Below, piece by piece: positions 1 through 64,000 of a DNA stretch of 64,000 nt. The stretch spans positions 8,060,001 through 8,124,000 of the forward strand of contig NZ_CP042997.1 of assembly GCF_008087625.1 (NCBI RefSeq). Direction: 5' to 3'. Numbering within the stretch: position 1 is the first letter of the stretch; each line of letters starts with the position of its first letter. Origin of the DNA: Aquisphaera giovannonii (GTDB taxonomy: Bacteria > Planctomycetota > Planctomycetia > Isosphaerales > Isosphaeraceae). The notes below the pieces were generated by a model, which was not told the origin of the DNA, made no database searches, and worked only from the letters and a program-made list of their open reading frames with translations. The position numbers were made by a program, and so were the translations under genes.

Positions 1-1
1 G

Positions 2-196
2 CTCCAGCTCTGGCACCGCAGCCTCACCGACCCGGCCGGCGCCGTGGCCGCCTACAAGCGAGCCCTCGCCATCGGCGGCGCCCGCAAGCTGCCGGACCTC
101 TTCGCCGCCGCCGACGCCCGCTTCGGCTTCGACGAGGCCACCATCTCCCCCCTGATGTCCGCCATCGGCGACGAGCTGGGACGGCTGGCGCCCTGA
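2..196 (+). CDS. M3 family oligoendopeptidase, C-terminal fragment
   Basis: Only the last 64 codons are inside the window; the gene starts upstream. The fragment reads as a helical Ala-rich tail with YKRALAIGG, LPDLFAAADARFGFD and a final MSAIGDELGRLAP before TGA. This matches the end of M3 metallopeptidases of the PepF/oligoendopeptidase F type, where a YxxxLxxGGS-like segment and a 'FDF' segment follow the catalytic domain. The HExxH zinc motif would lie upstream and cannot be seen. Such enzymes cut short peptides in the cytoplasm. The family call rests on the tail alone. Confidence 0.65.
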   Translation, partial: LQLWHRSLTDPAGAVAAYKRALAIGGARKLPDLFAAADARFGFDEATISPLMSAIGDELGRLAP

Positions 197-354
197 TCCC
201 GGGCCGGAACCGGCCTCCGGAAGATCGTACTCGGCCATGAAACCGGGCCGAGAGGCACCCGGATCGTCTTGGGTAAAAGCTGCGAGGTCCGCCCCGGCGC
301 AATCCCGCGCCGGCGGCGGCCCCGCCAGCCACCCGACATCCGGAGGCCCGCCCC

Positions 355-1983
355 ATGATCTCCGACGCCAGGCTCGCCGCCAACCGCCGCAACGCCCGGA
401 AGTCCACCGGGCCGCGCACCCCCGAGGGCAAGGCCGAGTCCCGCCTCAACGGCATGAAGCACGGCGGCCGATCGGCGATCCTCGGCATGCCCGTCCTGCC
501 GCGGGAGGACCCCAAGGCGCTCGCCCGCCTCATCGACCGCTTCGTCCGCGAGGGCCGGCCGGGCGACTCCCTCGAGCGCTCGCTGCTGGAGCGCGCCGCC
601 CGGCTCACCTGGGCCATCGAGCGCTCCGACCGCGCCGAGGCCGCCTACCTCGCCGACGCCGCCCGCCGCGCCTCCGCCCCGCCGGCCGGCCGCGAAGGCG
701 CCGCCGAGGAGCGCAGCCGCCGCGTCACCCGGCTGGCCGCCGAGCTGTTCCACCCGCTCTCGCCGCACGAGTTCCGCGACGCCGACTGGCGCGACGACCC
801 GGCCGCCGCCCTCGCCGGCCTGGAGGAGACCGCCGAGGGCCGCCGCTGGCTGCTGGAGCAGTGGCGATCGATCCGCGCCTACTTCGTCGCCGGGCTGGAG
901 CCGGCCATCGGCGACTTCTACCGCTACATCCGCCTGCACGGCCGGCACGTCACCGACCTGGCCTGGGACCTGGACCTCAACGCCGCGATGGCGGCGGCGG
1001 AGGTCGCCTGGCCGGGCTGCGGCCGGCTGATCTACGGCCGCTTCCTGGCGGAGCTGCACGCGGAGGACTGGCGGCTCTTCGAGCAGCAGCGGCAGTGGCG
1101 GACCTTCGCGCCGTTGCCGGCGACGCCGGAGGAGGCGGTGGCGGTCCTCCTGCGCGACGCCGAGTCCCAGATGGCCCGCCTGGCCGCGATGCTGTGCGAG
1201 GGCGACGGCGAGGAGGTCGACCCGGACGCCGCGGCGTTCGAGGCCGAGCTGGAGCTGGCCGGCCACCGGCGTGCGGCGGCGGCGAGGACGCGGGAGCTGA
1301 TGCAGGTGCTGGAGCAGCTCCGGAAGCTCCGCAAGGACCGCGGCGCCGCCGCAACGACCGTCCCCCTCGCGGAGCCGGACGAGCCCTCGCCCTCGGACGA
1401 GGCCGTGGGAGCCGCCTCCGTGCGGCGACCGGGCGAGCCGTCGCCCGCGGACGCCCTTGCTGAGGGAGGCGGATTCGACCAGCCGAGTCCCGCCCTCACC
1501 ATCCCCGATGGAGGCGGATGCGATGAGCCGGGGCCCACCCGGCCGCCGCACGGAGGCGGCTCCCACGGGGAGCCCGAGCCCGAGCCCGCGCCGACCGCCG
1601 AGGCCGACCGCTGGGAGCCCGCCCCGATCGTGATCGCCGAGGACGACCCGGAGCCGCCGCCGCCTCTGGACGACGAGGACGAGCAGGCTCCGCCGCCCGG
1701 CGACCCCCCGGCGCCCGGGACGTGGGAGGCGTTCGAGCGGTGGTTCCTGGAGGCGAAGGCGGCGCGCGTGCCCGACGACCGAACCCAAGGGGAGACCCTG
1801 GCGGACCGGGAGAAGCGGAAGTTCGCCGAGATGCTGTCCATCGCCCTGGACACCCCGACGGGCCGCGCCCCGGACTACGACAAGTACGAGCGCCGCCGGG
1901 CGAAGCAGCGACAGAAGGCCGAGGAGGAGCGGGATCGGAAGGGGCGGGAGGCCCAACCGCCGCCGTTGCAGGACGGGTCGTGA
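355..1983 (+). CDS. Unknown protein with N-terminal 'NARKSTGPRTPEGKA' motif
   Basis: 542 residues, cytoplasmic by appearance, function unknown. The first 45 residues carry the motif RRNARKSTGPRTPEGKAESR followed by LNGMKHG. This block is shared by many hypothetical proteins of planctomycetes and acidobacteria and is often present in several copies per genome. Residues about 50-330 are helical and charged. Residues about 345-450 are low-complexity Pro/Glu/Gly sequence, encoded partly by an internal inverted repeat (1403-1568). The end is again charged and helical (DYDKYERRRAKQRQK). The ATG at 355 follows a purine-rich GGAGG stretch. No catalytic motif was recognised. Confidence 0.75.
   Translation: MISDARLAANRRNARKSTGPRTPEGKAESRLNGMKHGGRSAILGMPVLPREDPKALARLIDRFVREGRPGDSLERSLLERAARLTWAIERSDRAEAAYLADAARRASAPPAGREGAAEERSRRVTRLAAELFHPLSPHEFRDADWRDDPAAALAGLEETAEGRRWLLEQWRSIRAYFVAGLEPAIGDFYRYIRLHGRHVTDLAWDLDLNAAMAAAEVAWPGCGRLIYGRFLAELHAEDWRLFEQQRQWRTFAPLPATPEEAVAVLLRDAESQMARLAAMLCEGDGEEVDPDAAAFEAELELAGHRRAAAARTRELMQVLEQLRKLRKDRGAAATTVPLAEPDEPSPSDEAVGAASVRRPGEPSPADALAEGGGFDQPSPALTIPDGGGCDEPGPTRPPHGGGSHGEPEPEPAPTAEADRWEPAPIVIAEDDPEPPPPLDDEDEQAPPPGDPPAPGTWEAFERWFLEAKAARVPDDRTQGETLADREKRKFAEMLSIALDTPTGRAPDYDKYERRRAKQRQKAEEERDRKGREAQPPPLQDGS
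1403..1568. repeat. Perfect 25-bp inverted repeat inside a coding region
   Basis: Positions 1403-1427 and 1544-1568 are exact reverse complements over all 25 bases (core GCCGCCTCCGTGCGGCG). Between the arms are two shorter related GGAGGCGGAT blocks, near 1466 and 1509. The whole 166-bp unit is in frame in the 355-1983 gene and encodes its low-complexity linker. It resembles a small palindromic (REP/MITE-like) unit tolerated in a linker. Confidence 0.7.
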
Positions 1984-2338
1984 CGTCGAGCGGCCCGGGA
2001 GTTTCACGTCCCGGACGCGGCGGCGGCCTCGTGCACGCAGCAGGAATTTGATCATTCCAGCCCATCCCGATGCCGCGTCCCGGATGACCCTCGCGCCCTG
2101 CAATTGAGGGAATCCGGCCCGCGACTTATGATGAGTCCTGGACCAGCGGCCGGCGACGAGTCGGTCCGAGGTCCCCGAGGCATGTGATCCGGGTCGGATT
2201 GGGTGCGAGTGGGGACGGCCCCGGCGTGGGCTCCGCCGGTCCGCCGACCCGGCGCCCGCGGGTCATGCGAACGAGAATCCCTCCCCGACGCCGCGCGACG
2301 GTTCGGGCCGAATGAACCGGCCGAGGAGCCGGTAGAAC
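1984..2338. other. 355-bp intergenic region before the RND efflux operon
   Basis: No gene is supported here. A weak 6-bp hairpin (CCGGGA 1995-2000 with TCCCGG 2009-2014) follows the upstream stop codon. A good sigma-70-like promoter lies at 2104-2132. About 200 bases of leader separate that promoter from the permease start; I saw no recognisable riboswitch in it. Confidence 0.5.
2104..2132 (+). promoter_or_regulatory. Sigma-70-like promoter of the RND efflux operon
   Basis: TTGAGG at 2104-2109 and TATGAT at 2127-2132 are separated by 17 bases. This is close to the TTGACA-17-TATAAT consensus, in a region that is otherwise very GC-rich. It lies about 205 bases upstream of the permease ATG. Confidence 0.6.
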
Positions 2339-5300
2339 ATGGTCCATGCGATCATCTCGTGGAGCCTGAGCAACCGGCTCATCGTCATCCTGGGCGTGCT
2401 CGCGCTCGTCGGCATCGGCGTCCACTCGGCGCGGAACCTCAACGTCGAGGCCTATCCCGACCCGACGCCCCCGCTCGTGGAGATCATCGCCCAGAACACC
2501 GGCGCGGGGCCCGAGGAGATGGAGCGGCTCGTGGCCGTGCCCCTGGAGACGGCCCTCAACGGCATGCCCGGCCTGGAGGACCTCCGGAGCACCTCGATCT
2601 CCGGCCTCACCGACATCAAGTGCCAGTTCGCCTACGGCACCAACCCGTGGTCGGCCCGCCAGGAGGTCATCAATCGGATCTCCGACGTCGACCTGCCGGC
2701 CGGCGTGAGGCCCAGGCTCTCGCCCTGGAGCCCCACCGGGGAGATCGTCCGCTACGTCCTGGAGGGGCCGGGCTACACGCTGAACCAGCTCAAGTCGGTG
2801 CAGGACTGGGTCCTCAACCGCGAGCTCCGGCGCGTGCCCGGCGTGATCGACGTCACCGGGTACGGGGGGACCATCAAGCAGTACCAGGTGCTCATCGACC
2901 CCCGCCTGCTCCACCAGTACAACGTGACCCTCGCCGACGTCGAGGATGCGATCAATCGGTCGAATGCGAACGTCGGCGGCGACCTCCTGACCATGGGGGG
3001 CCAGTCGCACAACGTGCGGGCCCTCGGCCTGCTGGGCGAGGGCGTGGACCCGCTCGACCCGTCGAACATCGAGCAGGCCTTCCACATCGAGGCCGACAAG
3101 CTGGAGGACATCCAGAACGTCGTCATCACCTCCCGCGGGGGCGAGCCGATCTACGTCCGCCAGGTGGCCAAGGTCGAGATCGGCCACCGGCCGCGGCTGG
3201 GCAAGGCCGGCCGGACCCTCAAGGAGAAGGACGGCGTCCCCGGCTGGCACGACGAGGACGACGTCGTCGAGGGCATCGTCCTGATGCGGAAGTACGAGAA
3301 GTCGCTCGTCGTCGCCAACGCCGTCGGCGAGAAGCTGAAGGAGATCGAGCGGCGGCACCTGCTCCCCCGCGGGATGTCGCTGCGGGTCTTCAACCAGCGG
3401 GCCGACCTCGTCGAGGTGACCACGCACAACGTCCTGCACAACCTGGTGGTCGGCATGGCCCTGGTGGGCACGGTCCTGTTCGTCTTCCTGGGCGACCTGA
3501 CCAGCGCGGCGATCGTCGCGCTGGTGATCCCGCTGGCGCTCCTGTTCTCGATCTCCGTGCTGTACGTCCAGGGGGAGTCGGCCAACCTGCTGTCGATCGG
3601 CGCGGTGGACTTCGGGATCATCGTGGACAGCTCGGTGATCATCGTGGAGAACATCTATCGCCACATCACGGCCCACGGCGTCGACCGGAGGCGGCCGCTC
3701 ATCGAGCGCATCGCGGAGGCCTCGCACGAGATCGAGCGGGCCCTCTTCTTCTCGACGATGATCATCGTCTGCGCCTTCCTGCCGCTGTTCGCCATGACGG
3801 GCCCGGAGGGCGCGCTGTTCGGCCCGATGGCCAAGACCTACGCCTTCGCGATCTGCGGGGCCCTGACGATCGCGGTGACGCTCGCGCCGGTGCTCTGCTC
3901 GTTCTTCTTCAAGAACAAGCTGGAGGAGAAGGACACGATCGTGGACCGGGCCCTGAAGGCGGTCTACCTGAAATCGCTGGTGCTGGTCCTGCGGCATCGG
4001 ATCGCGAGCCTCCTGCTGCTGGGCGGGATGCTCGCGGTCACCGCGGCGATCATCCCCACGCTGGGGGGCGAGTTCATGCCCCAGCTCGAGGAGGGCAACC
4101 TCTGGATCCGGGCGATCCTGCCCCGCACCGTCTCGCTGGAGGACGCCTCGCGCATGGCCCCGCGGCTCCGCGAGGTGATCGCCTCGGTGCCGGAGATCCG
4201 CGGCGTGATGTCGCACATCGGCCGGCCGGACGACGGCACCGACGTCACGAGCTTCTTCAACGTCGAGTTCAACGCCCCGCTCCGGCCGATGGAGGAATGG
4301 CGGCCGGGGATGACGCGCGAGAGGATCCAGGACGAGCTGTCGGAGAAGTTCCGGGCGTTCCCCGGCCTGGACTTCAACTTCTCGCAGCTCATCCGGGACA
4401 ACGTGGAGGAGGCGCTCTCGGGCGTGAAGGGGGCGAACTCGATCAAGCTCTTCGGCAGCGACCTGAGGCGGCTGGAGGAGTACGCCCAGAAGGTGATGGG
4501 CATCCTCCGCGGGGTGCCGGGGATCGAGAACGTGGGGATGTTCCACATCATCGGCCAGCCGAACCTGATCGTCCGGATCGACCGCCGGGCCTGCGCCCGG
4601 TACGGGGTGAACGTGGCCGACGTGGAGTCCGTGGTGCAGGTCGCCGTCGGCGGCCGCGCCTTCTCGCAGATGGTCGAGGGGGAGAAGCTGTTCGACATCG
4701 TCCTGCGCCTCCCCCTGGAGATGCGCGACGACCCGACGGTCATCAGCCGCCTGCCGATCGAGATCCCCCCCTCCGGCGACGGCCGCAGCCCGGGCCGGAT
4801 CCCGCTGTCGCAGCTCGCGACCATCAGCGCCCACGAGCCGGGCGCCTCGTACATCTACCGGGAGAACAACCAGAGGTACATCCCGATCAAGTTCGGCGTC
4901 CGCGGGGTGGACCTGGCCACGGCGATCGGCGAGGCCCAGCGGCGGGTGAACGACCCGAAGGCGGGGGTCCACCTGCCGGAGGACGAGGGGTACCGGCTGG
5001 AGTGGTCCGGCGAGTTCGCCCAGATGGAGGAGGCGAACCAGCGGCTCCTCTGGATCGTGCCGATCTCGATCGGCCTGATCATGGTGCTGCTCTACACCGC
5101 GTTCAAGTCGCTGAAGGACGCGCTGCTGGTCATCCTCAACGTGCTCACCGCGACGATGGGCGGCGTCTGGAGCCTGAAGCTGACGGGGATGCCGTTCTCG
5201 ATCTCGGCGGCCGTCGGCTTCGTCTCCATCTTCGGGGTCGCGGTGCAGAACGGCGTGCTCCTGATCTCCTACTTCAACCAGATGCGGTACGCCGGGCTGC

Positions 5301-5626
5301 CCGTGCGGGAGGCCGTGATCCGGGGCGCGGAGCTGCGGCTCCGCCCGGTGGTGATGACCTCGCTGACGGCCGTGCTGGGCCTCCTCCCCGCGGCGATGGC
5401 CAACTCGATCGGCTCGCAGGCGCAGAAGCCCCTGGCCGTGGTGGTCGTCGGCGGGATGCTCGTGAACATGCTGCTGACCCAGTTCCTGATGCCCGTGCTC
5501 TACACCTACTTCCCCGGGCGGCGGGGCTCGTCGGGCGACCCGGCGGAGCTCGTCGAGGGGTCGGCCATCGACGAGACCCTCCTGGCCGAGGCGGATGGCG
5601 ACGGAAACGGAGGATACCGACCATGA
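2339..5626 (+). CDS. Heavy-metal-type RND efflux permease (CzcA/CusA family)
   Basis: 1095 residues, the usual length for the inner-membrane proton antiporter of a tripartite metal efflux pump. It starts with the typical short cytoplasmic segment and TM1 (MVHAIISWSLSNRLIVILG), then the porter-domain motif YPDPTPP. The TM4 proton-relay motif AVDFGIIVDSSVIIVEN gives Asp424, Asp430 and Glu437, the D-D-E set of HME-RND proteins. Two periplasmic loops and twelve helices are evident; the last four include VGFVSIFGVAVQNGVLLI. GAGGAG precedes the ATG by about 10 bases. The stop overlaps the start of the adaptor gene (ATGA). No TolC-like outer-membrane gene is adjacent. The metal (Cu/Ag or Co/Zn/Cd) cannot be decided from the sequence. 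Confidence 0.93.
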   Translation: MVHAIISWSLSNRLIVILGVLALVGIGVHSARNLNVEAYPDPTPPLVEIIAQNTGAGPEEMERLVAVPLETALNGMPGLEDLRSTSISGLTDIKCQFAYGTNPWSARQEVINRISDVDLPAGVRPRLSPWSPTGEIVRYVLEGPGYTLNQLKSVQDWVLNRELRRVPGVIDVTGYGGTIKQYQVLIDPRLLHQYNVTLADVEDAINRSNANVGGDLLTMGGQSHNVRALGLLGEGVDPLDPSNIEQAFHIEADKLEDIQNVVITSRGGEPIYVRQVAKVEIGHRPRLGKAGRTLKEKDGVPGWHDEDDVVEGIVLMRKYEKSLVVANAVGEKLKEIERRHLLPRGMSLRVFNQRADLVEVTTHNVLHNLVVGMALVGTVLFVFLGDLTSAAIVALVIPLALLFSISVLYVQGESANLLSIGAVDFGIIVDSSVIIVENIYRHITAHGVDRRRPLIERIAEASHEIERALFFSTMIIVCAFLPLFAMTGPEGALFGPMAKTYAFAICGALTIAVTLAPVLCSFFFKNKLEEKDTIVDRALKAVYLKSLVLVLRHRIASLLLLGGMLAVTAAIIPTLGGEFMPQLEEGNLWIRAILPRTVSLEDASRMAPRLREVIASVPEIRGVMSHIGRPDDGTDVTSFFNVEFNAPLRPMEEWRPGMTRERIQDELSEKFRAFPGLDFNFSQLIRDNVEEALSGVKGANSIKLFGSDLRRLEEYAQKVMGILRGVPGIENVGMFHIIGQPNLIVRIDRRACARYGVNVADVESVVQVAVGGRAFSQMVEGEKLFDIVLRLPLEMRDDPTVISRLPIEIPPSGDGRSPGRIPLSQLATISAHEPGASYIYRENNQRYIPIKFGVRGVDLATAIGEAQRRVNDPKAGVHLPEDEGYRLEWSGEFAQMEEANQRLLWIVPISIGLIMVLLYTAFKSLKDALLVILNVLTATMGGVWSLKLTGMPFSISAAVGFVSIFGVAVQNGVLLISYFNQMRYAGLPVREAVIRGAELRLRPVVMTSLTAVLGLLPAAMANSIGSQAQKPLAVVVVGGMLVNMLLTQFLMPVLYTYFPGRRGSSGDPAELVEGSAIDETLLAEADGDGNGGYRP

Positions 5627-7044
5627 CGACCGTGGAGAGCCAGCCGGCCCGCGCCGGCACGCCCGACCCGTCCCAGCCCGCCGCGACGGGGGCCGACCGC
5701 CCCGGCCCGCGGCGACGCCGCCCCTGGCGCCGGCTGGTGCTCGGCCTCGCCGCGGTCCTCGCCGGGGCCGCCGCGTTTGGCTACTACCGGCAGAAGGGCA
5801 TCCCGTCGTCCCGCGACGTGGGCGACGCCCTGGCCTACCTCGAGCGCCGGGTCGGGGGCAAGGCGTCGGAGCCCCCCGCCGAGCCCCCGAGGCCGGCGCG
5901 ATCGGCCTCGGACCAGGCGTGGGACGGCGCCGTGACGGTGGCCCCGGAACAGGGCCGGGCCATCGGGCTCCAGCTCGTCGCGGTCGAGCCCCAGCGGGAG
6001 CCGATGCGGCTGGAGCTCACCGGCCGGACGGCCTACGACCCGAACTCGCTCCACAAGCTCCGCCCCCGGTTCGACACGCTGGTGGAGCAGGTCCACGCGG
6101 TGCCCGGCCAGGTCATCCACAAGGGGGACCCGCTCGTCGAGCTCAACAGCGTGGACCTCGCCGCGGCCAAGAGCGACCTCCAGACCAAGTACGTCCAGTG
6201 GCAGCGCGACCTCCGCGTGCTCAAGCTGCACGAGAAGCTCGTCACCGAGGGGGCCGTCTCCCAGCAGACCTACATCGACGACCGCAACGCCGAGAACAAG
6301 AGCCACCTGGACTACGTGCAGGCCCGGGACAAGCTGCGGATCCTGGCGGTCCCCGACGAGGACGTCGACCCCCTGACCCGGGGCCTCGGGGACATGCCGA
6401 CCGGCGAGCAGGACTTCGGCACCGTCGCCAGCAAGGCCAAGATGACGCTGAAGTCCCGCGTGGACGGCATCGTCATCCAGCGCGAGGCGGTGCCCGGGAA
6501 CTTCTACGACGAGAACGACATCCTGATGGTCATCGCCCCGCTGGACCACCTGTGGGTGCTCGCCAACGTCTACGAGGTGGACCAGGCCAAGGTCTCCGTC
6601 AACCAGGAGATGGAGATCCGCTTCCCGTTCCTCCAGCAGACGACCCGGGCCAAGGTGGAGTACATCTCCAGCGAGGTCTCGCGGGAGACCCGCGCGGTGC
6701 AGGTCCGGGCCTCGATCCGGAACCCCGGCGGCCTCCTCAAGTCCGACATGCTCGTGAAGGTGGTCCTGGACATCCAGCCGGTGAAGGGGCAGACGATCGT
6801 CCCGCGGCTGGCCCTCGTCGTCATCAACGGCGGCGAGTATGTCTTCGTGAAGAGGCCCGGCAAGGAGGGCGAGCCGGGCCGCTACGAGCGGCGGAAGGTG
6901 TCGGTCGCGCAGGAGAACAGCAACTTCGTCATCATCGCCGGCGGGCTGGCCGCGGGGGAGACCGTGGCGACCAACGGCAGCCTGATCCTCGCCCAGCTCT
7001 ACGAGGACCTGCAGATCGTGGACACGGGCATGCCCGTCCAGTAG
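5623..7044 (+). CDS. RND efflux periplasmic adaptor (HlyD/CusB-like)
   Basis: 473 residues. The start ATG (5623) overlaps the permease stop as ATGA and is preceded by a good GGAGGA site, so translation is probably coupled. A basic N-terminus (RPGPRRRRPWRR) leads into one membrane anchor at about residues 38-55. Next come the barrel-sandwich half 'LRPRFDTLVEQVHAVPGQVIHKGDPLVEL', an alpha-hairpin (about 175-235), the second lipoyl half (KSRVDGIVIQREAVPGNFYD) and beta-barrel/membrane-proximal domains. This is the membrane-fusion protein joining the permease to an outer-membrane channel. The order permease-then-adaptor is the reverse of the E. coli cus arrangement. Confidence 0.9.
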   Translation: MTTVESQPARAGTPDPSQPAATGADRPGPRRRRPWRRLVLGLAAVLAGAAAFGYYRQKGIPSSRDVGDALAYLERRVGGKASEPPAEPPRPARSASDQAWDGAVTVAPEQGRAIGLQLVAVEPQREPMRLELTGRTAYDPNSLHKLRPRFDTLVEQVHAVPGQVIHKGDPLVELNSVDLAAAKSDLQTKYVQWQRDLRVLKLHEKLVTEGAVSQQTYIDDRNAENKSHLDYVQARDKLRILAVPDEDVDPLTRGLGDMPTGEQDFGTVASKAKMTLKSRVDGIVIQREAVPGNFYDENDILMVIAPLDHLWVLANVYEVDQAKVSVNQEMEIRFPFLQQTTRAKVEYISSEVSRETRAVQVRASIRNPGGLLKSDMLVKVVLDIQPVKGQTIVPRLALVVINGGEYVFVKRPGKEGEPGRYERRKVSVAQENSNFVIIAGGLAAGETVATNGSLILAQLYEDLQIVDTGMPVQ

Positions 7045-7083
7045 GCCGTTCCCTCCCCCGGGGCCGGGCCCCCCCCTGCCCCT

Positions 7084-7112
7084 TTGACCGGGCATGCCGG
7101 CCGGAGTACGAT
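7084..7112 (+). promoter_or_regulatory. Sigma-70-like promoter before the small 107-residue protein
   Basis: TTGACC (7084-7089), a 17-base spacer and TACGAT (7107-7112). It lies 88 bases upstream of the ATG at 7200 and after the efflux operon, so the small gene probably has its own transcript. Confidence 0.6.
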
Positions 7113-7199
7113 CCCCTTAGGGTAGTCGGTGGGGCCGCGGCGGCAGGCCGCGCCCCGTTCATCCCCGTCCGCAGTCCTGTCACGAAAGGGGTTGGGCCT

Positions 7200-7523
7200 A
7201 TGCCTCTTTTTGAGGTCGAGACCACGTCTCATATCATGATCGCGTGCGCCGAGGACCAGGAAGCCGCCAGGGCGTTCGCGAACACGAACTACCCCACCGA
7301 GGAGATCATCCGGGTCGCCCACCGCCCGCGGGATGCCTGGGTCATCTCCAAGAAGCTGCTGGGCATCCAGGGCGACGCGGACCCCTGCCACATCGCGCGC
7401 GACTGCCTGGCCAAGGCGGCCGGCGACAAGCTCCACGCCGTCCGGCTCTACATGCAGTCGACCGGCGCCGACCTCGACGGCGCCCGCAAGGCGGTCGAGT
7501 CCAACATGTCGCGCGGCTGGTAG
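7200..7523 (+). CDS. Small unknown protein (107 aa)
   Basis: A soluble 107-residue protein starting MPLFEVETTSHIMIACAEDQ. It has no signal peptide or membrane segment. Mixed alpha/beta composition: a beta-rich start, then helices (AEDQEAARAFANTNY; IARDCLAKAAGDKLHAVRLY) and an end SNMSRGW. Two cysteines (CAEDQ and DPCHIARDC) are visible, but no classical metal site. I do not recognise the family; similar short proteins occur in planctomycetes. A GAAAGGGG ribosome site precedes the ATG and a good promoter lies at 7084-7112, so expression as a monocistronic unit is likely. Confidence 0.75.
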   Translation: MPLFEVETTSHIMIACAEDQEAARAFANTNYPTEEIIRVAHRPRDAWVISKKLLGIQGDADPCHIARDCLAKAAGDKLHAVRLYMQSTGADLDGARKAVESNMSRGW

Positions 7524-7851
7524 CCGCCCATCCGCGACGGAGTCCGAGGGGGCGGCGCCCGCGGGCCTCGCCCCCCCGGGCGCCGGCCTCCGGCCGCCGC
7601 GCCGATCCCGCCCCGCGCCGCCCCCTCCGCTCCCGGCCGAGGCGTCCGGCCCCGCCCGGAGGCCGAGATAACCCGCCCTCCCGCCCCCATCCGCAAGCTC
7701 CGGCGGCGTTCCCGGCACGGGAATCGCCATTGTCTCGCAGCCGGCCGGACGCGCGGGTACGATGGATGATCTGGAAGAGAAGCTCAGCCCGCGGCTGGCG
7801 GCCACTGCGGTTGCGGACGACGGCCTGACTCCATCACCGAAGGAGGCTCAG
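7524..7851. other. 328-bp intergenic region before glgC
   Basis: No gene supported. A terminator-like fold, GGGGGCG (7548-7554) with CGCCCCC (7569-7575), follows the 107-residue protein but has no T-run. A GTACGAT box at 7757-7763 looks like a -10 element for glgC, without a convincing -35. An in-frame upstream ATG at 7762 overlaps this box, which argues against using it as the start. Confidence 0.4.
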
Positions 7852-9138
7852 ATGCCTCGGGTCATCTCCCTGATCCTCGGCGGAGGGCGGGGCACCCGGC
7901 TGTTCCCCCTGACGAAGTCGCGCAGCAAGCCGGCGGTCCCGATCGCCGGCAAGTATCGATTGATCGACATACCGGTTTCCAACTGCATCCACTCCGGGCT
8001 GCACCGGATCTTCGTCCTGACGCAATTCAACTCCAACAGCCTGCACCGGCACATTTCGAACACGTACAAGTTCGACCCGTTCTCCGGGGGCTTCGTCGAG
8101 ATCCTGGCCGCGCAGCAGACGATGCAGCACGAGTCCTGGTACCAGGGCACCGCGGACGCCGTCCGCCGCAACATCGCCCACTTCATGGACCGCAGCTACG
8201 ACCTCGTCCTGATCCTCTCCGGCGACCAGCTCTACCGGATGAACTTCCAGGACATGATCCGCACGCACATGGAGAACAAGGCGGTCGTGACGATCGCGGC
8301 CCTGCCGGTCCCCGAGGCCGAGGCGAAGGCCTGCGGCATCATGCGGATCCAGTCCGACGGGCGGATCATCGACTTCGAGGAGAAGCCCAAGACCCAGGAG
8401 AAGCTGGCCCGGGTCCGCACCGACCCCAGCTGGCTGGAGCGCCTGGGGCTGCATGCCTCGGGGCGGCCGTACCTGGCGAGCATGGGCATCTACCTGTTCA
8501 ACGCCCGGGCCCTCGTCGACATGCTGGAGGCGAGCGACGCCACCGACTTCGGCCACGAGATCCTGCCCCAGACGATCGCCCGCGAGCGGGTCCAGGCCCA
8601 CCTCTTCGACGGCTACTGGGAGGACATCGGGACCGTCGGCGCCTTCCACCAGGCCAACATCGACCTGACCCGGGACCACTCGTCCTTCGACTTCACGTTC
8701 GGCGAGCAGCCGATCTTCACGAGGCCCCGCTTCCTGCCCTGCTCCAAGATCGCCGGGGCGACGATCCGCGACAGCCTGATCTCCGACGGCTGCGTCATCG
8801 GCAAGGGGGCCGTGATCGAGAACTCCGTCATCGGCGTCCGCTCGATCATCGGCGAGAACGTGACGATCCGCGACTCGTACGTCATGGGCACCGACTTCTA
8901 CGAGCAGCAATCGGCCCTGGACGAGAACCAGCGACTCGGCCGGCCGAGGGTGGGCATCGGGGCCGGATCGGTCATCGAGCGGGCGATCGTCGACAAGGAC
9001 GTGCGGATCGGCCGGAACGTGAGGATCCTGAACGACACCGGGATCGTGGACTCCGACGAGATGCCCACGCACATCATCCGCGACGGCGTGACGGTGATCC
9101 CCAAGGGATTGACCCTCCGCGAAGGGCTGTCGATCTGA
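7852..9138 (+). CDS. glgC: Glucose-1-phosphate adenylyltransferase (ADP-glucose pyrophosphorylase)
   Basis: 428 residues from the ATG at 7852, chosen because AGGAGG stands 5 bases upstream and the protein then begins directly with the nucleotidyltransferase strand (MPRVISLILGGGRGTRLFPL). It joins glucose-1-phosphate and ATP to make ADP-glucose for glycogen. Visible motifs: GGGRGTRLFPLT (nucleotide binding), KPAVPIAGKYRLIDIPVSN, the catalytic SGDQLYRMN, EEKPK, and a C-terminal left-handed beta-helix of hexapeptide repeats (about 290-428; VIENSVIGVRSIIGENV). The length fits bacterial GlgC. No other glycogen gene is nearby, and the next gene is an unrelated ABC transporter 61 bases downstream. 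Confidence 0.95.
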   Translation: MPRVISLILGGGRGTRLFPLTKSRSKPAVPIAGKYRLIDIPVSNCIHSGLHRIFVLTQFNSNSLHRHISNTYKFDPFSGGFVEILAAQQTMQHESWYQGTADAVRRNIAHFMDRSYDLVLILSGDQLYRMNFQDMIRTHMENKAVVTIAALPVPEAEAKACGIMRIQSDGRIIDFEEKPKTQEKLARVRTDPSWLERLGLHASGRPYLASMGIYLFNARALVDMLEASDATDFGHEILPQTIARERVQAHLFDGYWEDIGTVGAFHQANIDLTRDHSSFDFTFGEQPIFTRPRFLPCSKIAGATIRDSLISDGCVIGKGAVIENSVIGVRSIIGENVTIRDSYVMGTDFYEQQSALDENQRLGRPRVGIGAGSVIERAIVDKDVRIGRNVRILNDTGIVDSDEMPTHIIRDGVTVIPKGLTLREGLSI

Positions 9139-9199
9139 CGGGCCTTCGGCGGAGCGGAGCGAACGGGGACCACCGCGGCGGGGGGGAGTGGCGGACACG

Positions 9200-10204
9200 A
9201 TGAGCGATTGGGCGATCCGCGTCGAGGCCTTGCGGAAGCAATACCCCGGCCGCGACGGGCCTGTCCTGGCGGTCGACGGCATCGACCTGGAGATCCGGAC
9301 CGGGGAGTGCTTCGGCCTCCTCGGCCCCAACGGCGCGGGCAAGACCACCACGGTGGAGATCCTGGAGGGCCTCAACCGGCCCACCTCGGGCGACGTGGAG
9401 GTCCTGGGCCGCCGCTGGGAGCACGACGCCGCGGCCATCCGCGAGCGGATCGGGGTGACGCTCCAGGAGACCCGATTCCCGGACAAGGAGACCGTCCGCG
9501 AGCTGCTCACCGTCTTCCGCAGCTTCTACCGATCGGGCCTGGACGTCAACGACGCGATCGCGCGGGTGTCGCTGGAGTCCAAGGCCAATGCCCTCATCGA
9601 GCAGCTCTCCGGGGGGCAGCAGCAGCGGCTGGCCGTGGCGATCGCGCTGGTCGGGGACCCCGAGCTCCTCTTCCTGGACGAGCCGACCACCGGCCTCGAC
9701 CCGCAGTCGCGCCGGCAGCTCTGGGACGTGATCCGCGACCTGAAGGTCCGGAATCGGACCGTGCTCCTGACGACCCACTACATGGACGAGGCCGAGCGGC
9801 TCTGCGACCGCGTCGCCATCATCGACCACGGCAAGATCATCGCGCTGGGCTCCCCCCGCGAGCTGATCGACCGCCTGGGCGCCGCGCACATGGTGGACTT
9901 CGCGCTCGCCGGCGACGGGGCGGCCGCGCCCGTGGATCCCTCGGCCTTCGCCGGGCTCGACTCCGTGCTCGAGGCCCGCAAGGACGACGAGGGGTTCGCG
10001 CTGACGGTCTCGGAGCCGCACCGCGCCATCCCGGCCCTGCTCGACGAGCTCGAGGCGATGGACCGGCCCTTAGCCAGGCTGACCACGCGCCAGGTCAGCC
10101 TGGAGGACGTGTTCGTCTCGCTGACCGGCCGGCACCTGAGGGACGACGACGAGGAGCCCCGCGGCCCCAGGCCCAGGCCCCGGCGGGGCCGCGCACGCCG
10201 CTGA
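9200..10204 (+). CDS. ABC transporter ATP-binding protein (ABC-2 / drug-export type)
   Basis: 334 residues from the ATG at 9200; an in-frame GTG at 9188 is possible but sits directly on the GGGGGGAG ribosome site. Walker A is GPNGAGKTTT, the signature is LSGGQQQR, Walker B is LLFLDEPTTGLDP, and the switch His is in LLTTHYMDEAE. The C-terminal 90 residues form the extra domain of DrrA/CcmA-like exporters and end in a basic tail. It powers the permease encoded 68 bases downstream. The substrate is unknown; such pairs export lipids, polysaccharide precursors or drugs. Confidence 0.92.
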   Translation: MSDWAIRVEALRKQYPGRDGPVLAVDGIDLEIRTGECFGLLGPNGAGKTTTVEILEGLNRPTSGDVEVLGRRWEHDAAAIRERIGVTLQETRFPDKETVRELLTVFRSFYRSGLDVNDAIARVSLESKANALIEQLSGGQQQRLAVAIALVGDPELLFLDEPTTGLDPQSRRQLWDVIRDLKVRNRTVLLTTHYMDEAERLCDRVAIIDHGKIIALGSPRELIDRLGAAHMVDFALAGDGAAAPVDPSAFAGLDSVLEARKDDEGFALTVSEPHRAIPALLDELEAMDRPLARLTTRQVSLEDVFVSLTGRHLRDDDEEPRGPRPRPRRGRARR

Positions 10205-10272
10205 CCCGGGGCGAGGCGGCCCGCCGCCCGCACGCCCCGCGGCGGCGGACCGACAGGAGAACAGGCTGATCC

Positions 10273-11376
10273 ATGCTCAGAAATTCACCCTTTTTCCAGC
10301 TCTATCTCGCCCGGCTCCGCGAGTTCTGGCGGCAGCCGGCGCGGATCTTCTGGGTCTACGGGTTCCCGCTCCTGCTGGCGACGGTGCTCGGCTACGCCTT
10401 CCAGAGCCGGCCGCCGGCCCCGATCCTGGTTGACCTCGTGGACGGCCCGGACGCGGCGAGGATCGCGGACGCGATCCGGGCCCGCGACGACGGCCTGGCC
10501 CCGACGTCCGGCTCGCCGGCCGAGCCCGCCAGCCCGGTGCTGGCCCCCGTCCGCGTGGTCCTCCGGCCGCGGGCGGCCGCGGACGACCGCATGGACAAGG
10601 GGAAGTCGGTCCTGGAGGTGATCCCCGAGGGCCCCTCCTCGTGGACCTTCCGCTACGACCCGACCCGGCCGGAGTCGGTCTCGGCCCGGCAGGTGGTGGA
10701 CGACATCCTGGAGCGGGCGGCCGGGCGGAAGGACGTCGGCCGGGCCCGGGACATCCCCGTCACGGAGCCGGGCGCGCGCTACATCGACCGCCTGATCCCC
10801 GGCCTGATCGGCCTCAACGCGATGGGCGGCGGGCTCTGGGGGATCGGCTTCTTCCTCGTCAACCTGCGGATCGGCAAGCTGCTGAAGTGCTACCTCGCGA
10901 CGCCCATGCCGCGGCACGACTTCCTGGGCGCCCTGCTCGCCTCACGGCTGACCTTCCTGGTGCCCGACGTGTCCGCGCTCCTGCTGCTGGGGGTGCTCGC
11001 CTTCCGGATGCCGGTCCGGGGCAACCTGCTGGTGTTCTTCCTGGTGGACGTCGCCGGGGCGCTCGCCTTCGCCGGCATCGGCCTGCTCGTGGCCAGCCGG
11101 GCGACCACCACGGAGACCGTCAGCGGCCTGATGAACCTCGTCATGCTGCCGATGTACCTGCTCTCCGGCGTCTTCTTCTCGACCGAGAACTTCGGCGAGG
11201 CCGCCCAGCCGTTCCTCCAGGCCCTCCCGCTGACCCAGCTCGTGACCGCCCTCCGGCTGGTCCTCCTCGACGGCGCGGGGCTCCTGGACCTCGGCGTGCT
11301 CAAGGCGCTGGCCATCCTCGGGGCCTGGGCCGCCGGGACCTTCTACGTCGCCTTGCGCATCTTCCGATGGAACTGA
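10273..11376 (+). CDS. ABC-2 type transporter permease
   Basis: 367 residues. TM1 is at about 19-38 (IFWVYGFPLLLATVLGYAF). An extracytoplasmic domain follows (about 45-175, VDLVDGPDAARIADAIRARD). Five further helices fill about 180-365, including the ABC-2 segment LIPGLIGLNAMGGGLWGIGF and the typical YLLSGVFFSTENF. It is the membrane partner of the ATPase upstream. AGGAGA precedes the ATG. The last 435 bases overlap, in antisense, the run-on frame of the convergent glycosyltransferase-like gene; the codon use and hydrophobic pattern show that this strand is the real coding strand there. Confidence 0.9.
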   Translation: MLRNSPFFQLYLARLREFWRQPARIFWVYGFPLLLATVLGYAFQSRPPAPILVDLVDGPDAARIADAIRARDDGLAPTSGSPAEPASPVLAPVRVVLRPRAAADDRMDKGKSVLEVIPEGPSSWTFRYDPTRPESVSARQVVDDILERAAGRKDVGRARDIPVTEPGARYIDRLIPGLIGLNAMGGGLWGIGFFLVNLRIGKLLKCYLATPMPRHDFLGALLASRLTFLVPDVSALLLLGVLAFRMPVRGNLLVFFLVDVAGALAFAGIGLLVASRATTTETVSGLMNLVMLPMYLLSGVFFSTENFGEAAQPFLQALPLTQLVTALRLVLLDGAGLLDLGVLKALAILGAWAAGTFYVALRIFRWN

Positions 11377-12078
11377 GGCCGGCACGCCCGCGGGCTTCAG
11401 GAAGGTCGGATGCCGGAAGACCCGGATCAGGTCGGAGAGCCAGCCCCTCGCGGGGAGGCCGCCGCGGACCGGCGGCACGTCCACCTTGTCGTCGATCACG
11501 TGGCCCAGGAACGTCGCCTTGGCCAGGATCTCCGTGTCCAGGAACGACGAGCGGGACTGGAGCGGGATCGCGGCGAGCTTCCCCGTCCGATGTATCCGCA
11601 GGGGCGTGTTGATATCCTGGGCCGGGACCGCGAAGACCAGCCGACGCGGGAGCGATTTGACGAACCGCCACGCCTCCGCGCCGGGCCCGCAGAGGCGGCG
11701 GCCCAGCGCGTGGTCGCAGGCGTCGATGGCCTTCAGCAGGGGCGAGACCTGGGCGCGGGACCAAGGCCCGACCGCGGTGGTGACGATGACGAGGGGCTGG
11801 CTCACCTCCTCGACCGCACGCATGAGGAGCTCGCCGAGGCGAACGCCGGGCGTCGCCGACGGTCGCAGGATCCTCCGCGAGGCCCGGCGCCCTTCCGCCT
11901 CCAGGGCGGCCACGATCGACGCGGCCACGGCCTCCGCATCGGCCACCGGCAGCTCCGTGATGAGGAGGACTTCCACGCCCGCGCCCGTCATCGGCTCGCG
12001 GTGCATGTGGGCGGCGAAGGGGTCGATGTCCGGCTCGCCATCCGGGGGGTCCGCACGGCCTTCCGTCGGGCTGCTCAT
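10942..12078 (-). CDS. Glycosyltransferase-like protein with run-on C-terminus
   Basis: The first ~234 residues (12078 to about 11377) look real: VEVLLITELPVADAE..., PLVIVTTAVGPWSRAQVSPLL, DACDHALGRR, and a segment resembling the end of family-2 glycosyltransferases (LRIHRTGKLAAIPLQS.SSFLDTEILAKATFLGHVIDDKVDVP). The start ATG abuts the stop of the aminotransferase gene (TGAATG), so the two are probably co-translated. The frame has no stop at the expected end (FRHPTFLKP) and continues 435 bases antisense to the ABC permease with shadow-like Gly/Glu/Gln composition. The true 3' end is therefore uncertain. A GDP- or polyprenyl-sugar transferase role is only inferred. Confidence 0.6.
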   Translation of the reverse strand: MSSPTEGRADPPDGEPDIDPFAAHMHREPMTGAGVEVLLITELPVADAEAVAASIVAALEAEGRRASRRILRPSATPGVRLGELLMRAVEEVSQPLVIVTTAVGPWSRAQVSPLLKAIDACDHALGRRLCGPGAEAWRFVKSLPRRLVFAVPAQDINTPLRIHRTGKLAAIPLQSRSSFLDTEILAKATFLGHVIDDKVDVPPVRGGLPARGWLSDLIRVFRHPTFLKPAGVPASVPSEDAQGDVEGPGGPGPEDGQRLEHAEVQEPRAVEEDQPEGGHELGQREGLEERLGGLAEVLGREEDAGEQVHRQHDEVHQAADGLRGGRPAGHEQADAGEGERPGDVHQEEHQQVAPDRHPEGEHPQQQERGHVGHQEGQP

Positions 12079-12969
12079 TCAGGCCACCGGCCGCGCCGGC
12101 ACCTCCGGCTCGCGTGCCAGCCACGCCCGCACGGCGGCCTCGTAGGCGCCGTGGAGCCGCCCCGCGATCGGGCCCGGCGATCCCGAGCCGATCGCCGCGT
12201 CGTCGATCCGGACCACCGGGACCACCTCGCTCGTCGTCGCGACCAGGAGGACCTCGTCGGCCGCCTTCAGCTGCCCGAGCGTGACCTGGGCGGCGTGGAA
12301 GGGGATGCCCAGAGACTCGGTGAGGCGGAGGACCAGCTGTCGGGTCATGCCCGGGAGGATCTCGTTGCCTTCCGGGGTGCCCTCGAGGCGCCCGTCGCGG
12401 ACCCAGAGGATCGAGCTGTGCGTGGCCTCCGTCACCAGCCCCTCGTGATCGAAGAGGACGGCCTCGAAGGCCCCGGCGCGGCGGGCCTCCTCGATGGCGA
12501 GGACGTTGGCGAGGAGGTTCGTGCTCTTGATGTCGCACCGCTTCCAGCGGAGGTCCGGCAGGCTCAGCAGGCGGACGCCGGCCTCGCGGGCCCGCTGGGT
12601 GGGCCCGTCGTCGTAGGGCCGGACCACGATGACCTCCGTCGGCGGCACCGGCGGGTCCGGGAAGGGGTGCGAGCGCGGGGCCACGCCGCGGGTGATCTGG
12701 ACGTAGAGCGTCCCCTCCCGGATCCCGCTCCGCTCGATCGTCGCCCGGACGCGCCCCATGAGGCGGCCCAGGTCGTGCTCCTCGAACTTCAGCTCGCGCA
12801 GGCTGCGCCCGAGCCGGGCCAGGTGCTCGGCCTCCAGGAAGCACCGGCCGCGGTACATCCGGAAGACCTCGTACACGGCGTCCCCGAAGAGGAAGCCGCG
12901 GTCCCAGACCGGCACCCTGGCCTCCTCGATGGGCACGATCTCGCCGTTCACGCACGCCAGGACCTGCAT
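12079..12969 (-). CDS. dat: D-amino-acid transaminase-like PLP enzyme (fold type IV)
   Basis: 296 residues from the ATG at 12969 (GAGGG site upstream); this start gives the canonical N-terminus VNGEIVPIEEARVPVWDRGF. The PLP lysine is Lys148 in KRCDIKSTNLLANV, the signature of D-alanine aminotransferases rather than of branched-chain or aminodeoxychorismate enzymes. FGDAVYEVFRMYRG and TEATHSSILWV are further class-IV motifs. It would interconvert D-amino acids and 2-oxo acids, feeding D-Ala/D-Glu for the wall or catabolism. It directly precedes the glycosyltransferase-like gene with no gap. A promoter at 13053-13082 fits. Confidence 0.85.
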   Translation of the reverse strand: MQVLACVNGEIVPIEEARVPVWDRGFLFGDAVYEVFRMYRGRCFLEAEHLARLGRSLRELKFEEHDLGRLMGRVRATIERSGIREGTLYVQITRGVAPRSHPFPDPPVPPTEVIVVRPYDDGPTQRAREAGVRLLSLPDLRWKRCDIKSTNLLANVLAIEEARRAGAFEAVLFDHEGLVTEATHSSILWVRDGRLEGTPEGNEILPGMTRQLVLRLTESLGIPFHAAQVTLGQLKAADEVLLVATTSEVVPVVRIDDAAIGSGSPGPIAGRLHGAYEAAVRAWLAREPEVPARPVA

Positions 12970-13052
12970 CGCCTCTCGTCCCTCGCCGGAGTCGGATCCG
13001 GGCCGCCCGGGGCGGCCTCGCCGCGGTCGCCGCGCCCGGCCGCCGACAGGCC

Positions 13053-13082
13053 AGGATACTGCCCCGCGGCATCGAGGGGCAA
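13053..13082 (-). promoter_or_regulatory. Promoter of the aminotransferase gene
   Basis: On the minus strand TTGCCC (13082-13077), an 18-base spacer and TATCCT (13058-13053). It lies about 85 bases upstream of the aminotransferase ATG at 12969. Confidence 0.5.
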
Positions 13083-13203
13083 TGCGGAGGCCCTCCTCGT
13101 CCCCGATTCGGGGGGCGGGAGGGCCTGCGTGGACCGCCGGGGATGGATCCAAGGGCGTCGGTGCACGCCCGGCCGCGGCGCGTGCGGCGGGCGCGACCCC
13201 GGG

Positions 13204-15165
13204 TCAACGGTCGCCGTGCTCGGCGCCGAGGGCGACGCCGCCGGAGGACTTCTGCGAGGCGAGCTTGTCGAGCTGGCGCTCCACCTCGGAGGCGGTCCGC
13301 AGGCTGCGGTTGACCACCTTGCCCTGGGCGTCGATCAGGAACATCGTCGGCAGCGAGATGATGCCGTACTCGGTCGCGAGCCGGCTGTCGATGCCGCCCG
13401 GCTCGAAGACCTGGGGCCAGGTCATCTGCTGCTCCTTGAGGAACGCCTCGAGGTCGGCCTTCTCGTTGTCCAGGCTGACCCCGACGATGGCCAGGCCCTT
13501 GGCCTGCGGCTTCTCCAGGAGCTTCACGAGGTCCGGGAGCTCGCGGCGGACCGACTGGCCGCCCCAGGACGCCCAGAAGACCACGAGCACCGGCTTGCCC
13601 TGGTACTGCGCCGTGTCCAGCGTCTCGCCCTTGAGGGTCGTCCCCTTGATCGAGAGCGGCTTGCCGACCAGGTCGAGCCGCCTGAGCGCTCCGGCGGCCT
13701 TCTTCCCGGAGGGCGTGTCGGGGTAGCCCTCCACGAGCTTGGTGTAGTCCTGGCGCGCCTTGTCCTCCTCGGCGTTGAACTCGTTGGAGCTGCCGAGCTG
13801 GAGCAGGACCTCGGCCGCCTCCTCCGACTTGCCGAACTTCGTCAGGAAGGCCTCCAGGTCGGCCATCCACTTCTTCTGGTTGGCCATGAAGTTGGAGCCG
13901 GGCTCCTCGTTCCGCATCACGAAGTCGGCCCCGATGAGCCGGTAGGCCGCGTAGGGGGAGATCCGGGTCCCCCCCTCGACCATGCCCTCGAGCACCTGGC
14001 GGGCCTTGGGATAGGCGCCGGTCTGGTAGGCCGCGATGAGGCTGTCCACGATCTGCTTGTTGTAGTTGAGCTGGTCCTCGGGCTCCTTGGCGACCTTGAC
14101 GATGGCGCCCAGGAGCGGGATGCGGCCGTAGTGGAACCGGGCGACGTCCTTCTTCTCGCCCTGCTGGAGCGGCGCGTTGCCGCTGTCGTAGTCCGCCAGG
14201 GCCTTGAGGGCCTTCTCCATCGCCTCGTCGCGCTGCGGGCCGGGCCCGGCGGTGTCGAAGATGGCGGCGCGGATGCCGCCCGCCGAGGCGACGACCGGCT
14301 TGTCCGGATCCACGGCGCGGGGCAGCTCGACGAACTTCCAGGCGTCGCCGAGCTTTATCATCTCCGGCACCTGGAGGAACGAGACCTTCGCCCCGGGCGC
14401 GGCCGCGCCGGCGGCGGCGGGCGCGCCCGCGAAGACCACGGCGTTCTCGTAGAGGACGAGGTCCTCCCTGACGCCCGTCGCGGGGTCGGCCGGGATCACG
14501 TGGGGGTAGGTGCCGTCGAACCGATTCCAGACGGTCTTGGGGGTCCAGCCGGCGAGGCCCTGGAGCAGCGCCTCGACGGCGTCGGCCCGCCTGGCGGCGC
14601 CGGCGGTGACCTTGTCGACGACCTCCTTCGGCAGGCCGGCCTCGGCCAGCTCGGCCGGCGAGGCCATCAGCGACTCGAGCAGGGCCTGGTCGCGGGTGGC
14701 CAGCGCCTGGACGAGGACCTTGGAGGCCTCCTCCGCGGAGATCCGCTTCCAGCCGGCGATCTTGCCGCCCTTGATCGCGCCGACGCGGGTCCCGCCGGCA
14801 TTCAGCCAGCGGCACTCGTCGGGGGAGCGGTCGCCGTCCAGGTCATTCTCGCGATAGACCTCGAAGCCGTCCTGGTAGTAGCTCCACTGGTTCAGGCTCT
14901 TGCCGCCGTTGGTGATCACGAACCGGCGGAGCAGCTTGCCCTGGCCGTCGCGGAGGGCGTAGCCCACGGTCCGCTTCTGCCCGTCGGTGACCATCTCCAC
15001 CTTGCAGGCGTCGATCGCCGCCTGGTCCGCGGGGACGTCGTAATCGACGCCCGGCTGGGTGGGGCGGAACTTCAGCAGGTCCTTGGGCCCGTAAGCCGCG
15101 TGGCACCAGGGCGTCACGCCGACCAGCAACCCCAGGACGGCCACGGAACACCGCAGACTCCTCAT
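13204..15165 (-). CDS. Secreted TlpA-like thioredoxin-fold protein lacking CXXC
   Basis: 653 residues. The start at 15165 is set by AAGGAG 7 bases upstream and a signal peptide (MRSLRCSVAVLGLLVGVTPWCHAA). The central part (about 25-480) is a planctomycete-type helical region with no named domain. The C-terminal ~150 residues are a TlpA/AhpC-type thioredoxin fold: GKPVLVVFWASW, then IVGVSLDNEKADLEAFL, then GIISLPTMFLIDAQGKVV. Where TlpA has WCxxC, this protein reads W534-G-G-Q-S538 (13552-13566), so both redox cysteines are absent although the cis-Pro motif (SLPTMF) is kept. A binding or scaffold role at the envelope is inferred rather than disulfide exchange. Confidence 0.85.
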   Translation of the reverse strand: MRSLRCSVAVLGLLVGVTPWCHAAYGPKDLLKFRPTQPGVDYDVPADQAAIDACKVEMVTDGQKRTVGYALRDGQGKLLRRFVITNGGKSLNQWSYYQDGFEVYRENDLDGDRSPDECRWLNAGGTRVGAIKGGKIAGWKRISAEEASKVLVQALATRDQALLESLMASPAELAEAGLPKEVVDKVTAGAARRADAVEALLQGLAGWTPKTVWNRFDGTYPHVIPADPATGVREDLVLYENAVVFAGAPAAAGAAAPGAKVSFLQVPEMIKLGDAWKFVELPRAVDPDKPVVASAGGIRAAIFDTAGPGPQRDEAMEKALKALADYDSGNAPLQQGEKKDVARFHYGRIPLLGAIVKVAKEPEDQLNYNKQIVDSLIAAYQTGAYPKARQVLEGMVEGGTRISPYAAYRLIGADFVMRNEEPGSNFMANQKKWMADLEAFLTKFGKSEEAAEVLLQLGSSNEFNAEEDKARQDYTKLVEGYPDTPSGKKAAGALRRLDLVGKPLSIKGTTLKGETLDTAQYQGKPVLVVFWASWGGQSVRRELPDLVKLLEKPQAKGLAIVGVSLDNEKADLEAFLKEQQMTWPQVFEPGGIDSRLATEYGIISLPTMFLIDAQGKVVNRSLRTASEVERQLDKLASQKSSGGVALGAEHGDR

Positions 15166-15495
15166 GAGCCTCTCCTTAATGGCCGGCAACCGCGGGGCCC
15201 GGGGGACATTCCCTCGAGGGAGCCATCCGTCCCCGCCCCGGCCCGCGTGCCCGGCAGAACGAGCGCAATCGGCACCGACGATGCCATCTTCATCGGCAAT
15301 CCGGCCGCTCCGCTGGAGTCGGCGGGGCCGGACTTTCGCATTGTCCGGGCCAAGTTGACCCCGAATCGCCCGGCGCGTCCAGGCGAGTTCCGGCCTTGCG
15401 GACGGGGGTAAGATGGATGTCTTGGCGCGTCGAAGCGAGGTGGGCGAGGCGGGCAAGTCGCCCGCGCCTCGGTCGGGGCGCGGGCGATGGCGGGA
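15166..15495. other. 330-bp intergenic region between two minus-strand genes
   Basis: No gene supported. It holds the 5' region of the TlpA-like gene and, at its right end, the terminator-like hairpin at 15459-15486. A GACAAT-like -10 for the TlpA-like gene can be found on the minus strand, but its -35 is poor. Confidence 0.4.
15459..15486 (-). terminator. Hairpin after the PspA/TPM/AAA cluster
   Basis: A perfect 10-bp stem, CGCCCGCGCC (15459-15468) with GGCGCGGGCG (15477-15486), and an 8-base loop. It starts 10 bases beyond the stop of the 100-residue protein, the last gene of the cluster. No T-run follows, so it may be a Rho-type or 3'-stabilising structure. Confidence 0.5.
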
Positions 15496-15798
15496 TCAGC
15501 CGCGGAAGGTGGTCTTGGGCCGGGCCGCGGCGATCTCGTGCAGCGTGTGCATGATGTTGTACGCGGTGAGCTCGCAGAGCAGCCTGGTCACGTCGCCGTG
15601 GAGCTTCTCGCTCAGCTCGGGCTCGACCTTCCTCATCAGCTCGACGAGCCGCTCCTCCTGGGCCTTCAGCTCGTGGGCCTCGATCTTGCCGTCGGCCATG
15701 GCGTCCATGAACCCGGTGAGGCGCGAGGCGTAGTCGTTGATCAGCGGGGCGTCGGTCCCCTCGTCGAACCAGTTCTGCTTCCCGTGATTCTTGCTCAT
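15496..15798 (-). CDS. Unknown 100-residue protein, last gene of the PspA/TPM/AAA cluster
   Basis: A soluble, charged, all-helical 100-residue protein starting MSKNHGKQNWFDEGTDAPLI. It reads as two or three helices (ASRLTGFMDAMADGKI; HELKAQEERLVELMRKVEP; LLCELTAYNIMHTLHEIA). No signal peptide, membrane segment or catalytic motif. GAAGGGCGG precedes the ATG. It lies 58 bases after the AAA ATPase gene on the same strand, so it is probably co-transcribed with it. I do not recognise the family; an adaptor or regulator of the ATPase is a guess from position only. Confidence 0.75.
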   Translation of the reverse strand: MSKNHGKQNWFDEGTDAPLINDYASRLTGFMDAMADGKIEAHELKAQEERLVELMRKVEPELSEKLHGDVTRLLCELTAYNIMHTLHEIAAARPKTTFRG

Positions 15799-15856
15799 CG
15801 TTCCGCCCTTCGATGGGAGTGAATGTCCGGGTCGCCCCGGGTGGATTCCTCGGATG

Positions 15857-17692
15857 TCAATCCTCGATCAGACGCTTGATCTCGGCGACCCGCTCCTGGA
15901 GCCTCGCCCGCTCGTCGGGCCTCTTGAGGCGCTCGCGCCAGTCCCCCGGCAGGTAGGACATCGAGGTGCATTCCAGGACCGCCGCCAGCTCCTGCTTCTC
16001 CTTCTCCAGCCCCTGCGCGGAGGGGACGAACTCCTCGACGGCCGCCTTCAGGTCCTCGCCGGTGATCTCCTCGCGGTTGGCGATCAGGGCCCCGCGCTTG
16101 GCGATGAGGACGATGCTCTCGATGTCCGCGCCGCTGAGGCCCCGGGACGCGAGGCCCCCGGGCAGGAGGTCCGGATTGATGGGGGCCCGGTTCTTCCTCC
16201 CCATCACCTTGAACATGTAGCGGACCTCCTCCTCGTCCCGGGGGTTGAACAGGGGGAGGTGGACCTCCGCGCGGCCCTGCCGCTTGAGGTCGATCGGGAG
16301 CAGGTCGGGGCGGCTGGTGAGGAGCATCCAGATCAGCTTGCCGCGATAGCGGGTGTCCCCCATCTGGCTCGCGATCATCGAGAAGACGCGGCCGGAGGTG
16401 CCGGAGTCGCCGCCCGACTCCCGGTTCCCGAGCGCCGCGTCGGCCTCGTCGATGACGACGACCACGGGCCCCATGGCGCGGAGGACGCCCAGGAGCTGCT
16501 CGAGGTTGCCCTCGGTCTCGCCGACGTACTTAGAGCGGAAGTTCTTGAGCTTCACGCAGGGGACGCCCACGGAGCCGGCGAAGCACTCGGCCAGGTAGGT
16601 CTTGCCGGTGCCGACGGGGCCGCAGATCAGGTAGCCCATGGCCGTCGCGTCCAGCCGGCCCTTGGCCAGGAGCGACGCGTCGTCCACGAGCCTTTGCCGC
16701 ACGCCGTCGTTGCCGACGAAGTCGTCCAGGGTGTGGGGCGGCTCGACGAACTCCACCAGCCCGCGGGCCTGCCGCTCGATGAGCCCCTTCTTGAGGGCTT
16801 TCAGGCTGCCGGCGTCCAGCCTCGCGCCGGACTTCTCGGCCCGGGCGAGGAGCCGCTCCAGGCTCACGAGGCTCAGGCCGCTGGTCAGCTCGGCGAGCTG
16901 GTCGGGGGTGAAGTCGGTGAGGTTGCCGAGGCGGCCGTCGCGGTTGTCGAACCAGGTCGCGAAGCCCTTCCGGGCCGCCGCGTCCGGCATCGGGACCTCG
17001 ATCGTCGCGACCTGCGGGCTGCCCACGAGCCGCTCGTTGAGCTCGCTGAGGCGGTCGCAGAGCATGCAGATCGCGATGTTGCTCCGCTTGATGTAGGGGC
17101 TCTGCGCCCAGGAGAGGAACCGGACCAGCCGGGTCCCCTGCGAGCCGGCGAGCTGCGAGAGGTCCGTCGTCGGCATGAGGAACTGGGCGTGGTCGAAGAT
17201 CACGGCCACGTTCACCCGCCGCGCCGGGTCGTCCTCCAGGATGTTCTTCTGGAAGAGCTGGTCGAGCAGCGCGAGGATGGCGTCGGGGTCCTTGGGCCAG
17301 AGCTTCGGCTCGCCGATCCGCTCGGAGACCGGGCCGAACATCTTGCGGAGCCGCTCGCGGTCGGTCCCGGCGGCCATCCGGAGGCCGTAGCTGAGGTCGT
17401 GGATCAGGACGATGTCCCAGCTCCCGAAGAGCTGGGTCGCCAGGAAGTCGGGGACCGAGCCGTACGCCCCCGGCGTGCCGTCGTCCTGCTTGACGACGTC
17501 GTTGACGTTACCGTGGAGCACGAAGACGCACGTCGTGCCCGCGAAGTACTGCTGGGCGAACTCCCTGGCCCAGCCGGGGTACCACTTGGGCACCAGGTCG
17601 TCGTAGGCCGGTACCGCCGGCGGGCTGCCCGGCGGGGGCGTCGGGGTCGAGGCCGGGGCGGCCTGATCGGGCGGGGTAGTCCCCTTGACCAC
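15857..17692 (-). CDS. AAA+ ATPase (Ycf46/CDC48-like), PspA-cluster
   Basis: 611 residues from a GTG at 17692, with GGAG 8 bases upstream. A Pro-rich start is followed by an N-terminal half (about 30-290) that looks like a degenerate AAA module without Walker A ([45 protein letters not shown]). The C-terminal half is a full AAA domain: GPVGTGKT (358-365), VVVIDEAD with Asp415-Glu416, the pore-loop-like segment [13 protein letters not shown], and sensor/arginine-finger regions ([17 protein letters not shown]). This degenerate-plus-active layout recalls Ycf46-type ATPases. It probably forms a ring that remodels a protein or membrane complex. It sits between pspA (123 bases upstream) and the 100-residue protein. 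Confidence 0.88.
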
Positions 17693-17815
17693 GGTTCGGA
17701 CTCCGGATGTTGGGGCCGGGGGCGGGAAGGCGTTGCGTCCGGGCGAGGGGCCGCGGGCAGGGTCGGCGCGGCCGCCCCGCGCCGGGCCTCCCCGGCGCCG
17801 GGCGCCGCCCCGCGG

Positions 17816-18565
17816 TCAGATCTCGGGCAGGGGCTCGAGCTGCTTCGTCCCCGGGCCGAGCTGCTTCGTGGACTGGGCGGAGGCCGGCGTGGCCAGGCCC
17901 ATCTCCTTCTCGAACTCCTTGAGCGCGTCCTCGCCCATCGTCTTCTCGACGGCGATCTCCCGCTTCACGTCCTCCACGCCCTGCCCGGAGAGGTCGGCCG
18001 CCACGCGGACCTTGGCGCGGTTCTTGTCGATCTGGCTCTGGATGATGTCCTCGGCCTGGCCGAAGTCGGTCGTCACGTCGAAGTTGAACTGGTTGGCGAG
18101 CTGCGACATCTCGGCCTCGGCGCGGCTCATCTTGAGGTCGGCGTCGTACTTGGTGATCTTGTGCTTGACGTCCTCGAGCTTCTCCACCGCGTGCTTGATC
18201 TTCAGCAGGTTGTTGTTGTACGCCTGCTCGTGGAGGCCGAGCTGCCGCTCGTTCTCGGCGGCGTCCTCCCTGGCACGCTTGAGGTCGAGCGCGAGCTTGG
18301 CGGCGGTCTCGCGGTCCCCCGCGGAGAGGTAGGCCTTGATCTTGGCCTCGAGCGTCGAGACGACCTTGCGCTGGCCCTCCACCTGGCGGGTCACGCGTTC
18401 CACGAGCGCGCGGTACTGCGCCAGCCCCTCGCGGCCCTCGCGGAGCTGATCGACGGAGCGGTCGTATTCGTACTGCATCTGGGCGATCGGGTCATACCCG
18501 CTGAACATATTCGCCAGCTTGTTGAACTGGGCCGCGATGGCCTTCCAGAGCTTGCCGAGGATCAT
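17816..18565 (-). CDS. pspA: PspA/IM30 (ESCRT-III-like) family protein
   Basis: 249 residues of heptad-rich helix, the normal PspA/IM30 length. It opens with an amphipathic helix (MILGKLWKAIAAQFNKLANM) that would bind stressed membranes, then YDPIAQMQYEYDRSVDQLREG and a long coiled coil with LEAKIKAYLSAGDRETAAKLAL. A short flexible tail with repeated TKQLxPG(x) follows. PspA proteins polymerise on damaged inner membranes and limit proton leak. AGGTG precedes the ATG. It lies 99 bases after the TPM-protein gene and 123 before the AAA ATPase gene, on the same strand, so the three probably act together. Confidence 0.92.
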   Translation of the reverse strand: MILGKLWKAIAAQFNKLANMFSGYDPIAQMQYEYDRSVDQLREGREGLAQYRALVERVTRQVEGQRKVVSTLEAKIKAYLSAGDRETAAKLALDLKRAREDAAENERQLGLHEQAYNNNLLKIKHAVEKLEDVKHKITKYDADLKMSRAEAEMSQLANQFNFDVTTDFGQAEDIIQSQIDKNRAKVRVAADLSGQGVEDVKREIAVEKTMGEDALKEFEKEMGLATPASAQSTKQLGPGTKQLEPLPEI

Positions 18566-18664
18566 GATTCACCTGTGCCCCACGCTGTGAGTGGTTCCCG
18601 ACGACGCTGTTATGGTAGTGAAGACCCGACGCAATTTCCACGAGGCCCCCGGGGGCCGCGACGC

Positions 18665-21574
18665 CTACCACCCCGCCCCCGCGCTCCCGGTGGACCAGGA
18701 GGCTCCCGCGCTCCCCGCGTCCGGGTCCGGCGCGGGGGACTCGGTGGCCATCGCGGCCCGGGGCGGGCCGGGTGCCGCGGGGACGTCCCCGGCCCGGAAG
18801 ATCTGCGGCCCGACGGCCGGGACGCCGACGCGCCCGGCCCGGGCCCCCTGCATGGCGAGCTCGCGCAGGTAGGCCTGCTGGGCCGCGTCCGCGTACGCCT
18901 GGCGGACCTGCTGGATGGCGGCGGCGGCGACGCGGATCGCCTGCTCGTAGTCCTGCGATTGGTAGAGCTGCTGGGCCTGGCCGACCTGCCCCTCCGCGCC
19001 CGCCGTCCCCATCGTCACGCCCATGGAGAAGTAGCCCCGCGACTTGCGGATCATGCGGCCGGCCTCGCCGATCTCCCGCTCCGCCTGGCGGGCCAGGCGG
19101 ATGTCCTCCTGCGCCAGCCGTTCGGAATAGGCGAGGTCCTGGGCCGCCCCCCGGACCAGCTCCAGGCAGCGCACCCACTCCCCGTTCGAGCCCCCGGCCT
19201 CCGCCGCGCGGAGCGCGGCTTCCGCGTTCCGGTGGTGCTGATTGGCGGCCAACCGGTCCTCCTCGTGCCCCGCCAGGAACGCCCCGACGCGGCTCGCCTC
19301 GCGGCGGACCCGGTCCAGCTCGTCGGCCAGCCGCTCGTAGGCCCGCACGTCGGCCTCCGCCTGGTTCCGCGCGGCCGCGAACTCGTCGAGGGCGCGGGCC
19401 AGCACCTGGCGGGCCGCCGGCCAATCCGGGCGTCCGTCGCGCATGAGGCCCACGGCCTGCTTCCGCGATTCCTGTGCCGAGGCGAACGTCCCCCGCGCCA
19501 CCGACCCGATCGCCCGGTCGTTCTGGCGGAAGAAGCCGTCCGTCCCGTGCTCCAGGTCGTCGAGGGCGCGGGCCGCGTCCTGGCTCTCCGCGCGGACGGC
19601 CTTGAGGGCATTGAGCTGGTCGGCGACGCCGGACATGAGCCGGAAGACGGCGCGCTGCTCGTCGGCCAACTGGCCCAGGAGGCGGGAGCCCAGGAGGTAT
19701 TTCTGCGCCGCGGGCGTGGCCGCCGCCGCGGCCTCATCCGCCTTGGCGTCGAACGTCTCCAGCAGCTTGGACGCCTGGGCCAGGTTCCCCGAGACCGCCT
19801 GCCACGAGCCCGGGGAGAACTCGCGTTTCAGCTCGTCCTGGAAGGCCGCATACTGGCCCATCGCCTCGCGCAGGCGGCGGGTCTCGCGGGCCCGCTCGGG
19901 CAGGTCCTTCTCGCAGGACTCTCGGGCCTTGAGGACGGAGTCGAGGGTCCGCCTGGCCTCGTCGAGCGACTCGTGGGCGGCCCGCAGCTGCGCCTGGGCC
20001 GCCTCCGGGTCGCCGTCGTGGACGGCCCGCCGCAGCCCCTCCAGGGCCTCGAACGTCCGGGCGATCGGGTGGTCCGGGTCGCCGCCGTCCTCGTCGAGAC
20101 GGAGGCCGTCCTTGCGGTGGCGGCCCACCTCCTGGCCCAGGGATTTGAGGCTCTCGGCGACCTTGCGGCCGTCCGCGAAGCCGTCGAGGATACGCTGGAT
20201 CCGGTCCCGGAGCGACGCGGCCCGCTGGCGGGCCGCCCCCAGCGACCGGCGGGCCCCGATCGGGTCCGGGACGAGGATCTTGCCGGCCTTCTCGGCCTCC
20301 CCCGCGATCCCCTCGACCTCCGGCCTGTAGGGGAGCGTCGGCAGGCCCTCCTTGTCCACCTCGCCCACGCGGCCGTCGATCTCCTTGCGAATTGCGGCCA
20401 CGGCATCCGCGTCGGCCCGGGCGTCCTCGTGCGACCGATTGAGGACGTCCATGCTGGCCGCGCAGGCCTTGGCCTCCTCGTCGATCGTCTCGAAGGCCTT
20501 CGAGTCCGAGACGAGCTGCTCGGCCTCCTTGAGCTTCTGCGTGCCGAGTGCCGAGTCCTTCTTCGCCAGCTCCTGGGCCTTGTCGAGGACGTCCATCACC
20601 TCCAGCCAGCGGTCCCAGAGCCCGGTCAGGTGCTTCTGCGTCTCCTCGTAGAAGGCCAGCGTCTCGCCGCCCATCGGCTCCTTGAAGTCGGGATCCTCGA
20701 TGGGGAGCTGCTTGAGCCTCGCCTTGAGGGCGTCCAGCCGGTCCATCACGTCCACGGCCTTCTTCTTGTAGTCCTTGATCTTGGACTCCACGGTGTTCCG
20801 GGTCCGCCGCCGGCCCAGCCAGATGAGGCCCGCCATGATGAGCCCGACGGCGACCAGGGAGGCCACCAGCGCCATCACCGCCTGGCCGGTCGTCTCACGC
20901 GGCGTGGCCGCCGGGGCGGGGGCCGCGGCGACCGCCCGCGTCGCCGGCCGGGATTCCGCCGATGGCGCCGGCGGGGCGGTGGCGGCGACCGCCGGGAGCT
21001 GGGCGTCTCCGGTCGGGACACGCGCCGTGGCCGGGTCGTTCGCCGCGATCGCGTTGTTCATGGCGGCGAGCAGGGCGCCGATCGCATCGGGGTAACGCTG
21101 CTCCCGCGCCAGCGGCACGAAGTGCCGCTCGATCAGCGAGACGCGGGCGGCCCGGTCCATGCCGGGACGATCCCGCAGCTCGCTCCCGGCGGCGACCTCC
21201 ACCCGGTGGTCGTCGACCGCCACGAGGGTGATGATCGACCGCGCGGCGTCCAGCTTCAGGCCCTTCGCCTTCGCCTGCTCCCGCCAGGCTCTTTCGAGGT
21301 CGGCCACGTAACGGCCGGCGGACGCCGCGTCGCCGCCGGCGGACCGCACGACGACGACGAAGTAGGTCTGCGGGGAGGTCCGCTCCAGCTCCTCGATCGC
21401 CCGCCGCACGCCCGAGAAGTCGCCCGGGACCTCCGCGACGTAGAGCCGATCGCCGGTGTACGCCGGGATGGGCGACTTCTCCGCCGCCCGGGCGACGACC
21501 GCCGCGGCCATCGCCGCGACGACGACGGCTCCCCGCCACAGGACCCGCCGAATCACCGCTGAATCGGACACCAT
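18665..21574 (-). CDS. TPM-domain membrane protein with long coiled coil (YgcG-like)
   Basis: 969 residues. The start at 21574 gives a signal peptide (residues 1-31, ending VVARA). A TPM domain fills about 38-180 (VPGDFSGVRRAIEELE; TYFVVVVRSAGGD; LVAVDDHRVEVAAGSEL; FVPLAREQRYPDAIGALLAAM). An Ala/Pro linker and one TM helix (231-254) come next, with RRR after it as stop-transfer. About 670 residues of cytoplasmic coiled coil end in a Gly/Ser/Trp tail (AGASWSTGSAGAGW), like the GGxSGSW tails of YgcG proteins. It is first in a same-strand series with pspA and the AAA ATPase. A possible minus-strand -10 (TATCAT) is at 21762-21757. Confidence 0.85.
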   Translation of the reverse strand: MVSDSAVIRRVLWRGAVVVAAMAAAVVARAAEKSPIPAYTGDRLYVAEVPGDFSGVRRAIEELERTSPQTYFVVVVRSAGGDAASAGRYVADLERAWREQAKAKGLKLDAARSIITLVAVDDHRVEVAAGSELRDRPGMDRAARVSLIERHFVPLAREQRYPDAIGALLAAMNNAIAANDPATARVPTGDAQLPAVAATAPPAPSAESRPATRAVAAAPAPAATPRETTGQAVMALVASLVAVGLIMAGLIWLGRRRTRNTVESKIKDYKKKAVDVMDRLDALKARLKQLPIEDPDFKEPMGGETLAFYEETQKHLTGLWDRWLEVMDVLDKAQELAKKDSALGTQKLKEAEQLVSDSKAFETIDEEAKACAASMDVLNRSHEDARADADAVAAIRKEIDGRVGEVDKEGLPTLPYRPEVEGIAGEAEKAGKILVPDPIGARRSLGAARQRAASLRDRIQRILDGFADGRKVAESLKSLGQEVGRHRKDGLRLDEDGGDPDHPIARTFEALEGLRRAVHDGDPEAAQAQLRAAHESLDEARRTLDSVLKARESCEKDLPERARETRRLREAMGQYAAFQDELKREFSPGSWQAVSGNLAQASKLLETFDAKADEAAAAATPAAQKYLLGSRLLGQLADEQRAVFRLMSGVADQLNALKAVRAESQDAARALDDLEHGTDGFFRQNDRAIGSVARGTFASAQESRKQAVGLMRDGRPDWPAARQVLARALDEFAAARNQAEADVRAYERLADELDRVRREASRVGAFLAGHEEDRLAANQHHRNAEAALRAAEAGGSNGEWVRCLELVRGAAQDLAYSERLAQEDIRLARQAEREIGEAGRMIRKSRGYFSMGVTMGTAGAEGQVGQAQQLYQSQDYEQAIRVAAAAIQQVRQAYADAAQQAYLRELAMQGARAGRVGVPAVGPQIFRAGDVPAAPGPPRAAMATESPAPDPDAGSAGASWSTGSAGAGW

Positions 21575-21821
21575 GTCTGCTCCAACCCCCGCTCTTGTGC
21601 CGAGGGACGCCGCCGGAATCGCGACGAGTCCCGATCGGCCGGACCGCGAAAGCGAATCCCATCCCCGCCAACTGTTCGCCCGGGAGGGGGGCTTTCTTGG
21701 ATGACGATGCGGCGACCCCCGGGCGCCCGCCCGCCGGTGCCCGCGACCGCCCGGCGATGATAATCGAACCGTTTCCCTCGCAGCCATACGCATGGCCCGG
21801 AAGCGGCCGGCCCGCCGGCCC

Positions 21822-21842
21822 GGGTAAGCGTCTCGAAAGTGG
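21822..21842 (+). repeat. Left terminal inverted repeat of the IS
   Basis: GGGTAAGCGTCTCGAAAGTGG. Compared with the right end read inward, it differs at 3 of 21 positions (5, 13 and 15). Confidence 0.8.
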
Positions 21843-21921
21843 GTGGGAAATTCCGTAGAACAGAGGTCTTCGATGCGTCGCCTCGGAATCAGTAGCCTTC
21901 TGTTCACGGAGGGTCCCCGTC

Positions 21922-22152
21922 ATGTCCTTCGAGCATCTGCCCGAGCGGCAGGCCCGCCTCGCCCAGGATCTCTACGAGGAGCTCCGGGCGGCCTCGGACG
22001 CGGACATCCGGGCCATGGCCGAGCTGCTGGCCACCAAGCCCGACGACGAGCTCTTCGGCGAGGCCGAGTTCCAGCTCCGCGACATGGTCCATCGGGTCGG
22101 CGCCAAGGCCCTCCAGGCCGCTGCCATGCAGCGGAAAAAAGGGGGTATGTAG
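21922..22152 (+). CDS. ISKra4-type transposase, upstream frame (orfA)
   Basis: 76 codons from an ATG preceded by GGAGGG 8 bases upstream, beginning MSFEHLPERQARLAQDLYEE. It encodes the helical N-terminus of the transposase (LRAASDADIRAMAELLATKP; MVHRVGAKALQAAAMQ) and stops at TAG 22150-22152, just after an A6G5 run. The rest of the transposase is in the -1 frame. On its own this product would lack the zinc-binding and catalytic parts. Confidence 0.75.
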   Translation: MSFEHLPERQARLAQDLYEELRAASDADIRAMAELLATKPDDELFGEAEFQLRDMVHRVGAKALQAAAMQRKKGGM

Positions 22153-23324
22153 GGTCCAGCACGAGCTGCCCCCGCTGCTCCGAGGCCGCCCGCTTCAAGG
22201 GCTATCGGCCCAAGGGGCTGGTCTCGGCCCTGGGCCCGCTGCGCATCGAGCGCGGCTACTACCACTGCCCGCGATGCCGCGAGGGCCACTGCCCCGCCGA
22301 CGCCGCCTTCGGCCTCGACGGCGGCGACCTGACCTCCGGCGCCGCCGAGCTGGCCTGCCTGGCGGCGGCCCGGGAGAGCTTCGCCAAGGCCGCCGATGTC
22401 GCCCTGCCGCGGATGTGCGGCCTGGACCTCGCCGAGTCCACCGTGGAGCGGGTCGCCGAGGCCGTCGGCGCCGAGGTGGGCCGGGCCATCGAGTCCAAGG
22501 TCCCCTTCGACGAGGCGGGCCCCTGGGCCTGGCACGTGGACGCCGAGGGGATGACCTGCGCCTACGTGTCGATCGACCTGACGGGCGTCCGCAGGCAGGG
22601 GCCCGAGGGGGCCGCGGCCGAGGGGGAGATGATCGCCGTGGGCATGGTCTACAACCCCATCCCCGAGGGCCGCGAGCGATGGGCGACCCAGGGCCGGCGC
22701 CGGCCCCCCCGGCAGGCGAGGTACGTCGCCAGCGCCGAGGGCCAGGAGGCGGTGGCCGAGCCGCTGCGACACATGGCCGCCCGGGCGGGCATGGGCGAGG
22801 CCCGGCGCTGGATCGCGGTGTGCGACGGCGGGTCGGGGCTGGAGGACCTGCTGAGGCGGCACTTCGGGCGGATCGACGCGGTGATCCTGGACTTCTACCA
22901 CGCCAGCGAGCACCTGGGGGACCTGGCCAAGGCCTGGCACGCCGACGAGGCCCAGGCGGAGGCGGCGCACGCGGCGTGGTCGCATCGGCTGAAGCACGAG
23001 GGGGGCGCCGCGATGCTGGCCTGGCTGGAGGGCCTGGACGTCGCGGCCGCCCCGCGGGCGCGGGCGACGTGGGAGGCGACGGTGAACTACTTCCGCAACC
23101 AGCACCACCGGATGGACTACCCGGCCTACCTGGCCAAGGGGTGGCAGATCGGCTCGGGCCCGATGGAGGCCGGCTGCAAGCTGGTGATCAACGAGCGGCT
23201 CAACGGCACCGGGATGCGCTGGGGCCATCAGGGGGCCGACGCCATGGCCCACCTCCGGGCCCTCTACCTCAGCGAGTCCGCCCTCTGGACCGGCTTCTGG
23301 GCCAACCGCCGGAAGGCAGCTTGA
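21922..23324 (+). CDS. ISKra4 family transposase, full product needing a -1 frameshift
   Basis: Joining orfA to the -1 frame at the A6G5 run (22135-22145) gives a protein of about 467 residues. The second frame carries a double zinc-knuckle (CPRCSEAARFKGY and YYHCPRCREGHCP), then GLDGGDLTSGAAELACLAAA, the acidic catalytic region (WHVDAEGM; AVCDGGSGLEDLL; AVILDFYHASEHL) and the C-terminal GSGPMEAGCKLVINERL plus GMRWGHQGADAM, all typical of ISKra4 transposases. No disabling mutation other than the frame change was seen, so the element may be active. An alternative is an accidental frameshift that has inactivated it. Confidence 0.8.
22135..22145 (+). promoter_or_regulatory. A6G5 slippery run linking the two transposase frames
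   Basis: Six A followed by five G, in the orfA frame read AAA AAA GGG GGT ATG TAG. The downstream frame is -1 relative to orfA. The site could work through ribosomal -1 slippage or polymerase slippage on the homopolymer. The classical A_AAA_AAG phase is not met exactly, because the base before the first AAA is G. Confidence 0.5.
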
Positions 23325-23330
23325 CCTTTA

Positions 23331-23351
23331 CCACTTACAAGACGCTCACCC
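23331..23351 (-). repeat. Right terminal inverted repeat of the IS
   Basis: Read inward on the minus strand it is GGGTGAGCGTCTTGTAAGTGG, matching the left end at 18 of 21 positions. It begins 6 bases after the transposase stop codon. Confidence 0.8.
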
Positions 23352-23724
23352 GGCCGGCCCTCGGACGCGGGCCCGCGCAAGCCGCATCCGAAAGCGAGGG
23401 TTCGACAAGGTCCGCAAACCGTGCATACGGGTTGGCAAAAGCCATATTAACCAAAAAAACAGCCTAATGAGGGATCGCAGTGCCGTCACGAGTGATGGCA
23501 CGCTCGTAAGCATGACGTGACTTGGGATGAGACGGCGATCCGCGTCAGGTGTCGGTGAGGAAAGTGGGAAACCACGGGAGGCCTGGTTGCTCCTCGTCAT
23601 CAATGTCCTAGGTTCAAGGTGCAGGGGCCTCGAGGGATGGAGGGAGGCGCCGCGCCCGCTCGAGGACCGTCGCGGGCGAGCCATCCCCGTCGAGGAGATC
23701 GCAGCGATCCTGGGAGGCACAACC
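23352..23724 (+). other. 373-bp low-GC region between the IS and the kinase gene
   Basis: Base composition falls sharply around 23415-23470 (GCCATATTAACCAAAAAAAC), unlike the rest of the window. A 9-bp hairpin lies at 23480-23501 (GTGCCGTCA, loop CGAG, TGATGGCAC, with one G.U pair). A weak promoter-like pair, TTGCTC (23587) and TAGGTT (23609) with a 16-base spacer, could serve the kinase. The frame of the kinase is open back to 23527, but there is no convincing upstream start. The region may be a remnant of older foreign DNA. Confidence 0.45.
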
Positions 23725-25260
23725 ATGAATCCGCCGCTTCGCGTGGTCTGCGGGAGCTGCCTGCGCAGCGTCGAGATCGATTCGCCGGAAGAATCGGGGC
23801 CGGTGACGGGCGGCGTCTGCCCCTACTGCGGGGATCGCGTGGACAGCGACACCGAGGCCACGACCTCGAGGACGCGAGTCGCGGAGGGCCCGCCGATCGA
23901 GGGCGACTCGCGCGGTGGCCAGCCGTCGAGCTGGGCGGGCCTCTGGAGCCGCGGCTCGCTCGGCTCGCTGGGGCGGTTCCAGCTCCGCGAGCGCCTGGGC
24001 GACGGCGGCTTCGGCGAGGTCTACCTGGCCTTCGATCCGAGGCTGGACCGGGACGTCGCCATCAAGGTCCTCAAGCAGGCCAACCCCACCGAGCGGGTGA
24101 TGGAGCGCTTCTTCCGCGAGGCCCGGGCCGCCGCGCGGCTGGACCATCCGAACATCGTCGCCGTCCACGACGCGGGCTTCGACCAGGGCCGTTGCTGGGT
24201 CTCCTTCCACCTGGTGAACGGCCGGCCGCTGAACTGGTACCGCGACCATCATCGGCTCGACCCGCCGACGGCCGCCCGGATCCTGCGGGACCTGGCGGAG
24301 GCCGTGGACCATGCCCACCGCCAGGGGGTGATCCACCGCGACCTGAAGCCGGGGAACGTCCTGATCGACGACCACGGCCGGCCCCGGCTGATCGACTTCG
24401 GCCTCTCGCGCCGGTCGGACGTCGAGTCCAGCCTGACCCGCGACGGGGCGATCGTGGGCACCCCGGCCTACATGAGCCCCGAGCAGGCGCTCGGCCAGAG
24501 CCGGAACGTGGACGAGCGGAGCGACGTGTTCAGCCTGGGGGTGATGCTCTTCGAAGCCCTCTGCGGGCAGCGTCCCTATCCGATGTCCGGCCAGGGGAGC
24601 TTCTCCGAGGTGGCCGGCGGCGGCAAGGCGCCGAGCAGCAGGCCGCGAACCCCGTCGGCGAGGGCCCTCAACCCCGCGGTGCCCGCCCGGCTCGATCGGA
24701 TCTGCATGCGGGCCGTCGCCCAGGACCCGGCCGATCGCTACCCCTCCGCCAGGGCGCTGGCGGACGACCTGGACGCCTGGCTGCTCAGGCATCGGGGGGC
24801 GACGCGCCTCCGGCAGCGATTCTCGGCGGGGATCCTGCTCGGCCTGACCGCCGCGACCATCCTGGGGGCCGCGGCCCTCGTCGCCCTCACGCGGGAGCAC
24901 CCGGCGGCCGCAGGGCCGGCGGCGTCGGGCGTCGCGGGCGTGCCGGAGCCGCATGCCCAGGCCCGGGCCCTGCTGGCGAACGGGGACGCGCCGGACGAGC
25001 CGGCGGACCTTCCCGCCGCGCGGCCCCCGGCCAAATCGAAGGCCGCGAGCCCGCCCAGAGCCAAGGCGGTGGCCACGACCGCGCGGTTCCTGGGGAGTAC
25101 GCACTCGGGCAAGTTCCACCTGCCGACGTGCAGCAGCGTCGCCCAGATCACCGACGGCAACCTGCTGGAGCTCGAGGATCCCGAGGAGGCGACGGCCAAG
25201 AGCCTGAAGCCGTGCGGCATCTGCAAGCCCCTGGCCGCACCGCGGACCAAGGGCCCCTGA
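23725..25260 (+). CDS. Membrane Ser/Thr protein kinase with C-terminal Ada-like Cys domain
   Basis: 511 residues from the ATG at 23725, chosen for the GGGAGG site 7 bases upstream. The N-terminus is a small zinc ribbon (C9xxC12 and C32xxC35). The Hanks-type kinase domain covers about 85-350: GDGGFGEVYLA, Lys114 in VAIKVLK, HRDLKPGN with Asp206, DFGLS with Asp224, GTPAYMSPEQ, and RYPSARALADDLDAWL. A TM helix follows at about 366-388 (ILLGLTAATILGAAALVAL), then a Pro/Ala linker. The end resembles the Ada zinc-binding fold (FLGSTHSGKFHLPTCSSV ... KPCGICKP), placed outside the membrane. It may sense something at the envelope and signal by phosphorylation. All catalytic residues are present. Confidence 0.9.
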   Translation: MNPPLRVVCGSCLRSVEIDSPEESGPVTGGVCPYCGDRVDSDTEATTSRTRVAEGPPIEGDSRGGQPSSWAGLWSRGSLGSLGRFQLRERLGDGGFGEVYLAFDPRLDRDVAIKVLKQANPTERVMERFFREARAAARLDHPNIVAVHDAGFDQGRCWVSFHLVNGRPLNWYRDHHRLDPPTAARILRDLAEAVDHAHRQGVIHRDLKPGNVLIDDHGRPRLIDFGLSRRSDVESSLTRDGAIVGTPAYMSPEQALGQSRNVDERSDVFSLGVMLFEALCGQRPYPMSGQGSFSEVAGGGKAPSSRPRTPSARALNPAVPARLDRICMRAVAQDPADRYPSARALADDLDAWLLRHRGATRLRQRFSAGILLGLTAATILGAAALVALTREHPAAAGPAASGVAGVPEPHAQARALLANGDAPDEPADLPAARPPAKSKAASPPRAKAVATTARFLGSTHSGKFHLPTCSSVAQITDGNLLELEDPEEATAKSLKPCGICKPLAAPRTKGP

Positions 25261-25268
25261 GGACGCTG

Positions 25269-25298
25269 TTGTCGCCCGCGCCGCCGGGGGCATACAAT
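25269..25298 (+). promoter_or_regulatory. Promoter of the hemQ-maf operon
   Basis: TTGTCG (25269-25274), an 18-base spacer and TACAAT (25293-25298), lying 46 bases upstream of the hemQ ATG and just after the kinase stop. Confidence 0.55.
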
Positions 25299-25343
25299 CG
25301 CTCGCGTCACTCGAGTCCACCGCGGAGCGATCGGGAGCCCCTC

Positions 25344-26255
25344 ATGTCGCATGAAACGTCGAACCCGGCCGCCCCCGGGGCGCAGGCCGCCTCGGGGACG
25401 CCGGCGTCGCCGCACGGCCGCCGCCCCGGCCCGTCCCAGCAGGTCGCCGCCTCGCTCGTGCCCGAGACCGGCTGGCATTTCCTGCACCTCTTCTACCGCG
25501 TCGATCGCGAACGCCTCCGGGGCCTGACGGCCGAGGAGCGGGAGGCCGGCCGCCGGCAGCTCGTCGCCGCCCTGGGGGCCAGGCAGCCCGGCGCCGTCGA
25601 TCAGCTCCAGGGCTTCGCGGTCCCGGGCCACAAGGCGGATTTCGGCGTCGTCCTCGCCGGCCCCGACCTGAAGGCGGTCCACGGGATCCAGACGGCCATC
25701 CAGTCCTCCGCGCTGGGGCCGGCGATCGTGCCGACCTACTCCTTCTACTCGCTCACCGAGGTCTCCGAGTACGTGCCGGACGCCGAGGAGTACGGGCGGA
25801 TCCTCCGGGAGCGGGAGGACGCCGACCCCGAGAGCCCCTCCTACAAGGCCAAGGTGGCCGCCTACGCCGAGCGGCTGGGGCCCATGAACCGTCACCGCCT
25901 CTACCCGGATTTCCCGGACTGGCCCTGCCTCTGCTTCTACCCCATGAGCAAGATGCGCAGCGGCGACCAGAACTGGTATCTGCTGCCGTTCGAGGAGCGG
26001 TCGGAGCTGATGGCCCAGCACGGCCGCAGCGGCATGAAGTTCGCCGGCAGGGTCTCGCAGGTCATCACCGCCTCCACGGGCATCGACGACTGGGAGTGGG
26101 GCGTGACCCTCTGGGCCCGGAATCCGTCGTATCTCAAGGAGATCGTGTACACGATGCGGTACGACGAGAGCTCCGCGAAGTACGCCCTCTTCGGCGACTT
26201 CTACTTCGGCTACATCCTCCCGCCCGAGGAGCTCCTGGAGGCGGTGAAGCTGTGA
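25344..26255 (+). CDS. hemQ: Coproheme decarboxylase / chlorite dismutase family (HemQ)
   Basis: 303 residues. A disordered start (about 1-40) precedes the chlorite-dismutase fold. The proximal heme ligand is His226 in SELMAQHGRSGMKFAG. The segment YPDFPDWPCLCFYPMSKMR with Tyr199, and NWYLLPFEER, match the coproheme decarboxylases of the coproporphyrin-dependent heme pathway rather than true chlorite dismutases. It would convert Fe-coproporphyrin III to heme b in the cytoplasm using H2O2. CGGGAG precedes the ATG. The stop TGA overlaps the GTG start of the maf gene (GTGA), and a promoter lies at 25269-25298. Confidence 0.9.
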   Translation: MSHETSNPAAPGAQAASGTPASPHGRRPGPSQQVAASLVPETGWHFLHLFYRVDRERLRGLTAEEREAGRRQLVAALGARQPGAVDQLQGFAVPGHKADFGVVLAGPDLKAVHGIQTAIQSSALGPAIVPTYSFYSLTEVSEYVPDAEEYGRILREREDADPESPSYKAKVAAYAERLGPMNRHRLYPDFPDWPCLCFYPMSKMRSGDQNWYLLPFEERSELMAQHGRSGMKFAGRVSQVITASTGIDDWEWGVTLWARNPSYLKEIVYTMRYDESSAKYALFGDFYFGYILPPEELLEAVKL

Positions 26256-26863
26256 GCCGGGACGCGGGCACGCCGCCGGGTGGGGCCCCCGAGCTGGTGC
26301 TCGCCAGCACGTCCCCGTATCGCCGCGCCCTGCTGGCGAGGCTGGGGGTGCCTTTCCGCTGCGTGCCGCCCCCGTTCGACGAGGCGGCGTACCCTCGCGA
26401 GGGCCTCACCCCCGCGGCCCTGGCGGGGCGACTGGCGGAGGGCAAGGCCCGGAGCGTGGCGGCCCTCGAGCCGGCCGCGACGGTCATCGGCTCGGACCAG
26501 CTCGCGACGATCGACGGCGAGGTCCTGGGCAAGCCCCTCACGCGCGAGCGCGCGGCGGAGCAGCTCGAGAGGCTCTCGGGGCGCACCCACGAGCTGATCA
26601 CCGCCCTCGTCGTCGTCTCGCCCCTCGGCGAGCGACGGCACGTGGACCGCACGCGGCTGACTATGCGCGGGCTGGACCGCGCGGCGATCGAGCGGTACGT
26701 CGCGCGGGACATGCCCCTGGATTGCGCCGGGAGCTACAAGCTGGAGCAGCGCGGCATTGCGCTGTTCGAGTCGATCGAGAGCGAGGACCATGCGGCGATC
26801 GTCGGGCTGCCCCTGATCCGGCTCGTCACGATCCTCCGGGACCTCGGCCACGAGATCCCGTGA
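26252..26863 (+). CDS. Maf-like nucleoside triphosphate pyrophosphatase (YceF type)
   Basis: 203 residues from a GTG that overlaps the hemQ stop. The Maf signature LASTSPYRRALLARLGVPF is visible; the SPYRR form is that of YceF, which favours 7-methyl-GTP, rather than the SPRR form of YhdE. Further family motifs: TVIGSDQLATIDGEVLGKP, LSGRTHELITALVVV, and YVARDMPLDCAGSYKLEQ. It hydrolyses modified NTPs to NMP and pyrophosphate, keeping them out of RNA or DNA. Coupling to hemQ suggests shared expression, not a shared pathway. Confidence 0.88.
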   Translation: MSRDAGTPPGGAPELVLASTSPYRRALLARLGVPFRCVPPPFDEAAYPREGLTPAALAGRLAEGKARSVAALEPAATVIGSDQLATIDGEVLGKPLTRERAAEQLERLSGRTHELITALVVVSPLGERRHVDRTRLTMRGLDRAAIERYVARDMPLDCAGSYKLEQRGIALFESIESEDHAAIVGLPLIRLVTILRDLGHEIP

Positions 26864-26899
26864 GCGGCGACGCGGCCCGCGCCCGCCTCGGGGCGCCGC

Positions 26900-27304
26900 T
26901 CACGCCTCGTCGTCCGGGTAGTCGCGGGGCTTGACGCCGAGCACGCGGTCGATGGAGCGGACGAGCTTCTCCATGGCGAACGGCTTGCGGATGTAGTCGC
27001 GGACCCCCAGCATCTCCGCATAGGCCCGGTGGCGGCTCCCCTCGTTGCCGGTGATCATGATGGTCGGGATCAGCCCGCCCGGCCGGCTCTTGAGCTTCTC
27101 GAGGACGAGGAAGCCGCTCTTCTTGGGCATCATCATGTCCAGGATGAGCAGGTCCGGATTCTCGCGCTCGGCCACCATCAGCCCGGAGTTGCCGTCCCGG
27201 GCGACGAGGATGCGATAGCCCTTGTTCTCCAGGACGGTACGCATGGATTCGATGATCTCGTGATCATCATCCACGAGGAGGATGGTTCGCTGTTGAGGAG
27301 GCAT
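26900..27304 (-). CDS. Single-domain response regulator (CheY-like receiver)
   Basis: 134 residues, one receiver domain and nothing else. The acidic pocket VDDDHE (11-15), the phospho-acceptor Asp56 in LLILDMMMP, Thr85 (IMITGN) and Lys107 (YIRKPF) are all present, so it should be phosphorylatable. No DNA-binding or enzymatic output domain follows; the tail GVKPRDYPDDEA is short. It must act by binding another protein. No histidine kinase is adjacent; the nearest is at 44420-46351. It is transcribed away from the lipoprotein gene. Confidence 0.92.
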   Translation of the reverse strand: MPPQQRTILLVDDDHEIIESMRTVLENKGYRILVARDGNSGLMVAERENPDLLILDMMMPKKSGFLVLEKLKSRPGGLIPTIMITGNEGSRHRAYAEMLGVRDYIRKPFAMEKLVRSIDRVLGVKPRDYPDDEA

Positions 27305-27618
27305 GTTGTGATATCCACGAGGCTAGGGGCCCAGGGAAGGTGCGGGCCGTGGCAGATGGGTCGATCATATCCCGGCCGACGGCCGGGAACAAGGGGGGGC
27401 GGAGCCACGGCAATCCATATATCCGAAAGCGTGGATTTTGAGAAAAGGGCCGGCCTCCGGGGCGTGATGAAACGCGGCAGGGCCCTTCCACGGGGGCGCA
27501 GCCGGGGGCATAATCGATGTGGTGTGTTCGGGATGAGGCGGGGCCGGGCCGCTTGAGGGCCCTGCCGTCGCGGTGCGAGGGCGAGGTCTGCCGGGCGATT
27601 CAGAAAGGATGGCGGGCG
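27305..27618. other. 314-bp divergent intergenic region
   Basis: It lies between the receiver gene (minus) and the Gly-rich lipoprotein gene (plus) and must hold both promoters. For the plus strand, TTCCAC (27486-27491), a 17-base spacer and CATAAT (27509-27514) are the best pair. A local AT-rich stretch (27410-27450) with AATCCA ... TGGATT inverted over 14 bases may be a control site for the receiver gene. No gene supported. Confidence 0.45.
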
Positions 27619-28824
27619 ATGAGACCCTGGATCAACTGGTTGGCCGGGGCCGGGCTGGCCGCGGCGTGCATGGCGAGCGGCGGCTGCGGGGGGGGCGACG
27701 TGCCGGACCCGGGCTCCGATGCCGCGGCGGCCAACGATGCCGCCCCCGCCGGCGAGGGGGCGCCGCAGCCGGAATCGACGCCCCCCGCCGCCGCGGCCCC
27801 CGTCGCGCCGGTGGCCTCGGGCCCGGCCGCCCCGGCCGCCGGCGATGACGGCAAGGCGGGCGACGAGCCGACGGCGGCCTCGGACGCGGCCCCGGCGGCG
27901 ACCGGCGCGGCTTCCGCCAAGGCTGAAGGCGGTTCCACCACGGCCGAGATGCTCGCCCTCGCCACCGCGAGCCAGCCGGCGCCCCCGTCGTCCGGAGCCG
28001 GCGATGCACAGGGCCAGGGCGGCGGGGCGCCCTCCGCATATCCCGGCGCCGGGGGGAGCGGCGGCCCCATGTCGTCGTCCTACCCGAACTCCGGCAGCCG
28101 GGGGCCGGCGGGCTACCCCGGGGCCGGCGGCGGCGCACCGTCCGGGTACCCCGGAGCGGCCGGCGGCAGCGGCCCGATGGCCTCGGCCTACCCCGGCATG
28201 GGCGGGAACCGGAGCAACGGCCCCGCGGGCTATCCCGGCGCCGGGGGGAGCGGCGGCCCCATGTCGTCGTCCTACCCGAACTCCGGCAGCCGGGGACCGT
28301 CCGGCTACCCCGGGGCCGGCGGCAGCGGGGCCCCGACGGGCTATCCGGGCGGCCCCGGCGGGATGATGGGCGGCAGCAACCCCGGCGGCAACCAGGACAA
28401 TGGCCCGGCCACGACCGAGACCCCGGAAGGCGCCGTCCGGGCCTTCCTCAAGGCGGTCGCCGGCAAGGACAGGGACGGCCTCATGGAAGCGACCGCCCTC
28501 CGGGCCGCCCAGACCAACAACCCCGTCGAATCCGTCAGCCCCAAGAACGCGGAGTTCTTCGGCAAGATCCTGGATGGAAGCATCTCCGACACCGAGCTCG
28601 ATGACCTGAACAAGAAGTTCGACGGCTATAAAATCGCCGGCGTCAATGCGGTGAAGAGCACGGGCAAGCTCGGCATCTACATCCAGAAGACGACCGATGA
28701 TGGAGACACGCACCGACGCACCATCACGGTCCGCAAGGAGAAGAAGGGTTGGGGGGTCATGGACATCGGCGGCGAGATCCTCTTCAAGGGCATGGGCGGC
28801 CAACGCCGGACCTCGAAGCGCTAA
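27619..28824 (+). CDS. Probable lipoprotein with Gly/Pro/Tyr repeats and small C-terminal domain
   Basis: 401 residues from the ATG at 27619. The N-terminus MRPWINWLAGAGLAAACMAS with SGGC looks like an export signal with a weak lipobox. Residues about 30-270 are low-complexity: first Ala/Pro, then imperfect GYPGAGG and SSYPNSGSRGP repeats, some encoded by duplicated DNA (28039-28295). The last ~125 residues form a compact domain (EGAVRAFLKAVAGKDRDGLMEAT; KIAGVNAVKSTGKLGIYI; RKEKKGWGVMDIGGEILF) similar in outline to small secreted NTF2/DUF4878-like folds. Envelope location is inferred; the function is unknown. Confidence 0.75.
   Translation: MRPWINWLAGAGLAAACMASGGCGGGDVPDPGSDAAAANDAAPAGEGAPQPESTPPAAAAPVAPVASGPAAPAAGDDGKAGDEPTAASDAAPAATGAASAKAEGGSTTAEMLALATASQPAPPSSGAGDAQGQGGGAPSAYPGAGGSGGPMSSSYPNSGSRGPAGYPGAGGGAPSGYPGAAGGSGPMASAYPGMGGNRSNGPAGYPGAGGSGGPMSSSYPNSGSRGPSGYPGAGGSGAPTGYPGGPGGMMGGSNPGGNQDNGPATTETPEGAVRAFLKAVAGKDRDGLMEATALRAAQTNNPVESVSPKNAEFFGKILDGSISDTELDDLNKKFDGYKIAGVNAVKSTGKLGIYIQKTTDDGDTHRRTITVRKEKKGWGVMDIGGEILFKGMGGQRRTSKR
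28039..28295 (+). repeat. 65-bp direct duplication inside the lipoprotein gene
   Basis: 28039-28103 and 28231-28295 are identical over 65 bases, and similarity continues to about 93 bases with a few changes. The period is 192 bases (64 codons), so the frame is kept. It encodes the YPGAGGSGGPMSSSYPNSGS segment twice and shows recent internal expansion of the repeat domain. Confidence 0.85.
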
Positions 28825-29172
28825 CCACTCCGCGGGCGGCCCTCGTTCCGGCCGCCTTGCTCGGGCTGAGCGAACGCCCCGCCGATCCCTTCGGGCCGGC
28901 GGGGCGTTCGTGTCCCCGCCGGCGGGAATTGAAGGAATGACGCTTGTAACTCTTCCAAGCCGACGGGGCCGACCCGCCGCGAATTTTCGAATTTCCCTCA
29001 AGTTTTCCCCTTGAGATGCCGGGATTTCGCCCCCGGCCGGCCTCCCGGACGGTTTGGTACGGCGAATGCGTTACAACCGGTCGTTCCGCACCCAGGGATG
29101 CGAATCACCTCCGGTCCCGATCCCATCTCCGTTACCTCCCACACAGGAACCAAGGAAGGAGCCTGTCTGGTC
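28825..29172. other. 348-bp intergenic region with terminator
   Basis: It contains the strong hairpin at 28871-28910, then a more AT-rich part (28940-29010) with GAATTTTCGAATTT and a 6-bp hairpin CTCAAG ... CTTGAG. These may belong to the promoter or leader of the small membrane protein gene, although no clear -35/-10 pair was found. No gene supported. Confidence 0.45.
28871..28910 (+). terminator. Strong hairpin terminator after the lipoprotein gene
   Basis: A perfect 14-bp stem, CGAACGCCCCGCCG (28871-28884) with CGGCGGGGCGTTCG (28897-28910), and a 12-base loop, 46 bases after the stop codon. It has no T-run, but the stability is high. Confidence 0.7.
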
Positions 29173-29487
29173 ATGCTCGTCACCAAGCTCGATCTCTGCG
29201 CCTTGCTCGAAAGCCTCGTCATCTTCTTCCAGGTTTGCGGCGTCATGGCCCTCTGCGTGAACCGGCTGATGCCCCGATCCGCGTGGTGCTACCGGGGCAA
29301 GATCGGCTTCATCGTGGCCCTCTTCGGCCTCGGGATAGCCGGCGCCCTCTGCGGCCGCCATGATTCCGAGTTCGCCCTCTTCGCCGGCGGGACCATGACC
29401 GTCCTCCTCATCGGGATGACCATCGGCAACGGCACGATCGATGCCGCCGATCCGGGCGTCACCTACGCGGCGCCCGAGGCCGCCTGA
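29173..29487 (+). CDS. Small three-helix membrane protein (104 aa)
   Basis: 104 residues from the ATG at 29173, 11 bases after AAGGAAGGAG; the frame is open further upstream (to 29011), but that part is proline-rich and unlike protein. Three hydrophobic helices are visible: about 8-30 (LLESLVIFFQVCGVMALCV), 46-66 (GKIGFIVALFGLGIAGALCG) and 73-93 (FALFAGGTMTVLLIGMTIGN). The end NGTIDAADPGVTYAAPEAA is acidic. No family recognised. A textbook terminator follows 56 bases after the stop codon. Confidence 0.75.
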   Translation: MLVTKLDLCALLESLVIFFQVCGVMALCVNRLMPRSAWCYRGKIGFIVALFGLGIAGALCGRHDSEFALFAGGTMTVLLIGMTIGNGTIDAADPGVTYAAPEAA

Positions 29488-29873
29488 TCCCGTCGAAATT
29501 TCGCACTCCGCAAGTCCGCGATCGCATAAGGCTTGGATCTCATCGGGGCGGCGACGCCCCGTTTTTTTTTGCCCGCCATTTGACCGCCCCGAAACCGCGC
29601 GCCATATTTCCGCGACGATACGGAGATCGCAGAACGGCGCGTCCCGCCCCACACCCTCGCATCCGCCCCCGAGTCGCCACCGTCGCGGTCTCCGCTGCCT
29701 TGCTCTCGTCGCGAGCGGCCACATGGTGCGACCGCACCGTGCAACTCCCTTGCGGCGGACCGGCGATGCCAGCCCGTGCCGTCACGACGGATCATCCTCC
29801 GACCCGAATGGCGTGTCCCGCGCGCCGTTCGCCTCGAGTATGAGTCGGATTCATGCGGGAGAAGGACATTCCC
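29488..29873. other. 386-bp intergenic region
   Basis: It holds the intrinsic terminator at 29544-29570 and then about 300 bases of leader for the BON-domain gene. Promoter-like pieces such as TATGAG (29837) lack a good -35. No gene supported. Confidence 0.4.
29544..29570 (+). terminator. Intrinsic (Rho-independent) terminator
   Basis: A 7-bp stem CGGGGCG / CGCCCCG (29544-29550 and 29555-29561) with a GCGA tetraloop, followed at once by nine T (29562-29570). It is the clearest intrinsic terminator in the window and ends transcription of the small membrane protein gene. Confidence 0.92.
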
Positions 29874-30635
29874 ATGATGGTTGGACTGAAACGGATTTCA
29901 ACCGTGGTCGGTCTATTCGCCGCGACGGCCTCGATGGCGTTCGGGCAGGACGCGACGACCAATCCGAACCAGGCGACGGCCGACTCGGTCGCCGGTGCCC
30001 TCCGGGCGAGCCGGGCCCTCTCGGGCTCGCGGATCGAGATCGACGCCCAGGACGGCATGGTGAGCCTCTCCGGCACCCTGGCCTCCCCGGCCCTGAAGGC
30101 CGAGGCCATCGGCCGCGCCCAGCGCGTGGCGGGCGTCCGCGGCGTCGTCGATCGCATCCGCGTCGCCGACCAGACGGTGCGGCCGGTCCAGTACCAGCCG
30201 CAGCTCGCCATGGGGCACCACCACGGCGGCGGCATGGTCATGAGCCCCGACACGGCCGGCACCACCTACCCCGGCCCCGCGATGGGCGGCCCGGGCATGG
30301 GCGCCCCGGCGGGCGGCTTCGTGAATGACGGCGGCCCGCTCCCCGAGGGCCCGGCCGGAGGCATCGGCGGCGGCACGGGCGCGGCCCCCAACGCCCCGAA
30401 CTACGCCTGGCCGAGCTATGCCCCGTACCCCAACTTCTCCGCCGTCGGCTATCCGACCGCCTACCCCTGGCAGGCCTGGCCGAACATCGGCCCCTTCTAC
30501 CCCTACCCGGAAGTCCCCCTCGACTGGCGTGCGGTGACCCTCCGCTGGGACGACGGGATCTGGTGGCTGGACTTCAAGAAGCACTACACCCGGCCGTTCT
30601 TCACCCCCTACCCGTTCGGCCTCTTCGCCTACTGA
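29874..30635 (+). CDS. Secreted BON-domain protein
   Basis: 253 residues from the first of two adjacent ATG codons (29874), placed 8 bases after GAGAAGG; an upstream in-frame ATG at 29853 would overlap that site. Signal peptide: MMVGLKRISTVVGLFAATAS with cleavage near FGQDA. A BON domain follows at about 35-100 (IEIDAQDGMVSLSGTLASPA; AQRVAGVRGVVDRIRV), a fold that binds membranes or ligands in OsmY-like proteins. The middle is His/Gly/Pro-rich (MGHHHGGGM). The end is Tyr/Pro/Trp-rich (YAPYPNF; WWLDFKKHYTRPFF). Envelope or periplasmic role inferred. Confidence 0.85.
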   Translation: MMVGLKRISTVVGLFAATASMAFGQDATTNPNQATADSVAGALRASRALSGSRIEIDAQDGMVSLSGTLASPALKAEAIGRAQRVAGVRGVVDRIRVADQTVRPVQYQPQLAMGHHHGGGMVMSPDTAGTTYPGPAMGGPGMGAPAGGFVNDGGPLPEGPAGGIGGGTGAAPNAPNYAWPSYAPYPNFSAVGYPTAYPWQAWPNIGPFYPYPEVPLDWRAVTLRWDDGIWWLDFKKHYTRPFFTPYPFGLFAY

Positions 30636-30720
30636 GCCGAGCCGATCGAATCACGGCGTAGGGTCTCCCGTCGCCACGACAATCCGACGTGCCGGCATCC
30701 CCCCTCGGATGCCCTCACAG

Positions 30721-30754
30721 CGACGGCCGCCCCGGCCCCCCCGGGCGGCCGTCG
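30721..30754 (+). terminator. Hairpin terminator after the BON-domain gene
   Basis: A 12-bp perfect stem, CGACGGCCGCCC (30721-30732) with GGGCGGCCGTCG (30743-30754), and a 10-base loop, followed by TCGTTTA. It is 85 bases after the stop. Confidence 0.65.
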
Positions 30755-30920
30755 TCGTTTATCACGGCAATCCATGAGCATCCCGGACGGTGCGGGCACC
30801 GCGTGGGCCGACCGAGACGCGGAGACGGCCGAGGACGCGCGATCCGACTTCCGCTAGAATGGCCCTCCGGCACCGGATCGCCGCCGCGTATCAAGCCACG
30901 CTTCCGAGGTCTCAACGTCG

Positions 30921-32315
30921 ATGAAGAGGCCCGAGTTCACCCCCGGTCACGAGTCGATCCTCCGGGCACAGGTCATCACCGAGGGCCAGCCGGGTGCGGT
31001 CCTGCACGACTTCGCCGCGGTCCTGGACGCGCTGGGGCCCGACGGCGTGGAGGCGGCCGGCAAACATCACCTCCTCCCCATCAAGCTCATCCCTCAGCTC
31101 GACGCGAAGCTGGCCCACCCTTTGAAACTTGCCCAGCAGCGGCCGCAGGTCCGCTCGCATCCGTACATCCAGGCCCTGAACCTGCTCCTGCGGGCCTCGG
31201 GACTGTCGAAGCTGGATGGGAAAGGCCAGAAGGCGCGGCTGGTCCTGGATGCCGAGGCGAAGATGCAATGGGATCAGCTCAATCCGACCGAGCGCTACTT
31301 CAACCTCCTCGAGGCCGCGTTCCGGATCGGACGCGGCGAGATGGTGGGCGAGGATCGGCGAGCTGACGAGGGCCTCCTCTTGCCGTGCCTGGCGGCCTGG
31401 GCCGAGTTCCCTCAGGCGGGCTGGTCCCCGCGAAAGCCGAAGCCGGAGCAGAGCTATCCGTTCCCGATCTACGGGCGCTGGTACCTTCTCGCCCTCATGG
31501 ACCTCTTCGGGCTCGTCGAGGTCACTCAACCGCGGGGCAAGGTCGAGAGGTGGTATCCGGGACGCGTGCGGCACACCCCCTTCGGCGATGCCGTGATGCC
31601 CCTGCTGTTCCCCGTGGCGTGGGCCGACCTCTTCCCGCTGTTCGATGCGACGGGGACCGGAGGCGACCGCGCGGTGGGTGACGACGAGCCGGGCCGCGGG
31701 CTCCATCAACCGCCGCCGCCCGGCGGATCCCAGATGTCCCTGGACGTCGACGGGACGTCGGAAGGAGGGGAGGACGAGGGCGAAACGCTCGAGGGCGGGG
31801 AAGTCGAGGCCGAGCATGGAGAGGAAGGGCCCCGCCTCGGCGAGTGGCAGCCGATCTTCGTCCCCTACTTCCCCGAATGGCGTCGGAATCTGACCCCGCC
31901 GGCGAGGGAAGTCCGCGACGGGACGCTCGTCTTCCGCGTCAGCCACCGCGCGATGTGGAGGCTCATCGCGATCCCGTCGGGGGCGAGGCTCGACTCCCTC
32001 GCGGCCGCGATCCTCGACTCGATCGGATTCGACCACGATCATCTCTACGAGTTCGTGTACACGGACGGCTTCGGCGCGTCGAGGCGCATCTACCACCACG
32101 CGATGGAGGAGGCTCCCTCCGCGGACAGCGTCGCCGTCGGCAGGCTGCCGCTCGATCCGGGCGATCGCATGATCTTCCACTATGATTTCGGCGACGACTG
32201 GGAGTTCGCGGTCGAGCTCGAACGCATCGACCCGCCCGGCAAGTCCGAGCGTGCCAGGGTGCTGCAGAAGCAAGGCAAGTCGCCGGCGCAGTATGGCGGC
32301 GACGACTGGTCCTGA
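30921..32315 (+). CDS. Plasmid pRiA4b ORF-3-like protein (TnpR-like, long form)
   Basis: 464 residues. The C-terminal ~130 residues carry the pRiA4b ORF-3 signature: LVFRVSHRAMWRLIAIPSGA, LAAAILDSIGFDHDHLYEF, DRMIFHYDFGDDWEFAVEL, and the end SPAQYGGDDWS. This domain was first seen beside IS1096-like elements and plasmid genes; its activity is unknown. The N-terminal ~260 residues form a separate helical domain (LDALGPDGVEAAGKHHLLPIK; WYLLALMDLFGLVE), and an acidic linker joins the two (EGGEDEGETLEGGEVEAEHG). A TAGAAT box at 30855-30860 could be its -10. Confidence 0.82.
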   Translation: MKRPEFTPGHESILRAQVITEGQPGAVLHDFAAVLDALGPDGVEAAGKHHLLPIKLIPQLDAKLAHPLKLAQQRPQVRSHPYIQALNLLLRASGLSKLDGKGQKARLVLDAEAKMQWDQLNPTERYFNLLEAAFRIGRGEMVGEDRRADEGLLLPCLAAWAEFPQAGWSPRKPKPEQSYPFPIYGRWYLLALMDLFGLVEVTQPRGKVERWYPGRVRHTPFGDAVMPLLFPVAWADLFPLFDATGTGGDRAVGDDEPGRGLHQPPPPGGSQMSLDVDGTSEGGEDEGETLEGGEVEAEHGEEGPRLGEWQPIFVPYFPEWRRNLTPPAREVRDGTLVFRVSHRAMWRLIAIPSGARLDSLAAAILDSIGFDHDHLYEFVYTDGFGASRRIYHHAMEEAPSADSVAVGRLPLDPGDRMIFHYDFGDDWEFAVELERIDPPGKSERARVLQKQGKSPAQYGGDDWS

Positions 32316-32346
32316 CCCCGCCGGGCGCCCGCGCGTCGCGGGGCCG

Positions 32347-32364
32347 CCCCCCTTTTTCGGGGGG
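32347..32364 (+). terminator. C6-T5-G6 hairpin after the pRiA4b-like gene
   Basis: CCCCCC (32347-32352), loop TTTTTC, GGGGGG (32359-32364), 32 bases after the stop codon. Short but GC-only; it has no T-run outside the loop. Confidence 0.4.
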
Positions 32365-32471
32365 CCAGCTTGCCGAGGGGCAGGCGAGACATCAAACTGA
32401 GGATCGAACTGGGTCGATCTGGCCGGCATCGGTCCGGACGGGGCCAGTCCGGCGCAATCAGGGAGGACGCG

Positions 32472-33848
32472 GTGAGCGGGACGCGCATCGCCAGCATTTC
32501 GGGGCTTCGTGGCGTCGTCGGGGACGGGATCGATCCCGTGGTGGCGGCGGAGTTCGCCGCGGCGTATGCGAGCGGATGCGAGCCGGGGCCGATCGTCGTC
32601 AGCCACGACGGCCGGGCCTCGGCGCCGGTCTTCTACCCGGCCGTGATCTCGGGCATCGCGGGCGCGGGGCGGGACGCCTGGCTCGCCGGGGCCGCGGCCA
32701 CGCCCACCGTCGGCATCCTCGTCCGCGAGCTCCACGCGGTGGGGGGCGTCCAGATCTCGGCCTCGCACAACCCCCCCCAGTACAACGGCATCAAGTTCTT
32801 CCAGCCGCGGGGGATGGTCCTCAGCCCCGGCCAGGGCCGGGAGGTCCTGGACCGCTGGCGGCGGAAGGATTTCGCGTGGGCATCGTGGGACGGGCTCGGC
32901 TCGGTCCGGACGATCGAGCGGCCCGATGATGCCCACCTGCGGCGGGTGCTCGAGATCGTGGACGTCCGGGCCATCCGGGCGAGGGGGTTCACCGTGGCGC
33001 TCGACGCCTGCCACGGGGCGGGCGGGCGGCTCGGCGCGAGGCTCCTGCGCGAGCTCGGGTGCAGGCCGATCGTGCTGGGCGGCGAGCCGGATGGTCTCTA
33101 CGACCACCTGCCGGAGCCGACCGAGAAGAACCTGCGGACCTTCTCGTCCGTGGTCGCTTCCGTCGGCGCGGCGGTCGGCTTCGCGCAGGACCCCGACGCG
33201 GACCGGCTGGCGATCGTCGACGAGGCCGGGCGGTACATCGGCGAGGAGCGGACGCTGGCCCTGGCGGCGGCCCGGAGGCTGGAGCAGGCGAAGGGGCCCG
33301 TGGTGCTCAACCTGTCCACGTCCATGATCACGGAGGAGCTGGCCCGGCGGGCGGGCTGCCGGGTGCTGCGGACCCCCGTGGGCGAGATCAACGTCGTCGA
33401 GGCGATGCTCGCGGAGGACGCGCTGCTCGGCGGCGAGGGGAACGGCGGGGTGATCGACCCGCGCGTCGGCTTCGTCCGGGACAGCCTCGCCGGCATGGCG
33501 ATGGTGCTCGACCTGCTGGCGACCTCGGACCGGCCGCTCTCGCAATGGGTGGACGCCCTGCCCCACTTCGCGATGGTCAAGGACCAGTATCCGCTCGCCG
33601 CCGGAGCCGGCGACCCGGACGCGATCGCGGAGCTCTGGGATCGGGTCTCGTCGAGCTTCCCGGACGGGCGGACGGACCGCCGCGACGGGCTCCGGCTGGA
33701 GTGGCCCGACCGCTGGGTGCACGTCCGCGCCAGCAACACGGAGCCGATCGTCCGCGTCATCGCGGAGGGGCCCGAGGAGGCCGTCGCGCGGGCGCTGGCC
33801 GACGAGGTCGGGCTGCTCGTCGCGGGCGGCCGAGGTCCCCGGCCATGA
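32472..33848 (+). CDS. glmM: Phosphohexomutase, probably phosphoglucosamine mutase
   Basis: 458 residues from a GTG preceded by GGGAGG. All four phosphohexomutase sites are present: the phosphoserine loop SASHNPPQYNGIK with Ser98, the Mg-binding loop DPDADRLAIVD, the sugar-binding loop GGEGNGG, and the phosphate-binding C-terminal motif RASNTEPIVRV. The first residues VSGTRIASISGLRGVVG match the GlmM/ManB opening GTxGxRG in altered form. The enzyme would convert glucosamine-6-P to glucosamine-1-P for UDP-GlcNAc; a mannose or glucose mutase cannot be ruled out. The stop overlaps the next ATG (ATGA). Confidence 0.85.
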   Translation: MSGTRIASISGLRGVVGDGIDPVVAAEFAAAYASGCEPGPIVVSHDGRASAPVFYPAVISGIAGAGRDAWLAGAAATPTVGILVRELHAVGGVQISASHNPPQYNGIKFFQPRGMVLSPGQGREVLDRWRRKDFAWASWDGLGSVRTIERPDDAHLRRVLEIVDVRAIRARGFTVALDACHGAGGRLGARLLRELGCRPIVLGGEPDGLYDHLPEPTEKNLRTFSSVVASVGAAVGFAQDPDADRLAIVDEAGRYIGEERTLALAAARRLEQAKGPVVLNLSTSMITEELARRAGCRVLRTPVGEINVVEAMLAEDALLGGEGNGGVIDPRVGFVRDSLAGMAMVLDLLATSDRPLSQWVDALPHFAMVKDQYPLAAGAGDPDAIAELWDRVSSSFPDGRTDRRDGLRLEWPDRWVHVRASNTEPIVRVIAEGPEEAVARALADEVGLLVAGGRGPRP

Positions 33849-34582
33849 CGAGGACCGGCTGGCCCACCTTCGACAGGCCTCCCTCGGCGGCGTTCATCGA
33901 TGTCGACGGCACCCTCCTGGCCGAGACGACCACGTTCCTGTTCGCGAGGATCCTCTACCGCCGCGGCCTGATCCGACGCTCGTTCCTCCTCAGGGCGCTG
34001 TACCACGGGCTCCAGCACCGGCTCGGGCGGCTCGACTACGGCCGGCTCATCGGCTACGGCCTCCAGAGCATCGCCCGGATCCCGGTCGTCGAGCTCGAGC
34101 GGATCGCGTACGAGAACTTCGTCGAGCACGTCAAGCCGCGCCTGTATCAGGGGGTCGTGGACCACTTCAACGCCCTCCGGAAGCTGGGCACGCCGCTGGT
34201 CCTGGTCTCCTCGTCTCCCGGCCTGGTGATCGAGCCCCTGAGCCTCTATCTGGGCTGCGCGACGACCCTCACGACGCCGGTGATCATCGAGCGGAACAGG
34301 CTCGTGGGGATCGGCACCGGCCCGCCCTGCTACGGCGAGGGCAAGCTGTACTGGGCGGAGCGGTGGGCCGGGGAGTGCGGCGTCGATGTGGGAGGTGCGG
34401 TCGCCTATGCGGACAACTGGAGCGACCGGGCCCTCCTGGAGCGAGTCGGCCGGCCGGTGGTGGTCCGCCCCAAGGGCCGGTTGCTGCGACTGGCCCGGTC
34501 CCGGGGCTGGGACATCGTCCGGCCGGGCCGTCCGGCCGGCGCGGCCCCTCCGCGACGCGGCCATCCCCGCATCAATCATTGA
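33845..34582 (+). CDS. HAD-IB family hydrolase (SerB-like phosphatase)
   Basis: 245 residues, translationally coupled to the phosphohexomutase by an ATGA overlap. The HAD nucleophile motif is FIDVDGTLL with Asp19 and Asp21; motif II is LVLVSSSPG; motif III/IV region is AYADNWSDRALLE. A helical cap lies between (about 30-110, FLLRALYHGLQHRLGRLDYGR). The sequence resembles HAD-IB phosphatases related to SerB and the PlsC-associated hydrolases. The substrate is unknown; the pairing with a sugar mutase suggests a sugar phosphate or a lipid-linked intermediate, as an inference. Confidence 0.85.
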   Translation: MTRTGWPTFDRPPSAAFIDVDGTLLAETTTFLFARILYRRGLIRRSFLLRALYHGLQHRLGRLDYGRLIGYGLQSIARIPVVELERIAYENFVEHVKPRLYQGVVDHFNALRKLGTPLVLVSSSPGLVIEPLSLYLGCATTLTTPVIIERNRLVGIGTGPPCYGEGKLYWAERWAGECGVDVGGAVAYADNWSDRALLERVGRPVVVRPKGRLLRLARSRGWDIVRPGRPAGAAPPRRGHPRINH

Positions 34583-34736
34583 CGCAACCACACCGCGGGG
34601 GACTCAACGGGGCAAAAATCGCCGGCTCGCCTTCAACCCGGATTGATTTTTGGCCATCATGGACCGCACAATCATGTGTTGGTTCTCGTCAGGATCAACA
34701 GGAGACGCGAGCACGAAGCCCGAGATGGTCCCAGTC

Positions 34737-35420
34737 ATGAAGGATAAGGAAATCACCCCGAAAGCCCCCGCGTCCCCGCCCGCGAAGCCGGAGGAGAGGA
34801 CGCACCGGGAGACGAACCCCAACGGCTCGTCCATGCTGGCCCGGACCCGTCGAGCCGGCCCGGCGGCCATGGCCCTCGTCGTCGGCCTCGCGGCGCTGAC
34901 GGCCCAGGCCTCGGAGACGGAGCTGGTCCGCGACATCCAGCGCTATTGCACGGTCTGCTGGCGGAACGCCCGCCTGGACCCGACGCTCTGGGACGACTGC
35001 ACCCAGGAGGTCTGCTGCCGCCTGCTCACCAAGGCGCGGGCCGGCGAGCTCGAGCTGGCGCTGGTCCTATCGGATGACACGCCCGAGCGTCGCGAGCTGG
35101 TCCGGGCCATCGACATGGTCCGCAAGCGGGTCCAGCGGACGAAGCGGCACACCCCGATCGACTCGCTCGACGTCGGCGGGCCCGACCACGATCAACGGCA
35201 GCGGGACAGGATCGAGCTGGGCGAGATCCTCGAGGCCGCCCGCCGCGCCGTCCTCTCGCCGCGGCAGGACCGGATCGTGGAGCTCTGGATGCGGGGCTGG
35301 ACCGTCCCCGAGATCGGCACCGAGCTCGCCATGCCGGTGAACCGGGTCAGCGACGAGAAGTACAAGGCTCTCCGCAAGCTGGAGCAGCACCTCAGCGGCC
35401 GCGGCGAGGTGCTCGTCTGA
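34737..35420 (+). CDS. Sigma-70-family-like DNA-binding protein
   Basis: 227 residues from the ATG at 34737; starts at 34650 or 34725 are also open. Residues about 60-120 resemble sigma region 2 (LVRDIQRYCTVCWRNARLDP; DDCTQEVCCRLL), where DDCTQEV replaces the usual DxxQEVF. Residues about 165-220 are a region-4-like helix-turn-helix (LSPRQDRIVELWMRGWTVPE then IGTELAMPVNRVSDEKYKAL). Between them is a charged linker. It probably binds promoters as an ECF-type sigma factor or a derivative. No anti-sigma gene is adjacent. The first 50 residues are Pro/Ala-rich and disordered. Confidence 0.7.
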   Translation: MKDKEITPKAPASPPAKPEERTHRETNPNGSSMLARTRRAGPAAMALVVGLAALTAQASETELVRDIQRYCTVCWRNARLDPTLWDDCTQEVCCRLLTKARAGELELALVLSDDTPERRELVRAIDMVRKRVQRTKRHTPIDSLDVGGPDHDQRQRDRIELGEILEAARRAVLSPRQDRIVELWMRGWTVPEIGTELAMPVNRVSDEKYKALRKLEQHLSGRGEVLV

Positions 35421-35467
35421 GCGACGGCCTCCCGGCCGCCGCTCCCCGCCGCGAAGGCTGAGCGTCC

Positions 35468-35493
35468 TGCACCCGGAATATGCACCCGGAATA
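35468..35493 (+). repeat. 13-bp tandem duplication in a convergent gap
   Basis: TGCACCCGGAATA occurs twice in direct succession (35468-35480, 35481-35493) in the 88-base gap between the sigma-like and peroxiredoxin genes. Confidence 0.7.
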
Positions 35494-35508
35494 CACCCCG
35501 CGACGACC

Positions 35509-35973
35509 TCATTGCGCGTCGCGGAGTGCCTCCAGGACGACGTCCGAGTGGCCGTCCACCTTGACCTTCGGGAAGATCCGCCGGACGATGCCCTGGGCGT
35601 CGATGACGAACGTCGTCCGCTCGACGCCCATGGACTTGCGCCCGTACATGCTCTTCTCCTTCCACACGCCGTAGGCCTCGCAGGCGGCCTTCTCGGTGTC
35701 GGCCAGGAGCGGGAATGGGAGGTCGTATTTCTTCGCGAACTTCCCATGCGAGGCGACGGGGTCCGGGCTGACGCCCAGGACGTGGGCGCCGGCCTTGCGA
35801 TATTCGCCGATCGCGTCGCGGAAGGCGCAGGCCTCCTTCGTGCAGCCGGGCGTATCGTCCTTCGGGTAGAAATAGAGCACGACCGGCGCGCCCTTCAGGT
35901 CGCCCAGGGTTACGGTTTTCCCGTCCTGATCGGGGAGGCTGAATCCGGGCGCGGGCTTGCCGACTTCCACCAT
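35509..35973 (-). CDS. bcp: Thioredoxin-dependent peroxiredoxin (Bcp/PrxQ)
   Basis: 154 residues. The peroxidatic Cys44 and resolving Cys49 lie in PKDDTPGCTKEACAFRD, the five-residue spacing of alpha-type PrxQ. GVSPDPVASHGKFAKKYDLP and GVERTTFVIDAQGIVR are further family motifs. It reduces H2O2 and lipid hydroperoxides with electrons from thioredoxin in the cytoplasm. GTAGGAG precedes the ATG. The archease gene starts only 23 bases away on the other strand, so both promoters must overlap coding sequence or each other. Confidence 0.94.
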   Translation of the reverse strand: MVEVGKPAPGFSLPDQDGKTVTLGDLKGAPVVLYFYPKDDTPGCTKEACAFRDAIGEYRKAGAHVLGVSPDPVASHGKFAKKYDLPFPLLADTEKAACEAYGVWKEKSMYGRKSMGVERTTFVIDAQGIVRRIFPKVKVDGHSDVVLEALRDAQ

Positions 35974-35996
35974 GCGAGCATCTCCTACGCGGGGGC

Positions 35997-36425
35997 GTGA
36001 ACGTGGGCCAGTCCGAGACCTTCGACCATACGGCCGACCTCGGCCTCCGGATCCGCGCGGCGGACCTCTCCGACCTGTTCCGGACGGCGGCCGAGGCGCT
36101 CCTCGACGTCATGATCGCCAATCGCGCCGACGTGGCGGCGGAGTCGGCCGAGGCGGTCTCCCTCTCCTCCGACTCGCCCGACGACCTGCTGATCGACTGG
36201 CTCAACGAGCTGATCTACCGGGTCGAGACGGAGCATCGCATCTTCGGCGCGTTCGAGGTGGCCGTCGCCGCGGACGGCCGGAGCCTGGAGGCCACGATCC
36301 GCGGCGAGCCGCTCGACCCGGAGCGGCACGTCCTCGACCACGAGGTCAAGGCGGCGACCTATCACGGCGCCCGCCTTGAGGGAGCCGGCGACGCCTACAT
36401 GGCCGAGGTGATCCTCGACATCTGA
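35997..36425 (+). CDS. Archease
   Basis: 142 residues from a GTG at 35997. The archease family pattern is clear: ETFDHTADLGLRIRAADLSD at the start, DDLLIDWLNELIYRVETE in the middle, and HEVKAATYHGARLEG ... AEVILDI at the end. Asp/His residues of the metal-binding pocket (DHTAD, the last Asp before the C-terminal Ile) are present. Archease activates the RNA ligase RtcB by aiding guanylylation. No rtcB gene is in this window, so the partner must be elsewhere. It is divergent from the peroxiredoxin gene with a 23-base gap. Confidence 0.9.
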   Translation: MNVGQSETFDHTADLGLRIRAADLSDLFRTAAEALLDVMIANRADVAAESAEAVSLSSDSPDDLLIDWLNELIYRVETEHRIFGAFEVAVAADGRSLEATIRGEPLDPERHVLDHEVKAATYHGARLEGAGDAYMAEVILDI

Positions 36426-36442
36426 TCGGGACGGGGCCCGGT

Positions 36443-37435
36443 TCACGAGAGCGTCTCGATCGCGAGCCTGTGGCGGGCCATGAAGTCCTCGGCCTCGCCG
36501 CGCGTGAAAACCCCGGCCGTGGTGCCGACGGCCCGGACGCAGCTCGCCCCGGCGGCGCTCGCCAGGCGGAGGCAATCTTCCTCGCTCAAGTCGTCCAGGA
36601 GGCCGGCGATGTAGCCGGCGTTGAAGGCGTCGCCGCCGCCGGATCCGTCCACGAACTGGGTCGGGTAGACCCCCACCCTGAGCCGATTCTCGGCGGAGAC
36701 CGACACCGCGCCGCGCTCGCCGCAGGTCACGACCACCCGCCTCGCACCCATCTCGTGGAAGGCGAGGGCCTGCCGCACCGGATCCTCCTCGCCGAGGATG
36801 AGGGCGGCCTCGTCGGTGTTCGGCACGAACAGGTCGGTATGCGGCAGGACGGCCTTGATCGGGCCGAGGTAGTCGCCGGGGCCGGGCGTCGCGACGTCGA
36901 GGAACGTGATCGTCCCGGCCTTCCGGGCCCTCGCGAACCGGGCGGCCAGCCCCGAGGGGTCGAGCCGGGGCATCAGCAGGAAGTAGCCGATGTAGAGCAC
37001 GCTCGGGGCTCGATCGAGGACCGGGTCCAGGTCCTCCGGGGTGAACTCGCGATTGGCGCCCACCGAGTGGATGAACCGCCGGTCCTCGCCCTTCACGTTC
37101 ACGATCAGGGTCTGGCTGGTCTCGTGCTCGGACCCGATGAGCAGGTCGCGGACGTCCACCCCGTGGGCGACCAGGGTCCTGGCGGCGAACTGGCCAAAGA
37201 TGTCGTCGCCGACGCGGGCGCAGATCGAGGTGGGCACGCCCAGCCTGGCGAGGTCCGCGGCGGTGTTCGCGGCGCCCCCGCCGATGTTCAGGACGAGCCC
37301 GTCGACCGCCACGAGCTCGCCCGCGCGGGGCATCCGCGGCAGGGGCGGGGTGACGTGATCCACGACGACCAGCCCGGCGCAGGCCACGCGCGCGGGCTGG
37401 CCGGAGTTCGCCGGCTGGGGAGGGGACACGGGCAT
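36443..37435 (-). CDS. PfkB family carbohydrate kinase
   Basis: 330 residues from the ATG at 37435, with GAGGAG 9 bases upstream. The ribokinase/PfkB layout is complete: N-terminal GLVVVDHVTPPLPRMP and NIGGGAANTAADLARLG, substrate lid residues (FIHSVGANREF), VPNTDEAALILGEE, and the ATP/anion-hole motif VDGSGGGDAFNAGY with the catalytic Asp. It phosphorylates a sugar or nucleoside; the substrate (ribose, fructose, adenosine and others) cannot be named from motifs. The gene is convergent with archease (17-base gap). Confidence 0.9.
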   Translation of the reverse strand: MPVSPPQPANSGQPARVACAGLVVVDHVTPPLPRMPRAGELVAVDGLVLNIGGGAANTAADLARLGVPTSICARVGDDIFGQFAARTLVAHGVDVRDLLIGSEHETSQTLIVNVKGEDRRFIHSVGANREFTPEDLDPVLDRAPSVLYIGYFLLMPRLDPSGLAARFARARKAGTITFLDVATPGPGDYLGPIKAVLPHTDLFVPNTDEAALILGEEDPVRQALAFHEMGARRVVVTCGERGAVSVSAENRLRVGVYPTQFVDGSGGGDAFNAGYIAGLLDDLSEEDCLRLASAAGASCVRAVGTTAGVFTRGEAEDFMARHRLAIETLS

Positions 37436-37602
37436 CGTCGTCGGCTCCTCGATGGCTGCTGTTGGGCCCCGGGACGGTGGGGGCGGGACGCGGTCCCGAC
37501 TCGGTCGGGCCGCGGCCCCCACAGTCTACCCCAGGGCGGGCCGGCGGGAATCACCCTGCCCGGGAATTCCCGCCGCCCGCATGATGGCCCGTCGCGACGG
37601 CG

Positions 37603-39606
37603 TCAGAGCGGCGGGTTGTCGGCCGTGGCCACGACCGGGTCGTCGTGGGCGCGGGAGACGGCGGGCTCGTCGTCGAGCCCGGCCCGCTTGCCGATCAGGT
37701 TGGTGATCTCCGACTCGGTCAGCACCTCGCGCTCGATCAGGGCCTCGGTGAGCCGCTCCATCTCGTCGCGGTGCGACTCGAGGAGCCGGAAGGCGTGCTC
37801 GTCGGCCTCGCGGAGGATCCGCCCGACCTCCTCGTCGATGATCTGCTGCATGTGCTCGGAGTGGTCGCGGGGCTCGGACATCTCGCGCCCCAGGAACGGG
37901 TGCTCGGACGAGGTCCGGAACGAGACCGGTCCGACGCGCTCGCTCATGCCCCACTGGGTGACCATCTTCCGGACCAGCCGCGTCGCCTGGTCCAGGTCCT
38001 GGGCGGCGCCGGTGCTCAGGTCGTCGTAGATCAGTCGCTCGGCGGCGCGGCCGCCCATCATCATGTACAGCTTGGCCTTGATCTGGCTCTCGTTGTAGCT
38101 GACCCGGTCCTCCTCCGGCATGAACTGGGTCACGCCCAGGGAGCGGCCGCGGGGGATGATGGTGACCTTGTGGACGGGGTCGGACCGGGGCGTCAGCCAG
38201 CCGACGAGGGCGTGGCCGACCTCGTGGTAGGCCGTCGCGCGCTTGTCCTTGTCGGTGATGACCTCCTCGCGCTTGGCGCCCAGGATCACCTTGTCCAGGG
38301 CCGCCTCCAGGTCGGCCGCGTCCACCGCCTGCTTGTCCTCGCGCGTGGCCAGGAGGGCGGCCTCGTTGACGAGGTTGGCCAGGTCCGCCCCGCTCATGCC
38401 GACGGTGTTCCGCGCGATCCGGTCCAGGTCCACGTCGGAGGACAGGGGCACGCTGCGGGTGTGGACCTTGAGGATCTCCAGCCGGCCCTTCTTGGTGGGC
38501 AGGTCCACCGTGACGTGGCGGTCGAAGCGGCCGGGGCGGAGCAGCGCGGGGTCGAGCACGTCCGGCCGATTCGTGGCCGCCAGGACGATGACGCTCTCGC
38601 TCGGCGAGAAGCCGTCCATCTCCGTGAGGATCTGGTTGAGGGTCTGCTCGCGCTCGTCATGCCCGCCGCCGAGCCCGGCCCCGCGGATCCGGCCGACGGC
38701 GTCGATCTCGTCGATGAAGAGGATGCACGGGCTGTTCTCCCGGGCCGTCTTGAACATGTCGCGGACCCGGCTGGCGCCCACGCCCACGAACATCTGGATG
38801 AACTCGGAGCCGGAGATCGAATAGAACGGCACCCCCGCCTCGCCGGCGACCGCGCGGCCCAGCAGGGTCTTGCCGGTGCCCGGCGGGCCGATCAGCAGGA
38901 CCCCCTTGGGGATCCGGCCGCCCAGCTTCTGGAACTTCTCCGGGCTCTTGAGGAACTCGACGATCTCCTGCAGCTCGCCCTTGGCGTTCTCCAGCCCGGC
39001 GACCTCCTCGAAAGTCGTCCGCTGCTTGGACTTGTCGTGCCGCTTCGCGGAGCTCTTCACGAAGGTGCCGAGGATCCCGCCGTCGAACTGGTCGCGGGCC
39101 CTCCGCATCATCAGGTAGAAGATGCCCAGGATCAGGAACGTCGGCAGCAGGAGCATGATCCAGACGAGCCCGTTGGCGCCGTTGATCGGGCTCCCCTCGA
39201 TCGCCACGGGGTCCTTGCCGTCCTTGCCGAAGCCCCGCAGCCTGTTCACGGTCGCGTCCAGCGCCTGGTCCGTCGGCGCATAGGTCAGGAACCGGTTCAC
39301 CTTGACGCTGCTGGTGGACGAGCCGCTCGGCAGGTACGGCGTCTCGGCCCGCAACTCGCCGCGGATCTCGTTGGCCTGGATGGTGATCCGCTTGATGTTG
39401 TTGGCTTCGACCTGGTCCAGGAACCACGGATTATAATCGACCGTGGTCTCGGGCTTCGGCACCCAGAAGATGAAGATGATCGCGAAGGCACCGATGAGGA
39501 GGAGCCAGAGCCAGGGGGGGGTCGGTGACCCCCCGGCGTTGTTGGGCTTTCGTCCATTGGCAAGGGGCCGGCGCGGGGGATCCTGCTGCGGCGGTCGATT
39601 CTCCAT
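37603..39606 (-). CDS. ftsH: ATP-dependent zinc metalloprotease FtsH
   Basis: 667 residues. A Pro/Asn-rich cytoplasmic start ([20 protein letters not shown]) leads to TM1 ([19 protein letters not shown]), a periplasmic domain and TM2 ([20 protein letters not shown]). The AAA domain follows: GPPGTGKT at about 240, [10 protein letters not shown], and the second region of homology ([20 protein letters not shown]). The zinc site is HEVGH (461-465) with the third ligand in the ADEHAF-preceding helix region ([12 protein letters not shown]). It degrades misfolded membrane proteins and short-lived regulators. The promoter is probably 39736-39708 on the minus strand. Confidence 0.97.
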
Positions 39607-39707
39607 GCGATCTTACTCGATTCCCGAACGACAGGAGGGTCTGTATCTACGAAGTCAGGTCTCGCGTCGCGGCCGCCGCCTCATCGCCCGACGACCACCG
39701 CTAACGA

Positions 39708-39736
39708 ATTGTAGCGAAGATTCGGCGGAAGTTCAG
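39708..39736 (-). promoter_or_regulatory. Probable ftsH promoter
   Basis: Minus strand CTGAAC (39736-39731), a 17-base spacer and TACAAT (39713-39708). The -10 is good and the -35 weak; it is about 100 bases upstream of the ftsH ATG. On the other strand, TACGAT at 39835-39840 is a candidate -10 for the methyltransferase gene. Confidence 0.45.
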
Positions 39737-39893
39737 GGGGTAGGCGCTGTGCGGGCATCCGCGCCCCGCACGGCCGCACGCAATCAACGACCGCCCCGCC
39801 CCGGCATCCGTCCCGCCCCGCCCCGCTTTCCTGGTACGATGAGGAACCGATGGATAGGCGAGCGAGCGGGCCGCGCGAGGGGGGTGAGGCGAC

Positions 39894-41348
39894 GTGAGAC
39901 CGGGACGTGAATCACTCGAGTCAATCCTGAGGCGCTGCGGCATCCACCTCGAGCGGGCCCAGTTGGACCGGATCTGGACATATCACGGCATGCTCCGCGA
40001 GGCGAACGCCCGCCTCAACCTGACGCGCATCCACAACTTCGAAAACATGGTGCTGAAGCACTATGTGGACAGCCTGCTCGTCCTCAAATTCGTCCCGCTG
40101 CCCTCGCCGCTGATCGACATGGGCTCGGGCCCGGGGCTGCCCGGGATCCCGCTGAAGATCGCCAGCCCGGACACGCACGTGATCCTGTCCGAGCCGCGCG
40201 GTGCCAGGGTGAGCTTCCTCGGTGAGGTCTGCGAGCGCCTGGGCCTGGACGGGGTCGAGGTCTATCCGCACAAGCTCGGCCCGGACTATCCGGGGACGGT
40301 CCAGGGCGTGATCAGCCGGGCGGTCGCGGAGATCCCGGAGACGCTCGATCGCGTCGCGGCGTGCCTGGCGCCGGGGGGCCGCATGCTCTTCATGAAGGGG
40401 CCGGAGTGCGACGACGAGATCGCCAGGGCCGGGCGGGAGCACGCGGGCCTCTTCCGCCTGGAGGCGGACCACGCCTACGAGATCCCCGGCACCGAGCACC
40501 GCCGCCGGCTGGTCGTCTACGAGCGACTGGATGGCGAGGCGCCGGGCCGTCGGGGGCGGACCGAGCCGGAGCCTGCCTTCCGCGGCCCCGCCCGCGAGGT
40601 CAGCAGCGAGTCGAACCCGAGCTTCCGCCTCTTCCGGGACCTGCTGGCGGGCCGCGGCATCCGGAAGCACGGCCAGGCCATCGTGGCCGGGAATCGGATC
40701 ATCGGCGAGGTCCTGGTGCGATACCCCGGCAGGGCGATCGGGTGGATCAGCCCGGAATCCGGCCCGCCGCCCCCGGAGACGGCTTCGTCGCTGACCTGGT
40801 TTCGCCTCGCCCCGCCGCTCTATCGCGAGATCGACGTGGCGGGCACCAACTCGCCCCTCCTGCTCGTCGAGGCCCCGCCGCTTCCGGCATGGTCGGACGA
40901 GGACGAGTGGCCGGAGGGCTGCACGCTGTTCATCCCCTTCCAGGACCCCGAGAACGTGGGCGCCGTGATCCGATCCGCGGCGGCCTTCGGCGCGTCCCGC
41001 GTCGTCCTCCTCCGCGAGGCGGCCCACCCGTTCCATCCCCGCAGCAGCCGGGCGGCGGGCACGGCGCTGTTCCAGGTCCCCCTGCTCCAGGGGCCGTCGA
41101 TCCACGACCTGGCCTCGGCCGGTGTCCCGCTCATCGCGCTCGACACATCCGGCCCGGAGCTGTCCGAGTCACCCTGGCCCCCTCGCTTCGGCCTGGTGGT
41201 CGGCCTGGAGGGCCCCGGCCTGCCGGAGCCGTTGCGCGGGGGCCCGCGGCGCAGGATCGCGATCCGGCCCGACGTGGAGTCGCTCAACGCGGCCACGGCC
41301 GCGGCCGTCGCGCTCCACGCGATCGCCACGCAACGCCGGGCCGAATAA
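39894..41348 (+). CDS. RsmG-SpoU fusion: 16S rRNA m7G methyltransferase joined to a TrmH/SpoU methyltransferase
   Basis: 484 residues in one frame from a GTG. Residues 1-215 are a full RsmG/GidB domain: RIWTYHGMLREANARLNLTR, LIDMGSGPGLPGIPLKI (SAM motif), FLGEVCERLGL and VISRAVAEIPETL. Residues about 240-320 look like a small SpoU substrate-binding domain (RDLLAGRGIRKHGQAIVAG). Residues about 335-480 are a SPOUT knot with all three motifs: ENVGAVIRSAAAFGA, FGLVVGLEGPGLP and ESLNAATAAAVALHA. RsmG makes m7G527 in 16S rRNA; the SPOUT half would 2'-O-methylate an rRNA or tRNA ribose. Both halves keep their key residues, so a bifunctional enzyme is likely. Confidence 0.9.
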   Translation: MRPGRESLESILRRCGIHLERAQLDRIWTYHGMLREANARLNLTRIHNFENMVLKHYVDSLLVLKFVPLPSPLIDMGSGPGLPGIPLKIASPDTHVILSEPRGARVSFLGEVCERLGLDGVEVYPHKLGPDYPGTVQGVISRAVAEIPETLDRVAACLAPGGRMLFMKGPECDDEIARAGREHAGLFRLEADHAYEIPGTEHRRRLVVYERLDGEAPGRRGRTEPEPAFRGPAREVSSESNPSFRLFRDLLAGRGIRKHGQAIVAGNRIIGEVLVRYPGRAIGWISPESGPPPPETASSLTWFRLAPPLYREIDVAGTNSPLLLVEAPPLPAWSDEDEWPEGCTLFIPFQDPENVGAVIRSAAAFGASRVVLLREAAHPFHPRSSRAAGTALFQVPLLQGPSIHDLASAGVPLIALDTSGPELSESPWPPRFGLVVGLEGPGLPEPLRGGPRRRIAIRPDVESLNAATAAAVALHAIATQRRAE

Positions 41349-41365
41349 CCGGGCCCGCGGGGGCG

Positions 41366-41878
41366 TCAGGTCTTCCGGGCCTCCCGGACCAGGTGCGGGA
41401 GCTCCGGGAGGATGATCCTCGTCATCGCCAGCTCGACCGCGGCCCGGGAGCCGGGCATCACCAGGATCGGGACCGGCCCGATCAGCCCGCCGACGGCCCG
41501 GCTGAGCATGCAGGCCGGGCCGATCTCGGCATGGCTGAGCATCCGGAAGAGCTCGCCGAAGCCCGGCAGGGTCCGCGTGAGGAGGGCCGAGACGGTCTCG
41601 TAGGTCTGGTCGCGAGGGCTGATGCCGGTCCCGCCGGTGACGAGGATCGCGTGCAACGCCTCCGACGCCGCCCAGGTCGCCAGCAGGTGCCGCATCCGAT
41701 CGGGCTCATCCGGGACGATCGCGCGGCCGGCGATCCGATGTCCGACCCCCTCGGCGAGCGAGACGATGAGCGCCCCGGAGGCGTCCGTCTCGATCGTCCT
41801 CGTATCCGAGACCGTCAGGATTCCCAGGTCGAGCGAGCCGGGCGCGTCCCGGCGGTGTTCCGCGACGGACTGGCTCAT
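41366..41878 (-). CDS. moaB: Molybdenum cofactor biosynthesis protein MoaB/MogA family
   Basis: 170 residues. The MPT-binding family motifs are present: LGILTVSDTRTIETDASG, ILVTGGTGISPRDQTYE and LVMPGSRAAVELAMTRI. These proteins adenylylate molybdopterin before metal insertion. A molybdenum enzyme is encoded at the far end of the window (62275-64000), but the two are not linked. The gene converges on the methyltransferase fusion with a 17-base gap and is divergent from the HEAT-repeat gene. Confidence 0.92.
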   Translation of the reverse strand: MSQSVAEHRRDAPGSLDLGILTVSDTRTIETDASGALIVSLAEGVGHRIAGRAIVPDEPDRMRHLLATWAASEALHAILVTGGTGISPRDQTYETVSALLTRTLPGFGELFRMLSHAEIGPACMLSRAVGGLIGPVPILVMPGSRAAVELAMTRIILPELPHLVREARKT

Positions 41879-41899
41879 GGCCGACCTCCCGCACGTTGA

Positions 41900-41929
41900 T
41901 TGAAGACGCCCGGCCGCTTTCCGTACAAT
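41900..41929 (+). promoter_or_regulatory. Promoter of the HEAT-protein / udg / kinase series
   Basis: TTGAAG (41900-41905), an 18-base spacer and TACAAT (41924-41929), 55 bases upstream of the ATG at 41985. Confidence 0.6.
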
Positions 41930-41984
41930 AACTGAGCAGGTCGGACGAGGGTAGGATGGACCCCTTCAGAAAGGCCACTCCAGC

Positions 41985-43394
41985 ATGCGACACCACGTCG
42001 GCGGCAAGGCGACCCTGGGGCTGGCCGGCCTGCTCGCGCTGGCGGCCGCCGCCCCCGGCGAGGCGGCCGCGGATACCATCGTCCTCCGCGGCGGCGTGGA
42101 ATTGCAGGGCAAGGTGCTGAAGGATCCGAAGGATCCGCGCCACGTCCGCGTGCTGCTGATGAAGGGCAAGAGGCCGCTCCAGTTCGACGCCTCGCAGATC
42201 GTCGAGGTCATCCCCCGCCCGGGCCCGCTGGACGACTACCTCGTCAGGTCGGCGAAGCCCCGCGACGGCGCCCGGGAGGAGTACGACCTCGCCGCCTGGT
42301 GCGACCGCAACCAGCTCGACGACCTGGCGACCGTCCACTGCGAGGCCGCGCTGGCCCTCGACCCCGGGTTCGAGCCCGCCCACAAGAGACTCGGCCACGT
42401 GCTCCACCAGGGGAAGTGGCTCACCGCGGATGAGCTGCGGGTGACGCAGGGCCTGGTGAAGTATCACGGCAAGTGGATGAGCGAGGAGGAGAAGGCCAAG
42501 CTCGAGGAGAAGTCCCAGCTCGGCTCGACCCAGGCCGCCTGGTTGCGGCGGATCAAGCTCCTCCGCCTCGCGATCCTGAACGGCGCGCCGGATCGCCGCC
42601 GCGAGGCCGAGAACGAGGTGATGCTGATCCGAGACAAGGAAGCCATCGCGCCGATGCTCAAGGTGCTCGGCGGCGACGATCCGCCCGTCCGGATCCTCCT
42701 CGCCCATGCCCTGGGCCGGATCGAGGGGAAGGAGGCGTCGCGGGCCCTCGTCTCGCTCATCCTGGCCGAGCCCGAGACGGACGTCCGCGGGGCGATCCTG
42801 GCGGAGCTCGCCGAGCGGGACCAGCCCCCGATCGTGGCGCAGCTGGTGAAGTCGCTGCGATCCGGCGACGTCCGCACCGTCAACCGGGCCGCGTGGACGC
42901 TCGCCGGGCTGAACGCCGTGGCCGCGGTCCCCGAGCTCCCGGCGGCGCTCGTGACCAGCGTGGAACGCGTCGTCATGCTGCCGAACGAGGGATCCGGGCA
43001 GGGGCTCGCCTCGGTCAGCCCCGCCGGGCCGTCCCCCGCGCTGCTCGCCCTGAACAACAACTACATCGCCTACCTGACGCCCCCGACCGTGGGCCCGGGT
43101 GTCGTCGCCTACGGCGCCTACTCCGTCCCCTTCTACAACCTGGGACAGCTCCCCATCGGCAACCCGATCGCCAGCCCGGGCCCGACCCCGGGCACCAGCG
43201 TCTCCGGTGGCATGTCGAGCCGGGGGCCGATCCCCCGGATCGTGAACGACACCTACCAGAACACCGAGGTCCTCGCCGCCCTGACCAGGCTCACGGGCCA
43301 GGATTTCGGGTACGATGCATCCGCCTGGAGGCGCTGGATCAAGGCGTCCTTCAATCCCCATCCCAGGCCGGCCCGGCGGGTGGACCAGCCCTGA
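41985..43394 (+). CDS. Secreted HEAT-repeat protein
   Basis: 469 residues with a signal peptide (MRHHVGGKATLGLAGLLALA, cleavage near GEAAA). The next 50 residues are a beta-rich start typical of planctomycete envelope proteins (DTIVLRGGVELQGKVLKDPK; FDASQIVEVIP). TPR/HEAT-like helices follow (about 85-300; DKEAIAPMLKVLGGDDPPVR; ALVSLILAEPETDVRGAILA). The last 130 residues are Gly/Pro/Asn-rich and end in a short helical part (LAALTRLTGQDFGYDASAW). It is probably a protein-binding scaffold outside the inner membrane. No enzyme motif. It leads a three-gene same-strand series. Confidence 0.82.
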   Translation: MRHHVGGKATLGLAGLLALAAAAPGEAAADTIVLRGGVELQGKVLKDPKDPRHVRVLLMKGKRPLQFDASQIVEVIPRPGPLDDYLVRSAKPRDGAREEYDLAAWCDRNQLDDLATVHCEAALALDPGFEPAHKRLGHVLHQGKWLTADELRVTQGLVKYHGKWMSEEEKAKLEEKSQLGSTQAAWLRRIKLLRLAILNGAPDRRREAENEVMLIRDKEAIAPMLKVLGGDDPPVRILLAHALGRIEGKEASRALVSLILAEPETDVRGAILAELAERDQPPIVAQLVKSLRSGDVRTVNRAAWTLAGLNAVAAVPELPAALVTSVERVVMLPNEGSGQGLASVSPAGPSPALLALNNNYIAYLTPPTVGPGVVAYGAYSVPFYNLGQLPIGNPIASPGPTPGTSVSGGMSSRGPIPRIVNDTYQNTEVLAALTRLTGQDFGYDASAWRRWIKASFNPHPRPARRVDQP

Positions 43395-43450
43395 TCGATC
43401 GGGCCGCGGCGCTCACTCAACGGGCAGGCAGGCGAGGTTCCTCCGTGCAG

Positions 43451-44395
43451 ATGGATCCCGAGCAGTCCGGACAGGGCGGGCCGAGCGAATCCCTCCGGGT
43501 CGTGGCCCGAGAGGTCAAGCAGCGCCTCGAGTCCCTCATGAGGGCCGGTGTCAGGGAGATCCCCCTTACGCCGCTGCCCCCTCGCGTCGTCGCCCCGGAG
43601 CGGGTTGCCCCGAGCCGGGCCCCCGCCGAGGCCCCCGCCCCCCCGATCCTCGCCGATCCTGTGATTCCGCCCCCCGCTCCGCCGGCGGCGCCGCCCGAAT
43701 CTCGCCCCTCCCCGAAGCCGGCGGCGTCGAAGGAGCCGTCTTTCGCACCCGTGGAATCGCTCTTCCAGCCGGGCGAGTTCGAGGGGCCGGCCCTGCCCGC
43801 CGCCGAGCGACTGACGGTACTCCGGGACCTGGCCGCGGAGGTGGCCGGCTGCCGCCGGTGCGCGGAATTGGCCGCCACCAGGACCCAGACCGTCTTCGCC
43901 GACGGCAGCCCGACGGCCCGCCTGATGTTCATCGGGGAGGCCCCCGGCGCCGACGAGGACCGGACCGGACGGCCCTTCGTCGGCCGCGCCGGCCAACTCC
44001 TGACCGACATGATCACCAAGGGGATGGGCCTGAAGCGGGAGGAGGTCTACATCGCCAACATCCTCAAGTGCCGGCCCCCCGAGAACCGCACGCCCACCCC
44101 CGAGGAGACGGCCAACTGCATCCACTTCCTGGAACGCCAGGTCGAGGTCGTCCGTCCGGAGTTCCTCTGCCTGCTCGGCCGCACCGCCGCCGCGGGCGTG
44201 CTCAACACCAGCCTGAGCATGGGGCGGCTGAGGGGGAAGTGGTATCGCTATCGCGGGATACCCACGATCGCCACCTACCACCCGTCCTACCTGCTGCGCA
44301 ACCCGCCCGCGAAGAAGGAAGCGTGGGAGGACCTCCAGCTCCTGATGACCGCCATGGGGCTCCAGGTCCGCACCCGGCAGAAGGGCCAGCCCTGA
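43451..44395 (+). CDS. Type-4 uracil-DNA glycosylase (Fe-S)
   Basis: 314 residues from the ATG at 43451; a GTG at 43445 with better ribosome-site spacing is an alternative. A Pro/Ala-rich extension (about 40-115) precedes the glycosylase. The four Fe-S cysteines are Cys134, Cys137, Cys207 and Cys223. Motif A is GEAPGADEDRTGRPFVGRAG; the motif B region is ATYHPSYLLRNPPAKKEAW. Family 4 enzymes remove uracil from DNA and suit GC-rich genomes where cytosine deamination is costly. It is 56 bases after the HEAT-protein gene and 24 before the histidine kinase gene, so it is probably co-transcribed with both. Confidence 0.93.
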   Translation: MDPEQSGQGGPSESLRVVAREVKQRLESLMRAGVREIPLTPLPPRVVAPERVAPSRAPAEAPAPPILADPVIPPPAPPAAPPESRPSPKPAASKEPSFAPVESLFQPGEFEGPALPAAERLTVLRDLAAEVAGCRRCAELAATRTQTVFADGSPTARLMFIGEAPGADEDRTGRPFVGRAGQLLTDMITKGMGLKREEVYIANILKCRPPENRTPTPEETANCIHFLERQVEVVRPEFLCLLGRTAAAGVLNTSLSMGRLRGKWYRYRGIPTIATYHPSYLLRNPPAKKEAWEDLQLLMTAMGLQVRTRQKGQP

Positions 44396-44419
44396 CGCCT
44401 CCCGCTCGGGATCCAGTCC

Positions 44420-46351
44420 ATGGACACGCCCCAGAGGCTCTCCAACCAGACTCGGATCGCGGTCTTGCTGGGGGCGATCGTCGTCATCGTCGGCGTCCTC
44501 GCCGCGCTCGCCGTCGGGACCACCGCGAGGATGATCCGGGACCGCGACGGCGTGGCCCGTTCGCACGCGACCCTGGCGGAGATCCAGGAGACGCTCGCCC
44601 TCGTGGACGACGCCGAGGACCAGCAGCGCGGCTACCTGCTGACCGGCGACGAGGACCTCCTGGCCCCCTATGAGGAGGGCGTCGCCCGCTTCCTCAAGAA
44701 GCTCGATTCGCTCCGGGCCCTCATGGACGGCGACGAGTCGCAGCAGCATCGCATCGGCCGACTCGCGCTCGCCGCCCAGGCGAAGTTCGCCGCGATGAGG
44801 GCCCTGATCGACACCCGCCGCCTGCTCGGCCCGAATCAGGCCGCCGACAGGCTGGCGCCGGAAGTCCGCCTCGGGGTGAAGGACGAGCCGCGGACGATCC
44901 TGGGGGAGATGGTCGCGGCGGAGCGGGAGGTGCTCCAGGCCCGGATCGAGCGGGCCCGCCGCAGCGACGTCCGGGCGATCGCACTCTTCGCCGCGCTCCT
45001 CGCCTCGTTCCTGCTCTGCCTGCTCACCTTCTTCTGGCTCATCCGGAAGAGCCTGAGGCGCCAGGCCGAATACGCGCACCAGCTCCGCAAGAGCCGGGAG
45101 CAGTTCGCGCTGGCGGTCCGCGGCTCGAACGACGGCCTCTGGGACTGGGACATCGAGAACGACACCGTCTTCTATTCCTCCCGTTGGAAGGCCCAGCTCG
45201 GTTATCGCGACGAGGAGATCGCGCCCCATTTCTCGGAGTTCGAGTCCAGGATCCACCCCGGCGATCGCGACCGGGTCATGCTCGCCATCGGGAAGTACCT
45301 CTCGGGCCGGCTCAGGACGTATTCGGAGGAGTTCCGGATGCGGACGAAGGACGGGTCGTACCGTTGGATCCTCGCCCGGGGCGTCGCGCTCCGCGACTCG
45401 CACGGCAACCCGTTCCGGATGGCCGGCTCGCACACCGACACGACCGAGCGGAAGGAGTTCGAGAGCAAGCTGGCCGAGCAGAACCGGCGGCTCGAGGCCG
45501 CCATGGAGGCCGAGCGGGATACCAACGAGGCGCTGAAGCGGGCCCAGGCGCTCATGGTCGAGAACGAGAAGATGGCCGGCCTGGGCGCGATGGTCGCGGG
45601 CGTCGCCCACGAGATCAACAACCCGCTGGCCTTCATCACCAACAACGTGTCGATGCTCCACCGCGACTTCGCCGAGATCGTCCAGCTCCTCAAGCTCCAC
45701 GAGGAGGCGAGCCCGCTCATCGAGCGCGAGGCCCCGCGGACGGCCCGGATGATCGCCGAGCTCCGCCGGGCCGTGGCGCTCGACGATACCCTGTCCACCC
45801 TGCCGGACCTCCTCGAGCGGACGAGCGAGGGCCTGAAGCGCATCCGCCGGATCGTCAACGACCTCCGCCTCTTCGCCCGCCTGGACGAGGGGGACGTGAA
45901 CGAGGCCGACCTGAACGCGGGCATCCAGTCCACAGCGACGATCATCCAGGGCCGCGCCCGCGAGAAGGACGTCCGCCTGGAACTCCAGCTCGCCCCCCTG
46001 CCCCGCGTGACCTGCCACGCCGCGAGGATCAACCAGGTCGTCATGAACCTGATGGCCAACGCCATCGACGCCTGTTCCCAGGGGGGCGAGGTCACCGTCC
46101 GCACGGCCGACGACGACGGCCACGTCCGGATCGAGGTCGCGGACAACGGCCAGGGGATCGGCCCCGAGATCCGGCCGCGAATCTTCGATCCCTTCTTCAC
46201 CACCAAGCCCATCGGCAAGGGGACCGGCCTGGGCCTCTCCATCAGCTACGGCATCGTCCGCGACCACGGCGGCACCATCGAGGTCGACTCCACCCCCGGC
46301 CACGGCGCCCGCTTCACCGTCACGCTGCCCGTGAGCCCGCCGTCGCGGTAG
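44420..46351 (+). CDS. Membrane histidine kinase (CHASE3-PAS-HisKA-HATPase)
   Basis: 643 residues. TM1 is at about 13-36 ([19 protein letters not shown]). A CHASE3-type sensor lies outside the membrane (about 45-180; [20 protein letters not shown]). TM2 is at about 190-212. A PAS-3 domain fills about 225-345 ([35 protein letters not shown]). After a coiled coil comes HisKA with His397 in [13 protein letters not shown], then HATPase boxes [28 protein letters not shown] and [11 protein letters not shown]. All catalytic motifs are intact. The output partner is unknown; an orphan receiver gene lies at 26900-27304. Confidence 0.93.
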
Positions 46352-46424
46352 CATGGCAGGGAGAGCCCGCTCGCTCCGCGGCTCGTCCGCCGCGAGCGAC
46401 CTCACGAGGCCGTGAGATCGAACG

Positions 46425-47306
46425 ATGCACGAGTACGACAAGGGCAGCAAGTGGCTCATCCAGCATCATGGCGACGCCATCCTCTGGTTCGCCGGGATAC
46501 GCGACCTCGTCGAGTGGCGAGCCATGCATGCCGAGCTCGTCCAGCCCCGGCGATTCCCCGACGCCCTGCTCGAGGCCCGCCGCGCAGGGCAGGAGAAGGC
46601 CCGCCTTTACATCATCGAGATCGCCACCTACGCCGAGCCGCGCGTCGCCGAGCAGGCCGTCCGCGACGCCTGCCTCGTCTACCTACACCAAGGGAAACTC
46701 CCCGAGGTCCTCGTCGTCATCCTGAGCCGAAGGCGTCCCCGGCGCCCCGCGCGATCCGCCGACCTCCGCAGCGAGCAGGTTTGGACGCGCCTCCAGATGA
46801 CATGGCGGACGATCGAGCTCTGGAAGCTCCCGGCCGAGGAGCTGCTCCAGGCCGGCGACGTCGGCCTGATCCCATGGGTCCCGCTCTGCCGCTTCGACGG
46901 CCCCCCCGCCCCGATCTTCCGACGCTGCCGCGAGAGGATCGACCGCGAAGCCCCCCCGGGAGAACGCGAGAACCTCCTCGTCGTCTCGCAAATCCTCGCC
47001 AGCCTGCGATACACTGACGAGAGGCTCTTCCAACTTTTCGGGGGACGAGAAGCCATGATCGAATCACCGCTCCTCCTGAAGCTGAAAGACGAATGGACGC
47101 ACGAGGCCGCCCACGAGGCTGCCTGCAAGTCCATCATCGAATTTCTCCAGGCCCGCTTCGGGCCCGAGGCCGCGGGACTGCGGTCGGACCTTGACGCGAT
47201 CGAAGACCCGACGCGACTGAGCGAGCTGACGCGAGCCGCCGCGACCTGCACCGGCCTGAAGCACTTCCGCAGCCATCTCCGCGAGGCGACGGAAGGCAAG
47301 CCATAA
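46425..47306 (+). CDS. Rpn family nuclease / putative transposase-like protein
   Basis: 293 residues. The N-terminal PD-(D/E)xK-type part is visible: MHEYDKGSKWLIQHHGDAIL, then LLEARRAGQEKARLYIIEIA with the E-x-(A/T)-type core strand, and VYLHQGKLPEVLVVIL. The following block ELLQAGDVGLIPWVPLCRFD and FGGREAMIESPLLLKLKDEW is shared by a family present in many copies in planctomycetes and cyanobacteria. Related Rpn proteins promote RecA-independent recombination through DNA cleavage. The catalytic acidic set seems partly conserved only, so activity is uncertain. It follows the kinase gene by 73 bases. Confidence 0.8.
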   Translation: MHEYDKGSKWLIQHHGDAILWFAGIRDLVEWRAMHAELVQPRRFPDALLEARRAGQEKARLYIIEIATYAEPRVAEQAVRDACLVYLHQGKLPEVLVVILSRRRPRRPARSADLRSEQVWTRLQMTWRTIELWKLPAEELLQAGDVGLIPWVPLCRFDGPPAPIFRRCRERIDREAPPGERENLLVVSQILASLRYTDERLFQLFGGREAMIESPLLLKLKDEWTHEAAHEAACKSIIEFLQARFGPEAAGLRSDLDAIEDPTRLSELTRAAATCTGLKHFRSHLREATEGKP

Positions 47307-47433
47307 CCGCGATCGCAGGCCGTCCCGCACCCGCGGGGTCCGGCCATCGCGACGCGGCGTTCCACGGCCTCCTCGAGCTGGGCGATGGGGTCGTCGAGCG
47401 TCCGACTCCTCGCTGATCTCGGCGATCCCGCCC

Positions 47434-47477
47434 GTCTACGGTTTTGGCCGTTGACATCTACGGCCAAAACCGTAGAC
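47434..47477. promoter_or_regulatory. Palindromic operator of the blaI-M56 operon
   Basis: Two perfect 18-bp arms, GTCTACGGTTTTGGCCGT (47434-47451) and ACGGCCAAAACCGTAGAC (47460-47477), with an 8-base centre. The outer CTAC ... GTAG resembles the dyad bound by BlaI/MecI repressors. The promoter of the operon (47451-47478) lies inside it, so a bound dimer would block RNA polymerase. Confidence 0.85.
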
Positions 47478-47478
47478 T
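47451..47478 (+). promoter_or_regulatory. Promoter of the blaI-M56 operon
   Basis: A perfect TTGACA -35 (47451-47456) in the centre of the palindrome, a 16-base spacer and TAGACT (47473-47478) at the right arm edge. The ATG of blaI is 48 bases downstream. Confidence 0.75.
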
Positions 47479-47525
47479 GTCGCCCGTCGCTCGCGTGGAT
47501 CGGGATCCGAGGAGCATTCCAGGCG

Positions 47526-47984
47526 ATGGCACGTCCGAAGGCCGAACAGCCGACCCCCGGGGAGCTGGAGATCCTGAAGGTGCTCTGGGAGCGCGGGAGC
47601 CCGGCGACGGTCCGGGATGTCATGGACATCCTGAACGGTCGGCAGGAGCCGGCGCGGGCTTATACGTCGGTCATGAGCCTCATGAACGTCATGGCCGAGA
47701 AGGGCCTGCTGCGGAGGTCGCCCCACGGGCGGGCGTTCCTGTATGAGCCGGCGACGCCCCGCGACCGGACGCTCCGGTCGCTGCTGGGGGAGACGCTGGA
47801 GCGGGCCTACGAAGGGTCGGCCAGCCTGCTCGTCGCCCACCTGCTCGACCAGTCCGCGCCGACGGCCGAGGAGCTCGGCCGCATCCGCTCGCTGCTCGAT
47901 GAGTACGAGTCTCGATCGAGCGAGGAGCCCCAGCAAGGAGGTGCCCCGTGCAGGCGACCGCGAACGAAGCGATCCTCGGGCTGA
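47526..47984 (+). CDS. blaI: BlaI/MecI/CopY family repressor
   Basis: 152 residues from the ATG at 47526. The winged helix is clear: PTPGELEILKVLWERGSPAT, VRDVMDIL, AYTSVMSLMNVMAEKGLLRR and GRAFLYEPATP. The C-terminal helices form the dimer arm (LRSLLGETLERAYEGSASLL). The repressor would bind the 18-bp-arm palindrome directly upstream and control itself and the M56 protease. In BlaI systems the protease cuts the repressor on signal, giving induction. The last 37 bases overlap the M56 gene. The tail after about residue 132 is basic and looks disordered. Confidence 0.93.
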   Translation: MARPKAEQPTPGELEILKVLWERGSPATVRDVMDILNGRQEPARAYTSVMSLMNVMAEKGLLRRSPHGRAFLYEPATPRDRTLRSLLGETLERAYEGSASLLVAHLLDQSAPTAEELGRIRSLLDEYESRSSEEPQQGGAPCRRPRTKRSSG

Positions 47985-49798
47985 GCGGCCGGCTGATCTG
48001 GCTCTCCCTGCTCCACGCGACCTGGCTCGGCCTGCTCGCCGCCGCGGCCGTCGCGACCGCGTTCCAGGCGTGGCCGGGGCTCTCGCACAGGGCCCGTCAC
48101 GACGCCAGCCTCGTCGCCCTGGTCGTCGTGGTCCTCGGTGCACCAACCATCGGGATCGCGCAGCATGCCGCGGGTCTCTCGCGGGGCGGCGAGGCGGACG
48201 ATGCCGCCGTGTCGGCCGTCGTCGCCCTGAGAGCGGCCGAGCAGGATCGGACACGGCGGCCCGGGCCGGAGGTTGCGAGGAACGCAGAGACACCGTCACT
48301 CCCCTCCTCCCTGGAGGCAGCGTCTGCCTTGCTCCGTCGAGCGGCCGCCGTGATGAGCAGAGCCCAGCCCGTCGTGGTGACCGCGTGGTCCCTCGGCGTC
48401 CTGGGAATGGCATCCGTCCTGGCGATGGCAATGAGGGCGGCGAGGCGACTGCGACGATCCTCGACAGCGGCGGGGGCCCGCGTTCAGGCGCGGGCGACGA
48501 GGCTTTGCCGCCTACTCCGGGTCGGCCGCGCCCCGGAGATCCGCGTCCACGCCACGCTGGCCGAGCCGTGCCTGTGCGGCGCGATCCGGCCCGTCATCCT
48601 GCTCCCCGGGCGTTGGCTCGCGGAGGCGGGCCCCCAGTCCGTCGACGCGGTGCTCGCCCATGAGCTGGCCCACGCCCGCCGGGCGGACCACCTCGTCAAC
48701 CTGCTTCAACGCCTCATCGAGACGTGGCTCTTCTTCCATCCGGCCGTGCACTGGCTGTCGCGATCCCTCCGTCGCCATCGCGAATTCTGCGCTGATGCGC
48801 TTGCTGTTCGATTGACGGGCGATGCCCTGGCGCTCGCCCGGGCCCTGGAGTCCGTCGCGCTCCGTCGTCCCGTTCGCCCCACTCGGCTCCGGCCCGGCGC
48901 GTCGCTGGGCGGCGACTTCTCGTCCCTGTACCCGCGTATTCAGGAGTTGCTCGGCATGATGCCCGCTCGACCTCCTCGACGGTTGTGGCCGCTCGTGGCC
49001 TTCCCTTCGGCCGCCGCGCTGGCTGTCCTCAGCGTCTCGGTCGGCGCCGCGCAGGACGCCTCACCACCCGCCAGGCCCTCTCCGCAGCCCGCAACAGCCG
49101 CCTCCCTACCCGCCGGCCGCGGGCCTTCACCGGCCGCTCCTCTCGCGATTGGCGGCGTGCAGATATGCTACGAAGTCCGCGTCTACGATGTCGATGCAGA
49201 CACCTGGCGGGCTTGCGACACGAGCCCCCTGAAGTCGGCCGGCGAGGGACGCGGTTCTCAGGGTTGGGTGGTCGATAGCCAGGGGCTCGTCGGCATCCTC
49301 AAGCCTCTCGTCGGCGACACATGGGTTCAGACCCTCCAGTATCCGAAGGTGACCGCATTCGAAGGCTCGACCGCCACATTCCGGTCCGGACTCCGAGGAG
49401 CGGAGAAGCTCGACCTGACCGGCGCCGCGACCTCCGGCGGGATCCGGCTCTCGGTACAACTCCTCAGTCCGCTGCGAACTCAGGACGGAATCGATGGCCG
49501 ACTCATTGGGGACCCGTCCCGATCCGCCTCGCCTCCCGTCGAGGTTCGAGGCAACAAGCCAGCCGACCCGGGTCGGAGCGAGATTGCCTCCGACACCATT
49601 CAGGCGCCCGAAGAAAGCAAGGCCCAATACCAGGGAAAGGCGACCGTCCCCGCCGGGTCCAGCTTCCTCGTCTGCCTCGGCGACTTCACGCGAGAGATCC
49701 GCGGTGCGAAGGTGGCGAGCAAACGACTGGTCCTCGTCACACCGCAACGCATCGAGATGCAGCCGGGGATGGAGATCGGCTGGCCGCCTCGGCCGTGA
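47948..49798 (+). CDS. M56 (BlaR1-type) membrane metalloprotease with secretin-like C-terminal domain
   Basis: 616 residues from a GTG at 47948, placed 8 bases after AAGGAGG, inside the end of blaI. Helices are visible at about 13-40, 50-70 and 135-160. The zinc motif HELAH is at 238-242 in VLAHELAHARRADHL, with the usual downstream CADALAVRLTG. A fourth helix lies near 350-370 (LVAFPSAAALAVLSVSVGAA). Outside the membrane, BlaR1 would have a penicillin-binding domain. Here about 245 residues instead resemble the beta-domain of secretins (VQTLQYPKVTAFEGSTATFR; IRLSVQLLSPL; TVPAGSSFLVCLGDF). The signal is therefore probably not a beta-lactam. This reading of the domain is inference. Confidence 0.85.
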   Translation: MQATANEAILGLSGRLIWLSLLHATWLGLLAAAAVATAFQAWPGLSHRARHDASLVALVVVVLGAPTIGIAQHAAGLSRGGEADDAAVSAVVALRAAEQDRTRRPGPEVARNAETPSLPSSLEAASALLRRAAAVMSRAQPVVVTAWSLGVLGMASVLAMAMRAARRLRRSSTAAGARVQARATRLCRLLRVGRAPEIRVHATLAEPCLCGAIRPVILLPGRWLAEAGPQSVDAVLAHELAHARRADHLVNLLQRLIETWLFFHPAVHWLSRSLRRHREFCADALAVRLTGDALALARALESVALRRPVRPTRLRPGASLGGDFSSLYPRIQELLGMMPARPPRRLWPLVAFPSAAALAVLSVSVGAAQDASPPARPSPQPATAASLPAGRGPSPAAPLAIGGVQICYEVRVYDVDADTWRACDTSPLKSAGEGRGSQGWVVDSQGLVGILKPLVGDTWVQTLQYPKVTAFEGSTATFRSGLRGAEKLDLTGAATSGGIRLSVQLLSPLRTQDGIDGRLIGDPSRSASPPVEVRGNKPADPGRSEIASDTIQAPEESKAQYQGKATVPAGSSFLVCLGDFTREIRGAKVASKRLVLVTPQRIEMQPGMEIGWPPRP

Positions 49799-49811
49799 GG
49801 ACCGGCCCGTA

Positions 49812-52181
<2,370 letters not shown>

Positions 52182-52634
52182 TCAGCCGCCGATGACCCAC
52201 TCGCTGCCCGCCGGCGTGAAGCTGGCCACTTCCCCGGCCTTGAACCACATCGCGATCTCGCGCTCGGCCGACTCCGGGCTGTCGCTGCCGTGGACCAGGT
52301 TGTTCTGCTTGCTGCTGGAGTAGTCGCCGCGGATGGTCCCGGGCGCGGCGGCCACGCCGTTGGTCGCGCCCAGCAGAGTCCGGACGACGGTGATCGCCTC
52401 GTTCCCCTCCAGGACGCCGACGACGACCGGTGCGCTCGTGATGAACCCGATCAGGCCCTCGAAGAACGGCTTGCCGGCGTGCTCGGCGTAGTGCTTCTCG
52501 GCGAGCGCGCGATCGACCTGGATGAGCTTGAGCCCGACGACGGCCAGGCCCTTGGCCTCGAAGCGCGACAGGATCTGGCCGACGAGCCTGCGGTGGACGC
52601 AATCCGGCTTGAAGATGACGAGCGTGCGTTGCAT
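52182..52634 (-). CDS. ndk: Nucleoside diphosphate kinase
   Basis: 150 residues from the ATG at 52634; an ATG five codons upstream (52649) is possible, neither has a strong ribosome site. MQRTLVIFKPDCVHRRLVGQ is the usual NDK opening. The phospho-accepting His115 sits in NNLVHGSDSPESAEREI, the invariant NxxHGSDS motif. The enzyme moves the gamma phosphate from ATP to other NDPs, supplying NTPs and dNTPs. It is transcribed with the small membrane protein and ligA. Confidence 0.96.
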   Translation of the reverse strand: MQRTLVIFKPDCVHRRLVGQILSRFEAKGLAVVGLKLIQVDRALAEKHYAEHAGKPFFEGLIGFITSAPVVVGVLEGNEAITVVRTLLGATNGVAAAPGTIRGDYSSSKQNNLVHGSDSPESAEREIAMWFKAGEVASFTPAGSEWVIGG

Positions 52635-52872
52635 GCGAAGGTAACCCATACACGGGAGGGGATGGCGCGAGGCGGCCCGCGACTTACGGCGTCCTCGGGG
52701 CTCGAGACCGTTTCTCGATCAGGCCACCAGTCTAGTCCGAAATCGCGGCGGCATGCAACCGGACCGGCCGGGCCAATCGGCCATCGCGCCATCGCCCCGG
52801 GCATGCCGCGGCGTTATCCTTGCCGATCCGTCACGACCTCGCCGCCACGATGGATCCCCGGGAGACCACGCC

Positions 52873-54798
52873 GTGCCGTTTCCGCGTCCACGCCCACTGC
52901 TGCCCGCCACGGCGATGCTGACCGGCCTCATCCTCCTCGGCCTGCCGCCCCGTGCCCGGTCGCAGGCCCCGCCGGCCCCCGCGGTCGCGGATCGGGCCGC
53001 CGAGTTCCAGGTCGCCATCGAGCGGAACGTCATGATCCCGGTGCGCGACGGCGTCCGGCTCGCGGCCGACATATATCGGCCCGCGAGGGAGGGCAGGCCC
53101 GCCCCCGGCCGTTTCCCCTCGCTGTTCACGCGGACGCCCTACGACAAGCGAGGGACGGGCGCGGAGGGGACGTACTACGCCGAGCGGGGCTACGTCGTCG
53201 TCGCCAACGATACCCGCGGCCGCTACGCCAGCGAGGGGGCCTGGAACGGGCTGGCGAACGACCCGGAAGACGGGTACGACGTCGTCGAGTGGATCGCCGC
53301 CCGGCCCTGGTCGGACAGCAAGGTCGGCACGTTCGGCACGAGCTACCCCGGCGGCACGCAGCACGCGATGGCGGAGATGAGCCCGCCCCACCTGACGACG
53401 ATGATCCCGATCGACGCCCTCTCCAACTGCGGCGTGGCGGGGATGCGGCACGGCGGGGCGTTCGAGCTCCGCTTCGTGAACTGGATCTTCCAGACCGGTG
53501 CCCCCGCCAGCAAGGCCGCGATGGCGGACCCCGCGCTGCGGCGGGCGCTCGAGGAGAGCGGCCGGCGGATCCGCCAGCACGTCGGCCTCCTGCCCGTTCG
53601 CCCCGGGACCACGCCCCTGCGACTGGTCCCCGAGTACGAGGCCTGGCTCGTCGCAGCCCTCCGCAGCGGCCCCGAGTCGCCCTTCTGGCACGTCAAGGGG
53701 ATGTCCGTGGTCGACCACGTGAAGGACTACGCCGACATCCCGGTCCTCCACGTGACCGGCTGGTATGATTCGTGGACCCGTCAGGTCACCATGAACTACC
53801 AGGCCCTGGCGCCGGCCAAGTCGTCCGTCCATCGCCTCGTGATCGGGCCGTGGACTCATGGGGCCCAGGGCTCGAATCTGGCCGGTGAGGTCGAATTCAC
53901 CCCCGAGGCCGCGGTGGACCTCCTCCGGTTCCGCCTGCGATGGTATGACCGCTGGCTGAAGGGCGTCCGAAACGGCGTCGACGACGATCCCCCGGTGCTC
54001 CTCTACGTCATGGGGACCGGGGACGACCGCAGGTCCGCGGGCGGCCGGCTGCGCCACGGGGGCTCCTGGAGGGCCGAGCGCGAATGGCCGATCGCGCGGA
54101 CCAGGCCGACTGCCTTCTATCTCCACGCCGACGGGAGCCTCGCCCCGGAGCCGCCCCGCGAGGCGTCGAGCCGGACGACCTACACGTTCGACCCGCGCAG
54201 GCCGGTCCCCACGATCGGCGGCAACATCTCCTCCAGCCAGGGCCTGATGTCGGCCGGCGGCTACGACCAGCGGGCGCGGCCCGACGGCCACCCCGCGACG
54301 GACGAGCTGCCCCTGTCGGAGCGCCGCGACGTGCTCGTCTTCCGCTCGGCGCCGCTCGCCGAGGACGTGGAGGTGACGGGGACCGTCGAGGCGAAACTGT
54401 GGATCAGCTCCACGGCACCCGACACCGACTTCACGGCCAAGCTGATCGACGAGGTCCCGCCCAACGCCGACTACCCGCTGGGCTTCGACCTCAACCTGGG
54501 CGACTCGATCCTCCGCGCCCGGTACCGCGAGGGCCTGGACCACCAGGCCCCCGCACTGAAGGCGGGCGAGGCCGTGCCGATCACGATCACGCTCTATCCG
54601 ACGTCGAACGTCTTCAAGAAGGGGCACCGGATCCGCGTGGACGTCTCGAGCAGCAACTACCCGAGGTTCGACGTGAACCCGAACACCGGGGAGCCCCTGG
54701 GCGAGGACCGCCGGACGGCCCCGGCGGACAACACCGTCTTCCACGACGCGGCCCATCCGTCGTCGCTCGTCCTGCCAATCATCCCGCCCCCGCGCTGA
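52873..54798 (+). CDS. CocE/NonD family hydrolase (S15-like), secreted
   Basis: 641 residues from a GTG at 52873 with GGGAG 8 bases upstream. A signal peptide (about 1-35, LLPATAMLTGLILLGLPPRA) is followed by an alpha/beta hydrolase domain: MIPVRDGVRLAADIYRP, FTRTPYDKRG, the nucleophile Ser157 in FGTSYPGGTQ, Asp299 in GWYDSW and His329 in GPWTHG. The jelly-roll C-terminal domain of the family ends it (AKLWISSTAPDTDFTAKLID; FKKGHRIRVDVSSSNYPRFD). Relatives include cocaine esterase and glutaryl-7-ACA acylase. The natural substrate is an ester or amide that cannot be named. It is divergent from ndk. Confidence 0.92.
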   Translation: MPFPRPRPLLPATAMLTGLILLGLPPRARSQAPPAPAVADRAAEFQVAIERNVMIPVRDGVRLAADIYRPAREGRPAPGRFPSLFTRTPYDKRGTGAEGTYYAERGYVVVANDTRGRYASEGAWNGLANDPEDGYDVVEWIAARPWSDSKVGTFGTSYPGGTQHAMAEMSPPHLTTMIPIDALSNCGVAGMRHGGAFELRFVNWIFQTGAPASKAAMADPALRRALEESGRRIRQHVGLLPVRPGTTPLRLVPEYEAWLVAALRSGPESPFWHVKGMSVVDHVKDYADIPVLHVTGWYDSWTRQVTMNYQALAPAKSSVHRLVIGPWTHGAQGSNLAGEVEFTPEAAVDLLRFRLRWYDRWLKGVRNGVDDDPPVLLYVMGTGDDRRSAGGRLRHGGSWRAEREWPIARTRPTAFYLHADGSLAPEPPREASSRTTYTFDPRRPVPTIGGNISSSQGLMSAGGYDQRARPDGHPATDELPLSERRDVLVFRSAPLAEDVEVTGTVEAKLWISSTAPDTDFTAKLIDEVPPNADYPLGFDLNLGDSILRARYREGLDHQAPALKAGEAVPITITLYPTSNVFKKGHRIRVDVSSSNYPRFDVNPNTGEPLGEDRRTAPADNTVFHDAAHPSSLVLPIIPPPR

Positions 54799-54837
54799 TC
54801 CGAGGGGGCGCGGGGGCGGGGAGGAGTCGGGCCGGGC

Positions 54838-56613
54838 TCAGGGATTGGCGAGCTTCACCGGGACCGAGACGGCCCCGAGGATCTTCTTGTCCGCGTCGTC
54901 CTGGACGAAGGCCACGACCGAAAGATCCTTGAACTCGACCTCCGGGAGGGGGTTGGGGAACGGCCGGGTCTTCGCGCTCTTGCTGAGGTATTCCTCGATC
55001 TCTCGCTTCAGGTCGGCCAGGTTGAGCTTCACCTTGACCTCGCCGGAGCCCGAGGAGACATCCTTGCCCTCGACGCCGCCCGGGAAGTCGCGGACGACGT
55101 GGTGGTGATACCTCAGCTTGTTGCCGCCGACGTAGCGGATCGCCTCCTCGGTCAGGGCCAGGCGGAGCCTCGGCTTCGACTTCGCGGCGTCGCCGTCCTG
55201 GTCCTTCTTCTCGGCCGGCGCCCCCGACTTCTTCGAGAGCGTGGCCTCGGCCGCGATGTTCACCACGTCGCCGATCCGGTCCGCCGACAGCTTGATGCTG
55301 GCCCCGCGGGCGCCTTCGAGCTGATTCTCGACGATCTCCTTGAACTCGTTGTACTTGCCCTCGGAGTAGCCCATCGGCCCGCCGCCGCCGGCCTGGGAGT
55401 GGCCGTTGAAGAACGTCGACGGCGTGCCGCGGACCTCGGTGCCGTAGTACTGCTGCCGCGCGATCGAATCCTCATTCGTGAGCGGATCCGGACCGGGGAT
55501 GTGGAGGTGATACTGGAGGCCGATGAACTCCGTGGGCTTGTACGTCGTGAGCAGCCCGTCGAAGGCCACGTCGGCCGCGACGCAGGGCGGGCACTGCGCC
55601 CCGGTGAAGAGCTCCATGAGGACCACGCGGTCCGCCTTGCCGTCCTTGCGGCCCTGGAAGGGCTGCGTCTTGAAGGGGGGCACTTTCTTGTGATACTCCT
55701 CGTCGAGCTGGGCCTCCAGCTTCGCCGAGCGGTCGGCCGCCTCCTTGGCGATGTCGGCCTTCCCCGCGAGCGTCGCGGCCCGGGCCAGGAGCCCGACCAC
55801 CGCCGCCCGTTCCTCCAGGGTGGCCGTCTCGCCCATCTCCTTGTCCACCTTCTGGGCCAGCTCGACGGCCAGGCTTGCGTAGGGCTTGTGCGCGCCGATC
55901 GCCTTGAGGGCCTTCTGGCGGACTGAATTGACCCAGGCGGCGCCGTAGGGCTCGGCCTCACGGGACCAGTCCGCGACGACCTGCTTCACGTCCTCGGCCG
56001 CGAGGCCGGCGTCCTCCGCCGCCTCCAGTAGCGCGCCGTAGAAGAGGTGGAGGGTCGGGCTGCCGGCGTGCTTCCTGATCGACTCCTTCAGCTTCGCAAC
56101 CTTGGTCTTCGGGTCACGGCCCTGAGCCGCGGCGACGTACTCCTTCACCATGTCGCTCTGCGACATCGCGCCCACCTTGTCGGAGGTCGTCCGCTCCAGC
56201 AAGGCCGGATACGGCTCTCCGCGAAACGCGAAGGTGCCGAGGACCTTCCCCGCCGCGGGCCCATCCTTCGCGAGCCTCCCCTCGAACCGGCTCGAGCCCC
56301 CCTGGCCCTTGAGGGTGAAGGCCACCGCATCGGAGTCGGGCTTCGCCGGATCCACGGCGATCTCCGCGTCGTTGCCGAGGACCTGCTTCTGGACGCTGGG
56401 GACCGTCCCCGTCAGCTTGCCGTCCTTCTCCTCGAGCTTGACCACCGCGAATTCGTCGGTGCCGTAGGCCAGGACCACCAGCTTCCAGGTCCCCTCGACG
56501 CCCTTCTTCGGCGGGTCGTCGCCCCTCGTCCCCGGGGACCAGGCGATCACCGCTGCCAGCCCGACGAGGAATGTCGGGACGACCTTCGAAACGACGCGTG
56601 AGGCGATTCTCAT
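54838..56613 (-). CDS. Secreted protein with CPPC thioredoxin-like domain
   Basis: 591 residues from the ATG at 56613 (GAGGGG upstream), with a signal peptide (ASRVVSKVVPTFLVGLAAVI, cleavage near TRGDD). Residues about 35-140 look like a small beta-domain of the type found in planctomycete secreted proteins (GTWKLVVLAYGTDEFAVVKL). Then a helical stretch (about 145-310), then a thioredoxin-like part with Cys341 and Cys344 in LMELFTGAQCPPCVAADVAF and the cis-Pro segment RGTPSTFFNG. The last 160 residues are beta-rich. It may be an envelope thiol-disulfide oxidoreductase. It contrasts with the 13204-15165 protein, which has lost its cysteines. Confidence 0.85.
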   Translation of the reverse strand: MRIASRVVSKVVPTFLVGLAAVIAWSPGTRGDDPPKKGVEGTWKLVVLAYGTDEFAVVKLEEKDGKLTGTVPSVQKQVLGNDAEIAVDPAKPDSDAVAFTLKGQGGSSRFEGRLAKDGPAAGKVLGTFAFRGEPYPALLERTTSDKVGAMSQSDMVKEYVAAAQGRDPKTKVAKLKESIRKHAGSPTLHLFYGALLEAAEDAGLAAEDVKQVVADWSREAEPYGAAWVNSVRQKALKAIGAHKPYASLAVELAQKVDKEMGETATLEERAAVVGLLARAATLAGKADIAKEAADRSAKLEAQLDEEYHKKVPPFKTQPFQGRKDGKADRVVLMELFTGAQCPPCVAADVAFDGLLTTYKPTEFIGLQYHLHIPGPDPLTNEDSIARQQYYGTEVRGTPSTFFNGHSQAGGGGPMGYSEGKYNEFKEIVENQLEGARGASIKLSADRIGDVVNIAAEATLSKKSGAPAEKKDQDGDAAKSKPRLRLALTEEAIRYVGGNKLRYHHHVVRDFPGGVEGKDVSSGSGEVKVKLNLADLKREIEEYLSKSAKTRPFPNPLPEVEFKDLSVVAFVQDDADKKILGAVSVPVKLANP

Positions 56614-56808
56614 GGGTGCAGTCCCCTCAGGTGTGGATACGCGGCCCGCAAGGGAGGCGAGTCGGGCAACGAGCCGGTGGCGTGAATCCGCCGGTGCCGG
56701 CGCAGGACAGAAGGAGTCTACCCGCCCTTCGAGCAGGTCCACAACACGCGCACGGGCACTCCTGCTCGACGACAGGTGCGTTTCGGCCGGTTCGCGAGGG
56801 AGGCGAGA

Positions 56809-57849
56809 TCAGCGGCCCCGCATCAACGCCTCCTCCAGCGTCCGGCCGTCGCGATCCCGGGTGCGTTTCTCGCCGCCGCGATTGCGATAGCGGCGGAGGA
56901 ACTCCCAGATCATGTCGGTCGCGTCCACGCGGCGGTTGTCCGGGCCGAGGAAGCCGGGCACGATCGATCGGCCCCCGGGCCAGTTGTGGCCCTGGCCGTC
57001 GATGAGGTGCGCCGCAAGGAGAGAGCCGCCACGCCCCGGGCCGTATTCGAAGTACATGCCCGTGTCGCGGTGCTCGGTCACGCGGGGCCTCGACGGGCAG
57101 CCGAGCGCCCGCGCCCAGGCGTCCAGCGTGTCCGAGACCGGCGGCGTCGTCCGCTTCCCCCACGGGAGGACCGATATCCCCCCCCGGACCGGCACCAGCG
57201 GGTCGCTCATCCCGGTCAGGAAGAACGTCGGCATGGGGTTCCGGATCCTGGGATTCTTGACCCAGCAGATGCTCCCCACCGCGGCGATCGCCGCGATCCG
57301 ATCCGACAGCTCGGTCGCGAGCCGGAACGTCATCCCCGCCCCGTTCGAGTGCCCCGTAACGTAGATGCGGCTCTCGTCGATGCGATAGAGCCGGGGGAGC
57401 TCATCGAGGAGCGCCCGGAAGAAGGCCACGTCGTCGACCTTCGCCCTCGGCGTGCCCGGGTCGAGTTGCCCCGCATTCCACATCCGGGGGTTGGTGAGGA
57501 AGTCGGCCCCCCGACCCGGGTCCAGCGGCAGGGAGTCCGGCGCCACGGCGAGGAACCCGGCCTCGTCGGCCTTCCGCAGCCATCGGCAACGCTCCAGCAT
57601 GGAGGCCCCGTCGCCGCCCGACCCGTGCAGGACCAGGACCACCGGCAGCGGCCTGCCCGGGTCCTTCGCCGGGAGGTGGGCGACGCAGTTCCACGTGGCA
57701 CCGGCGGCCTTGATCCCGAACGATTGCAAGCCGGGCCGCGTCTCCCGGGCCTTCAGCGGGGCAAGGAGCTGGGCCGCCCGCGCAAGCCTCGCCATCAGGA
57801 TCGACGCCGCAATCGCGGCCTGCACGAGGCGTCGTCGCGGCGGCATCAT
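56809..57849 (-). CDS. PHB depolymerase / LpqC-like esterase, secreted
   Basis: 346 residues with a twin-arginine-like or Sec signal (MMPPRRRLVQAAIAASILMA). The catalytic triad is visible: Ser168 in VTGHSNGAGM, Asp216 in FFLTGMSDPLVP, His288 in DGQGHNWPGG. PVVLVLHGSGGDGASMLERC is the oxyanion strand, and KVDDVAFFRALLDELPRLY is typical of the esterase/PHB depolymerase (LpqC) family. It probably cleaves feruloyl or other short esters, or polyhydroxyalkanoate. It lies 195 bases upstream of the CPPC protein gene on the same strand. Confidence 0.9.
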   Translation of the reverse strand: MMPPRRRLVQAAIAASILMARLARAAQLLAPLKARETRPGLQSFGIKAAGATWNCVAHLPAKDPGRPLPVVLVLHGSGGDGASMLERCRWLRKADEAGFLAVAPDSLPLDPGRGADFLTNPRMWNAGQLDPGTPRAKVDDVAFFRALLDELPRLYRIDESRIYVTGHSNGAGMTFRLATELSDRIAAIAAVGSICWVKNPRIRNPMPTFFLTGMSDPLVPVRGGISVLPWGKRTTPPVSDTLDAWARALGCPSRPRVTEHRDTGMYFEYGPGRGGSLLAAHLIDGQGHNWPGGRSIVPGFLGPDNRRVDATDMIWEFLRRYRNRGGEKRTRDRDGRTLEEALMRGR

Positions 57850-58242
57850 GTCCCGGTGGGCTCCTCGGCCTTCGGTGGCATCGCTCGGCGCGGACCCGGA
57901 TCCTCCCGGATCACGCCGGACCCACGGCGGCCAGAAGATACCTCCGAGCCGCTTTCCCCGCTACGGCGCTTTTCGTGACTTTGATCCCCCAATGCTTACG
58001 CCCACGCCGAGATCCTCCGCTCCGCCGGAGTCGAGCCCGGCCAGCCGAGCGAGCCGTCGATCCTCGTCCGTCCGGCCCCCTCGCATTCCAAGTCCAGGAC
58101 GCCGTCTCGGCCGCGGGGGACCTCGTTGCCCTCCCGCGGCATGAGGCTTGCCGACGATGGGTGGCAGCCCGGTCCGGCCGCTGGGATGATGGCGGAGCGT
58201 GCGGGCAGGACCGGACCCGCCCGACTCGCGAGGGAGCACCAC
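57850..58242. other. 393-bp divergent intergenic region
   Basis: It lies between the esterase gene (minus) and the MFS gene (plus). No gene, repeat or convincing promoter was found. The MFS frame is open back to 58126, but the ATG at 58243 has the ribosome site. An AT-richer spot (57975-57995, GACTTTGATCCCCC) might belong to the esterase promoter. Confidence 0.35.
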
Positions 58243-59589
58243 ATGCCGTCGGAGGATCAGATTGCGGATCGCCCCTCGCCAGGGCCCGCGATGGGGCGGG
58301 CCTTCGCGAGCCGGAATTTCCGGCTGTACTTCGGCGGCCAGGGGATGTCGCTGATCGGCACCTGGATGACCCGCCTGGCGACCGGCTGGCTGGTCTTCCG
58401 GATCGGCGGCGCTTCGGCACCGTGGCTCCTGGGCGCGGTGAGCTTCGCGGGCCTCGCCCCGACGTTCTTCCTCGCGCCGCTGGCGGGGGTCTTCGTGGAC
58501 CGCTGGGACAGGCACCGCGTCCTGGTCGCGACGCAGGTGCTCTCGATGCTCCAGTCCGCCGCGCTCGCCCTCGTCGCCTTCCGCGCCGAGGCCGGCGCGG
58601 CCGCCGTCGCGCTGATCGCGGCCCTGGCGGTGGTCCAGGGGATCATCAACGCCTTCGACATGCCGGCCCGCCAGTCCCTGCTGATCGACATGGTGGAGCG
58701 TCGCGAGGACCTGCCCAACGCGATCGCGCTGAATTCGTCGCTCGTCAACGGCTCCCGCCTGGTCGGCCCGGCGCTCGCGGGGGCCGTGATCGCCGCGGTG
58801 GGCGAGGCCTGGTGCTTCGCGATCGACGCGATCAGCTACCTCGCCGTGATCGCGGCGCTGCGGGCGATGCGGCTGCCGCGGCGGCCGAGGAGGGACGGCG
58901 ACGCCTCCGTGAGGCGGCACCTGGTCGAGGGGGCCCGCTACGCCTTCGGCTTCCCGCCGATCCGCGCCCTCCTGCTGCTGCTCGCCCTCGTCAGCTTCGC
59001 CACGATGCCCCAGAGCGCGCTGCTGCCGATCTTCGCCGCGGACGTGTTCGGGGGCGGGCCGTACACCCTGGGCCTGCTGTCGATGGCCACGGGGCTCGGC
59101 GCGCTCGGCGCCGCGCTCTACCTCGCCTCGCGGACCTCCGTCCTCGGGCTCGGCCGGGTCATCGTCGCGGCGGCCGTCGCGCTGGGGATCGGCCTGGTCG
59201 GGTTCTCGGTGGCGGGGTCGATCTGGCTGGCGGCCCCGCTGATCGCGGTCAGCGGGGCCGGAATTATGATCCAGCTCGCCTCGACGAACACGCTGATCCA
59301 GACGATGGTGGACGAGGACAAGCGGGGCCGCGTCATGGGCTTCTACGGCATGGCCTTCCAGGGCGCCGCCCCGTTCGGCAGCCTGCTGGGCGGCTGGCTG
59401 GCCGGTGTCCTCGGGGTGCGCCTCGTCGTGGCGGGCTCCGGCGTGCTGGTGCTCTGCGGGGCGGCCCTGTTCTGCTCCCAGCTGCCCCGCCTCCGGCGCC
59501 ACACCCGTCCGGTCTACGTCCGGCTGGGCATCCTGCCCCCGGCGGCCCAGGCGGCAACCACGCCCCCGGCGCTGGGCGAGCCGGCGTGA
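58243..59589 (+). CDS. MFS transporter (EntS/drug-exporter type)
   Basis: 448 residues from the ATG at 58243 (GGGAG upstream). Twelve helices are evident. The N-terminal segment FASRNFRLYFGGQGMSLIGTW followed by LATGWLVFRIG is the opening of the enterobactin-exporter/MFS_3 family; the A-loop reads VFVDRWDRHRVL. MPARQSLLIDMVERREDLPN and ALNSSLVNGSRLVGPALAGA in the middle, and DEDKRGRVMGFYGMAFQGAAP in the second half, are also characteristic. It is an inner-membrane proton-driven exporter; the substrate is unknown. Confidence 0.92.
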   Translation: MPSEDQIADRPSPGPAMGRAFASRNFRLYFGGQGMSLIGTWMTRLATGWLVFRIGGASAPWLLGAVSFAGLAPTFFLAPLAGVFVDRWDRHRVLVATQVLSMLQSAALALVAFRAEAGAAAVALIAALAVVQGIINAFDMPARQSLLIDMVERREDLPNAIALNSSLVNGSRLVGPALAGAVIAAVGEAWCFAIDAISYLAVIAALRAMRLPRRPRRDGDASVRRHLVEGARYAFGFPPIRALLLLLALVSFATMPQSALLPIFAADVFGGGPYTLGLLSMATGLGALGAALYLASRTSVLGLGRVIVAAAVALGIGLVGFSVAGSIWLAAPLIAVSGAGIMIQLASTNTLIQTMVDEDKRGRVMGFYGMAFQGAAPFGSLLGGWLAGVLGVRLVVAGSGVLVLCGAALFCSQLPRLRRHTRPVYVRLGILPPAAQAATTPPALGEPA

Positions 59590-59614
59590 AGCCCGTGCCG
59601 CTCGCCTGTCCGGG

Positions 59615-60163
59615 CTAGATCCCCTTCCAGGGGATGTCGGCGACGCCGGCTCGCTGGTTCACGACCCGGGCCATGACGAAGAGCAGGTCGCTCAATCGGT
59701 TCAGGTAGATGAGGACCGCCGAGGGCACCGAGGCGCCGGGGGTCCGGGCGAGGCTGACGACGACCCGCTCGGCGCGGCGGCAGACCGTCCGCGCGAGGTG
59801 CAGGCCGGCCGCCGCCCGGGAGCCGCCCGGCAGGATGAACACGCGGAGCGGCGCGAGCTCGGCGTCGATCGCGTCGATGGCCGTCTCCAGCCGCCGGACG
59901 TGCTCGTCGGCGATCGCGTTGTGGAACCTGCCGGCCGGGTCGGGATCGGCGAGCGCGGAGCCGAGCACGAAGAGCTCGTCCTGGAGGAGGGCGGCCAGCT
60001 CATTCGAGGCCGGGTCCAGCCCGTCGGCCCGCACCTGGCCGAGGACGGCGTTCAGCTCGTCGATCGTGCCGTAGGCCTCGATCCGGAGGTCGTCCTTGGG
60101 CACTCGGCCGCTCCCCAGCAACCCCGTGATCCCCTGGTCGCCGGTCTTGGTATAGATCTTCAA
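59615..60163 (-). CDS. Cob(I)alamin adenosyltransferase (PduO type)
   Basis: 182 residues. KIYTKTGDQGITGLLGSG, RIEAYGTIDELNAVLGQV, ILPGGSRAAAGLHLARTVCR and YLNRLSDLLFVMARVVN are the complete PduO-type set. It transfers the adenosyl group of ATP to cob(I)alamin or a precursor to make coenzyme B12. The gene converges on the MFS gene (25-base gap) and is divergent from the PD40 gene. No other B12 gene is near. Confidence 0.95.
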   Translation of the reverse strand: MKIYTKTGDQGITGLLGSGRVPKDDLRIEAYGTIDELNAVLGQVRADGLDPASNELAALLQDELFVLGSALADPDPAGRFHNAIADEHVRRLETAIDAIDAELAPLRVFILPGGSRAAAGLHLARTVCRRAERVVVSLARTPGASVPSAVLIYLNRLSDLLFVMARVVNQRAGVADIPWKGI

Positions 60164-60202
60164 CGTCCCGATCGCTCCCCTTGGGACCCGCTCGCCGCCG
60201 CC

Positions 60203-60231
60203 TTGGCGGCCGAAATCGCAGTCCCTATACT
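60203..60231 (+). promoter_or_regulatory. Promoter of the PD40-repeat gene
   Basis: TTGGCG (60203-60208), a 17-base spacer and TATACT (60226-60231), about 98 bases upstream of the ATG at 60329. Confidence 0.6.
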
Positions 60232-60328
60232 AGGCTCCACGACCCGCCCCGGGAAGGTGCCCCGGGCCGGCACGGTCCCCCGTCCCCGCCGCGGTGGGCC
60301 CTCCCCCTCGCTGAACGGAGCCCGCCCG

Positions 60329-61402
60329 ATGCCCGCATCCCTCCTGTCGACAGCCCTCGTCACGATCGCCGCGCTGGCGGCCCAGCCGCCCTCGGGCCGG
60401 CCGCTGTCCGCGGAGGAGGTGGCGAAGCTCGAGTCGAAGCACCTGACGAACATCCGCCAGGTGACCTTCGGCTTCTTCCGCGCGGGCGAGGGCTACTTCC
60501 GCCCCGACGGCAAGGGCATCATCTTCCAGGCCGTGCCCCCGCTCCCGGAGTCGGTCCTCCTGGGCCCCGCCGAGAACCAGTACGAGTACCAGATCTACAC
60601 CGCCGAGCTCTCGCCCAATGCGAAGCCGGTGCTCGTCAGCACCGGCAAGGGGGCCTGCACCTGCTCCTTCTACCATCCCGACGGGAAATCGATCCTGTAC
60701 GGCTCGACCCACCTGAACCCCAGCCCGGCCCGGCCCCAGTCGGCCTACGCCCGCTCCGGGAGCCGCTACCGCTGGAGCTTCCCCGAGGGCATGGACATCT
60801 TCCGGGCCGACCCGGACGGCAAGAACCTCGCCCGGATCACCACGGCCGACGGCTACGACGCGGAGGGCAGCTACTCGCCCGACGGCAAGCAGATCATCTT
60901 CACCTCGTTCCGGGACGGCGACGCCGACATCTTCGTCATGGACGCCGACGGCGAGAACGTCCGCCCGGTCGTCAAGGCCAAGGGCTACGACGGGGGCCCG
61001 TTCTTCTCCCCCGACGGCAAGCGGATCATCTACCGGAGCGACCGCAAGGGCAACGACCTGCTCCAGATCTACGTCAACAACCTCGAGGGCACCGCGGAGC
61101 GGGCCCTGACGAGCAACGACGCCGTGAACTGGGGGCCGTTCTGGCACCCGGACAGCACGCACATCGTCTACTCGACGAGCCGCCACGGGCACTCCAACTA
61201 CGAGCTGTACCTGATGAACGTGGACACCGGAGCCGAGGAGCGGCTGACCTACCACGACGGCTTCGACGGCCTCCCGGTCGTCAGCCCCGACGGCAATCAA
61301 CTCATGTGGACCTCGAACGCCCGCGGCACCGACCGCAACAGCCAGCTGTTCATCGCCGATTTCCGGCTTTCTCCAGCCCCCCAGACGGCCGCCGCCCGGT
61401 GA
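60329..61402 (+). CDS. Secreted TolB-like PD40 beta-propeller protein
   Basis: 357 residues with a signal peptide (MPASLLSTALVTIAALAAQP). Six PD40 repeats can be counted by their core: YFRPDGKGIIFQ, YHPDGKSILYGS, YSPDGKQIIFTS, FSPDGKRIIYRS, WHPDSTHIVYST and VSPDGNQLMWTS. Together they form a TolB-type six-bladed propeller. Such domains bind proteins or carbohydrates in the periplasm; no peptidase domain is attached. GGAG is 9 bases before the ATG, and a clear promoter lies at 60203-60231. Confidence 0.9.
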   Translation: MPASLLSTALVTIAALAAQPPSGRPLSAEEVAKLESKHLTNIRQVTFGFFRAGEGYFRPDGKGIIFQAVPPLPESVLLGPAENQYEYQIYTAELSPNAKPVLVSTGKGACTCSFYHPDGKSILYGSTHLNPSPARPQSAYARSGSRYRWSFPEGMDIFRADPDGKNLARITTADGYDAEGSYSPDGKQIIFTSFRDGDADIFVMDADGENVRPVVKAKGYDGGPFFSPDGKRIIYRSDRKGNDLLQIYVNNLEGTAERALTSNDAVNWGPFWHPDSTHIVYSTSRHGHSNYELYLMNVDTGAEERLTYHDGFDGLPVVSPDGNQLMWTSNARGTDRNSQLFIADFRLSPAPQTAAAR

Positions 61403-61448
61403 CCACGGGCGGCCAACGCGTCAGGCCTCTCCACTCGAAGGATGCGAC

Positions 61449-61940
61449 ATGGGCCCGAAAGACGTCCTCCGACGCTCGATCAACGGCAGCGACATGGTGC
61501 TGACGACCTACCTCAGCGACCTCTCCGACGAGGACCTGCTCGTCCGGCCCTTGCCGGGGTTGAACCACATCGCCTGGCAGATGGGCCACATCATCGGCGG
61601 TACCGCGAGGTTCATGGACATGATCGAACCGGGTTCCGCGCCCCCGCTGCCGGAGGGCTTCGCCCAGGCCCACGGCAAGGAAGCCGCGGGCTCGGACGAC
61701 CCCTCGAAGTTCCTCGCCAAGGGCGAGTATCTCCGGCTCTGGACGGCTTACAAGGAGGCCGTGCTCGCGCTGCTGGACCGCATCCCGGAATCGCGGCTCG
61801 ATGAGGAAGATCCGAACAAGTATCCCCCCTTCGCCCCCAACGTGGGCGCGCTATTCGGGATGGCGGCGGCGCACCCGCTCATGCACGCCGGACAGTTCGT
61901 CGCCGTCCGCCGCAAGCTGGGCAAGCCGGTGCTCATCTGA
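61449..61940 (+). CDS. DinB family four-helix-bundle protein
   Basis: 163 residues. The DinB/YfiT-like metal triad is suggested by LNHIAWQMGHIIGGTARFMD (first His on helix 2) and FGMAAAHPLMHAGQFVAVRR (last His pair on helix 4). The rest is helical (LVRPLPGLN; LWTAYKEAVLALLDRIPES). Family members are thiol-S-transferases using bacillithiol or mycothiol, or of unknown role. It follows the PD40 gene by 46 bases and may be co-transcribed. Confidence 0.88.
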   Translation: MGPKDVLRRSINGSDMVLTTYLSDLSDEDLLVRPLPGLNHIAWQMGHIIGGTARFMDMIEPGSAPPLPEGFAQAHGKEAAGSDDPSKFLAKGEYLRLWTAYKEAVLALLDRIPESRLDEEDPNKYPPFAPNVGALFGMAAAHPLMHAGQFVAVRRKLGKPVLI

Positions 61941-61964
61941 TCCGCGAGGCCATCGCCGGGCGGT

Positions 61965-62267
61965 TCACGCCTGCCGGATCTCGGCCGCGATCAGCCGATC
62001 GAGCAGCATGGGGTTCACGACCCCGCGAAACCGCAGCTTGCCGCCCAGCGTGACGACGGGGACCTCGGTGCCGTATTTCGCGACGAGCTCCGGGTCTCCG
62101 TCCACGTCGACCTCGTCGATCGCGAAGCCGTATCGCGCCTGGCGGTCCCGGAGGATGTCCAGCGCCTTGTGGCAGCAGCAGCACTGCTCCCGCGTGTAGA
62201 CCGTGAAGGTCAGGTGGGCGGCCTGGGCGCGGCGGGGGTGGAACAGCCGGGTGAGCAGCGACGTCAT
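61965..62267 (-). CDS. Glutaredoxin-like protein with a CCCC motif
   Basis: 100 residues. A glutaredoxin fold (HLTFTVYTREQCCCCHKALD, then VDVDGDPELVAKYGTEVPVV and LGGKLRFRGVVNPMLLDRL) of the DUF836/glutaredoxin-2-like group. The active site is four successive cysteines, Cys29-32, so CxxC is present with two extra thiols between. The cis-Pro motif EVPVV is kept. The start lies 7 bases downstream of the stop of the molybdopterin oxidoreductase gene on the same strand, suggesting one operon. Confidence 0.9.
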   Translation of the reverse strand: MTSLLTRLFHPRRAQAAHLTFTVYTREQCCCCHKALDILRDRQARYGFAIDEVDVDGDPELVAKYGTEVPVVTLGGKLRFRGVVNPMLLDRLIAAEIRQA

Positions 62268-62274
62268 GGTGGCC

Positions 62275-64000
62275 TCAGCTTTCCTGCAAGGTTGGAGGGG
62301 CCGCGGCCGCGCGGACCTCGACGAGGTTGTCGAAGAACGTCGCGCCGCCCCCCATGTCGGCGAGGGCGGAGGAGGTCGTGCTGTTGGCGTTCGAGCCGCC
62401 GGGCACCAGCCTGTTCCAGTAGATCCCCGTCGCGACGGCCACGCCCGGCCGCACGCTCCCCGTGAGGGCGACGCGGGCGTGGAAGGCGCCCCGGTCGTTG
62501 TAGACGAGGGCCCACTGGCCCTCGCCGAGCGACCGTGACCGCGCGTCCTCGTCGGCCAGCTCGATGGTCGGGTCGCCGGCCGCGGCGCGATGCCTCGGGT
62601 TGTTCGCGAACGTCGAGTTCAGGAACTGCTCGCGGGGCGGGCTGAGCAACTGGATCGGGAACCGAGCCGCGAGGTCCGGGCGGGCCTGCGGGTCTTCCAG
62701 CGGGGGCGTGTACGTCGGCAGGGGGTCCATCCCGTCGGCGAGCATCCGCTCGGAATAGAGCTCGCACTTGCCCGACGGCGTCGGGAAGGCCCCGTCGGCG
62801 AAGGGGGCGTAGTCGGCCGGGATATTCAGCCGCACCGCCCCCTCGGCCATCAGCCGCTCGGGCGTGATCCCGGCGAGGGTCGGCCCGCCGTGGAGGGCCT
62901 CGCGGATCAGCGTCTCGTCGTCGGGGAAGAGCCCGGCCTCGAAGCCCATCCGCGCCGCCAGGGCGCGGAAGACGTCGTTGTTGGACCGGCATTCGCCGAG
63001 CGGCGCGATCGCCGGGGCGTTGTACATCACGTCGTGATGGCCGTAGGAGCCGAGGATGTCCACGTGCTCGAGCTGGGACGTGGCGGGGAGGACGATGTCC
63101 GCGTAGTCCGCCGTGTCGGTCCGGAACAGCTCGTGGACGACCGTGAACAGGTCGTCCCGCCCCAGCCCGGCGAGCACCCTGCGCTGATCGGGCGTGACGG
63201 CCGCGGGATTGCTGTTATACACATACAACGCCTTGACCGGAGGCCCGGGCAGCTCGCCGGCGAGGGCCCGGCCCAGCTCGTTCATGTTGATCGTCCGCGT
63301 GCCGGGGGGCGAGAGGTCGGGCCGCGTGAGCCGGTCCATGGCGAAGTCGTAGGTGCCGCTCGTCGAGAGCAGGGCACCGCCGCCGTGGTCGCGCCACGAG
63401 CCGACGATCGCGGGCAAACAGGCGATCGTCCGCACGGCCATCCCGCCCCCGCCGTGCCGCTGCATCCCGTAGTTCAGGCGGATGAGCGAGGGCCGCGTCG
63501 TCGCGAGCTTCCGGGCGAGGGCTTCGATGGTCGCCACATCCACGCCCGTGATGCCCGCCACGCGGCCCGGCGGGTATTCCTCGAGCACGCGGCGGCGGAG
63601 CATGTCGGCCCCGACGGTGGCCCTCGCCAGGTAGTCGCCGTCCTGGAGCCCCTCCCGCCAGATCACGTGCATGAGCCCCAGCGCGAGCGCCGCGTCGGTC
63701 CCGGGCCGCGGGGCGACGTGCCAGTCGGATCGGCGGGCGGTCGGGCTGCGGAACGGGTCGATGGTGACGATCGTCGCCCCTTGCGTCCTCCGCGCCTCGA
63801 CCATCAGGCTCCAGTGATGGCTGTTGGTGTGGGCCGTGTTCGAGCCCCAGTTGATGATGAGCCTGCACCGCGGCGTGCCCATCGGGTCGGCGCCGAGGCG
63901 GCCGCGGCCGACGGTATACTCGTAGCCGACGCCGCCGGCCGAGGCGCAGATGGCGCGGTCGAGCTTCGTCGCCCCCAGGCGGTGGAAGAACCGCCGGTCC
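62275..64000 (-). CDS. Molybdopterin oxidoreductase (bis-MGD family), 3' part
   Basis: About 575 C-terminal residues; the gene continues past the right edge (the frame is open through 63999, ...DRRFFHRLGATKLDRAIC). Features: AGGVGYEYTVGRGRLGADP, RLIINWGSNTAHTNSHHW, the MGD-binding GATIVTIDPFRSPTARRSDW, DAALALGLMHVI, RLNYGMQRHGGGGMAVRTIA, and YADIVLPATSQLEHVDILGS. The C-terminal domain ends near PGGSNANSTTSSALADMGGG. This is the formate-dehydrogenase/nitrate-reductase superfamily. The N-terminal Fe-S Cys cluster and the Mo ligand lie outside the window, so the substrate cannot be given. The shared strand with the glutaredoxin gene suggests co-expression. Confidence 0.93.
   Translation of the reverse strand, partial: DRRFFHRLGATKLDRAICASAGGVGYEYTVGRGRLGADPMGTPRCRLIINWGSNTAHTNSHHWSLMVEARRTQGATIVTIDPFRSPTARRSDWHVAPRPGTDAALALGLMHVIWREGLQDGDYLARATVGADMLRRRVLEEYPPGRVAGITGVDVATIEALARKLATTRPSLIRLNYGMQRHGGGGMAVRTIACLPAIVGSWRDHGGGALLSTSGTYDFAMDRLTRPDLSPPGTRTINMNELGRALAGELPGPPVKALYVYNSNPAAVTPDQRRVLAGLGRDDLFTVVHELFRTDTADYADIVLPATSQLEHVDILGSYGHHDVMYNAPAIAPLGECRSNNDVFRALAARMGFEAGLFPDDETLIREALHGGPTLAGITPERLMAEGAVRLNIPADYAPFADGAFPTPSGKCELYSERMLADGMDPLPTYTPPLEDPQARPDLAARFPIQLLSPPREQFLNSTFANNPRHRAAAGDPTIELADEDARSRSLGEGQWALVYNDRGAFHARVALTGSVRPGVAVATGIYWNRLVPGGSNANSTTSSALADMGGGATFFDNLVEVRAAAAPPTLQES

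Follow-up and report, generated by a model that had tools for sequence, protein, structure and literature searches.

The window analysed here, a stretch of 64,000 nucleotides from Aquisphaera giovannonii, contains four minus-strand open reading frames in series that encode a TPM protein, a PspA protein, an AAA protein and a small protein, with gaps of 99, 123 and 58 bases between them. A sequence-only reading of this DNA had described the same arrangement, and our open reading frame and Pfam check bore it out. The features of the locus are as follows.

18665..21574, minus strand: TPM protein, 969 aa, with an N-terminal hydrophobic stretch, TPM domain, transmembrane stretch, helical part and tail
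17816..18565, minus strand: PspA/IM30-family protein, 249 aa (PF04012), of the subfamily that accompanies the double-AAA protein
17852..17866, minus strand: tail motif KQLGP (PspA residues 234-238), by which the ATPase is proposed to hold PspA
15857..17692, minus strand: double-AAA ATPase, 611 aa, GTG start, recognised by Pfam AAA and fold matches
16766..17581, minus strand: first AAA-like module, about residues 38-309, with no P-loop and with a conserved FVLHGNVxD-type segment
16598..16621, minus strand: Walker A GPVGTGKT, residues 358-365, of the active second module, read from the sequence
15496..15798, minus strand: small protein, 100 aa, of an orphan family, with four predicted helices (20-25, 28-36, 41-61 and 64-92)
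15458..15487, minus strand: GC-rich hairpin 3' of the last gene, unconfirmed as a terminator

The four genes may form one operon that is read as a single transcript, and a search for a sigma-70-like promoter at the cluster found none. The hairpin at 15458-15487, which had been called stable, does fold; however, the stretch is only 1.67 sd more stable than its shuffled versions, it has no T tract and it was not scored as a terminator, so that this part of the earlier reading is weak and a terminator role is not confirmed. Long antisense open reading frames, such as that at 15791-21562 on the plus strand, were taken as spurious.

The TPM domain (PF04536) of the first protein occupies residues 56-173 (window 21056-21409) and scores 23.8 bits against a cut-off of 22.1. 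Hydrophobic stretches lie at about residues 10-30 and 228-255, the latter being the transmembrane stretch, and the Gly/Ser-rich tail ends in W. These stretches separate the TPM domain, on one side of the membrane, from about 710 residues on the opposite side; which of the two sides faces out is inferred. The long helical part (residues 269-674) is weakly EzrA-like, with a PF06160 score of 26.5 bits that falls short of the cut-off of 39.6, and on sequence this likeness is one of coiled coils only. The second protein belongs to the PspA/IM30 family, as PF04012 matches its residues 1-160 with 38.8 bits against a cut-off of 33.9. Other PspAs are known to form rods or rings and to remodel membranes (PMC11746142). 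In Bacillus subtilis, the pspA gene is likewise accompanied by a gene for a TPM-domain membrane protein, YdjH (domain assignment, PMC11237479), for which a bacterial two-hybrid assay showed an interaction with PspA and which is needed for PspA membrane foci (PMC8581546). Because YdjH behaves in this way, the role of membrane anchor for PspA that had been suggested for the TPM protein is plausible by analogy. In contrast to our cluster, the Bacillus operon as described (pspA, ydjG, ydjH and ydjI) has no AAA gene, and its YdjI is an SPFH protein.

The ATPase had been read as a degenerate plus an active module, and this holds: the first module has an AAA-like fold without a P-loop, and in the second the Walker A glycines and lysine, the DEAD and an RQGR segment are invariant in all 37 aligned sequences. 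The second module also has a pore-loop-like KYVGETE at residue 388 and is the one AAA module recognised by Pfam (residues 355-479, 86.5 bits against a cut-off of 21.2). In the predicted structure, residues 1-28 have a pLDDT under 50 and the AAA-like module begins at about residue 38. Rix7, NVL and p97 are matched by both modules (Rix7 7swl, Foldseek 4.4e-19; VIA Z 21.8 over 460 residues, rmsd 5.0), and the two modules of one chain align together, as expected of a tandem AAA architecture of the Cdc48/Rix7 type, although the NCBIfam CDC48 model itself reaches only 63.3 bits against a cut-off of 802.65. As in Cdc48/p97, Rix7/NVL and Pex1/Pex6, the tandem AAA region covers nearly the whole chain, and in Pex1/Pex6, too, one ring is catalytically poor. 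Unlike these proteins, the ATPase of the cluster shows no visible p97-type N domain, is bacterial and is linked to PspA.

The comparison with Vps4 that had been drawn for this protein does not extend to membership of the Vps4 family. The second module of the ATPase, judged by Walker A, DEAD and RQGR, does have the classical AAA active core of Vps4, and in structure it scores VIA Z 20.3-21.0 against Vps4 chains, tied with p97 D2, FtsH, spastin and fidgetin-like proteins. However, the protein carries a tandem pair of AAA modules, of which the first lacks a P-loop; a scan for MIT gave no match at E<=0.1 among 37 family members, and Vps4_C is absent from the 22 families listed for members of the ATPase family, which together rule out Vps4 membership. 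That Vps4 also lies outside the best 60 PDB sequence matches, with the single protein and with the profile, proves little, as such lists favour double-AAA chains by summing two stretches. The ATPase is therefore a Cdc48/Rix7/Pex-like double-AAA protein and not a member of the Vps4 family.

In human cells, the Vps4 ATPase works on ESCRT-III. Like that pair (CdvB/CdvC in archaea), the cluster combines an ESCRT-III-superfamily protein with an AAA ATPase and may use recognition of a short C-terminal motif. It differs in that its ATPase has two AAA modules, with MIT and Vps4_C not found, and in that the motif is K-x-[LMI]-G(P) rather than a MIM, which is a helix. The association of PspA with a double-AAA protein, and its likening to Snf7 and Vps4, are not new: Ravi et al. 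(2024) described neighbourhoods in which PspA is accompanied by a protein with two AAA domains, the N-terminal one inactive, together with longer operons that add an ABC ATPase, a permease and a PBPB/OmpA protein (PMC11237479). The cluster is such a system, since its PspA adjoins a two-AAA protein with an inactive first module. The order TPM-PspA-AAA-small protein, the small protein family and the tail motif find no mention in the section and passages of that article that we covered.

The sequence-only reading had proposed looking for a conserved neighbourhood outside this strain, and one exists, as shared presence and absence with the gene order conserved inside the family. Among 45 genomes of the window's family, in which nearly all candidates were scored per genome, 19 carry the AAA gene; PspA is present in all 19 and in 2 of the 26 AAA-less genomes (Fisher 9e-11), and the TPM gene in 19/19 and 1/26, respectively. 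For the class (297 genomes) and for a draw across the phylum, the best few candidates were scored per genome. A close AAA (E<=1e-100) occurs in 48 genomes of the class, which exclude 17 of the 65 AAA-bearing genomes because their AAA is of a distant type (28-31% identity), and PspA is found in 48/48 of these versus 5/249 of the others. In the phylum draw, 71/294 genomes matched at 1e-20, generic AAA proteins included, and 56 loci of better matches were followed. PspA and AAA share a strand in 60/80 named loci and in 37/56 phylum-draw loci; in 7 of the 80 named loci, a stretch of 6 kb or more upstream of the AAA gene contains no PspA. Some loci (for example L065, L126 and L105) have an AAA by profile though it was not clustered as AAA by BLAST. 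On this comparative evidence, the four genes are inherited together as one unit. As the PspA-AAA pair also occurs in Myxococcota, Acidobacteriota, Gemmatimonadota and other phyla, the special tie to planctomycete compartments that had been envisaged is unlikely.

Within the otherwise variable PspA tail, one motif, K-x-[LMI]-G, is conserved, and its G usually precedes a P; in the window's protein a piece resembling it, KQLEPLPEI, forms the C-terminal end. The tail was defined through an alignment, which removes regular-expression matches inside the last PspA helix (L317 and L177); frames cut by contig ends were removed, and collapsing duplicates reduced 184 PspAs to 149. The motif is present in 111/124 PspAs that have an AAA in the same fetched locus (that is, an AAA match anywhere in the fetched stretch), compared with a mean of 2.7 and a maximum of 9 in 300 shuffles of the tails, and it had initially been defined from the same kind of sequences as those counted here. 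K is found in 108 of these 111, and P follows G in 82/108. Nine of the 13 motif-less PspAs belong to a distant subtype ending in LPE or IPEA, two read KxLEP and two neither. Where the AAA lies outside the fetched stretch, the motif occurs in 21/23 PspAs (13/14 plus 8/9). The latter fraction comes from nine Myxococcota/Rhodothermota genomes with PspA outside the fetched AAA surroundings, in three of which PspA shares contig and strand with the AAA and lies 7-9.5 kb upstream of it, and in six of which it is on another contig. After its definition, the motif recurred in 58/59 named loci (53/53 from at least six phyla once duplicates of earlier loci were dropped) and in all 26 PspAs linked to an AAA in the class-level set (17 being new once duplicates were taken out); the 8/9 above also postdate the definition. 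A set of 36 weaker, mostly canonical PspAs (33 without duplicates) was kept apart, and 2 of them have the motif in the tail and 4 in the last 35 residues.

For genomes without the AAA, an absence re-searched in all eight with all candidates scored, the motif is found in 3/8 PspAs, and in 0/4 among good assemblies. The four without AAA and motif (G296, G394, G511 and G532) are each 93-98% complete; the AAA-less assemblies that bear it are G302 (98% complete, 10% contaminated) and G131 and G187 (81-82% complete). One genome, G297, has the AAA and a PspA without the motif, and in G575 the motif is missing and the tail reads KTAGQ. A tree-corrected test of motif versus AAA on 112 of the 149 PspAs gave two independent pairs for, none against and four with no difference, which is too few events for significance. 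Both AAA and motif are missing from G296, which retains PspA, the small protein and TPM, and from G511, which retains PspA and the small protein. Because genomes that lack both AAA and motif can still carry the small protein and TPM, the AAA protein is the likely reader of the PspA tail, and across these sequences the motif tracks the ATPase better than the other partners. In the passages of the literature that we covered, there is no description of a motif in the PspA tail that goes with an AAA protein; it is this motif that, within the literature examined, is new relative to the published association.

No convincing Pfam family was found for the small protein in 42 members (best matches IcmW, 0.0029 in 4 members, and GvpG, 0.0058 in 8 members, with other single matches down to 0.0013), and NCBIfam gave IcmW at 0.0022; among PDB structures there was no convincing relative. 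It had been proposed as an adaptor of the AAA protein, which is doubtful, as it stays beside PspA in G296, G297 and G511, genomes that have either lost the AAA or carry it on a different contig. A tie between its C-terminal FRG/FQG and the AAA, suggested by loss of this end in G296 and G297, was dropped: FQG is retained in G511, which has no AAA, and the FRG/FQG end is missing from several small proteins that are linked to an AAA.

Several lines of evidence point to the AAA acting on PspA, as had been supposed, although not as a Vps4-type enzyme. On balance, we favour, with modest confidence, the view that the cluster encodes an ESCRT-III-like polymer of bacteria together with a dedicated ATPase that grips its tail; in this locus the TPM coiled-coil protein would be the anchor. 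PspA would polymerise on the inner membrane and be held there via the TPM protein; the ATPase, as a hexamer, would grip the PspA tail by the motif and pull subunits out, so that the coat would be remodelled or recycled at the expense of ATP; the small helical protein would bind PspA and tune assembly or hand-over. More tentatively, and with somewhat more doubt than belief, we suggest that many bacteria have a complete two-part ESCRT-III/ATPase machine, in which the C-terminal K-x-[LMI]-G(P) of a PspA subfamily would be what a dedicated Cdc48-like double-AAA motor grips for disassembly. Such a machine would have arisen independently of Vps4 and of MIT-MIM recognition, and in Aquisphaera and its family it would be docked to a membrane anchor, the TPM coiled-coil protein.

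The motif data are compatible with binding in either direction, and PspA could instead be the regulator and the ATPase the effector, with the motif recruiting or restraining the AAA at the membrane while it acts on an ABC/OmpA transporter, a membrane complex or the TPM protein. There is precedent for PspA inhibiting an AAA+ protein or serving as its adaptor, since E. coli PspA acts in this way on the AAA+ protein PspF. At many AAA-PspA loci there are further genes, for an NMT1-type binding protein fused to OmpA, for a permease, for an ABC ATPase and for a membrane coiled-coil protein, and 22/80 named loci have the AAA gene immediately after that for the coiled-coil protein. However, the AAA accompanies PspA even where transporter genes do not adjoin, as in this window, and no non-PspA substrate common to all loci is visible; we regard this alternative as unlikely, though worth keeping in mind. 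Neighbouring genes are gained and lost jointly, and the four may merely travel as a block through transfer or loss, the motif serving another function of PspA; the non-significant tree-corrected test would agree with this. The pair is nevertheless retained across phyla, in G297 the four genes are all present though spread over three contigs (AAA, PspA with the small protein, and TPM), PspA and AAA are on different contigs in the six Myxococcota/Rhodothermota genomes (linkage being possible in fragmented ones), and the motif is missing from the four good AAA-less genomes, all of which makes mere joint travel quite improbable. Ravi et al. explain TPM, band-7 and CesT partners by chaperoning (PMC11237479), and a complex that assists the assembly of membrane protein complexes, with PspA as scaffold and not substrate, would leave unexplained why a conserved PspA tail motif follows the ATPase; we consider it a long shot.

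A widespread double-AAA partner and a short, mutable candidate motif on PspA open the tail-gripping model to a direct bench test, for which one polymer, one ATPase and a peptide suffice. The second PspA copy of Aquisphaera, PspA2, sits in an ABC transporter/OmpA operon without the ATPase. The tail motif is absent from PspA2 (0/3 copies, tallied separately from the other counts), and under the tail-gripping model this protein would form a static coat.

In the window (8,060,001-8,124,000 of a 10.37 Mb contig), the coordinates agree with the sequence-only reading of four minus-strand genes in series, with gaps (TPM to PspA to AAA to small protein) of 99, 123 and 58 bases:

18665-21574, minus strand, TPM protein gene (TPM supported by Pfam)
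17816-18565, minus strand, PspA gene (PspA supported by Pfam)
15857-17692, minus strand, AAA protein gene (one AAA module supported by Pfam)
15496-15798, minus strand, small protein gene (no Pfam family)

As no sigma-70-like promoter was found at the cluster and the hairpin 3' of the small protein gene has no T tract, gene order and spacing are what suggest that the four genes are co-transcribed. The same-strand downstream neighbour (13207-15144, minus), with a C-terminal AhpC/TSA thioredoxin-like domain, lies outside the conserved unit. Upstream of the TPM gene, a divergent ORF (21843-23324, plus) carries CxxC pairs and presumably resembles a transposase; its portion 21984-23321 matched nothing in Pfam at 1e-5.

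The four genes belong together. Within the family, the AAA protein is present in 19 of 45 genomes, all 19 of which encode PspA, compared with 2 of the 26 others (G296, 63% identical; G302, 33%). The TPM protein occurs in the same 19 genomes and in G296, and is absent from the other 25. The neighbourhood is kept beyond this strain. Of 20 fetched family loci from 18 genomes, several ending at contig ends, 16 have PspA immediately upstream of the AAA gene, 14 have the small gene immediately downstream of it, and 12 have the complete set of four on a single strand. In G297 the AAA gene, PspA with the small gene, and the TPM gene lie on three separate contigs, and all are retained. Across the 297 genomes of the class, PspA is encoded in 48/48 with a close AAA (E<=1e-100) and in 5/249 without one (Fisher 4e-50, kinship ignored).

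Contigs of named genomes were also scanned for AAA relatives, and the best 80 loci were taken (Planctomycetota 46, Myxococcota 15, Acidobacteriota 6, Gemmatimonadota 5, Hydrogenedentota 3, Pseudomonadota, Elusimicrobiota and Rhodothermota 1 each, unplaced 2). Among these 80, PspA is on the strand of the AAA gene in 60, at most 1 kb upstream in 39, and the small gene is directly downstream in 46, with a TPM gene in 6; in 7, no PspA was found despite at least 6 kb of upstream sequence. Of the 56 loci in a phylum draw, 37 have PspA on the strand of the AAA gene and 22 have it directly upstream. By these counts, the constant element is the pairing of ATPase and PspA, and the TPM protein is a partner seen in the window's family. 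Many loci hold a longer operon, encoding an NMT1-type binding protein-OmpA fusion, a permease, an ABC ATPase and a membrane coiled-coil protein. Another recurrent protein, of about 290-320 residues, has hydrophobic stretches near its N-terminus and otherwise resembles a coiled coil (L059:2974-3843, L030:2681-3598 and L134:3695-4654 in the fetched loci); in 22 of the best 80 its gene immediately precedes the AAA gene. The two members scanned matched no Pfam family, and the protein may be what Ravi et al. (PMC11237479) call a 'Snf7 homologue with a TM segment'.

Ravi et al. 2024 (PMC11237479) place PspA next to a two-AAA+ protein with an inactive first domain, describe the longer transporter operons, name TPM proteins that contain long coiled coils among the partners of PspA, and propose ATP-dependent membrane remodelling, likened to Snf7/Vps4. 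The ESCRT-III/Vps4-like circuit of the sequence-only reading is thus an independent rediscovery. Apparently new, as none was found in the portions consulted of that paper or of other literature on PspA, are the four-gene version with TPM, the small protein family, the co-inheritance counts and the tail motif.

The AAA protein, whose closest named relative is from Aquisphaera insulae (91% identity), in line with an Aquisphaera-like planctomycete as host, has a predicted model (mean pLDDT 85.1) with two AAA-like modules (about 38-309 and 310-611), both aligning with Rix7, NVL and p97 (Foldseek and VIA) and with Pex1/Pex6 (VIA). As had been read from the sequence, one module is degenerate and one apparently active: the first has no P-loop, and in the second the Walker A glycines and lysine, DEAD and RQGR are invariant in 37/37 sequences. 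The second also contains KYVGETE, at what we take to be the position of the substrate-gripping pore loops of classical AAA proteins. The protein looks like a substrate-pulling AAA motor. We rejected its identification as Vps4, which has MIT and Vps4_C type domains, whereas neither was found here. The window encodes another AAA protein (38272-38910, minus), which is 29% identical to the second module and lies in an open frame of 669 residues.

The tails of AAA-adjacent PspAs vary in length and sequence, yet commonly carry K-x-[LMI]-G, in most cases with P as the next residue. The window's PspA, which terminates in PLPEI, has KQLGP; KELGP, KDLGP, KTIGP, KSMGP or KDMGP occur elsewhere. The fetched locus also contains the AAA gene for 124 of the 149 distinct members of the PspA subfamily. 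The motif is present in 111 of the 124, compared with a mean of 2.7 and a maximum of 9 in 300 shuffles of the same tails. Of the 13 exceptions, nine form a distant subtype whose tails finish in LPE or IPEA (L103-L111), two have KxLEP and two have neither. Defined from the first loci, the motif recurs in 58/59 later named loci (in L213, the only exception, the sequence duplicates an earlier one) and in 26/26 class-level AAA-linked PspAs (organisms partly overlapping, 17 new sequences). Where the AAA gene lies outside the fetched PspA stretch but within the genome, 13/14 have it. Nine Myxococcota/Rhodothermota genomes were searched because the fetched AAA surroundings held no PspA; the motif is present in 8/9, the ninth reading KTAGQ, with PspA on the same contig and strand 7-9.5 kb upstream in three and on another contig in six.

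Loss of the AAA gene mostly goes with loss of the motif. The motif is absent from AAA-less G296, G394, G511 and G532 (93-98% complete) and G102 (79%), and present in AAA-less G302 (98% complete, 10% contaminated), G131 and G187 (81-82% complete); a renewed search of these eight genomes found no AAA relatives other than generic ones (best 3.4e-20, identities of 25-34%). Taking the 111/124 and 13/14 above together, the motif occurs in 124/138 AAA-bearing and 3/8 AAA-less cases (Fisher 0.001, kinship ignored), and a kinship-aware test on 112 PspA rows gave two pairs for, none against and four neutral, which is not significant. The second PspA of this genome (6,965,151-6,965,828; 55% identical to that of the cluster) is a natural control. 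Its operon has no AAA gene, although the gene is part of such operons in many other loci:

contig C1 6,959,694-6,965,828 (L134:3695-9829), OmpA-fused NMT1-type binding protein, permease, ABC ATPase and coiled-coil membrane protein, with the second PspA

Two relatives, G294 and G295, also encode a second PspA in matching surroundings, and the motif is missing from all three of these Aquisphaera-genus copies. Since these copies keep the ABC/OmpA operon without the motif, and since G296 keeps PspA, the small protein and the TPM protein, and G511 PspA and the small protein, both without AAA gene or motif, the simplest reading would be that the AAA protein reads the PspA tail motif. G297, where the AAA protein is present, the clean motif is absent and PspA ends in QKSLQ, speaks against strict dependence.

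The adaptor role proposed for the small protein, a predicted four-helix chain (mean pLDDT 81.6) with no match among known structures, is not favoured: it stays with PspA where the AAA gene is lost (G296, G511), which would suit a PspA-binding role better. Judged from its sequence, the TPM protein should have its TPM domain outside and, on the inner side, some 710 residues that are mostly charged and look helical. Bacillus YdjH, assigned as a TPM protein (PMC11237479), interacts with PspA and is required for its membrane foci (PMC8581546), an analogy that supports the TPM protein as membrane anchor. A shorter second frame in the same genome (C1 9,117,263-9,117,988; 394 residues) is 36% identical to TPM protein residues 217-459, and similar frames occur in eight relatives.
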